Notes under the pieces: model-generated | What the model saw: the letters and a program-made list of their open reading frames with translations, nothing else | Told to the model about the DNA's origin: nothing | Databases searched by the model: none | Program-made: the position numbers and the translations under genes | Shown: positions 1 through 36,906 of the stretch, one piece after another | How the letters are laid out: every line of letters begins with the position of its first letter | How positions within the stretch are numbered: position 1 is the stretch's first letter | Virus record (IMG/VR): IMGVR_UViG_3300034105_000185 | Span: 1-36,906 of that record | Source: a virus | DNA length: 36,906 nucleotides | Reading direction: 5' to 3' (one strand)

Positions 1-127
1 CGGTCACACATGCCGCACTGATGCCTTCGCGCCTGAGCGATTCCGCTATGGCGTGGGCATGGTGGACGCCAGTGCAGAAGAACAACCAAGACTTGCGACC
101 CTCGGCCAAGGCAATCACTTCCCTAAT
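1..127. repeat. Terminal direct repeat, left copy (circular contig overlap)
   Basis: These 127 bases recur exactly at 36780-36906. They lie inside the helicase gene, whose reading frame continues in register across the join, so the molecule is circular or circularly permuted with a unique length of 36,779 bp. The overlap of 127 equals a common maximum k-mer of de Bruijn assemblers, so it is more likely an assembly overlap than a physical terminal repeat. Confidence 0.95.
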
Positions 128-820
128 TACACTGTCGTTGTTCTCGTCAGTATCCACGGCAGCTTGCAGTTCGCTCTCAATGAACTCTCCGCCGCGCTTG
201 TGGACGCCTGACAGATCGTAATTGGTCTTGGTGACTTTGGAACTAAGCGGGGCAAGAAACCCCTTCTGGATCAGTTCTTCGATAGTCACAGGGTCGAGCA
301 AATCATCAAAGATGGCTGGCTTATCCGTAATCAGCCCATGCCCCAGACGATATGGCGTTGCCGTCAGCCCAACCACTCGCATGGATGGATTGATAACCAG
401 TAACGCATCCAGAAATGCGCGGTACATGCCAATTGCCTTGTGGTTGACCAAGTGGCACTCATCGATGATGCAAATGTCAATGTGACCTACACGGCTGGCC
501 TTGCTCCAGATCGACTGAATGCCAGCAAAGGTAATTGGTTCGCCAAGCTGCTTCCTGCGCATCCCAGCCGAATATATGCCCATAGGCGCACCCGGCCAAT
601 GCTGGCGCATCTTCTCGGCGTTCTGTTCAATAAGTTCCTTTACATGGGTCAGCATCATAATTTTAGTGTCAGGCCAATTCTGCACAGCATTCTTAGAAAA
701 TGCAGCAACAATATGACTCTTGCCTGATCCTGTAGGCAGCACCAAGCATGGGTTGCCTTTGTTGTTGCCCATCCACTTGTATAGATCGTCTATGGCGCGT
801 TGTTGGTATGGTCGAAGCAT
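1..820 (-). CDS. DEAD/DEAH-box (DECH) superfamily 2 helicase, N-terminal part
   Basis: This is the first half of an SF2 helicase cut by the window start; the C-terminal half is at 35995-36906, giving 534 residues on the circle. Reading leftward from ATG at 820: LRPYQQRAI (Q-motif-like) at the N-terminus, Walker A PTGSGKS at residues 29-35, motif II IIDECH and motif III LTATPYR, as in RAD25/SSL2-like and phage helicases. It should use ATP to unwind or remodel DNA in replication or recombination. An AGGA ribosome site lies 7 nt before the start. It follows the small PD-(D/E)XK-like gene by 8 nt in the leftward operon. Family assignment is firm; the exact role in the phage is inferred. Confidence 0.93.
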   Translation of the reverse strand, partial: MLRPYQQRAIDDLYKWMGNNKGNPCLVLPTGSGKSHIVAAFSKNAVQNWPDTKIMMLTHVKELIEQNAEKMRQHWPGAPMGIYSAGMRRKQLGEPITFAGIQSIWSKASRVGHIDICIIDECHLVNHKAIGMYRAFLDALLVINPSMRVVGLTATPYRLGHGLITDKPAIFDDLLDPVTIEELIQKGFLAPLSSKVTKTNYDLSGVHKRGGEFIESELQAAVDTDENNDSVIREVIALAEGRKSWLFFCTGVHHAHAIAESLRREGISAACVT

Positions 821-828
821 TATTTATC

Positions 829-1254
829 CTAAACAGGCTGAAACAAATTAATTGGAATATGAACAACTGGCTCAATGTCACCCGCATTATTTCGAGCATA
901 ATTTCCGCCGTGAGTATATTCCACCCTAATGTTGGTTTCTTTATTCACCGTGACATAATGCAAATCTGAATCTGCCCACTGGACAAACATGTATGATGTA
1001 AGCCCAGAGGATTCTCCAAGATCAATCAGTCTCAACCACTTGTCGGCTGACAAAAGCAATGTTGGGAACCTGTCTTTTCCAATGTTCCTAAATTTAAACT
1101 CACCCCAGCCGACTAGCGTTGAATTATCATATAAGCCCCAATCTACTCGGTATTTAGCCTCGCCCAGCTTCATGCAAAACCAACCTAAAGATAAGTTGAT
1201 TTTGTTTTCTGCGGCTCTTTCCCTTGCTAGGTCTGCGTCGGTTTCGTACCTCAT
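829..1254 (-). CDS. Small PD-(D/E)XK-like nuclease candidate
   Basis: 141-residue protein of no family I can name with certainty. It contains an Asp near a Val-Asp-Trp-Gly strand followed after about 15 residues by GEFKFR, which fits the D...ExK core of PD-(D/E)XK nucleases, with a short N-terminal helix before it. Start ATG at 1254 overlaps the TGA of the Cas4-like gene (ATGA), with GGAGG upstream, so the two are translationally coupled. Position between a Cas4-like nuclease and a helicase suggests a job in DNA repair or recombination. The fold assignment rests on motif spacing only and could be wrong; no catalytic activity is shown. Confidence 0.75.
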   Translation of the reverse strand: MRYETDADLARERAAENKINLSLGWFCMKLGEAKYRVDWGLYDNSTLVGWGEFKFRNIGKDRFPTLLLSADKWLRLIDLGESSGLTSYMFVQWADSDLHYVTVNKETNIRVEYTHGGNYARNNAGDIEPVVHIPINLFQPV

Positions 1255-2261
1255 CCCACCACCTCCGCATCAGGAAACATTGCCTTAATCGACAGAACGA
1301 CCTGATCGTCCAGAGCCTCTGCGTTGGCAAGTATCTCGCGGCTCTTGTATCCGCCTTTGCCATTCACGATCCACTTGTCGCCAATCTTCCACTTGACGCT
1401 GTGACCATCGTCTGAGCCTTCCATAGGCCAATGCACCATGTCTGGATGCAGGATGTGGTCATCGCAGCCTTCGTGCTGAAAGTCCTCTGGGATGGCGTCC
1501 GCATCGTGACGCTCACAACGGAATGTAGAGTCCGGCATTGCCGTACTATGCGCACATGTGCGGCAGTTGATCCGCTTGGTCGGCTCCTGCTTGTGGCAGA
1601 AGCTGTGTGCAGGGCAGAACTTGCACTGATACCAACTAGGGTCGGCGCTGCACGGCTCAGGCATCCTGTCGGACATTGCAATCCGCTTGCCCTTGATGAT
1701 GGCTTCCTCTGCTACGCTACTAGCGTATTTTACCCGCTCTGTGTAAATGCGGTCATCGTCCTTGCAGACTGCCAGATAGAGGGCGCGGTTAATGTTAGTG
1801 CCGTGCATATAAACTTGCATCTGGATAAAGTGCATGGGCTTGGATTTCTCCACGCCGTTCTTCACCATGTCATCAAATGATTTCTTCGAGTGGGTCTTAA
1901 ACTCGGCAACATGACGCGCCTTGGGAGCCTCTGGGACGCCCTTTTCGATCACGCCGTCAAGACTGCCGCTTACATGGTGTCCGAAATCGACCCGCCTCTG
2001 GCTGGAGCGAATGTCGATACCAATGTTGCGAAGGTCACGGATGATGGTGTCTTCCTCGCTGTGTCCACGGCGGAACAGACGCAGGATGCGGCCATCGAAA
2101 TCTTCGACCACTGCCCAGCGAAAGTTAATCCAAAGCCACCTATCGCAATGGTGTCCCAACAGGCTAACGCCCATGTGCGGACGGGGCTTGGACTTTTTGC
2201 TTGCGTGGTATTGATCTATCATCGTTGCGATGGTATTAACTGGGTCGGGCAATTTGCTCAT
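1251..2261 (-). CDS. Cas4/RecB-like PD-(D/E)XK exonuclease with Fe-S cysteines
   Basis: 336 residues. Nuclease core: D102 in a GSLDGVI strand, E120-x-K122 in AEFKT, and the Q149-x-Y151 motif typical of RecB-like nucleases. One Cys in the N-terminal helix (C39, HHCDRWLW) and three after the core (C213, C216, C222) match the 4Fe-4S arrangement of Cas4 and AddB. It probably resects DNA ends to feed the Sak4-like annealing protein encoded three genes upstream. Odd: a second Cys group (C233, C236, C249, C266) follows, resembling two free-standing mini-proteins of this phage (6431-6619, 35817-36011). GGAG lies before the ATG. Family call strong; direction of digestion unknown. Confidence 0.9.
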   Translation of the reverse strand: MSKLPDPVNTIATMIDQYHASKKSKPRPHMGVSLLGHHCDRWLWINFRWAVVEDFDGRILRLFRRGHSEEDTIIRDLRNIGIDIRSSQRRVDFGHHVSGSLDGVIEKGVPEAPKARHVAEFKTHSKKSFDDMVKNGVEKSKPMHFIQMQVYMHGTNINRALYLAVCKDDDRIYTERVKYASSVAEEAIIKGKRIAMSDRMPEPCSADPSWYQCKFCPAHSFCHKQEPTKRINCRTCAHSTAMPDSTFRCERHDADAIPEDFQHEGCDDHILHPDMVHWPMEGSDDGHSVKWKIGDKWIVNGKGGYKSREILANAEALDDQVVLSIKAMFPDAEVVG

Positions 2262-2287
2262 TGTGTTATCTCCTTTCCTACAAACTT

Positions 2288-2318
2288 CCCCCGCCCTAGT
2301 GATAGAGCGGGGGTTTTT
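2288..2318 (+). terminator. Hairpin with T-run, antisense to the leftward operon
   Basis: Perfect 7-bp stem CCCCCGC (2288-2294) / GCGGGGG (2307-2313), 12-nt loop, then five T. The T-run is on the + strand, so it reads as an intrinsic terminator for rightward transcription, although both flanking genes run leftward. On the - strand the hairpin is followed only by a weak AAGTTTG tract. It lies in the only sizeable gap (2262-2320) of the operon. Confidence 0.6.
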
Positions 2319-2320
2319 GT

Positions 2321-2806
2321 TTACTTAGCCCAAGGTGGCTTTGCGCCGCCCGGTTGCGCGGTAGGCTCTGGAGAAGCAGATGCTGTGACTTGCGGCAATG
2401 CGCCGGATGCAGACTTGAACCCGCTAACTTCATTACGGGCATCGTAACCATTTTCGGCTGGCCGAATCTTTACGCGGATGCAGATGCTGCCGCCAACAAG
2501 TTCGTCAGTGTCTTGGATTTTAGCCAAGCCAACCGCCCTCATGATCTCACCAAGTTGCTGGCGACCAATGGCCTCAGCCCGTTCGCTTTGGTTACGGACA
2601 TTGACTGTGCCAAAGACCACACGACCCTGCTGGGTAGGACCAGTGATGTCATAGCGCATGTCAATCTTTTGACCTGTGCCAGCCTTGGTGTTGTTCAGTT
2701 CCGCCTTGGTAATGCTGGCGTTGTACCAGCCCTCTGGGATCAGATCATAAGAACGATCCGAAACTGGAAGGCTGTCTGTCGAAAATGTTTCACCTAAAAA
2801 TGCCAT
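2321..2806 (-). CDS. DUF669-type single-stranded DNA-binding protein
   Basis: 161 residues resembling phage DUF669 proteins: an N-terminal IPEGWYNASI strand, a TKAGTGQKIDMRYDITGP segment, then GRVVFGTVNVRN and a RQQLGEIMRAVG helix. The family is thought to coat single-stranded DNA with an OB-like fold. The tail is Pro/Ala/Gly-rich and disordered, ending KPPWAK, similar in style to SSB tails that recruit partners. AAGGA lies before ATG 2806. It sits between a small coiled protein and the Cas4-like nuclease, as in other phage recombination cassettes with Sak4-like ATPases. Family call good; biochemical role inferred. Confidence 0.88.
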   Translation of the reverse strand: MAFLGETFSTDSLPVSDRSYDLIPEGWYNASITKAELNNTKAGTGQKIDMRYDITGPTQQGRVVFGTVNVRNQSERAEAIGRQQLGEIMRAVGLAKIQDTDELVGGSICIRVKIRPAENGYDARNEVSGFKSASGALPQVTASASPEPTAQPGGAKPPWAK

Positions 2807-2809
2807 GTC

Positions 2810-3187
2810 TTAATCCTTTTTAACGATAGTGAATGATGGACGCCCCGGTGTTGAGGTAATTGCGTCCAGTAGTGGGGTAGTAATTGCTGGGTCAGTTGAC
2901 TTCCAGACTGCCGCATTGATCTCCGGCTTCCACCGGAAGAGGCATTCTAGATGCGCCATCAACCCATGCTCGACTGCAATCTCTTGCAGCTTATCGCTGT
3001 TGATTTTGCGATTGATGCGGCCTTCGATCTTGACCTTGTAGCCGTCGGCCTCAAAGTTCGCCGTCTTGTCGAGGTTGGGTGGGACGTTGAACTGCGCCAC
3101 CATCTGATCCTCAATCTCACGGCGCTCTGCCGTTGCTTCAGCCTCTCTGGCTTTGGCATCTTGCCATTGCTGGTAGATGTTCATCAC
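2810..3187 (-). CDS. Small phage protein, helical N-terminus (unknown)
   Basis: 125 residues, not assigned to a named family with confidence. The first 30 residues are a charged helix rich in Ala, Glu, Arg and Gln (QDAKAREAEATAERREIEDQ), likely a short coiled coil, followed by a mixed alpha/beta part with KVKIEGRINRKINSDKLQEIA. Similar small proteins sit beside Sak4-like ATPases in many phages. The ATG at 3187 overlaps the TGA of the ATPase gene; a second ATG three bases on is an equal start candidate. Translational coupling suggests it acts with the ATPase, perhaps as an accessory factor. Function unknown. Confidence 0.75.
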   Translation of the reverse strand: MMNIYQQWQDAKAREAEATAERREIEDQMVAQFNVPPNLDKTANFEADGYKVKIEGRINRKINSDKLQEIAVEHGLMAHLECLFRWKPEINAAVWKSTDPAITTPLLDAITSTPGRPSFTIVKKD

Positions 3188-3861
3188 GACAAACCTCCAA
3201 TCTTACGGATAATCTCCCCAAGGTCTGGCGACTCCCATGACGCCAGCTTGCCGGAGCGATCCTTAGCCAGCCACAAACCATCGCTGTCGCACATAATGGC
3301 ACGTTGGGCATTGCCATCGGCATCACGCTCAACCCGTAGGGCAAGCACTTCGTCGAAGAAGTAGGGCAGACCCTGCGTCAACGACTTTCCCGGCATTGAT
3401 GGATTGTAAAGCAACTTACCCATCTCGTCGGTGGACTTCTCCAACTTGGCGCTCATGTATACATGCTTGCCGGGAAGATCACGGAACGCACGGATCAGTT
3501 CCTGCATAACGGTGTTGAGTTCGCCATAAGCAGCGCGGCCATCTTTGTTGGTGCGCAGTTCATGCTGAAGGACAACCTCGGCCACTTCACTGATACTGTC
3601 GAGTGCCACGCTTTCAAAGCCAGCGGCTTCTTCGCTGTCCTTGGCCCAAGCATACGCCTCGCGTAAATCTTCCATGTTCTTAATTTCAATATAGGCAAGG
3701 TCAGCATCTTGGATGGACAGCAGCCCACCTTCTGCCGACAGAACCACAGGGTTCGGCAGTGTGCGGATAAGAGATGTCTTACCAGCGCCAGCCTGACCAT
3801 ACACAAGCAGCTTAACACCATTGGCGGTTAGACCTCCGGTCTTTTTTAGATTAATAGCCAT
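3184..3861 (-). CDS. Sak4-like RecA-fold ATPase (AAA_24), recombination mediator
   Basis: 225 residues. Walker A GQAGAGKTS near residues 20-28, Walker B-like SVALDSISEV, and a later HVYMSAKLEK strand are typical of the AAA_24/Sak4 group of RecA-like phage ATPases, which act in single-strand annealing or strand exchange. The longer frame to 3930 is unlikely: ATG 3861 has AAAGGAG 6-8 nt upstream and gives the usual family length. It is the first gene of the leftward operon, followed by DUF669, Cas4-like nuclease and helicase genes, a standard recombination set. Family strong, role inferred. Confidence 0.9.
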   Translation of the reverse strand: MAINLKKTGGLTANGVKLLVYGQAGAGKTSLIRTLPNPVVLSAEGGLLSIQDADLAYIEIKNMEDLREAYAWAKDSEEAAGFESVALDSISEVAEVVLQHELRTNKDGRAAYGELNTVMQELIRAFRDLPGKHVYMSAKLEKSTDEMGKLLYNPSMPGKSLTQGLPYFFDEVLALRVERDADGNAQRAIMCDSDGLWLAKDRSGKLASWESPDLGEIIRKIGGLS

Positions 3862-3918
3862 TGAAGGCTCCTTTCGTTTCAGCACAATTCGGACAATCCA
3901 GTTAGTGCGTAGAAATGT

Positions 3919-3946
3919 CTTTACAGCCAAATTTTGATATGTAAAG
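3919..3946. promoter_or_regulatory. Divergent promoter/operator with inverted repeat
   Basis: The gap between the leftward Sak4-like gene and the rightward HTH gene holds CTTTACA (3919-3925) and TGTAAAG (3940-3946), an inverted repeat with 14-nt spacer. Because it is symmetric, each strand reads TTTACA, 16 nt, TAAAG(A/G), a plausible -35/-10 pair in both directions. It may be a shared promoter controlled by the adjacent HTH protein. Promoter strength is not provable from sequence. Confidence 0.5.
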
Positions 3947-3977
3947 GGGAAAAATCACATTAAAAAGGAGATAGTCA

Positions 3978-4154
3978 GTGGTTGAAATAAACTGGATTAA
4001 AGAAGGGCTGTTAGATAGACGCCCAAAGGTTGTGGCGGAACGCACTGGTCTGCATGTCAACACCGTTACCCGCATAAGGGATGGTAAAGAAGATAACCCC
4101 AAGATAGACACGCTTAATAGGTTGGCGCGTTATCTGATCGGGGAAGGGGAATAA
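3978..4154 (+). CDS. Small helix-turn-helix (XRE-like) regulator
   Basis: 58 residues from GTG 3978, with AAGGAG 7 nt upstream. A helix-turn-helix is visible: VVAERTGLHVNTVTRIRDGK, then NPKIDTLNRLARYL, matching the core of XRE/Cro-like DNA-binding domains without an oligomerisation extension. The TAA overlaps the ATG of the primase-helicase (TAATG), so the two are coupled. It stands next to the symmetric site at 3919-3946 and likely autoregulates or switches the early promoters. No better start exists in this frame. Confidence 0.8.
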   Translation: MVEINWIKEGLLDRRPKVVAERTGLHVNTVTRIRDGKEDNPKIDTLNRLARYLIGEGE

Positions 4155-6172
4155 TGGCTGATCTAACAAACATTCTGGGCGGCTCATGGTCACCACCAGC
4201 AGAGATCAAGGCTGACCCACCAGAACTACAGCTTCGTGACGCCATAGAGAATAGTGGCATGACACCGCCCAAGGACATTGTCCTTGATGGTAAGATGCAC
4301 CGCTTCAACTCCGGAACCAAAGGAAAGGGCGGACACGACAAGTCCGGCTGGTATATTGCCTATGGCGATGGGGTTCCCGCTGGCCGCTTTGGCTGCTGGA
4401 GGGCTGGCATGGAAATGACATGGAGGGCGGACGTTGGCCGTAAGCTGACGCCATCCGAAGAGATGGCTAATGTCCGGCGCATGTCAGAGGCCAAGGCCGC
4501 ACGGGACATCGAACTAGCTAAATCGCGGGAGGTGGCATCGAACACCGTCGAGAAGATTTGGTCAGAGGCAACCGCTGCCCATCCGGATCACCCGTACCTT
4601 TCCCGCAAGGGCATTGGCGTCAATGGCGCGAGGGTCACAGGCGATGGACGGCTGGTGGTTCCCCTGTTCAGTCCCAACGGCAAATTATCCTCGCTGCAAT
4701 ACATAGATCGTGAGGGCGGCAAGTTATACCACGCTGGCGGACAGACAGGTGGCTGCTCTTGGATGGTCGGAACAATGGACGAACCCGGCGTTCTCTATGT
4801 AGCTGAGGGCTACGCAACAGCGGCCACCATCTATCAAGTAACAGGTCGCCCGTGCATTGTGGCATATTCCGCATCAAACCTTGTGCCTGTCACTGGGACA
4901 GCGCGGGACAAATACGGCCCAACCCAAGAAATCGTCATTGTGGCGGACAATGATGCGTCTAACACAGGTCAGAAATATGCTGACCAAGCATCAGCCAAGT
5001 TTGGTGCGCGGACCATCATGCCACCCTTCCAAGGTGATGCGAACGACTATGTGGCGGCTGGGGGCGACTTGTCCGTCCTTCTGATCCCACCTGTTTCCGA
5101 TTGGCTTATCCCAGCCGACGAGTTTTGCACTAAGCCAGCCCCTATCAAGTGGATGGTCAAGAACTGGATACAGGAAGATGCCCTCATCATGATCCACGGG
5201 CCGTCCGGTGGCGGCAAGACCTTCGTGGCCCTTGATTGGTGTCTGCACATAGCCTCCAAACTGACCAATTGGAACGGACACAGGGTTAAGAATGGAACAG
5301 TGGTCTATCTGGCTGGTGAGGGACATCATGGCTTACGTTCGCGTATCTCAGCATGGAAACAGCACCACGGCGTATCCAGTGTCGATATGTGGCTCTCACG
5401 GGCTGGTTGCGATCTGAACACCCCTGAAGGCTACATGAAGGTCGTAGAGGCCATCAGGGCGCTGCCGCATCCGCCCAGCGTTATTGTGGTCGATACTCTG
5501 CACAGGTTCCTGTCCGGCGACGAGAACAGCGCACAGGATGCCAAAACAATGATTGATGCCTGTGCTGCGCTTATGCGTGAGTTCAATTGCAGCATCATCC
5601 TTGTCCATCACACTGGCGTGTCAGATGAGGCCCAGCACCGGGCGCGTGGATCGTCAGCATGGAAGGGCGCGTTGGAGATTGAGATTAGTGTTGTCCCAGC
5701 CAAGGGCGACGGACCCATCCAGATCGTCCAGCGCAAGTCCAAGGATGCCGAAGAGGCAAAGCCTGTCTATGCTGTACTGGAACTTGTACAGATCAACGGC
5801 TGGTTCGATGAGGATGGTGAGCAAGTGTCCAGTGCAGTCATTGTCCAGACTGAGGCTCCGCCTGAGACACGCAAGGAGGCAAAGCACAAAAGTAACTTCA
5901 AGATATTTGATGGCGCTTGGCACAAGGCGGGGTGTGAAGTCAGGGATGACATGCCGTATCTGTCTCGCTCCGCCCTGATAGATCATATCATGAAAGAGGG
6001 CTTGGCTAAGAATGAAGATGCGGCAAAGAAAATGTGTCAGGAGAGCCAAATCAATAGGCTTATTGGGACGCTTGTTGTGAGCGAAATGGTGAGCAGACAT
6101 GAGCATGGTTGGGTGGTAATTTGCCCTGAAAATGCCTCGTCCATGATGATTTCAAGAAGTGACTATAAATAG
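4154..6172 (+). CDS. Toprim primase / RepA-like AAA helicase
   Basis: 672 residues. The N-terminal part has a Trp/Gly/His-rich region (about 45-85) as in phage Toprim primases. Toprim motifs follow: E218 in VAEGYATA and VADNDAS with D265 and D267, then QGDANDY (293-299). The C-terminal half is a RecA/AAA_25 domain: Walker A GPSGGGKT (349-356), Walker B VIVVDTLH (443-450), and LVHHTG with RARGSSAWKGA near 482-506, typical of RepA-like helicases. It should unwind and prime phage DNA at the origin. The GTGGACAA array starts right after its stop codon, which supports an origin-binding role. A helical tail (590-650) may contact DNA or partners. Confidence 0.92.
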   Translation: MADLTNILGGSWSPPAEIKADPPELQLRDAIENSGMTPPKDIVLDGKMHRFNSGTKGKGGHDKSGWYIAYGDGVPAGRFGCWRAGMEMTWRADVGRKLTPSEEMANVRRMSEAKAARDIELAKSREVASNTVEKIWSEATAAHPDHPYLSRKGIGVNGARVTGDGRLVVPLFSPNGKLSSLQYIDREGGKLYHAGGQTGGCSWMVGTMDEPGVLYVAEGYATAATIYQVTGRPCIVAYSASNLVPVTGTARDKYGPTQEIVIVADNDASNTGQKYADQASAKFGARTIMPPFQGDANDYVAAGGDLSVLLIPPVSDWLIPADEFCTKPAPIKWMVKNWIQEDALIMIHGPSGGGKTFVALDWCLHIASKLTNWNGHRVKNGTVVYLAGEGHHGLRSRISAWKQHHGVSSVDMWLSRAGCDLNTPEGYMKVVEAIRALPHPPSVIVVDTLHRFLSGDENSAQDAKTMIDACAALMREFNCSIILVHHTGVSDEAQHRARGSSAWKGALEIEISVVPAKGDGPIQIVQRKSKDAEEAKPVYAVLELVQINGWFDEDGEQVSSAVIVQTEAPPETRKEAKHKSNFKIFDGAWHKAGCEVRDDMPYLSRSALIDHIMKEGLAKNEDAAKKMCQESQINRLIGTLVVSEMVSRHEHGWVVICPENASSMMISRSDYK

Positions 6173-6173
6173 G

Positions 6174-6353
6174 GGGTGGACAAGGGTGGACAAGGGTGGA
6201 CAAGGGTGGACAAAACAGAACTTGTCCACCTAAACTGACGCTTTTCTGCGGTTTTTAGATAGGGGTGGACAAGAAGGTGGACAAGGTAGGGGCAAGGTAG
6301 GCAGGGGTGGACGGACAGGACAACACACCTATAGGTGTTGTCCACTTGTCCAC
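6174..6353. repeat. Iteron-like GTGGACAA array, candidate replication origin
   Basis: Four perfect tandem 10-bp units GGGTGGACAA (6174-6213) start at the primase stop codon. Further boxes follow: an inverted copy TTGTCCACC (6222-6230), direct copies at 6263-6272 and 6275-6284, a degenerate one at 6305-6314, then two inverted TTGTCCAC boxes (6338-6345, 6346-6353). The 10-bp phasing puts the tandem boxes on one DNA face. The array lies in a 258-bp gap between genes (6173-6430). This is the organisation of an iteron origin bound by a replication initiator; function inferred from layout. Confidence 0.72.
6325..6338. promoter_or_regulatory. 14-bp palindrome inside the iteron region
   Basis: ACACCTATAGGTGT is a perfect palindrome between the direct and inverted GTGGACAA boxes. 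It could be a dimer-binding operator or a hairpin at the origin. It is adjacent to, but different in sequence from, the iterons. Confidence 0.5.
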
Positions 6354-6430
6354 TCTGTCCTGCGGGGTGGCCTGACCACTTGTCATTGGACCTCTGGTGA
6401 TATAGAATTAGGTATGTGGAAAGGGATGTT

Positions 6431-6619
6431 ATGAGTAAGAGTAATGATGAGTCTTGTGGGCAGTGTTTGTTCTTTCAGGGAAGCCCTTCTGGCTCTCATG
6501 GATTTTGCAAACGGTTCCCTCCTGTGTTCACGAACATAGACAATGAAGGTCGGGCCAAGTTTTTCAATCCAGTGACCTCACCGTTCAATTGGTGTGGCGA
6601 GTTCGAGGACACAGACTGA
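6431..6619 (+). CDS. Cys-rich mini-protein (zinc-ribbon-like)
   Basis: 62 residues. Cys pattern C-x2-C-x13-C-x28-C with Phe/Pro/Trp around it (CGQCLFF, FCKRFPP, WCGEF), a likely metal-binding knuckle known as a small uncharacterised protein in many phages. ATG 6431 is preferred over the upstream in-frame start at 6416 because AAGGG lies 7 nt before it. The TGA overlaps the next ATG. A related Cys layout occurs in 35817-36011 and in the C-terminal part of the Cas4-like nuclease. Function unknown; a DNA- or protein-binding adaptor is possible. Confidence 0.8.
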   Translation: MSKSNDESCGQCLFFQGSPSGSHGFCKRFPPVFTNIDNEGRAKFFNPVTSPFNWCGEFEDTD

Positions 6620-7371
6620 TGTTAGCAATGCGGATCGATACAAGTGACTTTGACAAGGGCATGAAAGTCCTTGCCGAAACGCCTGAGATGATTCGCAAGG
6701 CTGTTGTTGGCGCTTTGTCTGACACGGTGGATGATCTTTACACGCGCCAAGAGTTGGAGATGAAGTCGGTCTTCAATAAGCCATCGCCGTATATTCTTAG
6801 GGGTCTGAAGAAAAGTTATCCCGGTGGGCGTGAAGGTCAGTCATCAAGGGCTAGGTTCGGGCAAGGTGTTTTAAGGGCTGGGACATACTTTGAATATTTT
6901 GGTGGAACTGGTTCGCCTGAGAGTATCGTCAAGCCACATGTGTTTGGTGGACAAAGGCCGCGTAAAGCGTCTGAAAGGCGATTGCAGGATAGAGTGGCAC
7001 TGCTTGGCGGACAAGACACTGTCCAAGGTAGGAACTATCCCCGTGGATCAGGTGGTGACATTAATGGCGCTCGGTATAGTGAAATGCTGGCGGCAGTTGG
7101 TGCATTGTCTGAGACTGCTCGTGCCGCAATGCCAAAGGGTAAGCAGCGGGATCGTAAGAACATCAGCTTCTTTGTAATGAAGCGTGAGGGAGTTCCTATT
7201 GGCATTGCAGAGCGTCGTGGCAAGGACGTTAAAATAATGCTTGTAAATACCAGAAAGAAGGCAGTATACAAAAAGCGTTATGATTACTTTGGCGTTGGAC
7301 AGAAGCAAGTTGCCTACAGTCTGCCGCTGCACTTTAACCGTATTATTAATCGAATGATATCTAGGCTATAA
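6619..7371 (+). CDS. Putative minor tail protein Z-like / morphogenesis protein
   Basis: 250 residues from ATG 6619, which overlaps the previous TGA and has GAGG upstream. The N-terminal half (DFDKGMKVLAETPEMIRKAVVGAL, then TVDDLYTRQELEMKSVF) resembles the start of phage minor tail Z / gp10-type neck proteins, in which a long helix leads to an Arg/Lys-rich beta region (residues 50-130 and 185-230). No catalytic motif. It is separated from the head-tail block by the accessory cassette, which is unusual for a structural gene. The similarity is by eye and weak; it could instead be an early protein of unknown function. Confidence 0.7.
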   Translation: MLAMRIDTSDFDKGMKVLAETPEMIRKAVVGALSDTVDDLYTRQELEMKSVFNKPSPYILRGLKKSYPGGREGQSSRARFGQGVLRAGTYFEYFGGTGSPESIVKPHVFGGQRPRKASERRLQDRVALLGGQDTVQGRNYPRGSGGDINGARYSEMLAAVGALSETARAAMPKGKQRDRKNISFFVMKREGVPIGIAERRGKDVKIMLVNTRKKAVYKKRYDYFGVGQKQVAYSLPLHFNRIINRMISRL

Positions 7372-7374
7372 CAT

Positions 7375-7572
7375 ATGAATGACAATCTCGACCACGAAGG
7401 CCCGAAGCATTTGTTTGCTGCGGCTCTGCTTAATGATCTTATGGTTATTTTAGATATGGCTGCAAAGCGTGGCCTTGATCCGCTAGATGAGGATGGCGTA
7501 CCAATTTACGGTTTTGGTTATTGGTCTGGCGAGTGCGCGAAGGCGCTGAACGTAAAGAAAATTGTTCCATAA
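7375..7572 (+). CDS. Small acidic protein of unknown function
   Basis: 65 residues beginning 3 nt after the preceding stop, so probably co-transcribed with it. The sequence has an amphipathic helix (HLFAAALLNDLMVILDMAAKR) followed by a DEDGVPIYGFGYW segment. No known motif. The stop codon lies within the first AAATCGTATGGGGG repeat. Coding is supported by tight packing behind its neighbour rather than by homology. Confidence 0.6.
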   Translation: MNDNLDHEGPKHLFAAALLNDLMVILDMAAKRGLDPLDEDGVPIYGFGYWSGECAKALNVKKIVP

Positions 7573-7672
7573 ATCGTATGGGGGTGGCCCCGCCCCATCC
7601 CCGCCGCCTACCTAAATTTTGGCCCATAAATCGTATGGGGGGTGGCGATGCCTCGTAAATCGTATGGGGGGG
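7569..7672. repeat. Three copies of AAATCGTATGGGG
   Basis: AAATCGTATGGGG appears at 7571, 7628 and 7657, each followed by a G-run. In the first two copies the flanks form a short hairpin, (C)CCATA-AATCG-TATGG(G); the third lacks the left arm. Between copies 1 and 2 is a C-rich stretch (7588-7610). They mark the left edge of the accessory cassette. Function unknown: protein-binding sites or remnants of insertion are both possible. Confidence 0.7.
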
Positions 7673-7709
7673 TAGGTTACAATCTTGCCCCGCTGCGCAA
7701 CATTCGGTC

Positions 7710-7745
7710 GCGCAATAATATTGCTTTGGCTTGCAACAATGTTGC
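7710..7745. promoter_or_regulatory. Paired 13-bp operator-like palindromes
   Basis: GCAATAATATTGC (7712-7724) and GCAACAATGTTGC (7733-7745) are both perfect palindromes around a central A, consensus GCAAYAATRTTGC. Their start-to-start distance is 21 bp, two helical turns, as for tandem repressor operators. A half-site GCGCAACATT lies at 7695-7704. A near-identical site in inverted orientation (AATATTGTTGCGC, 9709-9721) sits past the other end of the cassette. The XRE protein at 9265-9420 is the natural candidate ligand; this is inference. Confidence 0.6.
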
Positions 7746-7790
7746 TTGAGCCTGTTCCGCTATCATGCCCTATATATATAAGGCCTAAAA

Positions 7791-7869
7791 CGGCCATTGG
7801 CCGCGCTTTGCGAATTATTTTCTCCCCGATGCATTTTTTTATTGACGCGGCCATTGGCCGTGCTAATGC
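7791..7869 (+). promoter_or_regulatory. Cassette promoter with operator palindrome in the spacer
   Basis: CGGCCATTGGCCG, a 13-bp perfect palindrome around T, occurs at 7791-7803 and again at 7848-7860. The second copy fills the spacer between TTGACG (7842-7847) and TAATGC (7864-7869), a -35/-10 pair with 16-nt spacing, 33 nt before the first small ORF. A protein bound there would block RNA polymerase. The remaining gap 7573-7902 holds no convincing gene. An AT stretch (CTATATATATA, about 7770-7780) may be a second promoter element. Confidence 0.5.
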
Positions 7870-7902
7870 GGCTTATCGATTTTAAAAATGGGAGTAAAAA
7901 TT

Positions 7903-8001
7903 ATGTCTAATACCGCTTTCGGTACGTTTATTCACGCAATCGCTTTTACCGCTATGGCTTTTAAGGCCTTGCTGGCAATTATCGTTTTTTCGGCTCTTTA
8001 A
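7903..8001 (+). CDS. Mini membrane protein 1
   Basis: 32 residues, below usual gene-calling cut-offs. GGAG lies 8 nt before the ATG. One hydrophobic segment (IAFTAMAFKALLAIIVFSAL) runs to the C-terminus, so a single-pass membrane peptide is predicted, with a short MSNTAFG head nearly identical to that of the next ORF (MSNVTFG). The tandem pair suggests duplication or a two-part membrane device. No homology known to me; toxin-like or superinfection-exclusion peptides are possible, not shown. Confidence 0.55.
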   Translation: MSNTAFGTFIHAIAFTAMAFKALLAIIVFSAL

Positions 8002-8013
8002 GGATTATATCTA

Positions 8014-8181
8014 ATGTCTAACGTAACTTTCGGCTTAATCGTGATTGCAATTTTCTTAACAATTTTTGGCGCAACATTAATTGTCGGACCGGCCCTTGTG
8101 GCTGGCAATGTTGTACTGGCTATATTGTGCGCTTGCATGTTCGGCATGTTTGCCGGTGTTTCAATCATTGAACAAAAATAA
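8014..8181 (+). CDS. Mini membrane protein 2
   Basis: 55 residues, with AAGGA 9 nt before the ATG. Almost wholly hydrophobic: two membrane segments are likely (about 6-26 and 28-50), with a very short polar tail. It starts 12 nt after mini protein 1 and shares its opening MSNxxFG, so the two are probably related and co-expressed. It precedes the GP88-like gene by 32 nt. Function unknown. Confidence 0.6.
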   Translation: MSNVTFGLIVIAIFLTIFGATLIVGPALVAGNVVLAILCACMFGMFAGVSIIEQK

Positions 8182-8213
8182 CGTTTAATTTTTTAATATA
8201 AGGATCGTTTAAC

Positions 8214-9074
8214 ATGTTGCATTTCATTAATCACCCGTTCGCATATAATCACAATAACGTTGACGCGGCCCTGGCTTATGACATTTCGGCCCTATCGCTT
8301 GATATTCAATTGCAGATATTGGGCAACGATCACAATCGATCATTGTTTAGCCGATTGCCAGAAAAGCTTTTAGGGATCGACACTAACGCAAAAACGATCA
8401 AGGGCGAAAAATATGGGATTAAAACGGCCATATTGTATTTAATGCCAGCCGCTCAATCGGGCGTTCAATTGTGCGCAATGGCCGCAACGGCTGGATGTGA
8501 AAAGGGCTGTCTATTTAAGGCAGGGCGGGGCGCAATGAATAGCGTTATGTTATCCCGTTTGCGCAAAACGCTATTTTTCAATCAATATCCCGAATTGTTT
8601 ATGGAACAATTGCAAGATGAAATTAAGCGCGAAAATGCAAAGGCTAAACGCAAAGGCTATAAGCTTATAGTAAGGCTTAATGGCACAAGCGATATCCGTT
8701 GGGAAAATATTCGCGCTTGGGGCAATTCGACAATATTCGATATTTTTTCAGACGTTCAATTTTATGATTATACAAAGCTTGCTAACCGGAAAAACGTTCC
8801 GGCCAATTATGATTTAACGTTTAGCTACTCCGGCGTTCCAGATTATGCGCCCTATGTCGCTAAGGCCGTTGCCAAAGGCGATAGAATAGCCGTTGTTTTC
8901 CGCAATCGTGCAATCGTTGACGCAATGCTAGCCAATGGCGAAACGTTTCTTGGCTTGCCTATCGTTGACGGTGACAATAGCGACATAAGGCATTTAGAGC
9001 CGAAGGGCGTTATTGTTGCGCTATATGCGAAAGGTCCGGCGCGTAAAGATCAATCCGGCTTTGTGGTAGGATAA
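8214..9074 (+). CDS. GP88-like phage protein with Cys cluster (function unknown)
   Basis: 286 residues resembling the 'gene product 88' group seen in diverse phages. Recognisable elements: TIKGEKYGIKTAILYLMPA, a Cys group C-x7-C-x3-C (CAMAATAGCEKGC) followed by KAGRGAMNSV, then RLNGTSDIRWEN and VQFYDYTK, with TFSYSG and VVFRN strands. The repeated strand-helix pattern and Cys triad suggest a barrel-like enzyme that may carry a metal or Fe-S cluster, but no activity is established for the family. AAGGA precedes the ATG. Codon use is AT-richer than in the late genes. It is the largest gene of the accessory cassette. Confidence 0.8.
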   Translation: MLHFINHPFAYNHNNVDAALAYDISALSLDIQLQILGNDHNRSLFSRLPEKLLGIDTNAKTIKGEKYGIKTAILYLMPAAQSGVQLCAMAATAGCEKGCLFKAGRGAMNSVMLSRLRKTLFFNQYPELFMEQLQDEIKRENAKAKRKGYKLIVRLNGTSDIRWENIRAWGNSTIFDIFSDVQFYDYTKLANRKNVPANYDLTFSYSGVPDYAPYVAKAVAKGDRIAVVFRNRAIVDAMLANGETFLGLPIVDGDNSDIRHLEPKGVIVALYAKGPARKDQSGFVVG

Positions 9075-9080
9075 AGGGCA

Positions 9081-9281
9081 ATGACAATGAAATTAGAACA
9101 ATCAATGCAATGGCAATCCGATAGTGTCGCAACATATGTTGCCAGTCTTAGGGCAAGCTTAGGCGATAGCGTAAACAATGACGTTATAGACGCAATGGAA
9201 CAATTGTATCGTGCTGGCTGGAACGATTGCTATCGGCATGTAACGATCAATAAGGCGGTGCAATATGTCTGCGGATCTTAA
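9081..9281 (+). CDS. Small unknown protein of the accessory cassette
   Basis: 66 residues, starting 6 nt after the GP88-like stop with AAAGG upstream. Predicted mostly helical (VATYVASLRASLGDSV, DVIDAMEQLYRAGWNDCYRHV). Its last 17 nt overlap the XRE gene, so the two are coupled, as in antitoxin or co-regulator pairs. No family recognised. Two in-frame Met codons (M1, M3) are possible starts. Confidence 0.65.
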   Translation: MTMKLEQSMQWQSDSVATYVASLRASLGDSVNNDVIDAMEQLYRAGWNDCYRHVTINKAVQYVCGS

Positions 9282-9420
9282 ACAATGGCGCAAAGAGCGC
9301 AAGTTAACGCAAGAGCAAGCGGCCCATGCATTAGGGATAGGGCCGCGTCATATACAACGTATAGAAGCTGGCACTAGGCGATTGACACCGACAATAGAAC
9401 GTTTGCTGGCAATCCTTTAG
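9265..9420 (+). CDS. XRE-family mini repressor
   Basis: 51 residues, too short for many gene finders. A complete Cro/CI-type helix-turn-helix is visible: LKQWRKERKLTQEQAAHALG, then RHIQRIEAGTRRLTPTIERLLAIL, including the EAG turn typical of XRE domains. It ends right at the domain boundary, with no ligand domain. It overlaps the preceding gene by 17 nt and is followed by an intrinsic terminator, closing the cassette. It is the best candidate to bind the palindromes at 7712-7860; untested. Confidence 0.85.
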   Translation: MSADLKQWRKERKLTQEQAAHALGIGPRHIQRIEAGTRRLTPTIERLLAIL

Positions 9421-9446
9421 CCACCACCACCACCGAAACGAAACTA

Positions 9447-9471
9447 GGGCCGCTTTTGCGGCTCTTTTTTT
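9447..9471 (+). terminator. Intrinsic terminator closing the accessory cassette
   Basis: Stem GCCGC (9449-9453) / GCGGC (9458-9462) with a TTTT loop, extended by G-T and G-C pairs to 9447/9464, followed by seven T (9465-9471). Oriented rightward, 27 nt after the XRE stop codon. It separates the cassette from the late packaging operon. Confidence 0.88.
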
Positions 9472-9833
9472 GTGCCTATCGCATAGGGATATAGGCCAGC
9501 CCCATAGAAGCGATTTAAGGCCATGCCCTTGTGCCTAGCTACATGGGCAGCAGGACCTTTTAACATTGCGCCCTAGTGGCCTTTTGCGGGTGTCTATGGC
9601 CTATGCCAGCGCGGCATGAAAAGCGGGTCCTATGGGGAGGATGGCCCCTGCGGGTGATTAGGAGCCCGAATCATTTCAAGAGAGAGCAATTTCCGGACCT
9701 ATTGTTGAAATATTGTTGCGCAGATTTGGGCTAGACAGGCCGTGGCCCTGATGTCACAATGTCAAAACGCATCCATAAGTCCCGTTTTAAACGGAAATTA
9801 AAATGATATTTTTACACGAATTTAGGAACCATT
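9472..9833. other. Non-coding region before terS; packaging site candidate
   Basis: 362 bp without a convincing ORF on either strand. It starts with a small hairpin CCTAT-CGC-ATAGG (9475-9487), then a G/C-rich stretch to about 9670 with recurring CTATGG/CCATAG words, then two ATTGTTG boxes 11 bp apart (9701, 9712). In lambdoid phages the cos or pac site lies just upstream of the small terminase gene, so this region is the natural place to look; no cos sequence can be recognised by eye. Confidence 0.5.
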
Positions 9834-9839
9834 GTGACA
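9752..9839. promoter_or_regulatory. Inverted repeat spanning the terS start codon
   Basis: TGTCACAATG (9752-9761) and CATTGTGACA (9830-9839) are perfect 10-bp inverted repeats; the right arm contains the GTG start of terS. Between them is another palindrome, CCGTTTTAAACGG (9782-9794). In RNA the arms would pair and bury the start codon; in DNA they could be a terminase or repressor site. Either gives autocontrol of packaging; inferred. Confidence 0.55.
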
Positions 9840-10271
9840 GCACAGCAGCGTAAACCTACCACTGGTGGGGTTTTGATCGGCTCATCGTATGACGAGGCGC
9901 GGACACGCAAGGTAAATGCCGAAGCCGAAATCGCAGAACTGGAACTCGCCAAGATTCGCGGCACTCTGTGCATGACCAACGATGTGGTGGCCGCTTGGGA
10001 GAGCGTACTTCACGCCTGTAAGGCAAAGTTTCTGGCCCTGCCTACTAAAGTCGCGCCAATTTTAGCCACAGAGACAGATGTTGTTGTCGCCAAGGATTAT
10101 TTGGAGAACGCGATCCGCGAGGCTCTGACTGAATTGTCCAACTACCAGCCAAGCATAGACCCTGTCCGCACTGGATCGGTGGCGCAAGAGGTCAAAGAGG
10201 AAACGGCGGTGGTCGAGCAGCCTAAGCGCAAGGTCGGACGCCCGAAGAAGGGCCGGACGATAATCGTATGA
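9834..10271 (+). CDS. terS: Terminase small subunit (Nu1-like)
   Basis: 145 residues from GTG 9834 with AGGAA 6 nt upstream. The pattern SYDEARTRKVNAEAEIAELELAKIRGTL is characteristic of Nu1-type small terminases, which recognise the packaging site and load the large subunit. A second helical region (about 45-105) fits oligomerisation. The C-terminus carries an AT-hook-like KRKVGRPKKGR, suggesting minor-groove DNA binding; I would not expect this in every family member. ATGA overlap with terL indicates coupling. The start codon lies in an inverted repeat. High confidence from sequence and position. Confidence 0.9.
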   Translation: MTAQQRKPTTGGVLIGSSYDEARTRKVNAEAEIAELELAKIRGTLCMTNDVVAAWESVLHACKAKFLALPTKVAPILATETDVVVAKDYLENAIREALTELSNYQPSIDPVRTGSVAQEVKEETAVVEQPKRKVGRPKKGRTIIV

Positions 10272-12124
10272 TCGAACAAGCCACCAGACAGGCCGCATTG
10301 GAATTGATGGCGAAGGCCATGCACCAGATGACGCCGCCTCCGCGTATGAGTGTGGCACAGTGGGCTGACCATGAACGGCGGCTGGACTCACAGAGTAGTT
10401 CGGAGCCGGGTCGATGGGTTACAGCGAGGGCTGAATACCAGCGCGGGATCATGGATGCCTGTTCCGACCCACTCGTTAAAGAGGTTGTGGTCATGTGCGG
10501 TGCGCAGCTTGGCAAGTCTGAGATGCTGCTGAACACCATTGGCTATCACATGGCCCACGATCCAGCGCCAATCCTAATGATGCAGCCAACCGTGGATATG
10601 GCTCAGTCGTTCTCGAAGGACCGCGTCACTGCGGGTCTTCTCCGTTCAACCCCTTGCCTTCGGGACAAGGTCAAAGACAGTAAGGCTAAAGATGCAAACA
10701 ATACTACTCTCCATAAAGTTTTTCCCGGTGGTGCTTTATCTCTTGTTGGCGCTAACTCTCCTAGTTCCCTTGCTTCTCGTCCGATTCGTGTTGTTCTTTG
10801 CGATGAAGTTGATCGATATCCTCCTTCTGCTGGGGAAGAAGGTGACCCTATATCTCTTGCCAAACGAAGAGCAGCCACCTTCTGGAACAGGAAGATCATT
10901 CTAGTATCCACGCCGACAAATAAGGGCGGGAGCCGGATCGAGTCCGCCTACACTGAAAGTGACCAGCGCAAGTTCATGGTTCCGTGCCATGATTGCGGCC
11001 ATAAACAGGTTCTGGCGTGGTCGAACGTGACTTGGACTGACGATAATCCCAGCACTGGAGCATATCACTGCTCCGAATGTGGGTCGGTCTGGTCCGATAC
11101 GGAACGGCACAGGGCGGTTCGGAACGGTGAATGGGTTGCTTTCGCGCCGTTCAACGGTGTGGCAGGGTTCCACCTGAACGCACTTTACTCGCCTTGGTCG
11201 GTGCTATCTGACGCCATCGAAGAGTTTCTGGCGGCGCGAAAGAACCCAATGCGGCTCAAAACCTTTGTTAACACCTTCCTTGGCGAGACATGGGAGGACG
11301 CTGGCGAGGGCGTAGATGATTATTCGGTGGCCCAGCGCAAGGAAGATTACGAAGGCATCCCTGATGAGGTTGTGCTGCTTACGGCTGGGGCCGACGTTCA
11401 GGATGACCGCGTCGAGGTTGAGATTGTGGGATGGGGCGCTGGCGAAGAAAGCTGGCAAGTCGATTACCATGTGATTTATGGCGATCCGTCTACCACACAG
11501 CTTTGGCACAAGGTCGATGAGGTCTTGCTGGCAACCTATGAGCATCCGTCCGGTGAGCCTATGCTGGTCAGGGCCACCTGTATCGATACTGGCGGTCACC
11601 ACACACGGGCTGTTTACAACTATGCCAAGACACGCGCCGGACACAGAGTGTTCGCCATCAAGGGTGTTGGCGGAGAGGGCAAGCCAATCGTTGGCCGTCC
11701 GTCAAAGAATAACATTGGCAGGGTTCCGCTCTATCCCATTGGTGTTGATACTGCAAAGGAAGTGCATTACTCGCGCCTAAAGATGGATGAGGCTGGCCCC
11801 GGATATTGTCACTTTCCAGCCAAGCGGGATGATGAATACTTTAAGCAGTTGACTGCCGAAAAGCAGATGATCCGATACCACAAGGGTTTCCCATCGCGGG
11901 TCTGGGTCAAAACCAGAACAAGAAACGAGGCTTTGGACGTTCGAGTGTACGCAATTGCGGCGCTTACAATCCTAAATGTAAATATGGATAGCGTGGCCCG
12001 TAAATTTTATGCTAACATGGAAAAGCATAAATTGCCAAATGCGGAAGAAGCTGATAAACCCCATCCTTTAGCGGGTGGTAAAAAAGCTGTCCGCAGGGGT
12101 GGCTTTGCTAACAACTGGCGCTGA
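10268..12124 (+). CDS. terL: Terminase large subunit (lambda GpA family)
   Basis: 618 residues. The N-terminal ATPase has Walker A CGAQLGKSE (77-85) and Walker B VVLCDEVDR (175-183), with the coupling STPT (214-217). Four Cys (C240, C243, C268, C271) form a zinc-ribbon insertion known in GpA-type terminases. The nuclease half begins at LTAGADVQDDRVEVEIVGW, whose Asp is the expected metal ligand. It cuts concatemers and drives DNA into the prohead. GpA-type enzymes usually make cohesive ends. Odd: codons for residues about 142-200 end in T far more than elsewhere, coinciding with an overlapping hydrophobic ORF. Confidence 0.96.
   Translation: MIEQATRQAALELMAKAMHQMTPPPRMSVAQWADHERRLDSQSSSEPGRWVTARAEYQRGIMDACSDPLVKEVVVMCGAQLGKSEMLLNTIGYHMAHDPAPILMMQPTVDMAQSFSKDRVTAGLLRSTPCLRDKVKDSKAKDANNTTLHKVFPGGALSLVGANSPSSLASRPIRVVLCDEVDRYPPSAGEEGDPISLAKRRAATFWNRKIILVSTPTNKGGSRIESAYTESDQRKFMVPCHDCGHKQVLAWSNVTWTDDNPSTGAYHCSECGSVWSDTERHRAVRNGEWVAFAPFNGVAGFHLNALYSPWSVLSDAIEEFLAARKNPMRLKTFVNTFLGETWEDAGEGVDDYSVAQRKEDYEGIPDEVVLLTAGADVQDDRVEVEIVGWGAGEESWQVDYHVIYGDPSTTQLWHKVDEVLLATYEHPSGEPMLVRATCIDTGGHHTRAVYNYAKTRAGHRVFAIKGVGGEGKPIVGRPSKNNIGRVPLYPIGVDTAKEVHYSRLKMDEAGPGYCHFPAKRDDEYFKQLTAEKQMIRYHKGFPSRVWVKTRTRNEALDVRVYAIAALTILNVNMDSVARKFYANMEKHKLPNAEEADKPHPLAGGKKAVRRGGFANNWR
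10692..10904 (+). CDS. Candidate overprinted membrane protein inside terL
   Basis: 70-residue ORF in the +1 frame of terL, with ATG 10692 and AAGG 6 nt upstream. About 50 residues are strongly hydrophobic (runs such as LLLALTLLVPLLLVRFVLFF), followed by a charged tail (KK, NEEQ). It would be a two-pass membrane protein. The hydrophobicity follows directly from T-ending terL codons, so it may be an accident of codon bias; conversely, the bias itself could be the trace of selection on this frame. Low confidence. Confidence 0.22.
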   Translation: MQTILLSIKFFPVVLYLLLALTLLVPLLLVRFVLFFAMKLIDILLLLGKKVTLYLLPNEEQPPSGTGRSF

Positions 12125-12130
12125 GGGATA

Positions 12131-12718
12131 ATGGCTAATCTTTTTGACGAGAACGAAGCACCAGAAGGCGAACCACTGAAAATCGTTGTTGGCGATTTTA
12201 TTCAGTGGAAAAAATCGTCCCTTGCAGAGACATACCCTCCTGCACTTTACTCTGCCAACTATGTTGCGCGGATCACCGCTGGTGGCACAAGTGAGATACA
12301 AATAGCAGCTACTGAAACAAGTAAATACTATTTGTTTACGGTCAGCAGCGCAACATCCGCTGCTTTTGTTTCAGGCTTTTACCATTGGCAACTTGAAGTT
12401 ACGCAAACGTCAAGCGGCAACCGGATTGTGGTTGAGCGCGGCGAGTTTGAATTGGTTCAAGACCTTGACAATAATGGCGCTGATCCACGCAGTCATGCTG
12501 AGATTATGCTGGACAAAATTCAGTCTCTTCTACAGGGCCGCGCCGACAAGGATGTATCTTCTTACTCCATTCAGGGTCGATCCATTGCCAAGATGTCCAT
12601 TGTAGACTTGCTGCAATGGCGTGATTATTATCGCAAGGAAGTTTTAAAGGAGCGGCGCGATAACGCTATTGCTCTTGGAAAGCCGACCAAGACCACGATG
12701 AAGGTACGTTTCCTATGA
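12131..12718 (+). CDS. gpW-like head-tail joining protein with beta-rich N-terminus
   Basis: 195 residues. The C-terminal third (YSIQGRSIAKMSIVDLLQWRDYYRKEV) matches the gpW style of head-completion proteins, which is the gene expected between terminase and portal. The N-terminal two thirds look like an all-beta domain (about 20-110: YVARITAG, YYLFTVSS, YHWQLEV), making the protein much longer than gpW of lambda (68 residues). It therefore reads as a fusion or expanded variant. GAGGG precedes the ATG; ATGA overlap with the portal gene. Role likely DNA retention and tail joining; assignment moderate. Confidence 0.75.
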   Translation: MANLFDENEAPEGEPLKIVVGDFIQWKKSSLAETYPPALYSANYVARITAGGTSEIQIAATETSKYYLFTVSSATSAAFVSGFYHWQLEVTQTSSGNRIVVERGEFELVQDLDNNGADPRSHAEIMLDKIQSLLQGRADKDVSSYSIQGRSIAKMSIVDLLQWRDYYRKEVLKERRDNAIALGKPTKTTMKVRFL

Positions 12719-14190
12719 GTTTGTGGCGTGAAGCACTGGGCTTGCCCCAGAAAAAGAACAAAGTAGCAAAGCGTAATTATCACGCTGCGAACACAGGTCG
12801 GCTCTTTGCCGACTTTATGGCATCTAGTCGTAGCCCTGATAGCGAATTGCGCCCTGACCTTGTCCTGATGCGCAACCGTTCGCGTGAACTGGCGCGGAAT
12901 GATGTTTACGTTAAGCGTTTCCTGAACTTGCTGAAGACCAACGTGGTCGGCGATAAGGGCATGACCCTACAGGTCAAGGCTCGGAACACCAACGGATCAC
13001 TAGATGCCATTGGCAACCAGATCATTGAGGACAGCTTTTATCAGTTTGCGCTGAAGGGCAATTGCACGGCGGATGGTCGCCTAAGCTGGATCGACTTGCA
13101 GAAATATGTGATGGAAGCCACAGCCCGTGACGGCGAAGCATTCTTGCAGATCGTCCGAAGCCGCTCGTTTATTCACGGCATTGCATTCCACCCCGTTGAA
13201 TCTGACCAGATTGACGAGCAGAAGAACGAAAAGCTGCGCAACGGACGCGAAATCCGCATGGGCGTTGAGGTGGATGAGTTCCAGCGTCCTGTTGCCTATT
13301 GGGTAAAGAAGCGCCACCCCGGCGATTCTGAGTTCTCGTCCATTTCAATCAATTCGTCCAACCGTATTGATGCCAAGAACATGATCCACGTTTACGATCC
13401 GCTCCGCGCTGGTCAGACACGCGGCGAACCTTGGATGGCTCCGGCCATGAGCCAGTTGAAGATGCTCAACGCTCACCGTGAGGCTGAATTGGTCGCATCG
13501 CGCATGGCGGCGTCCAAAATGGGCTTCTTCACCTCAGACACTGGCGAAGATGCCCCAGCCGACGATTACGACAACACTGTCCCGATCATCGATGCTGAAC
13601 CCGGCACGTTCCACCAGTTGCCTAATGGTGTTGACTTCAAGCCGTTCGACCCTTCGCATCCGGCGACTGCCTTCTCTGATTTTCAGAAGGGCATCATTCG
13701 CGGGATAGCATCTGGCCTTGGCGTTTCTTACGCTGCGCTGTCAAACGATCTGGAAGGCACATCCTACAGTTCGATCCGTCAGGGTGCGCTGGAAGAGCGC
13801 GACTCATACAAGATGATGCAACAGTTCCTGATGGAGCATTTCGTCATCCCGGCTTACAACACTTGGCTTATGCACGTTATGGAGTTCGGATTGATCCCGA
13901 TCCCAGCTTCGCGCTTTGACAAGTTCTCGTCTGCATCAAGTTTCCGTCCACGCGGCTGGCAGTGGGTCGATCCGCAGAAGGAAATCAACGCAGCCGTCAC
14001 AGCTATGCACAATGGCGTTATGTCTATGCAGGATGTCGCTGGTCAGTATGGCCGCGATGTTGAAGAGACATTCAGCCAGTGGCAGCGTGACAAGGAAATG
14101 GCCGATGCCTTTGGTCTTGAACTAGCATTCTTCCCGTTTGGTGCGAACGAGGCAACTAAGGGTATCGACGAAGAAGAACCAGTTGATTGA
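12715..14190 (+). CDS. Portal protein (lambda gpB family)
   Basis: 491 residues with the typical phage_portal lambda layout: an early DLVLMRNRSRELARND helix, NLLKTNVVGDKGMTLQ, YVMEATARDGEAFLQIVR, HPVESDQID, IHVYDPLRAGQTRGEPW, and the late GIASGLGVSYAALSNDLEGTSYSSIRQG motif conserved in portals. It forms the dodecameric ring at the prohead vertex through which DNA is pumped. Length is normal for the family. Start overlaps the preceding stop (ATGA). The C-terminus ends in an acidic stretch (KGIDEEEPVD). Assignment is certain at the family level. Confidence 0.95.
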   Translation: MSLWREALGLPQKKNKVAKRNYHAANTGRLFADFMASSRSPDSELRPDLVLMRNRSRELARNDVYVKRFLNLLKTNVVGDKGMTLQVKARNTNGSLDAIGNQIIEDSFYQFALKGNCTADGRLSWIDLQKYVMEATARDGEAFLQIVRSRSFIHGIAFHPVESDQIDEQKNEKLRNGREIRMGVEVDEFQRPVAYWVKKRHPGDSEFSSISINSSNRIDAKNMIHVYDPLRAGQTRGEPWMAPAMSQLKMLNAHREAELVASRMAASKMGFFTSDTGEDAPADDYDNTVPIIDAEPGTFHQLPNGVDFKPFDPSHPATAFSDFQKGIIRGIASGLGVSYAALSNDLEGTSYSSIRQGALEERDSYKMMQQFLMEHFVIPAYNTWLMHVMEFGLIPIPASRFDKFSSASSFRPRGWQWVDPQKEINAAVTAMHNGVMSMQDVAGQYGRDVEETFSQWQRDKEMADAFGLELAFFPFGANEATKGIDEEEPVD

Positions 14191-14215
14191 TTGTTGCGTA
14201 ATTTGGTGTTATTGT
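14187..14215 (+). promoter_or_regulatory. Possible promoter before the capsid gene
   Basis: TTGATT (14187-14192), 17-nt spacer, TATTGT (14210-14215), 28 nt before the capsid fusion ATG. It overlaps the portal stop. A compact GTTTCG-C-CGAAAC palindrome follows at 14214-14226. Plausible as an extra late promoter for the most abundant structural protein; sequence match is moderate. Confidence 0.35.
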
Positions 14216-14243
14216 TTCGCCGAAACGCTTTTTGGAGCAACTT

Positions 14244-16121
14244 ATGTCAGAAGTTGAAGATGTCGTAGAAACAGAGGCTGTCGAAGCTGAAGTTGCCGTA
14301 GAGGTTGAGGCCGTAGAGGCTGAAATCGTTGAAGAAGCGACTGAGGAAGAGCGCAAGTCTCCGGTAGAAGTGCTTCACCGCGCCATCCACATGCAGCCAA
14401 AGGCTATCTCGGAAGAGAAGCGCACTGTTGAGATTGCCGTATCTTCTGAACTGGCGGTTGACCGTTCGTTTGGTCGTGAAATATTGGTCCACGAAAGCCA
14501 AGCCATTGATATGGGCTTTGTCGCTTCGGGCCGTGCGCCACTGCTTCTGGACCATGATCCAGAGCGTCAGATTGGCGTTATTGAATCCGTGGAACTTTCT
14601 GAGGACCGTGTTCTTCGAGCCAAAGTCAGGTTCGGGCGCTCGGCACTTGCTCAGGAAGTTTTTCAGGACGTTGTCGATGGTATCCGGTCGAATGTATCGG
14701 TTGGTTATCGCGTCAACAAAATGGAGCGTTCCACGACGAATAAGGACGAGTATCTTGTTCGCTCTTGGTCGCCCCTTGAGGTATCTGTCGTTTCAATCCC
14801 TGCTGACCCGTCAGTTGGCGTGGGTCGTAGCGCGGCTGCTCTCGAACCCCAACCCAAAGTTGAACCATCCATCAAGAAGGAAGTCAAAATGACTGACGAA
14901 GTAAACTTGGATGCGGTTCGGGCCGAAGCAAATGCTGCTGCCGCCCGTAACGCCTCCGAAATCATCGCGCTCGGCGCTCGTCACAACAAGCGTGACCTCG
15001 CAGACGCAGCCCTCCGTTCGGGCAAGAGCATTGAACAGTTCCGTGGTGAACTGCTTGACGTAATCGGTTCGGACAAGCCGCTTGAAAACGAAAACATTGG
15101 CCTGACGAAAAAAGAAATCCGTCAGTTCTCGGTTGTTCGTGCAATTGCTGCTCTCGCAAACCCAAGTGACCGTCGCCTCCGCGAAGCCGCTGCATTCGAG
15201 TTTGAAGTCTCGGAAGCTGCTGCACAGCGTTATGGCCGTGGCGCACAGGGCGTTATGCTCCCAACCGACATCCTCGGCGTTTGGAAGCGTGACCTGAACA
15301 CCAGCGATGACAACGAAATCGTAGCAACGAACTTGCTTGCTAACGAGTTCATTGACGTTCTGCGCAACTCTTCGTCGGTAATGCAAGCTGGTGCGCGTAT
15401 GCTCCCCGGTCTTGTTGGCAACGTAGCAATCCCTAAAAAGACTGCCGCTTCTGCCGCTGGCTGGATCAGCACTGAAGGTGGCGCTGCATCTGAGTCTGAG
15501 CCAGTATTCGGCACAGTCTCGCTGACGCCAAAGAACATCGGTGCATTCACCGACATGACCCGTCAGTTGATCCTCCAATCGACTCCTGCCATTGAGCAGT
15601 TGGTCCGCGACGATTTGACACAGGCTCTGGCCTTGGCAATCGACAAGGGCGCATTGGAAGGTTCGGGATCGTCCGGTCAGCCAACTGGTATCTTGAACAC
15701 CTCTGGTGTTAACAAGCCAACCGCGTTTGCTGCTGCTGTTCCAACCTTTGCTGAAATGGTTGCGATGGAAACTGCTGTTGCAGAAGACAACGCTCTGTTT
15801 GGCAACTTGGCTTACATCACGGACGCAGCCACTTACGGCGGTCTGAAGACGAAAGCTAAGGACGCTGGTTCCGGAATGTTCGTTCTCGAAGGCGGTCAAG
15901 CAAATGGTTACAACGTAATCCGTACTCAGCAGTCAACTGCTGGTAACGTTTACTTCGGTAACTTCGCTGACTGCATGATCGGTATGTGGGGTGGCCTCGA
16001 CCTGACGGTTGATCCATACACTGCATCCAGCACCGGAACTGTCCGCATTGTTGCGCTTCAGACTGTTGACGTTGCACTCCGCAACGCAGTCTCGTTCGCA
16101 TACAACAACGACACGGTATAA
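14244..16121 (+). CDS. Prohead protease-major capsid protein fusion (HK97 type)
   Basis: 625 residues from ATG 14244; the TTG at 14232 is less likely because GGAG sits 6 nt before the ATG. Residues 1-45 are an acidic Glu/Val-rich tail. Residues about 50-205 are an HK97-type prohead protease with His in LLLDHDPERQIG and Ser in RSNVSVGYR. From residue 216 follows an HK97-fold capsid protein: helical delta-like part (DAVRAEANAAAARN), VARAIAALA region, then the shell domain with GWISTEGGAASESEP and FTDMTRQLILQS. Protease and capsid are usually separate genes; here they are fused. An internal start at 14889 could release the capsid alone. Confidence 0.93.
   Translation: MSEVEDVVETEAVEAEVAVEVEAVEAEIVEEATEEERKSPVEVLHRAIHMQPKAISEEKRTVEIAVSSELAVDRSFGREILVHESQAIDMGFVASGRAPLLLDHDPERQIGVIESVELSEDRVLRAKVRFGRSALAQEVFQDVVDGIRSNVSVGYRVNKMERSTTNKDEYLVRSWSPLEVSVVSIPADPSVGVGRSAAALEPQPKVEPSIKKEVKMTDEVNLDAVRAEANAAAARNASEIIALGARHNKRDLADAALRSGKSIEQFRGELLDVIGSDKPLENENIGLTKKEIRQFSVVRAIAALANPSDRRLREAAAFEFEVSEAAAQRYGRGAQGVMLPTDILGVWKRDLNTSDDNEIVATNLLANEFIDVLRNSSSVMQAGARMLPGLVGNVAIPKKTAASAAGWISTEGGAASESEPVFGTVSLTPKNIGAFTDMTRQLILQSTPAIEQLVRDDLTQALALAIDKGALEGSGSSGQPTGILNTSGVNKPTAFAAAVPTFAEMVAMETAVAEDNALFGNLAYITDAATYGGLKTKAKDAGSGMFVLEGGQANGYNVIRTQQSTAGNVYFGNFADCMIGMWGGLDLTVDPYTASSTGTVRIVALQTVDVALRNAVSFAYNNDTV
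14889..16121 (+). CDS. Major capsid protein from internal start (nested product)
   Basis: In-frame ATG at 14889 (codon 216 of the fusion) is preceded by AAGGA with 7-nt spacing, a better ribosome site than that of the fusion. Translation would give a 410-residue capsid protein with an N-terminal helical delta domain, the normal length of HK97-fold capsids. It parallels lambda, where the Nu3 scaffold starts inside C. Production of the shorter form is inferred, not shown. Confidence 0.6.
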   Translation: MTDEVNLDAVRAEANAAAARNASEIIALGARHNKRDLADAALRSGKSIEQFRGELLDVIGSDKPLENENIGLTKKEIRQFSVVRAIAALANPSDRRLREAAAFEFEVSEAAAQRYGRGAQGVMLPTDILGVWKRDLNTSDDNEIVATNLLANEFIDVLRNSSSVMQAGARMLPGLVGNVAIPKKTAASAAGWISTEGGAASESEPVFGTVSLTPKNIGAFTDMTRQLILQSTPAIEQLVRDDLTQALALAIDKGALEGSGSSGQPTGILNTSGVNKPTAFAAAVPTFAEMVAMETAVAEDNALFGNLAYITDAATYGGLKTKAKDAGSGMFVLEGGQANGYNVIRTQQSTAGNVYFGNFADCMIGMWGGLDLTVDPYTASSTGTVRIVALQTVDVALRNAVSFAYNNDTV

Positions 16122-16129
16122 GAAATGTT

Positions 16130-16168
16130 GAGGGCTGATATTTGGAAGTCGTATCAGCCCTCGACTTC
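16130..16168 (+). terminator. Hairpin after the capsid gene (partial terminator or attenuator)
   Basis: Perfect 11-bp stem GAGGGCTGATA (16130-16140) / TATCAGCCCTC (16152-16162) with an 11-nt loop. A competing stem exists: GAAGTCG in the loop pairs with CGACTTC (16162-16168). The T-run is weak (CTTCTTT), so it may only lower read-through after the capsid gene or protect the mRNA end. It lies between the capsid stop and the next ribosome site. Confidence 0.5.
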
Positions 16169-16181
16169 TTTGGAGAATGCT

Positions 16182-16388
16182 ATGCAGTACAAGTGCATCC
16201 GTGGCGTAATAACATCGCAAGGCCCACTAAATGTGGGTGATGTTGCTACCCTTCCACATGGCGAGGCCTTGGTGCTTATCGCTCAAAAGAAAATCGAAAT
16301 TTTTGAAGAGGCTGTCCGCGTAGCCGAAGCCCCAAAAGTCGAGCATCGTGATCCTGTAATTAAGCGCAGTCCTAAGAATGGGCGTTGA
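16182..16388 (+). CDS. Small head protein candidate (unknown)
   Basis: 68 residues from ATG 16182 (GGAG 6 nt upstream); the longer frame from 16125 would run through the hairpin and is unlikely. Beta-rich start (MQYKCIRGVITSQGPLNVGDVATLP) resembles small SH3-like proteins found after capsid genes; a helical AQKKIEIFEEAV segment and a basic tail follow. Position suggests a capsid accessory or connector role. It overlaps the next gene by 11 nt. No firm family. Confidence 0.65.
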   Translation: MQYKCIRGVITSQGPLNVGDVATLPHGEALVLIAQKKIEIFEEAVRVAEAPKVEHRDPVIKRSPKNGR

Positions 16389-16689
16389 ATCTGCCGCTGA
16401 TATTCTCGATTTCTTTGAACTCGACGATTTTGCAGATACTGCCACTTACACACCAGTAGGTGGTAGTGCTGTTTCTGTGAACGGTATCTTTGATGCTCCA
16501 CAGGCCAGCCGTGGCGCAACAGACCTGATGGACATTACAATCCCATCGCCACAGTTTGTTTGCCGCACTGCTGATGTAGCCTCGGCTGCTGATGGGGATG
16601 AAATCATTATTCGCTCTGTGGCTTACAACGTGCGCGTTGTACTGACAGACGGAACTGGTGTATCGACGCTTATACTCGAAAAGGTGTAA
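16378..16689 (+). CDS. Head-tail attachment protein, FII-like
   Basis: 103 residues. The opening AADILDFFELDDFADTATYTPVGGSAVSVNGIFD is the signature style of lambda FII/Phage_attach proteins, which join tail to head; the rest is beta-rich (IIIRSVAYNVRVVLTDGTGVSTLIL). Length is slightly less than lambda FII. It begins within the end of the preceding gene. Role and place in the connector are inferred from family and order. Confidence 0.82.
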   Translation: MGVESAADILDFFELDDFADTATYTPVGGSAVSVNGIFDAPQASRGATDLMDITIPSPQFVCRTADVASAADGDEIIIRSVAYNVRVVLTDGTGVSTLILEKV

Positions 16690-16690
16690 C

Positions 16691-17206
16691 ATGGCGCACG
16701 TTCGGCAGCAGATCAGAGACTATGTTGCCGAATTGTTGGTTAAATATATCTATGATAGGTTTGGCATTGTAATCCAAGATCGTTTTAATATTGATCTTAG
16801 AGCCAGAGGGTCTGGGGATTTGCTTTCTACAGGAACATTGTACAAGTTTCGTCGTTATGCGCTTGATGAAGAAAAGCTACCCGCTCTCATTGTTTACACC
16901 ACTACTGACATATCTAGGCTTGCAACCATAGGCCAGCGGACGATGACGCACGACCTTGAGTTAAGGGTGGACATCATAAACAAGGGATCAAGTGTTAGCA
17001 TATTTGAGAACATTGAGCAGTTTTCAGCGGAACTTATACACGCAGTTGAGGATGACTTCTTATTAGGCGGATTGGCAAAAAGCTGTGTGCTGGCAAGTTC
17101 AGACTTTGACGTTGAAACTGGCGGCGAAAAGGCTATCGGTTCTGGCAAGATGATATTTAACGTGCAGTATACAACCGCCATAAATAACTGTCAGGTGTCA
17201 ATCTAA
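16691..17206 (+). CDS. Tail terminator/minor tail protein, copy 1 (gpU/Z position)
   Basis: 171 residues from ATG 16691 (AAAGG upstream); the listed upstream frame from 16658 overlaps the FII-like gene and is less likely. It shares with the next gene an opening MAHxxQQIRD, YALDEEKLPALIVYT, DLELRVDIINKGSS and GGLAKSCVLASSDFDVETGGEKA, so the two are tandem paralogues. Relative to copy 2 it has an extra 20-odd residues after position 15 (LVKYIYDRFGIV). By position it should end the tail tube or join it to the head. The TAA overlaps the next ATG. Confidence 0.75.
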   Translation: MAHVRQQIRDYVAELLVKYIYDRFGIVIQDRFNIDLRARGSGDLLSTGTLYKFRRYALDEEKLPALIVYTTTDISRLATIGQRTMTHDLELRVDIINKGSSVSIFENIEQFSAELIHAVEDDFLLGGLAKSCVLASSDFDVETGGEKAIGSGKMIFNVQYTTAINNCQVSI

Positions 17207-17649
17207 TGGCGCACATAAACCAACAGATTAGGGACAGGGTGGTTACCATCATCGGTGCGCTGCCTTTCTTTTCTGGCCGCGTCTACAAGATGCGTTCATA
17301 TGCCTTGGATGAAGCAAAGCTGCCAGCGGCTGTAGTTTACACCAACAGTCAATCATCTTCGCTTGTCAGTATAGGCTTCAGGACGCTTCGTGGTTCGTTA
17401 AATCTTACGGTGGATATTCACATCAAGGGTTCCAGCGCGACGATAGTAAATGAAATAGATGATGCCTGTGTTCTGATTGAGGACGCCATTGGCTCTGATT
17501 TCTCACTCAACGGATTAGTTAAGAGTTGCGTTTTGACTGAAACCGACGTAGACATTAACGTCGAAGGCGAAAAGCCAACGGCCTCTGCTCGGTTGTCTTA
17601 CGTTGCTGAATATGTTACATCCATAGCTGATGTGGAGACACCAAGATGA
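17206..17649 (+). CDS. Tail terminator/minor tail protein, copy 2
   Basis: 147 residues, paralogue of the preceding gene: same order of blocks (QQIRDRV, YALDEAKLPAAVVYT, LNLTVDIHIKGSSATI, GLVKSCVLTETDVDINVEGEKP). The proteins are clearly related but well diverged, so the duplication is old. One copy may be the tail terminator and the other a connector protein (lambda Z and U also lie side by side). Overlaps the next gene by ATGA. Confidence 0.75.
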   Translation: MAHINQQIRDRVVTIIGALPFFSGRVYKMRSYALDEAKLPAAVVYTNSQSSSLVSIGFRTLRGSLNLTVDIHIKGSSATIVNEIDDACVLIEDAIGSDFSLNGLVKSCVLTETDVDINVEGEKPTASARLSYVAEYVTSIADVETPR

Positions 17650-17792
17650 AGATGGTCAAAGTTTACAACAAAACTGGCGATGAGATACTCGCTTGTGAGT
17701 GTGATCTAGAGCAATATCAGTCTAACGGCTGGGATGTTAAGAAGGCTGCAAAGCCAAAGGTTCAAGCAGAAAAAGTCGAGGAGTCTGAGTAA
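17646..17792 (+). CDS. 48-residue Lys/Glu-rich protein (unknown)
   Basis: Short ORF locked between its neighbours: ATGA overlap in front and TAATG overlap behind. Sequence begins KVYNKTGDEILACECDLEQYQSNGWDVKK and ends with a charged tail. Similar small proteins with a 'xxGW' motif occur next to tail tube genes in many phages. Its tight packing argues that it is real. Function unknown. Confidence 0.65.
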   Translation: MKMVKVYNKTGDEILACECDLEQYQSNGWDVKKAAKPKVQAEKVEESE

Positions 17793-18190
17793 TGGCTACG
17801 CATACTGGCAGTGAAGGAACGCTCAAGGTTGGAGCGAACACCATCGCAGAGATTCGCTCCTACTCTTTGGAAGAAACCGCTGACACTGTCGAAGATACTT
17901 CGATGGGTGATAGCTACCGTAGCTTTAAAACAACACTGAAGGGTTGGTCAGGCTCCGTTGACGTATTCTGGGATGAGACTGACACGAACGGTCAGGTTGC
18001 CCTTGTAGTCGGCGCTCAGGTCACAATCAGCGTATTCCCAGAGGGTGCGTCGGCTGGCGTGTCTGAAAAGTATTATACCGGAACGGCGACTGTGACAGGA
18101 AAGACCATCACTGGCAGCTTTGACGGCATGGTGGAATCGACAATCACGCTTCAAGGCACTGGTGCTTTGACTGAAGCAACACTGGCGTAA
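17792..18190 (+). CDS. Tail tube protein, copy 1
   Basis: 132 residues, beta-rich, in the major tail protein position (lambda V). Blocks such as SYSLEETADTVEDTSMGDS and GKTITGSFDGMVESTITLQ fit the tail tube fold, with a loop then a long hairpin. It forms stacked hexamers around the tape measure. The next gene encodes a close paralogue. The ATG overlaps the previous TAA. Confidence 0.85.
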   Translation: MATHTGSEGTLKVGANTIAEIRSYSLEETADTVEDTSMGDSYRSFKTTLKGWSGSVDVFWDETDTNGQVALVVGAQVTISVFPEGASAGVSEKYYTGTATVTGKTITGSFDGMVESTITLQGTGALTEATLA

Positions 18191-18199
18191 GGATAAGAC

Positions 18200-18592
18200 A
18201 TGGCTACCCATACTGGTTCAGAAGGCACTGTACGCATTGGCGCGACCAATAACGTGCTTGAAATTCGTTCGTACTCGGTTGAAGAAACTGCCGATACTGT
18301 TGAAGATACCTCAATGGGCGATAGCTATCGCACGTTCAAGACTACCCTGAAGGGTTGGTCTGGATCGATTGATGTGTTCTGGGACGAAACTGACACCACG
18401 GGTCAGGGCGCATTGGTTCCCGGTTCTGAAGTAGCCATCCGGTTCTATCCAGAGGGCGCTACAACCGCAGACGTTTATTTAACGGGTCAAGCCATTGTAA
18501 CTGGCAAGACTATCACAGGCAGCTTCGATGGTATGGTGGAATCCACTATCACTGTTCAAGGAACAGGGGCTTTGACTAGCGCGGCTGTATAA
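18200..18592 (+). CDS. Tail tube protein, copy 2
   Basis: 130 residues, strongly similar to copy 1 along its whole length: identical MATHTGSEGT, ETADTVEDTSMGDSYR, FKTTLKGWSGS, VFWDETDT and TGKTITGSFDGMVESTIT. Differences cluster in residues 10-20 and 70-95, expected to be surface loops. The DNA differs at many synonymous sites, so both copies have been kept under protein selection for long. AAGGA precedes the ATG. Two tube subunits could form a mixed tube or be used in different parts of it. Confidence 0.85.
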   Translation: MATHTGSEGTVRIGATNNVLEIRSYSVEETADTVEDTSMGDSYRTFKTTLKGWSGSIDVFWDETDTTGQGALVPGSEVAIRFYPEGATTADVYLTGQAIVTGKTITGSFDGMVESTITVQGTGALTSAAV

Positions 18593-18607
18593 TTAAGGAA
18601 GATTAAT

Positions 18608-18946
18608 ATGAGTATTGCCAAGCGTATTGCAGAGCGGACATCGAATAAGCGTCACATAGACGTTCCAGAGTGGGGTGATGAAGGCAAGCCAGAGAAGGTC
18701 TATTACGGCCCTCTGCTTGCCGGTGAGTTAAACCGCATCCAGCGCAAGCATCCTAACTTCCTCAATTCAACATCGTTTGATGCAATGGTTGACCTCATCA
18801 TTCTTAAAGCTGAGAATGGTCAAGGTGAAAAGCTGTTCACGCTTGAGGACAAGGCTGTTCTGATGCGTGAAGAAGTATCTGTGATCTCTAATGTCGCTGC
18901 CGCATTTATGAGCGGAGATAGCGTCGAGGAGCAGGAAAAAAACTAA
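18608..18946 (+). CDS. Tail assembly chaperone G
   Basis: 112 residues in the position of lambda G, between tail tube and tape measure. Mixed alpha protein with LLAGELNRIQRKHPNFLN and FTLEDKAVLMREEVSVISNVAAAFM. It ends directly after a slippery heptamer; a fraction of ribosomes should shift to make the GT form. Chaperones of this class bind the tape measure before tube assembly. AAGGA precedes the ATG. Confidence 0.85.
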   Translation: MSIAKRIAERTSNKRHIDVPEWGDEGKPEKVYYGPLLAGELNRIQRKHPNFLNSTSFDAMVDLIILKAENGQGEKLFTLEDKAVLMREEVSVISNVAAAFMSGDSVEEQEKN

Positions 18947-19104
18947 GAAACGATCCGCTTAGGTATAATTTAATTACCTTGGCGGATCGGCTTGGCAAAA
19001 CCATTGCGGAGATTGAACAAATCTCAATTGAAGAGTATAACGAGTGGGTAGCATTCTTCAAAGTGAGTGAGGAAAACCAGAAGCGTGGCAGAGCAAAATC
19101 TTGA
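18608..19104 (+). CDS. GT tail assembly chaperone by -1 ribosomal frameshift
   Basis: The heptamer A AAA AAC (18937-18943) sits in the zero frame as GAA AAA AAC, right before the G stop TAA. A -1 shift continues with 53 codons (LRNDPLRYNLITLADRLGKT...) to TGA 19102-19104, giving 165 residues. The T part has LADRLGKTIAEIEQISIEEYNEWVAFFK, the pattern of the T domain in lambda-type GT. It has no start of its own, so frameshifting is the only good explanation. G and GT in a fixed ratio are needed for tail assembly in lambda. Confidence 0.85.
18937..18943 (+). other. Programmed -1 frameshift slippery site AAAAAAC
   Basis: X XXY YYZ heptamer read A AAA AAC in frame with G, placed one codon before the G stop. 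A possible downstream stimulatory fold could not be judged by eye. Confidence 0.85.
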
Positions 19105-20932
19105 TTTTAACATTGTTGCTCATACGCAAGGTATGGAGGCAATCGCCAATCTGATAAATCGGGTTGGCGCACTTGAGTCTGCGACCAAGAAATTAGATAA
19201 TGCTTTTTCACAAATGCAAGGTTCTACTGGCGGCGTTGAGGCTGCGGTAAGAAAAACCGGAAGCGGCCTTGATGCTGCTGCCAAGCAGATTCGCAATGCC
19301 CGTCAAGGCACTCAACAGCTTGGGATGCAGTTTAACGATCTGGCTACATCCATATCGACTGGTGCAAGTCCGGTTCAAGCCTTTAACCAGCAAATAGGCC
19401 AAATTGGTTTTGCTATGTCCATGATGGGCGGCAAACTGGGGGCGCTTGGGTCTTTCTTGGCTGGCCCTTGGAGTATCTTGGTTATTGGCGCTGCAATGGT
19501 GCTTGGGCCACTTATAGAGGGTCTACTTGATACAGGAGCCGCTGCTGAAGAAGCCAAGAAGAAGGCAGACAATTTAAGTAAGGCAGAGAGTGCATTTCGT
19601 GACAGCACCCTAAAACTAATGGAATCACGCTTGGCTTTGCAAGGGCCAATTGAGAAGAATGTTGAGGGTTATCGCAAACTGTATGTGGCATCACTTAACG
19701 CCGCTAACGCTGATTTAGCGTCAGCTAGGACGGCTGTTACTGCGGCGCAGCAAAGAATTAGGGCTGCTGAAATAGAAGCTAAAACCATAGCGCAGTTAAA
19801 ATCTGGTTCTAGGGAAGGTAAAACCGGAATTGGAAAATCAGGCTTGGCAGGGATTATTGGCTCTGCCGTAGGCTTTGGCCTTGACCTTTTTGGTTATGGT
19901 AAAGGTGGGCAAGCCGCAAAAGAAGAAAAAATGGTTGCTGATACGGCTGCTAATATAGCTGAAGCTGGGGTGAACGCGGCTCAAAAGATACTGAATGACT
20001 TTGAGAAAGATGCTGCAAGGGGCTTTAAAAAACCACTTACCGAAGCGCAGCAAAGGTCTGCTGCAAGAAGGGCCGCTGCTGAAGCCAAGCGAATTGCAAA
20101 AGAAGCAGAAGCAGCCCGTGAAAAAGAAGCAAAATCCATAGAGTCATTTATGGACAAGATCGGCAAAGTCGGGATGAAGGAAATCCCAGCGTATCAGCGG
20201 CAAATTGCTGAATTGGAAAAAGACTTCATGGAACTGTCTAAGACAGGCCAAGCCGCGACCATTGCGCCATTTAAGGCTGCGGTGGAATCCATTGAGATGA
20301 GCGCATATAGCGATGCTTTAGCGGAAAACGCTAAGGATGCTGAAAAGATGATTGCTGACATTGTAAAGGACACTCCAGAAATAAAAATGAGTGTAGAGAT
20401 GGAAGCTATAATAAGCCGGGCTGATGACATGCGTACTTCATTCGAGTCCGTAGGCCAATCTGTCAGCGACGCCTTCAAGGGCATGTTGACTGGTGCGACA
20501 TCATTTAAAGATGGTATGCGCAGCATCATCGGTTCTGTGATTGACGAATTATGGAAGTTGTTTGTTGTGCAACAAATCGTTGGTTTTATAACTGGTACTG
20601 TAGCGCCAGCCCTTGGTATTAAGTTGCCAAAAAGGGCATTGGGTGGTTCGGTAGACAGCAATAAGCCCTACATGGTTGGTGAACGCGGCCCAGAACTGTT
20701 TGTCCCCGGCGGTAACGGCACAATCATTCCCAACAACAACATGCGCGGTGGCAACGGAGGCGGAAGCAGCTTTAACATCAGCGTAGACGCCCGTGGCTCA
20801 AATGATCCAGCCGCTGTTCGCGCTCAGGTAATGCAGGGCATCCTTGAGACTGCTCCGGCAATTATCGCAGCGGCAGAGTCGCGCACAATCTCAAATCTTC
20901 GTAGGCCACGCCTCGGTGGAGCAATGCAGTAA
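19085..20932 (+). CDS. Tail tape measure protein
   Basis: 615 residues from GTG 19085, chosen because GAGGAA lies 10 nt upstream; GTG 19067 in the same frame lacks a good site. Helical N-terminus with Ala/Lys-rich repeats, a hydrophobic segment at about 108-148 (MSMMGGKLGALGS to VLGPLIEGLL), a long charged coiled region (about 300-450), and the conserved C-terminus KPYMVGERGPELFVPGG, as in lambda-type tape measures. It sets tail length and may enter the cell membrane at infection. If the usual length rule holds, the tail should be of the order of 90 nm; this is an estimate. It overlaps the T frame by 20 nt. Confidence 0.93.
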   Translation: MAEQNLDFNIVAHTQGMEAIANLINRVGALESATKKLDNAFSQMQGSTGGVEAAVRKTGSGLDAAAKQIRNARQGTQQLGMQFNDLATSISTGASPVQAFNQQIGQIGFAMSMMGGKLGALGSFLAGPWSILVIGAAMVLGPLIEGLLDTGAAAEEAKKKADNLSKAESAFRDSTLKLMESRLALQGPIEKNVEGYRKLYVASLNAANADLASARTAVTAAQQRIRAAEIEAKTIAQLKSGSREGKTGIGKSGLAGIIGSAVGFGLDLFGYGKGGQAAKEEKMVADTAANIAEAGVNAAQKILNDFEKDAARGFKKPLTEAQQRSAARRAAAEAKRIAKEAEAAREKEAKSIESFMDKIGKVGMKEIPAYQRQIAELEKDFMELSKTGQAATIAPFKAAVESIEMSAYSDALAENAKDAEKMIADIVKDTPEIKMSVEMEAIISRADDMRTSFESVGQSVSDAFKGMLTGATSFKDGMRSIIGSVIDELWKLFVVQQIVGFITGTVAPALGIKLPKRALGGSVDSNKPYMVGERGPELFVPGGNGTIIPNNNMRGGNGGGSSFNISVDARGSNDPAAVRAQVMQGILETAPAIIAAAESRTISNLRRPRLGGAMQ

Positions 20933-21522
20933 TGGCGACAATTACATATCCTTCAACGCCAAGGCCGCAGGGCATGGCATGGCGGCTGCTTATGCCAGCG
21001 CAGACCAATGTATCTGATTGGACGGGTCGGCGTCAGACGATTGCCTCTGGTCGTGGCTGGTGGGAATGCCAAATAACGTTTCCGCCAATCATAGGCACGA
21101 CAAACATCAATGCTTGGCGCTCGTTTATTGCCAAATCGCGTGGTGCGGCTAATGACTTTCAGGTGAAGGTGGACCCAACTGCGCAGTCGGCATCAACAGC
21201 TACCCCATTGGTGAACGGCGCTGGTCAGACAGGGCGGACGCTGAACACAGACGGCTGGCCTCTGTCAACAACTGTCTTACAGGCTGGTCAGTATGTCACC
21301 ATTAACAACCAGCTTTTGCAGTTGACTGAGAATGTAACGTCAAACGGATCGGGCGTTGCCACCCTGACTTTTGAGCCACCCATTCGTACACCGTCATCTG
21401 ACAACGCAGCGATTGAATACAAGAACCCGTTTTGCCTAATGTATCTGGTAGAGGAGCCAACGCTTTCAGTTGAGACAGGTTATGTGTATAGCCTCTCGCT
21501 GAACTTACGGGAGTCCTTCTAA
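20932..21522 (+). CDS. Distal/minor tail protein (gpM position)
   Basis: 196 residues, beta-rich, following the tape measure where lambda has M. Recognisable pieces: a WRLLMPAQTNVSDWTGRRQTI start, WWECQITFPPI, NAWRSFIAKSRGAANDFQVKVD and a C-terminal SLNLRESF. Related proteins in alphaproteobacterial phages are annotated only as tail proteins. TAATG coupling on both sides. Probably part of the tail tip baseplate; family name not certain. Confidence 0.8.
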   Translation: MATITYPSTPRPQGMAWRLLMPAQTNVSDWTGRRQTIASGRGWWECQITFPPIIGTTNINAWRSFIAKSRGAANDFQVKVDPTAQSASTATPLVNGAGQTGRTLNTDGWPLSTTVLQAGQYVTINNQLLQLTENVTSNGSGVATLTFEPPIRTPSSDNAAIEYKNPFCLMYLVEEPTLSVETGYVYSLSLNLRESF

Positions 21523-22157
21523 TGGTTGATGCAACCACACAGGCTGCACTTGAAGCCACAGTCGTTAACTGGCGCGTTCTAATCTATGCTGACTTTGTTG
21601 ACGATGTCCTGCGCGGCACAAGCGGTCTTTATGATAAGACAATCTCTGGATCAGGTGATTCTGAATTAGATGGAACTTACGAAAGTTTTGATCACAATCT
21701 AATAAATGTATCTCCTGTTAAACATAATGAAACAGGCTCTGATACCGTGGCAATATCAATGAGCGGACTTTTGGTAAACAATGCTGACTTTTTGGCTATT
21801 ATTGGCGACAAGTCAAAGTGGCAGGGGCGCATTGCAAGACTTTGGTTCTATTGTGTTGATCAAAATGAAAGCCAAGTTGGTTCTGTTGTAGCTTATTACA
21901 CTGGTTACATGAACGAGGTAAGTATTTCTGGGAGCGCGGATAGCCAAACAGTAACGCTGACAATAGAAAACTATTTAGCCAGTATAGCTGGCGCACAAAA
22001 CAAAACTTATCTTATTCAGAACATCTTTGACGCTGGCGATCTAAGCGCGGAAACATCTATAGCCGCAGCAAACGGTATGGCTGAAGCTGGTAGCTATGGC
22101 TACGGTGGTGGTGGCGGCGGTGGCTTTGAAGACGGAAGCAATGGGAATTTTCGATGA
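21522..22157 (+). CDS. Minor tail protein (gpL position)
   Basis: 211 residues. The beta-rich core (WRVLIYADFVDDVLRGTSG, YESFDHNLINVSPVK, ARLWFYCVDQNESQVG, GYMNEVSISGSADSQTVTLTIENYL) resembles tip-hub proteins in the L position of lambda-like tails. No Cys cluster like that of lambda L is present (one Cys only). The C-terminus is a Gly-rich tail with seven Gly in a row. ATGA overlap with the next gene. Confidence 0.78.
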   Translation: MVDATTQAALEATVVNWRVLIYADFVDDVLRGTSGLYDKTISGSGDSELDGTYESFDHNLINVSPVKHNETGSDTVAISMSGLLVNNADFLAIIGDKSKWQGRIARLWFYCVDQNESQVGSVVAYYTGYMNEVSISGSADSQTVTLTIENYLASIAGAQNKTYLIQNIFDAGDLSAETSIAAANGMAEAGSYGYGGGGGGGFEDGSNGNFR

Positions 22158-22552
22158 GAATATCAACTTGGGAAGAAGCCCTATCCAACTACATTATTAC
22201 CAAGCGCCATGAGCCGTTCGAGTATGGCGTTAATGATTGTTGCTTGTTTGCGGCAGGGGCCGTTGAGGCTATCACGGGCGAAGACCCTATGTCTGAGTTC
22301 CGTGGCAAGTATGACAGCCTTAAAACTAGCCTGAAGGCAATTAAAGACATTGGCGCAGGAACCCTTGAGGCCACTATGGATGGCAAGTTTCCAGAGGTAG
22401 CAATAGGCCATGCGCAGCGTGGAGACTTGGCTTTCTTTAATGACAGCGTTGGAGTAGTAGTAGGTGGCTTCGCTTATTTCGTTTCAGACGATGGATTGGA
22501 GCGCATTAACCGATCCTTCTGGGGCAAGTGTTGGAGTGTAGGCCGTGGGTAA
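22154..22552 (+). CDS. Tail tip protein, NlpC/P60-like (DUF6950 type, gpK position)
   Basis: 132 residues. The N-terminal YGVNDCCLFAAGAVEAITGEDP has the Cys-helix of NlpC/P60-like folds (Cys 29), and GHAQRGDLAFF is the matching strand. This is the style of the DUF6950 family in alphaproteobacterial phages. The usual catalytic His is not obvious, so enzyme activity is uncertain; the fold may be structural. Order tape measure-M-L-K-J fits lambda. Confidence 0.8.
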   Translation: MRISTWEEALSNYIITKRHEPFEYGVNDCCLFAAGAVEAITGEDPMSEFRGKYDSLKTSLKAIKDIGAGTLEATMDGKFPEVAIGHAQRGDLAFFNDSVGVVVGGFAYFVSDDGLERINRSFWGKCWSVGRG

Positions 22553-25500
22553 GACTCTAAAAACTATTGCGATAATTGCTGCTGCCGTTGCTGTTGTTGT
22601 TTTCGCACCAGAAATTGCTCTTGCACTTGGTCTTAAAGCTGCGGCTGCTGGTACTATTGCGGCTGTGGGCGCTTCAATTGCTCTCTCTACAGCCTCAATG
22701 GCGCTTTTTGGCCCAAAGATACCAAAGACACAAATATCGCGCCTCAATGTCAGCCTTGATCCATCCACACCGCGCAAGGTTGTGCTTGGAACAACAGCTA
22801 TGCCGCTAGACCTCCGCTACCACGAATCCAGCGGAACAGATCAAGAGTATATTGATTATATTATTGCTGTCGCGGCTCATAAAGTTGCCTCTATTACCGA
22901 AATGTGGTTTGAGGAAAAACAAGCGTGGACACTTGCTGGCGGCGTTACAGCCACCTATTCTGGATATCTAACGGTAACAGTTGTCACCGAGGGGACTGCT
23001 GCCAACTATATTTCTATTAACGGCGGAACAAAGTGGGGATCAAGCCGCCGCCTTACTGGTTGCGCTTATCTGCATCTTCGCATCAAACGCACAGGCAATG
23101 TCAAAAAAGCGGAAAGCCCTCTGGCAAGTGGCTTGCCAAGTCGCGTAACTGTTATTGGCGATGGCGCTCTTCTTTACGATCCGCGCAAGGATAGCACTGT
23201 GCCGGGTGGCTCTGGTTCACACCGTGCCAACAACCAAGCCACATGGGGCGCTTACACCAATGCGGATGACACTGACAATCCTGCGTTGCAATTACTTTGG
23301 TGGCTGCTTGGTTGGGAGATTAACAGCAAGTTATCAGTTGGTTGTGGTGTTCCCTATAGTCGCATAGACATGGAGTCTTTCATTACAGCGGCCAACACCT
23401 GTGATGAAAACATAACTTTGGCAATTGGCGGAACTCAGAAACGTTACCGCACCAGCGGAACTGCATCTGATGCTGATGACCGCATGGAAATCATTAACAA
23501 CTTGCTTGCGTCAATGAACGGTACACTTCGTGACAATGGCGGCAAGTTGACGGTAACGGCAATGAAGAACGACCTTGCCGACTATGTGCTTACCTTTAAT
23601 GAAGGCGACATGCTGGGTGAGTTTGATTGGCAGCAAACTCGCGGATTGACCGAAAACTACAACATTGCCCGTGGCCGTTATGTCGATCCATCAAACAACA
23701 GCCTTTATCAAATGGTGGACTATCCAGAGGTAGGCTTTGCGGCCCCTGATGGCATTGAGCGCGTTATGTCCCTTGATCTTCCATATATTGAAGATGGTCG
23801 CCGTGCGCAGCGCATTGCCAAGCAAGTTTTGCAGCGCAATCAGTATCGCGGGATGTTTTCGACAACCTTTAACGCCAAAGCACTGGGCTGTCAGGTTGGT
23901 GATGTTGTGCGCATTAGCCTTGAGTCTTTAGGCTGGTCAAACAAACTATTCCGCGTCATCAGTCAAGAAATCCGCTTTGACGGTCAAGTTCCAATGGCTT
24001 TGGTCGAAGAAAACGCGGCTATCTATGCGTGGGATGCGGATGATCTAGCGCCAGTGACGCCAACTGCGCCAACAATCTATGATCCGCTAAACAATCCGCT
24101 TATCCTAGGCATTAATGAAGCTACCGTTGTTTCTGGCTATCTAACCAACGAGGCCATAACCCTTGCGGCAGATGCAAGCGGAAACGTCATCAGCTTTGCC
24201 ACGGCTACAGGCACTTTTAAGATGTTTGAGGGAACTGTCGATGTAACCACTACATCTACGTTTGCTTTAACTGCGTCATCAGGGATCACCGCCAGCATCA
24301 ATGCTACGACAGGGGTATACTCTGTTACTGCGATGAGCGCATCAACCGGCTCTGCAACCTTTACCGGAACGTACAATGGCACGACCATTACCAAAGTTTT
24401 AAGCGTTGCAAAATCACAAGAAGGCGCTGATGGTACATCTGGCGCTGCGGCAATTAGTGGCTATCTTACCAAAGAAGCTGTGCAACTATTTGCGTATGCC
24501 AATGGTAACGTTGTTTCCTACACGCCAGCATCCGGCAGCTTTAAGGTATTTAGCGGCGCTACGGATGTAAGTGCATCGTTCAGCCTATCGACTGTAAGTA
24601 ATCCACAGACATTGACCGTGTCTTATGTTGGGCAGACCTACTCGGTCACGGCTGGCTTTGATAACAATGAGGATACTGCAAGCGTTACGATCCGCGCTAC
24701 CGGATCAGGAGCCTATACTGGTGTAACGGTTGACAAGGTCTTTTCGTTGTCAAAGGCAAAGGGTGGTTATGAGATTGTAGCTACATTGCCTAGCACCGAT
24801 CTGTTTGAAGGCAGAATCGTTTTTCTAACAACAGACGATAAGTTGTATCGCTATACTGGTGCGGCATGGACGGCGGCAGTTCCTGCTGTTGATATTACAG
24901 GAACTCTAGCTGATGCACAGATTGCAGCAGTTGCCGCTGCCAAGGTCACGGGCCAGATCACTGGAACTCAGATTACGGATAGCGCGATCTCATCGCCTAA
25001 AATAGCCGCTGGGGCTGTTATCGCTGGTAAACTCGCAGCCGACTCAGTTCAAGCTGCAAACATTACCGCTAGCGCGGTTACCGCTGGGAAGATTGCGGCA
25101 AACGCTGTAACGGCGACAGAGATATCCAGCAATGCTATTACGGCTGACAAAATTAGCGCGGGTGCAATTACTGCGGCAAAAGTCGGCACGAACGAAATTG
25201 TTGCTCTATCTGCCAACATTAAAGACGGCGTAATCCAGACTGCCAAGATTGGCGACCTTCAGGTAAGCACCCTCAAGATTGCTAACTTTGCTGTCAACTC
25301 AGTATCTGCGGTGCAGACAAGCACTTCAGTTGTTGTACCAGCATATACCACTTCGGGAACTATTCTGTCGCTTACGTTTACCAAGGTTGGTAGTACTGAA
25401 TCAAATATTCAAATTCGTGTGACATCAACCCCGAATAGTAGCGACCTTATTGCGTATGCACTTCTGAATAGGACTGGGCAGGGTCTACTTACAAGTGTTG

Positions 25501-25685
25501 TCGGCTCTGCTGGGAATGGTAGTTTTACAGCCGCCGTTCCTTTAATTATTGAGCATTTAGACGCTGGGCTTTTTCCGGGAACCTACACTTACACCGTGCA
25601 ATTCGACAATCAATTTTCGTCATCATCACTTAACCTGACTACTTATGCGCCCGTCACACTAACTGTGCAGGAGGTAAAAAAGTGA
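22545..25685 (+). CDS. Tail tip host-specificity protein (gpJ-like)
   Basis: 1046 residues from GTG 22545. The Ala-rich hydrophobic start (TIAIIAAAVAVVVFAPEIA) is common in J proteins. The body (about 60-490) includes RKVVLGTTAMPLDLRYHE, GCAYLHLRIKR, ENYNIARGRYVDP, QRIAKQVLQRNQYRG and VRISLESLGW, all J-like hub features. Residues about 520-745 are two tandem Ig-like repeats, each opening SGYLT(N/K)EA. Residues about 790-900 are a run of ITAxAITADKI-type repeats, a likely trimeric stalk. The C-terminus is beta-rich. It should bind the host receptor at the tail tip. Confidence 0.9.
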   Translation: MGKTLKTIAIIAAAVAVVVFAPEIALALGLKAAAAGTIAAVGASIALSTASMALFGPKIPKTQISRLNVSLDPSTPRKVVLGTTAMPLDLRYHESSGTDQEYIDYIIAVAAHKVASITEMWFEEKQAWTLAGGVTATYSGYLTVTVVTEGTAANYISINGGTKWGSSRRLTGCAYLHLRIKRTGNVKKAESPLASGLPSRVTVIGDGALLYDPRKDSTVPGGSGSHRANNQATWGAYTNADDTDNPALQLLWWLLGWEINSKLSVGCGVPYSRIDMESFITAANTCDENITLAIGGTQKRYRTSGTASDADDRMEIINNLLASMNGTLRDNGGKLTVTAMKNDLADYVLTFNEGDMLGEFDWQQTRGLTENYNIARGRYVDPSNNSLYQMVDYPEVGFAAPDGIERVMSLDLPYIEDGRRAQRIAKQVLQRNQYRGMFSTTFNAKALGCQVGDVVRISLESLGWSNKLFRVISQEIRFDGQVPMALVEENAAIYAWDADDLAPVTPTAPTIYDPLNNPLILGINEATVVSGYLTNEAITLAADASGNVISFATATGTFKMFEGTVDVTTTSTFALTASSGITASINATTGVYSVTAMSASTGSATFTGTYNGTTITKVLSVAKSQEGADGTSGAAAISGYLTKEAVQLFAYANGNVVSYTPASGSFKVFSGATDVSASFSLSTVSNPQTLTVSYVGQTYSVTAGFDNNEDTASVTIRATGSGAYTGVTVDKVFSLSKAKGGYEIVATLPSTDLFEGRIVFLTTDDKLYRYTGAAWTAAVPAVDITGTLADAQIAAVAAAKVTGQITGTQITDSAISSPKIAAGAVIAGKLAADSVQAANITASAVTAGKIAANAVTATEISSNAITADKISAGAITAAKVGTNEIVALSANIKDGVIQTAKIGDLQVSTLKIANFAVNSVSAVQTSTSVVVPAYTTSGTILSLTFTKVGSTESNIQIRVTSTPNSSDLIAYALLNRTGQGLLTSVVGSAGNGSFTAAVPLIIEHLDAGLFPGTYTYTVQFDNQFSSSSLNLTTYAPVTLTVQEVKK

Positions 25686-26047
25686 TAAAGTTCTTCATAT
25701 ATGACGGCCAGAGCGGCAGGATAATGCGATCATTTTTTAGCAGTGACCCAGAGGCCGTGACGCTAAATTTACAAGATGGCGAACAAGCTATTGAGATCGA
25801 TACCACTATCGAAAACCCTTACGTTTTAAATGGCGCTTTGGCTGAACGCCCAGAGAATCCTGCAACGCTTAACGGTACTGTTATTGAGAACATCCCAGTT
25901 GGTACTGTATTGCTGTTTGATCAGCAATACGCCATAATCGATGATGGCACGGCAGAATTAGAGTTTCCGTTCCCCGGCACATACCCTGTCACAGTTTATT
26001 GCTTTCCATATCTAAACAAAACGTTCGAGGTAGAATATGCGCCTTAA
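25682..26047 (+). CDS. Tail tip accessory protein
   Basis: 121 residues from GTG 25682, which overlaps the J stop (GTGA) and has a strong AGGAGG site. Beta-rich, with FFIYDGQSGRIMRSFFSSD at the start and a FPFPGTYPVTVYCFPY strand near the end. Such proteins follow J-like genes in many environmental siphophages. Role in the tip or fibre attachment is inferred. Confidence 0.75.
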   Translation: MIKFFIYDGQSGRIMRSFFSSDPEAVTLNLQDGEQAIEIDTTIENPYVLNGALAERPENPATLNGTVIENIPVGTVLLFDQQYAIIDDGTAELEFPFPGTYPVTVYCFPYLNKTFEVEYAP

Positions 26048-26192
26048 ATTTACCGACGATTACGCCCAACGGCGTAAGGAAGCCTATCCACCTATTGGCG
26101 ATCAGTTGGACGCGCTGTGGAAGGGCGGGGCAGAGATGGAAGCGATGCTGAAAAAGATTGCAGACGTAAAGGCGCGTTTCCCTAAATCATGA
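26037..26192 (+). CDS. Small YPPIGDQLDALWKGG-motif protein
   Basis: 51 residues, ATG 26037, overlapping the end of the previous gene by 11 nt. It carries YAQRRKEAYPPIGDQLDALWKG, a motif widespread in phages close to fibre genes and thought to mark fibre-assembly or accessory factors. The rest is a charged helix. Too short for standard gene finding but clearly of this type. Confidence 0.82.
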   Translation: MRLKFTDDYAQRRKEAYPPIGDQLDALWKGGAEMEAMLKKIADVKARFPKS

Positions 26193-26200
26193 ATACTCAG

Positions 26201-26229
26201 TTGGCATCTAAGCTATAAAGTGCTAAACA
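26201..26229 (+). promoter_or_regulatory. Possible promoter before the fibre genes
   Basis: TTGGCA (26201-26206), 17-nt spacer, TAAACA (26224-26229), 22 nt before the first fibre ATG, in the only real gap (26193-26250) of this part of the late operon. Good spacing and near-consensus -35; activity unproven. Confidence 0.45.
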
Positions 26230-26250
26230 TGTGGCGCGAAAGGGATACCA

Positions 26251-26625
26251 ATGGCATTTATCTACGACCTGACTGACACTTGGAACAATGGCGGTACTTC
26301 GTTCAACGGCATAAAGTTGAATGTTACCGACACTGCTAGTGCGGCTGGTTCAAAATTGCTTGATTTGCAGATTGGTACAAATTCTAAATTTAATGTTAGT
26401 AAAACTGGTAAGGTAACGGCTACTGGAATTGTAGAAAGCACTACTGGCGGATTCAAATTTCCAGACGCAACTACACAAACAACAGCAAGTCCAACCACAT
26501 TGGCTCAATTGTCTGATGTAGATTTATCAAATCTTGTTGATGGTAATGTTTTGTGTTACACAGCGTCAGTCAATAAGTGGCAAAATCAGGCGCGTGAAAA
26601 TCTTGTTGACGGAGGAAACTTCTAA
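26251..26625 (+). CDS. Short fibre protein with C-terminal DGGNF
   Basis: 124 residues: a beta-rich head (TWNNGGTSFNGIKLNVTDTASAAGS), then VTATGIVESTTGGFKFPDAT, a module typical of phage fibres that forms trimeric beta structures, and a C-terminal NLVDGGNF. The same DGGxF ending closes the next fibre gene, which suggests a conserved C-terminal docking or trimer cap. It overlaps the next ATG (TAATG). Confidence 0.75.
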   Translation: MAFIYDLTDTWNNGGTSFNGIKLNVTDTASAAGSKLLDLQIGTNSKFNVSKTGKVTATGIVESTTGGFKFPDATTQTTASPTTLAQLSDVDLSNLVDGNVLCYTASVNKWQNQARENLVDGGNF

Positions 26626-27848
26626 TGGCTAATACACTAAGAATCAAACGTAGAGCAAGTGGTGGTGCTGGAGCGCCAGCCAGCCTACAGAACGCTGAAT
26701 TAGCCTTTAACGAAGTTGATAACGTACTTTACTACGGTAAGGGAACTGGTGGCGCTGGCGGATCAGCGACAACTGTTGAAGCTATTGCTGGTAGTGGCGC
26801 TTATGTTGCTCTTACTGGCGCTCAGACAGTTGCTGGCGTTAAGACCTTTTCCGATACCATTAGCGGCTCAATCACTGGCAATGCTGGTACTGCGACAACT
26901 CTTGCCACTGCACGAAACCTGTCTCTAACTGGTGACGCAACTGCGACCCTGAGCAGCTTTAATGGTTCTGCTAACGTCAGTGCGGCACTTACTCTCGCAA
27001 CCGTAAACTCCAATGTTGGCACATTCACAAAGCTGACTGTTAATGGCAAGGGCTTAGTAACCGCTGCCGCGAACGCGATCCTTAACGATATTAGCGCACC
27101 AACGTCCGCCTTCTCGTTTAACTCGCAACGGATTACGAACCTTGCAGAGCCAAGCGCATCGACTGACGCTGCAACTAAGAACTACGTTGATAGCGTGGCA
27201 CAGGGCTTGGACGTAAAGGCATCTGTTGTTGCTGCAACTACTGCTAACATCACACTCACAGCGCCACAAACCATTGACGGCATTTCTGTCATTGCTGGTG
27301 ACCGTGTCCTAGTTAAGAACCAAACAACTGCTTCTGCTAACGGTATTTATGTTGTTGCTGCTGGCGCTTGGACAAGAGCCGTTGACGCCGATAGTTGGGC
27401 TGAATTAATCAGCGCATTTGTGTTTGTTGAGCGTGGCACAGTCAACGCTGACACTGGCTATGTTTGCACTGTTGATGCTGGCGGGACGCTTGGCTCAACT
27501 AACGTCACATTTGCTCAATTCTCTGGCGCTGGCACATATGTTGCTGGCAACGGTCTTGCGCTTACAGGTAACTCGTTCAGCGTTACTGGCACTTCCAACC
27601 GTATTTCGGTTAGTGGCTCAGGCGTTGACATTGCTTCGACCTATGTTGGTCAAACGTCAATCACCACGCTTGGAACGATTGGAACCGGAACGTGGAATGG
27701 ATCGACCATTGGCATCGCTTATGGCGGCATTGGTCTAACAACTGCTGTTAATGGCTTGTTGAAGGGTAACGGAACAGCTTATTCAGTTGCAGTTGCTGGA
27801 ACTGATTATCTTGATCCAAACAGCACGATTGACGGCGGCACGTTCTAA
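26625..27848 (+). CDS. Fibre protein, medium length
   Basis: 407 residues. It begins LRIKRRASGG, a head shared with the long fibre (LKIKRSAVSG) and reminiscent of Mtd-like N-terminal domains that plug into the tail. Two modules follow with AKT and GTATTLATARNLSL-type segments, then a conserved block EPSASTDAATKNYVDSVAQGLDVKASVVAAT, frequent in fibres of aquatic phages. The end is STIDGGTF. GGAGG precedes the start. Receptor-contact or spacer role inferred. Confidence 0.82.
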   Translation: MANTLRIKRRASGGAGAPASLQNAELAFNEVDNVLYYGKGTGGAGGSATTVEAIAGSGAYVALTGAQTVAGVKTFSDTISGSITGNAGTATTLATARNLSLTGDATATLSSFNGSANVSAALTLATVNSNVGTFTKLTVNGKGLVTAAANAILNDISAPTSAFSFNSQRITNLAEPSASTDAATKNYVDSVAQGLDVKASVVAATTANITLTAPQTIDGISVIAGDRVLVKNQTTASANGIYVVAAGAWTRAVDADSWAELISAFVFVERGTVNADTGYVCTVDAGGTLGSTNVTFAQFSGAGTYVAGNGLALTGNSFSVTGTSNRISVSGSGVDIASTYVGQTSITTLGTIGTGTWNGSTIGIAYGGIGLTTAVNGLLKGNGTAYSVAVAGTDYLDPNSTIDGGTF

Positions 27849-27859
27849 AAAATACCACC

Positions 27860-27873
27860 CTGCTATATAGCAG
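27860..27873. promoter_or_regulatory. 14-bp palindrome before the long fibre gene
   Basis: CTGCTATATAGCAG, a perfect palindrome in the 40-nt gap between fibre genes, just before the AAAGG site of the long fibre. It could form a small RNA hairpin or be a protein site controlling fibre expression. Confidence 0.4.
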
Positions 27874-27888
27874 ATAAAGGAAAGCCAC

Positions 27889-30800
27889 ATGGCAAATAAA
27901 TTAAAGATCAAAAGATCGGCAGTATCTGGGAAAGTTCCATTGTCTGCCGATCTGGAACTTGGTGAACTTGCGCTCAACACATTTGACGGCAAGCTTTATA
28001 CCAAGAAGGATAACGGCACGGTTTCAGTTATTGAGATCGGCGCTGGTGGTGGTGGTAGTGGAACGGTAACGTCTGTGGCTGCTTCTGGCGGCAGTACTGG
28101 CCTAACATTTACCGGATCACCAATTACTACATCCGGCACTTTGACGCTTGGCGGTACTTTGGCTGTCGCCAATGGTGGCACAGGCGCTACCACCGCAACT
28201 ACGGCCCGTTCAAACCTTGGCGCTGCCGCATCGGGCGCTAATGCTGACATTACATCTATGACAGCAATTACAGGCGGTATTTCTTCGCCTGATTTTGTGC
28301 AATTTGATACAACGGCCACAGTTACACCAGCAACCGGACGCCTTTATTTTAATGATGGCGAAGGTGGCCTGTCCTACACGCTTAAAGGCGGCAATGTCGT
28401 TCAAGAGGTAGGCCAATCGCAGCAAGTGCTGGTGTATAACGGGACAGGCGCGACACTTACCAAGGGCCAAGTTGTTTACAGCAACGGTGCGCAAGGGCAG
28501 CGTCCTACGGTTGCACTAGCCTTGGCAACGAGCGATGCAACATCTGCACGGACGCTGGGTATTGTTGCTGAATCCATTGCTAACGGCGCAGAAGGTTGGA
28601 TATCAACTCTTGGGATTGTTGAAAACATTGACACATCCGCATTCACTGCTGGCGCACAGCTTTATCTGTCAGGCACAACTGCTGGCGCGTTAACTCAAAC
28701 AAAGCCATATGCTCCTATTCACATGGTGTATGTTGCACGGTGCATTAAGAGCAATGCTTCATCTGGTCGCTTGTTCGTCACTGTTCAAAACGGCTATGAG
28801 CTTGATGAGCTTCACGATGTGTCGGCAGTTTCGCCAACTAACGGTCAAACTATCGTTTACAATAGCACCACATCTTTGTGGGAAAAGAACACTGTATCAC
28901 TGACGGCTGGCGTGAATGGCACATTGCCTATCTCAAATGGCGGGACAGGCTCTACTACGGCAGCTAACGCCCTGACCGCTCTAGGCGCATACCCAGCGGC
29001 CAACCCAAGTGGCTACATTACATCGTCTGCTCTTTCACCTTACTTGACCAGCGCAACCGCTGCTACTACTTACCAGCCGCTTGATGGCGACCTTACTGCT
29101 ATAGCTGCGTTGGCTGGAACCACTGGTTTTGTTAAAAAGACGGCAGCTAATACCTACGCGCTTGACACAGCATCCTACCTGACCGCCAACCAGACGGTCA
29201 CGCTATCAGGTGATGTCACAGGAAGTGGCACAACAGGTATTACAGCAACGCTTGCAAATACAGCGGTGACAGCGGGTAACTACACCAGCGCCAACATCAC
29301 TGTTGATGCCAAGGGGCGGATAACAGCGGCTGCAAATGGCAGTAGCGGCACGGTCACAGGCGTAACGGGAACTGCGCCTATTGTCAGTTCTGGCGGAACT
29401 GCTCCAGCTATCTCTATCAGCGCAGCAACTACTGGAGCCGCTGGTAGTATGTCGGCTGCTGACAAAGCCAAGTTGGATGGAATCGCTGCAAGCGCCAACA
29501 ATTACGTTCTGCCCAAAGCAACGGCGACAACATTAGGCGGCGTAGAGGTATTTGATGCTGCCGTGCAAACGACGGCAGCTAACGCTGTAACTACCACGGC
29601 GTCACGGAGCTATGGCGTTCAATTGAATGCTGCTGACCAAATGGTCGTGAACGTGCCTTGGACTAACTCTGGCGGCACAGTAACATCTGTTGCGGGTACA
29701 GGAACTGTGTCTGGCTTGACACTGTCTGGAACTGTAACGTCATCCGGATCGTTGACCCTTGGTGGAACACTGGCGGTAACGGCATCCAACTTTGCCTCTC
29801 AGACTGCCAACACTATCCTTGCCGCTCCTAACGGTGCAGCGGGTGTTCCTACGTTTCGCGCCCTTGTCGCAGCGGATGTTCCAACACTCAACCAGAATAC
29901 AACAGGCACATCTGCGAATGTTACTGGAACTGTGGCGATTGCAAACGGCGGTACAGGAGCGACAACTGCAGCCGCTGCGCGTACAGGTCTTGGCGCTACG
30001 ACTGTCGGTGCGAACGTCTTTACACTAACTAACCCATCCGCAATTACGTTCCCTAGATTTAACGCCGACAATACCGTCTCCGCTCTTGATGCAGCTACCT
30101 TCCGCACAGCTATCGGTGCTGGCACTGGGGGCGGTACGGTAACGTCAATCGGTGGTACAGGCACGGTCAATGGTATAACGCTCACTGGCTCGGTGACTTC
30201 TACGGGCAACCTTACCCTTGGCGGTACGCTGAGCGGCGTTAACCTGACGACGCAAGTCACAGGCGTCCTTCCAACTGCTAATGGCGGTACGAACCTCTCC
30301 AGCTTTACCTCTGGCGGTGCGGTATACGCAACTTCGACCAGCGCGCTGACCACAGGCACACTTCCTGTAGCTTCTGGTGGTACAGGCGTTGCAACGCTGC
30401 CCGCTAACAACGTCCTAATTGGCAACGGCACATCTGCGGTAACGGGTGTAGCACCCGGCACAGCAGGTAACGTCCTTACTAGCAATGGCACGGCATGGAC
30501 GAGTACGAGTGCAGCAGGCGGCTCCGCGTTTCAAGCTGTCGCTTCTGGAACGCTGGCAGACGGCTCTACAGTGGTTATAAACGCCGATGGAACTGTAAGC
30601 GCAGTTTCGCTTGTTAATAAAGCTTTAGGTACTACCGTAAGCCTTAGTGGTGCTGGTAACAATGTAGTAGCTACTTACGACAGCGTTACGCAAAGAGTTG
30701 TAGTCGCGTATTCTGCGAGCGGCGCAAATGGCCAAGCGGTTGTCGGAACAGTGAGTGGAACAAGCATCAGCTTTGGCACCCCAGTGGCGTTTATAGCTAC

Positions 30801-31935
30801 TACTGCCAGTTTGATTTCTATTACCTACGATACTACACAACAAAGAGTTGTAATTGCTTATTCGAACTCCTCGGGTTCTGGATATGGCACAGCAATCGTT
30901 GGCACCGTAAGTGGGACGAGTATCAGCTTTGGCACCGCAGTGGTTTTTAACAGCAATAACACCCCGGGTACAACATGCACTTACGATAGCGTTGCGCAAA
31001 AAGTAGTCATTGCATATCAAAACGGCGGCGCTGGTCCCGGCGTTGCGAAAGTAGGAACTGTAAGCGGTACAAGTATTAGTTTTGGAACTGTTAGTGCTGC
31101 ATTCAGCCCCAATTATCCCGGTGCATCTCGGTCCACTTACGATAGTAACGCGCAAAAAGTTGTGATTGTTTATTTTGACAACACCGCCAGTAATCTCAAA
31201 GCTACTGTTGGAACAGTAAGCGGGACGACTATAACTTTTGGAACGGGTGTGACTGTTGCAGTCGGTAATGGAACCGCTGAAAACTATGACATTACTTACG
31301 ATAGCGTTGCGCAAAAAGTTGTAATTTCATATCAAAACGGAGCTTTTGATACGGGGTTTGGCGCTGCTCGTGTAGGAACTGTGAGCGGTACAAGTATTAG
31401 TTTTGGAACTGCGGTGGTGTATGAATCTTCAATTGTGAACAGGGCTTCTATTACTTACAATGCACTGCGAGGGAATGTCACTATAGCGTATGCCCAAGGA
31501 GCTAACGCATCTGCAAATCCCGGATATGTTATTGAAGGAACTGTAAGCGGAACCAGCATTAGCTTTGGCACTCGGACAGAATTTTCCGCCACCGAAGTAT
31601 CTAGTGTGGATATTGTATATGATTCGGCTCAAACTAAACTTGTTATGGCATGGGGGAACTCGTCTACAGGGACTGGTGGGTCGCGTGTTTATGAAAGCGG
31701 ATTACCAACTAACCTCACCGCTGAAAACTTTATCGGCTTCAGTAATGGGGCTTACACGAACGGGCAGACGGCCACTATCCAAATCGTTGGTGCGGTCGAT
31801 GATGCACAGTCTGGCCTAACGCCGGGACAGTCTTATTTTGTGCAAACTACCGGAGCGCTAGGCTTGACGGCGGGTAGCCCATCCGTATTTGCCGGTACAG
31901 CTGTTGCAGCAAGCAAGATTATTGTAAAAGGATAA
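27889..31935 (+). CDS. Long tail fibre with predicted seven-bladed propeller
   Basis: 1348 residues, the largest protein of the phage. N-terminal attachment head (LKIKRSAVSG, LELGELALNTFDGKLY) of Mtd-like type. Residues about 70-900 are a long shaft built of repeats such as NGGTGATTATTARSNLGA, VTSVAASGG and LTLGGTLAVA, typical of trimeric fibres. Residues about 915-1269 consist of seven repeats of about 50 residues with the pattern YDS-x3-K/R-VV-x-AY then VGTVSGTSISFGT, fitting a seven-bladed beta-propeller. A short C-terminal domain (GFSNGAYTNGQ to IIVKG) closes it. It should carry receptor binding, the propeller being the best candidate. Confidence 0.88.
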   Translation: MANKLKIKRSAVSGKVPLSADLELGELALNTFDGKLYTKKDNGTVSVIEIGAGGGGSGTVTSVAASGGSTGLTFTGSPITTSGTLTLGGTLAVANGGTGATTATTARSNLGAAASGANADITSMTAITGGISSPDFVQFDTTATVTPATGRLYFNDGEGGLSYTLKGGNVVQEVGQSQQVLVYNGTGATLTKGQVVYSNGAQGQRPTVALALATSDATSARTLGIVAESIANGAEGWISTLGIVENIDTSAFTAGAQLYLSGTTAGALTQTKPYAPIHMVYVARCIKSNASSGRLFVTVQNGYELDELHDVSAVSPTNGQTIVYNSTTSLWEKNTVSLTAGVNGTLPISNGGTGSTTAANALTALGAYPAANPSGYITSSALSPYLTSATAATTYQPLDGDLTAIAALAGTTGFVKKTAANTYALDTASYLTANQTVTLSGDVTGSGTTGITATLANTAVTAGNYTSANITVDAKGRITAAANGSSGTVTGVTGTAPIVSSGGTAPAISISAATTGAAGSMSAADKAKLDGIAASANNYVLPKATATTLGGVEVFDAAVQTTAANAVTTTASRSYGVQLNAADQMVVNVPWTNSGGTVTSVAGTGTVSGLTLSGTVTSSGSLTLGGTLAVTASNFASQTANTILAAPNGAAGVPTFRALVAADVPTLNQNTTGTSANVTGTVAIANGGTGATTAAAARTGLGATTVGANVFTLTNPSAITFPRFNADNTVSALDAATFRTAIGAGTGGGTVTSIGGTGTVNGITLTGSVTSTGNLTLGGTLSGVNLTTQVTGVLPTANGGTNLSSFTSGGAVYATSTSALTTGTLPVASGGTGVATLPANNVLIGNGTSAVTGVAPGTAGNVLTSNGTAWTSTSAAGGSAFQAVASGTLADGSTVVINADGTVSAVSLVNKALGTTVSLSGAGNNVVATYDSVTQRVVVAYSASGANGQAVVGTVSGTSISFGTPVAFIATTASLISITYDTTQQRVVIAYSNSSGSGYGTAIVGTVSGTSISFGTAVVFNSNNTPGTTCTYDSVAQKVVIAYQNGGAGPGVAKVGTVSGTSISFGTVSAAFSPNYPGASRSTYDSNAQKVVIVYFDNTASNLKATVGTVSGTTITFGTGVTVAVGNGTAENYDITYDSVAQKVVISYQNGAFDTGFGAARVGTVSGTSISFGTAVVYESSIVNRASITYNALRGNVTIAYAQGANASANPGYVIEGTVSGTSISFGTRTEFSATEVSSVDIVYDSAQTKLVMAWGNSSTGTGGSRVYESGLPTNLTAENFIGFSNGAYTNGQTATIQIVGAVDDAQSGLTPGQSYFVQTTGALGLTAGSPSVFAGTAVAASKIIVKG
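30631..31695 (+). repeat. Seven-fold coding repeat in the long fibre
   Basis: Seven units of about 150 bp encode TYDS...VVIAY...VGTVSGTSISFGT blades. DNA of the GTNAGYGGNACNAG-like core is similar but not identical between units, and the joins between repeats differ in length, so recombination among units is possible. Unit boundaries are approximate. Confidence 0.75.
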
Positions 31936-31939
31936 GCCC

Positions 31940-32248
31940 ATGCAAACCATCGTTGAAAATTCTACTGGCCTCTCTAAGTATCTGCTTGATGATACAGAAG
32001 TCGTTGTATTGAATGAGGACGCCATCGTCGTTGGCGATCCGGCTGAGTTCATAATCGCCGACCTTAACGCCAGCACTGCAACCATATACGAAGGTATTAC
32101 TGCCCCCGACGATTGGGTTGGTAACAAGTATACCTTCGACGGTACTGATTGGACGCTGGACCCAGATTGGGCCTCGTATCGGCAATCATTGCGTGATATT
32201 ACAACCCAAAGTGACCCGTTCAACATTAACTGGCCCGTAGCACCATGA
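31940..32248 (+). CDS. Fibre-associated small protein (unknown)
   Basis: 102 residues directly after the long fibre, with AAGGA before the ATG. It begins QTIVENSTGLSKYLLDDTEVVVLNED and contains DDWVGNKYTFDGTDWTLDP, a pattern of small proteins that follow fibre genes in aquatic phages and may help assemble or cap fibres. Overlaps the next gene by ATGA. Confidence 0.72.
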   Translation: MQTIVENSTGLSKYLLDDTEVVVLNEDAIVVGDPAEFIIADLNASTATIYEGITAPDDWVGNKYTFDGTDWTLDPDWASYRQSLRDITTQSDPFNINWPVAP

Positions 32249-32445
32249 GCGTACATTCAATACTAAATCACTTGGGGGATAACGTGAAGCATATCGCTGA
32301 CGGTTTGGCGGTTGCGGCTGCTTTCGGTACTTTGGTGCAGTTTCTGCCGCCACTGGCATCTCTGTTGACTATAGTTTGGATGACGCTACGCATTTACGAT
32401 TGGATTGAAGCAAGGCTCTCAGGGGGGCGCTTGCCAGAAGAATAG
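32245..32445 (+). CDS. Holin, class II-like
   Basis: 66 residues. Two hydrophobic segments (ADGLAVAAAFGTLVQFLP, SLLTIVWMTLRIYDWI) with a short turn between, in the style of class II holins of T7-like and other phages, plus a charged C-terminus. It should open the inner membrane so that the endolysin reaches the wall. ATGA overlap with the previous gene. It begins the lysis block. Confidence 0.75.
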   Translation: MSVHSILNHLGDNVKHIADGLAVAAAFGTLVQFLPPLASLLTIVWMTLRIYDWIEARLSGGRLPEE

Positions 32446-32453
32446 GGTGTTTA

Positions 32454-33644
32454 ATGACTCCATTAAAAATAGACGAGAACCTGTACAACTATTGTACGCC
32501 TCGTCAGAGGGAAACCCTTGAAGCCATAGAACGTCTTGGCAGTGCTAGGGCGGCGTCCGTTGAATTGGGCATGAACATTGGCGGCGCAAGCGAGACTTAT
32601 CTTGCCGTCAAGAAAAAGGCTGCAAAGAAGGGATATGCCCCAGAGCATGACTTCACTCGCCCAGTGCCGGATGGATATGTAGCAAAAGGCGTCAGCACCT
32701 ATTACAATGCAGAGGGCAAGCCAGCCGGACAATGGGTCAAGGCGTCACTAAGCCATCAGGCTCTGGTGGACGCCATGCGTGAGTCCATAGATGGCTTCAA
32801 GGACGAAATACTGCCAGCAAGTGTTATCGTCGCCCCAGAAGGCTCTGAGGAGCATCTGTGCAACCTTTACACCTTTACCGATTACCACCTTGGCATGTTG
32901 GCGTGGCACAAAGAGGGCGGCAGCGATTGGAGCATTTCCATCGCAGAGAAAACGATTCTGGCTGCGCTGGTACAGATGGTCAATCAAAGCCCAAATGCAC
33001 ACACAGCAGTGCTAAATATCCAAGGTGACTTTCTGCATACGGATGGCAAGACGCCTGTCACGCCAGCATCAAAGCACGTTCTGGATGCCGACAGCCGCTT
33101 TCCTAAGATACGCCGCTCCGCAATCCGGATCATCCGCTCACTGGTGGCGATTTGCTTGCAACGCCACCAAGAGGTGCGTTTAATTATCGCTGAGGGCAAC
33201 CACGACGAGGAAAGCGCAGGATGGCTGTCAGACCTGTTCGCTGTGCATTACGAAGAAGAGCCTCGCGTTACTGTCAATGACAGCGTGTTGCCATTCTATG
33301 TGCTTGAATGGGGCGCTACCATGCTAGGCATCCACCACGGCCACAAGGTCAAGAACGAGTCCCTGCCGCTGCTGTTTGCGGCACAGTTCCCGCAAGAATG
33401 GGGTCGCACTACTAGGCGCGAGATACACTGCGGACATCGCCACCACAGGGACGAAAAAGAATATAACGGCGTAACGGTGGTGCAACATCCAACGCTAGCT
33501 GCTAGGGACGCTTATGCCGCCCGTGGTGGCTGGATTGCAGATCGTGCAGCTTGGGCTATAACCTATCATAAAAAATATGGAGCCGTAGGGCGAGTTATGA
33601 TAACAACTGAGATGTTGGAGACATCGCATGAACAACAATTTTGA
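32454..33644 (+). CDS. Metallophosphoesterase with N-terminal helical domain
   Basis: 396 residues. A helix-turn-helix-like N-terminus (TPRQRETLEAIERLGSARAAS) resembles small-terminase DNA-binding domains. The C-terminal calcineurin-like core has all metal motifs: D143-x-H145, G191-D192, GNHD (248-251), HHGH (294-297) and GHRHH (327-331). Such proteins are common in the late region of alphaproteobacterial phages; the substrate is unknown, and nuclease or phosphatase activity is possible. It sits inside the lysis genes, an unusual location for a DNA enzyme. It overlaps the endolysin gene by 17 nt. Confidence 0.9.
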   Translation: MTPLKIDENLYNYCTPRQRETLEAIERLGSARAASVELGMNIGGASETYLAVKKKAAKKGYAPEHDFTRPVPDGYVAKGVSTYYNAEGKPAGQWVKASLSHQALVDAMRESIDGFKDEILPASVIVAPEGSEEHLCNLYTFTDYHLGMLAWHKEGGSDWSISIAEKTILAALVQMVNQSPNAHTAVLNIQGDFLHTDGKTPVTPASKHVLDADSRFPKIRRSAIRIIRSLVAICLQRHQEVRLIIAEGNHDEESAGWLSDLFAVHYEEEPRVTVNDSVLPFYVLEWGATMLGIHHGHKVKNESLPLLFAAQFPQEWGRTTRREIHCGHRHHRDEKEYNGVTVVQHPTLAARDAYAARGGWIADRAAWAITYHKKYGAVGRVMITTEMLETSHEQQF

Positions 33645-34137
33645 AAAGGCACTTGCCTTAGTGCTTGAGCATGAGGGCGGTTATGTAAACCATCCGAAAG
33701 ACCCCGGCGGCGTTACTAACAGAGGTGTCACGCAAGCCGTGTATGATGCCTATCGCAAGGTTCGTGGGCGCGGGCCGCAGTCGGTAAAGTTCATAACGGA
33801 TTACGAATTACGGGCGATCTACAAGTTCCAGTATTGGGACAAGGTGCATGGCGACTTTCTGCCAATCGGATTAGATTATGCTGTGTTTGACTTCGCAGTC
33901 AATTCTGGCGTTGGTAGGGCATCTAAATCACTCCAAGCTGTTCTAGGCGTTGCACAGGACGGCCAGATTGGAGCAAGAACCCTTGCCGCCATCACAAGCC
34001 CCGTAAAGACCATTAACGCGCTGTGTGACCGCCGTATAGGATTTCTGCGCAACCTTCGTACTTTTATGACATTCGGAAAGGGCTGGACAAGGCGGGTGAA
34101 AGACGTTCGCGCCCATGCATTAGAGATGGCAACATGA
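33628..34137 (+). CDS. Endolysin, GH108-type N-acetylmuramidase
   Basis: 169 residues. LEHEGGYVNHPKDPGGVTNRGVT is the GH108 signature, with E16 as the catalytic acid; AVFDFAVNSGVGRASKSLQAVLG is the peptidoglycan-binding-like second part. It cuts the glycan chains of peptidoglycan. No signal peptide is visible, so export depends on the holin. GGAG precedes the ATG. ATGA overlap with the next gene. Confidence 0.92.
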   Translation: MNNNFEKALALVLEHEGGYVNHPKDPGGVTNRGVTQAVYDAYRKVRGRGPQSVKFITDYELRAIYKFQYWDKVHGDFLPIGLDYAVFDFAVNSGVGRASKSLQAVLGVAQDGQIGARTLAAITSPVKTINALCDRRIGFLRNLRTFMTFGKGWTRRVKDVRAHALEMAT

Positions 34138-34388
34138 TTAGTATGCTCTGGACACCAAATGGTCGCAGGGTTGCTGCCTTTGGCGCTCTGCTAGGTGGCT
34201 GCATCATCATGACCATTTTTGCCTCTATTGGCGTGTGGTTGGTGTCTGGAAACGCAACGTACAGCTTTTATCTGGCTCTGGCTGCTCATGCGCAGATTAT
34301 GCTTGGCCTGACTGCGTTTACTGCACTGTTTGTGAAAAGAAGCATAAAGGCTGGCAAAGATGGAATTGAGATCACAGATGCTAACTAA
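34134..34388 (+). CDS. Small membrane protein of the lysis block (second holin candidate)
   Basis: 84 residues with two membrane segments (about 12-36 and 44-67) and a charged C-terminus (KRSIKAGKDGIE). Position between endolysin and Rz is a classical holin/antiholin place, so this could be the holin or an antiholin for the protein at 32245. It overlaps the endolysin stop and the Rz start. Topology is clear, role is inferred. Confidence 0.75.
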   Translation: MISMLWTPNGRRVAAFGALLGGCIIMTIFASIGVWLVSGNATYSFYLALAAHAQIMLGLTAFTALFVKRSIKAGKDGIEITDAN

Positions 34389-34854
34389 GTTTGTTCCGTA
34401 TCTAAAGTTCGCGCCATATGCGGGGATTGCCCTGTTCGCCCTATTGGCGGCTGTGCAGTACGGCAACGCTCGGCACTGGGAAAAACGCTACATAGCTTCT
34501 GAAAAGACTGTGGCGCGTTATGAAAGCGCACAGGTGGCGGCTGTAGAGATTAACAAGGCTAAGGTCGCTCAGATCGAACGCCAATATGCTGCCATCGCTG
34601 AAAAATCGGAGATTGATTATGAAAAACGTATTGCTGATAACCGCGTGGCTCTGTCTGAGTGGATGCGTAAACAAGCCAATAAAGGTAATACCGGAAGCAC
34701 CGGAGCAAGCGAAGCCGCCCCAGTGTCCAGCAAAACTTTGCCAGACGCCGAAGCGGCCATCGTTCCTGTCAGCGACCTAGAGATCGTTGCTGACGCCTAC
34801 GCTCAATTAGATGCGCTTATTATCTGGGCGCTTGAGGTCGGGAAGGTTAAGTAA
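34378..34854 (+). CDS. Rz: i-spanin Rz
   Basis: 158 residues from ATG 34378; ATG 34360 in the same frame is an alternative. One N-terminal membrane segment (YAGIALFALLAAVQYG), then a long charged helix (EKRYIASEKTVARYES... to about 100), then a low-complexity linker and a hydrophobic tail. This is the layout of an inner-membrane spanin that crosses the periplasm and meets Rz1 to fuse the membranes. The Rz1 gene is embedded in another frame. Confidence 0.88.
   Translation: MLTKFVPYLKFAPYAGIALFALLAAVQYGNARHWEKRYIASEKTVARYESAQVAAVEINKAKVAQIERQYAAIAEKSEIDYEKRIADNRVALSEWMRKQANKGNTGSTGASEAAPVSSKTLPDAEAAIVPVSDLEIVADAYAQLDALIIWALEVGKVK
34619..34780 (+). CDS. Rz1: o-spanin Rz1, embedded in Rz
   Basis: 53 residues, read in a shifted frame wholly inside Rz. 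Lipoprotein signal MKNVLLITAWLCLSGC with lipobox LSGC, then a Pro-rich mature part (IPEAPEQAKPPQCP), the hallmarks of Rz1. GGAG lies 7 nt before the ATG. It should be anchored in the outer membrane. The embedded arrangement is as in lambda and shows the host has an outer membrane. Confidence 0.9.
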   Translation: MKNVLLITAWLCLSGCVNKPIKVIPEAPEQAKPPQCPAKLCQTPKRPSFLSAT

Positions 34855-34974
34855 CTCCTTGCGGCGCTTTGCTTCTGCAAAGGTCAAACCCTCTGAGTTC
34901 CGTAACGGAAATGCGCTGTCTGACGATACACGGTAGTGCTTACCCATAGGGGCTGCTTGTTGTGCCTTAATCAT
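34807..34974 (-). CDS. 55-residue basic protein, last gene of the leftward operon
   Basis: Small ORF not found by usual length limits. A perfect GGAGGT lies 8 nt before ATG 34974, and it overlaps the preceding gene by 8 nt. It encodes a charged, helical protein with LTFAEAKRRKELLNLPD and a basic end. Its 3' end overlaps the Rz 3' end on the opposite strand by 48 nt, so the two operons converge here. Function unknown. Confidence 0.65.
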   Translation of the reverse strand: MIKAQQAAPMGKHYRVSSDSAFPLRNSEGLTFAEAKRRKELLNLPDLKRPDNKRI

Positions 34975-35155
34975 CTGCCAATACCTCCGGTGCTGGCTGC
35001 AAGCCTTCCATAAACTTTGCCCATACTGCTAACCCGCCAACCATAAACGGACCATCATCCTGCTCACCATTTCTGATCTGGCGAATAAATTCTTCATTGC
35101 CATGCGTCATCTCAACGCGATCTGCGACTATGTTTCTAAGTTCATTAAGTGTCAT
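34967..35155 (-). CDS. 62-residue acidic protein (unknown)
   Basis: Starts LNELRNIVADRVEMTHGNEEFIRQIRNGEQ, probably two helices, and ends acidic (EVLADD). It is tightly packed: starts just after its upstream neighbour stops and overlaps the next gene. No family recognised. Confidence 0.65.
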   Translation of the reverse strand: MTLNELRNIVADRVEMTHGNEEFIRQIRNGEQDDGPFMVGGLAVWAKFMEGLQPAPEVLADD

Positions 35156-35156
35156 A

Positions 35157-35474
35157 TCAAAATACCTTTGCTAGTTTGCGCTCCCAATGGCGCTTATCTT
35201 CGCCAGTGGTTCGAGCGGCGTGATACTTAAACAGCGCAATCGCCAGAGGATCGTAACCACGGCCATCATGTGTGGAGACAGGCGGCGTCAGAGGAAGCGC
35301 GTCATCATCAGTATTCCTGCGCCTACTTGTAGCTGGAAAATAAGTGAGCGCATGGGTCAGGTCACTCATTTTGTACGAAGTGCCATAGTCCCGATTGATG
35401 TGCGCTAACACGGCGCTTCTGTCAGAAATGTAGCTACAAAGATGGCGTACTTTATGTCGTATATCAGGTCGCAT
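35157..35474 (-). CDS. 105-residue protein with HTH-like N-terminus
   Basis: Start ATG 35474 (AAGGA 9 nt upstream) is preferred; the longer frame would run back through the VRR-NUC gene. The N-terminal SYISDRSAVLAHINRDYGTSYKMSDLTHAL looks like a helix-turn-helix, followed by a Pro-rich linker and a basic C-terminus (KRHWERKLAKVF). Possibly DNA-binding regulator or origin factor. Overlaps VRR-NUC by 11 nt. Confidence 0.7.
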   Translation of the reverse strand: MRPDIRHKVRHLCSYISDRSAVLAHINRDYGTSYKMSDLTHALTYFPATSRRRNTDDDALPLTPPVSTHDGRGYDPLAIALFKYHAARTTGEDKRHWERKLAKVF

Positions 35475-35820
35475 TTTTATAATCCTTAATATAATCAGAT
35501 ATTTGTATCTTGGCGTCTTCAGCGCCAGAGCAAATAAAGCACACATAACCCACAGAGGCAAGATAATTTATCCAATCTTTTTGCTCTGGAGATAATCTGC
35601 CCCCCTTGATCCGCTTCATTTCGATCCACAGCTTGAGCGCAGGAATAAAAAGGTCAGGTATACCGGGGCTGACACCCTCAACCTTTAGTTTGGCCGCAGT
35701 CGCCTTTGATCTCATCCCCCCGTTCGGAATCGCAAATATCCGCATTGGTCGGTAGGTCTGGCGGAACCACATTACAACTTGGCGCTGTTCCTCATGCTCT
35801 GTTGGTATTCTATCGGTCAA
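35464..35820 (-). CDS. VRR-NUC domain nuclease
   Basis: 118 residues from TTG 35820, chosen because GGGAGG lies 6 nt upstream; the ATGs further upstream would contain this site. VRR-NUC motifs are clear: EHEEQRQVVMWF, FAIPNGGMRS, GVSPGIPDLFIP with catalytic Asp, LWIEMKR with E-x-K, then GGRLSPEQKDWI. The family includes Holliday-junction-type and stand-alone phage nucleases. Its TTGA overlap with the previous stop shows tight coupling. Likely processes recombination or replication intermediates. Confidence 0.9.
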   Translation of the reverse strand: MTDRIPTEHEEQRQVVMWFRQTYRPMRIFAIPNGGMRSKATAAKLKVEGVSPGIPDLFIPALKLWIEMKRIKGGRLSPEQKDWINYLASVGYVCFICSGAEDAKIQISDYIKDYKNAT

Positions 35821-36011
35821 AACGGAACCTCCCATGACCAAGCGGCACACTGCCCTTGGCTATTAACGAAATCGGCTGGCGGATACATGTTAAAGAAAAA
35901 GCATTTTCCGTCCCCCGCAAAATTGTCACAAGTGTGGCAACATTTAGGCGGTCCTGCGTTCATCCATTGCTCATACTGCACCAAGAAATCCGGCTTAGGC
36001 AAACGCTTCAT
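35817..36011 (-). CDS. Cys-rich mini-protein 2 (zinc-ribbon-like)
   Basis: 64 residues with C-x2-C-x8-C-x17-C (PKCCHTCDNFAGDGKC, QCAAW), related in layout to the protein at 6431-6619 and to the extra Cys group of the Cas4-like nuclease. It starts inside the end of the helicase gene (17-nt overlap) and ends by TTGA overlap with VRR-NUC, so all three are coupled. A metal-binding adaptor is likely; function unknown. Confidence 0.78.
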   Translation of the reverse strand: MKRLPKPDFLVQYEQWMNAGPPKCCHTCDNFAGDGKCFFFNMYPPADFVNSQGQCAAWSWEVPF

Positions 36012-36906
36012 TATTCCATTCCCTTCTTAAAACCCTATGATATTTACCGTCGCGCTTATAACTAATCACAATCGGCGGGTGAGCATCGTTCAGACGCTGC
36101 GCCCAATCCTCAAGCAAACTCACACCATCAAATGTCGCCCCTGCGCTTTGCGCTATCTTGACCAACTGCGTTATAGCTTTTTGTCCGGCGTATCCCTCAT
36201 GCGTCACAGGCAAATACTCTGTCACGCTTGGATCACCTAATTCGCCATAATATGACACGCAGAGCATATCTTTGCCACTGGTTTTGCTGGTGTGTTTACG
36301 CCACAGCCATTCGGTGACCACCATCTCTGTTCCGGACACGCCCATGATGTCATCGTTGTGCAGCTTCAGAACTGCCTTCTCAGGCTCAGGAAACGCCATC
36401 CCGCAAGCTGGACATTCCTTGGCGCTTATGGCGACCAGTTCATCACAGTTATCGCAAACCTTGACCGGAGCCTCACCCGCCCCTCGCCCTTCCTCACCCT
36501 TGCGCTGTGGCGGGGTGACAGCGATGATTGGCCCATGCGTCCGCACAACCCCAGCGAAGTCAAGCACCAAGCAATGATCCGTATGCTCCTTTAGCCTCAT
36601 GCCGCGCCCAGCCATCTGGACATACAGGCTGGCGCTCATAGTGGGGCGGAGCATGGCAATCAGATCGATGTTCGGCGCATCAAAGCCCGTGGTCAGAACA
36701 TTGGCGTTGGTCAGCGCCCGTATCCGCCCATCCTTAAAGTCAGCCAGTATCTTTTCCCGTTCCTCCTTTGGCGTTTCCCCGGTCACACATGCCGCACTGA
36801 TGCCTTCGCGCCTGAGCGATTCCGCTATGGCGTGGGCATGGTGGACGCCAGTGCAGAAGAACAACCAAGACTTGCGACCCTCGGCCAAGGCAATCACTTC
36901 CCTAAT
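35995..36906 (-). CDS. DECH helicase, C-terminal part
   Basis: Continuation of the helicase begun at 820, joined through the circular overlap. It contains the second RecA domain: FFCTGVHHAHAIAESL, LTNANVLTTGFDAPNID (motif V) and QMAGRGMRL (motif VI with the Arg fingers). A zinc-ribbon follows (CDNC...CPAC, MAFPEPE). The C-terminal part is beta-rich (HTSKTSGKDMLCVSYYGELG) and probably binds DNA or a partner. The stop overlaps the start of the Cys-rich mini-protein. Confidence 0.93.
   Translation of the reverse strand: MREVIALAEGRKSWLFFCTGVHHAHAIAESLRREGISAACVTGETPKEEREKILADFKDGRIRALTNANVLTTGFDAPNIDLIAMLRPTMSASLYVQMAGRGMRLKEHTDHCLVLDFAGVVRTHGPIIAVTPPQRKGEEGRGAGEAPVKVCDNCDELVAISAKECPACGMAFPEPEKAVLKLHNDDIMGVSGTEMVVTEWLWRKHTSKTSGKDMLCVSYYGELGDPSVTEYLPVTHEGYAGQKAITQLVKIAQSAGATFDGVSLLEDWAQRLNDAHPPIVISYKRDGKYHRVLRREWNNEAFA
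36780..36906. repeat. Terminal direct repeat, right copy
   Basis: Exact copy of bases 1-127; see the left copy. Together they show the contig closes into a circle within the helicase gene. Confidence 0.95.

Follow-up and report, generated by a model that had tools for sequence, protein, structure and literature searches.

The siphophage described here encodes two paralogous tail tube proteins, TTa and TTb, and comparison of their sequences within and between genomes leads us to propose, at a probability of about 0.55, that both subunits are intermixed in one tube. Judged from the alignments, the loop expected to stack ring on ring is near-identical in the two copies and changes in parallel, and the surfaces expected to face ring neighbors have diverged and are fixed and paralog-specific.

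Two intact tube genes in a siphophage virion module

The window (the whole stretch of DNA analyzed, a 36,906-base IMG/VR virus record) contains the virion module of a siphophage, composed of the terminase large subunit, portal, major head, joining, terminator, and tube proteins, and continuing with chaperone, tape measure, distal tail, and fiber proteins. The features that concern us are the following.

16378..16689, + strand, head-tail joining or head closure protein (stopper); Pfam PF05354 E 1.7e-18, PHROG 82 E 2.7e-20
16691..17206, + strand, TRa, diverged extra tail terminator, 171 aa from ATG 16691; PHROG 4204 E 1e-14, AlphaFold2, Foldseek
17206..17649, + strand, TRb, tail terminator, 147 aa; PHROG 4204 E 8.6e-19, quick tree
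17646..17792, + strand, small 48-aa gene in the terminator-tube interval, overlapping the TTa start codon
17792..18190, + strand, TTa, first tail tube protein, 132 aa; PHROG 1407 E 5e-17, PDB 8gtb E 1.8e-6, ortholog group
18191..18199, + strand, spacer of 9 bases between the TTa stop and the TTb ATG
18200..18592, + strand, TTb, second tail tube protein, 130 aa; PHROG 1407 E 1.8e-14, PDB 8gtb E 5.9e-8, ortholog group
18608..18946, + strand, tail assembly chaperone; PHROG 344 E 3e-6
19067..20932, + strand, tape measure protein, 621 aa; PHROG 1538 E 6.3e-20
20932..21522, + strand, distal tail protein (Dit), the expected tube base; PHROG 1302 E 1e-41

An initial annotation of the window had reported adjacent, highly similar, and intact tube genes at 17792-18592. 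Such a pair is indeed present there, between the terminator genes and the chaperone and tape measure genes, with both open reading frames intact, on the + strand and in the same frame, and with 99 of 129 aligned residues identical. The many silent differences that had been remarked upon are also real. A count of silent against replacement changes, which had been proposed as a check, gave 42 identical codons, 57 synonymous changes, and 30 residue-changing differences among the 129 aligned codons. At the nucleotide level the genes are 69% identical, with differences at 80 of 129 third positions, and the NG86 method gave no finite dS for the pair, the synonymous sites being saturated. Chance similarity was rejected because tblastn with one copy recovers the other at E = 4e-60 and both proteins match PHROG 1407 (major tail protein). 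Neither had a Pfam match at E 0.001, and the tube protein of phage R4C (PDB 8gtb) was the sole PDB sequence match of either.

The two divergent loops described earlier lie at about residues 11-20 and 74-96, to which the last 5-7 residues should be added. TTa carries what we call a-type marks, a two-residue insert (V90-S91) with E92-K93 and the C-terminal L131-A132, and TTb carries b-type marks (insert T16, L20, and R81). Each gene is preceded by a Shine-Dalgarno-like site. That of TTb, TAAGGA, begins within the TTa stop codon and ends 6 bases before the TTb ATG.

The tube proteins form two old ortholog groups

Relatives were gathered by five IMG/VR scans, the best 80 loci being taken from each. 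The resulting 315 loci, window included, gave 158 distinct tube-gene DNAs (4 loci that lacked a tube gene were dropped, and near-identical phages with differing DNA were counted separately). Complete context, meaning joining-protein and chaperone genes on both sides, was found for 135 of the 158. Among the IMG/VR loci listed, 62 of these 135 distinct relatives had two tube genes.

The two copies are readily told apart. The two-residue insert at 90-91 is present in 73 of 73 first copies, and the insert at 16 with L or V at position 20 is present in 72 of 74 second copies. R81 is fixed in 58 distinct b proteins, the a proteins having N or S and the single proteins mostly N at this position. In the tree one branch sets off the a group and another the b group (SH-aLRT 97 and 92), and the 68 single-copy proteins belong to neither. 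None of the 73 complete single-copy loci listed encodes an a-type or b-type protein, and the two a-type single copies seen (L123 and L153) sit near contig ends. Hence, no complete locus listed has lost one copy. Purifying selection is equally strong on both groups (median dN/dS 0.075 for a and 0.082 for b, 400 pairs each). The earlier claim that both genes are kept intact and are probably used is therefore well supported at the sequence level by the 62 two-copy loci, the equal selection, and the empty count among single-copy loci.

A recent duplication was rejected because silent sites are saturated between the copies. The idea of the second copy as a recent, redundant duplicate heading for loss seems scarcely credible: nothing speaks for it besides the duplication itself, whereas the saturation, a dN/dS of about 0.08, and the retention of two copies in 62 distinct complete loci listed all speak against it.

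The two exceptional second copies belong to L132 (5977-6797; the same contig as L053) and L167 (6560-7359). In both loci the first copy has the a-type insert and shares the 'LA' end, and the second lacks the b-type inserts and L20. The tree puts both copies of each outside the main a and b groups, but a single clade of all first copies, or one of all second copies, is not rejected by AU tests (p 0.93 in either case). The two pairs may have branched off early or may stem from a convergent duplication.

In named phages a single tube gene was found in all 17 records matching TTa (E 1e-5) and in all 19 matching TTb (E 1). Two tube copies were found in none of four genome-collection hits, within the stretch covered.

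The two copies change in parallel within genomes

The pair tests used only pairs in which both copies exceed 125 aa, reduced to 62 distinct protein pairs (a number that equals that of the two-tube complete loci by coincidence, the filters being different). TTa-TTb protein identity was 0.794 within genomes versus 0.766 when partners were permuted. As none of 2000 permutations reached the observed value (the best gave 0.775), the a-b pairing matters beyond shared descent. The excess lies at columns 31, 34, 37, 42, 46, 52, 54, 56, and 105-107, plus 12, 76, and 80. At position 34 the residues match in 61 of 62 pairs (A/A, V/V, or T/T). Matching is not absolute, since some phages mix sub-types, as in L017 (TTa A34, TTb V34).

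Changes to the same residue on the same branch numbered 30 on the tube tree (null 5.8, maximum 14) and 49 on a tree of the downstream chaperone gene (null 12.6, maximum 23). As a control the two copies were offset from each other by as many as 60 columns. Register 0 gave 41 same-branch coincidences versus a mean of 8.1 and a maximum of 17 at the 120 shifted registers, and in this analysis the same-residue events were spread over 16 branches. Changes in TTa were mirrored in TTb in 19 of 56 cases in residues 28-57 versus 3 of 112 cases in residues 65-99, and the mirrored positions fall in two separate stretches. Single columns held 1-4 independent event pairs in the columns seen, none being significant alone.

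Gene conversion was considered as the cause of the likeness between copies and found no support, as silent-codon identity did not rise within genomes (0.441 versus 0.444 between genomes) or in residues 28-57 (0.450 versus 0.471 permuted). At position 34, 48 of the 61 matching pairs use different codons, and at most excess columns the matching residues are mostly in different codons, the exception being column 107 (33 same, 23 different). Because the matching residues mostly use different codons and the silent identity of 28-57 is not raised, conversion is not the simple cause. An old local conversion could be invoked instead of TTa-TTb contact, given that tandem paralogs are conversion-prone, that silent sites may have saturated since, and that silent identity rises slightly at 1-27 and 113-128 (rises equaled or surpassed in 5 of 300 and 1 of 300 permutations). 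However, the differing codons at position 34, the silent identity of 28-57, and the division of the mirrored positions into two stretches all argue against this explanation, which we regard as very unlikely.

In four loci (L017, L023, L026, and L034) the TTa and TTb sub-types are reassorted in a quick tree, a pattern that suggests recombination inside the tail module.

Parallel and divergent positions on the R4C tube

The tube protein of Dinoroseobacter phage vB_DshS-R4C (8gtb) is the only solved sequence relative. It has 130 aa, the same expected fold, and a long stacking loop, but differs in being the one tube protein of a tail with 20 hexameric rings, according to the available part of the R4C paper (PMC10276861). 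R4C numbering was carried over by counting residues in the phmmer alignment, so that the mapping is one of alignment rather than structure; all checked R4C letters named in the paper agree with the count. In the portion of that paper available, V33 and W36 are described as inter-ring contacts, M38 of that loop as inserting into an inter-subunit pocket of the next ring down, and D67, E70, R91, and K126 as forming intra-ring salt bridges (PMC10276861). V33 and W36 correspond to TTb 34 and 37, inside the mirrored zone, and the four salt-bridge residues correspond to TTb 68, 73, 94, and 128, within or beside the divergent stretches. Mean Jensen-Shannon divergence between the a and b groups followed the same division: 0.012 at 28-50, 0.20 at 65-76, 0.39 at 77-84, 0.42 at 85-96, and 0.54 at 125-131.

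An AlphaFold2 model of TTa fused to TTb had low confidence (pLDDT 60, pTM 0.40) and did not place the two domains; at that confidence it matched 8gtb with a TMt of 0.69. The idea that at residues 67/70 TTa keeps the ancestral state and TTb has a derived one was abandoned, since it looked sound with 21 single copies but failed with 68.

A proposed tube of two intermixed subunits

The initial annotation had left two arrangements side by side, a mixed tube or different tubes near tip and head. The first is favored here and the second is not, because the stacking loop appears to change in parallel. In the proposed tube TTa and TTb would meet at most ring-to-ring contacts. Stacking of a on b would require compatible loops and sockets, and unlike neighbors within a ring would be free to diverge, which would account for parallel loops and diverged sides. 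In its simplest form each hexameric ring would consist of three TTa alternating with three TTb in pseudo-sixfold symmetry. Alternation would be the most economical ordered form, and phages T5 and P74-26 offer a fused precedent, although we hold strict alternation only tentatively, the odds being somewhat against it. Shared partners of the two proteins (terminator, Dit, tape measure, and chaperone) could be an alternative source of the parallel change.

In a segregated tube, the bulk would consist of one paralog, and the other would be confined to one or a few rings by Dit or the terminator. The fixed paralog-specific residues do point to different roles, the neighboring terminator genes are doubled as well, and contractile tails have tube-initiator paralogs (T4 gp48/gp54). 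However, a single TTa-TTb junction predicts little parallel loop change, and strong change was observed. Moreover, a Shine-Dalgarno-like site precedes each copy, dN/dS is equally low for the two, and 25 of the 62 two-tube complete loci listed have a single terminator gene. We thus judge segregation unlikely. The copies might also be incorporated without order, for dosage or flexibility, as loops of such low divergence (0.012 in 28-50) would be nearly interchangeable. Such a random co-polymer is decidedly improbable, given that the copies differ in a fixed way at the mapped intra-ring positions and that neither has been lost in the 62 two-copy complete loci listed.

The tail terminator gene is also doubled in part of the group

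A terminator duplication, which the initial annotation did not mention, adjoins the tube pair on its upstream side. TRa and TRb are a similar pair, both matching PHROG 4204 (tail terminator). The open reading frame tool starts TRa at GTG 16658; we used ATG 16691, which gives the 171 aa. Relative to TRb, about 25 extra residues are inserted close to the N-terminus of TRa, and in the 'YK-R' stretch 12 aligned TRa proteins have F, whereas TRb and 7 of 16 aligned single terminators have M. An AlphaFold2 model of TRa (pLDDT 69.9, pTM 0.68) matched the R4C and lambda gpU terminators in Foldseek (8gtf, 3fzb, and 8iyd; E down to 1.9e-7, TMt to 0.74). By sequence and predicted fold TRa is thus a tail terminator of the lambda gpU type. 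Its gene position had raised the possibility of a tail completion protein (lambda gpZ type), which found no support, as both PHROG hits and the leading Foldseek hits are terminators. In the quick tree TRa forms one long-stemmed clade of 28 rows, and the TRb clade (27 rows) falls with the relatives' single terminators. Capping of the tube, the usual terminator role, probably still belongs to TRb, and TRa may now form a second terminator-like ring or be part of a mixed cap.

Two terminator genes were found in 38 of the 135 complete-context relatives among the IMG/VR loci listed, and a single terminator in all seven named-phage records matching TRb. Of these complete-context loci, 72 have a single copy of each gene and 37 have both genes doubled; only the tube gene is doubled in 25, and only the terminator gene in 1. 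Because the last two classes exist, the duplications are separate events and, on gene content, that of the terminator is an optional step.

Relation to known tail tubes

Roseobacter phage CRP-811 and its relatives have the same order of joining protein, terminator U, tube, chaperone, and tape measure genes, and the CRP-811 tube protein is 61% identical to TTa, but these phages have one terminator and one tube gene. The main text of the paper on the CRP-8xx Roseobacter phage family lacks the terms 'tail tube', 'major tail protein', and 'duplicat', and our search of the open-licence PMC literature found no description of tube duplication in this phage group.

The phage reported here is a variant of a known oddity, since Gordonia cluster DJ phages were already reported to have two related major tail genes. 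That likeness is taken from the published description rather than from compared sequences, and the available part of that description also gives the differences: the copies are 43% identical, one gene lies between them, and one copy is thought to be horizontally acquired. The same portion mentions no terminator duplication, and its authors leave the function of the two copies open. Two major tail genes are likewise reported for Microbacterium cluster EL phages, in the part of that source available. In phage SPP1 two major tail protein forms, gp17.1 and gp17.1*, reportedly occur in one tail. That arrangement resembles the one proposed here in having two tube forms, but they are said to come from a single gene with a translational frameshift rather than from two paralogous genes.

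T5 pb6 and P74-26 build a pseudo-sixfold ring from two unlike tube domains, and the P74-26 paper infers gene duplication and fusion for its two-domain protein, as far as the available parts of these reports go (PMC8718954, PMC10034513). There the domains belong to one fused chain that forms trimers, those of P74-26 being 16% identical, whereas TTa and TTb are products of two separate genes and are 77% identical. They are not such a fused protein, as a stop codon and a spacer of 9-12 bases separate the genes in 72 of 72 pairs measured.

The solved siphophage tubes compared are each made from one gene product, as described in the available portions of the sources. It is possible, if rather doubtful, that TTa and TTb form an obligate alternating heterohexamer, an unfused stage between homohexameric tubes (R4C and lambda) and fused pseudo-hexameric trimers (T5 and P74-26), matched in part of the group by a two-protein terminator. 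If so, living phages would show a homo-oligomeric ring splitting into a hetero-oligomeric ring. Tubes encoded by one gene, by two, and in other phages by a fused gene form a natural series in which the route from homomeric to heteromeric rings becomes testable. Direction, stiffness, or length control would become testable questions for a two-part tube, and single- and double-copy relatives are near enough for direct comparison.

Other features of the tail module

The 48-aa gene between terminator and tube had no Pfam or PHROG match. Among the loci listed, it was found in 61 of 62 two-tube versus 14 of 73 one-tube complete loci, by a profile that derives from window-like relatives and could overlook more distant ones. 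At its 3' end the chaperone gene reads GAA AAA AAC TAA, which places an A AAA AAC heptamer (18937-18943) at the stop codon. A -1 shift there would enter the next open stretch (18979-19104), an arrangement that presumably resembles the G/GT-type tail chaperones. The tape measure protein had a median length of 633 aa in two-tube versus 574 aa in one-tube loci (106 complete-context loci with a complete gene; Mann-Whitney p 2e-5, kinship ignored).
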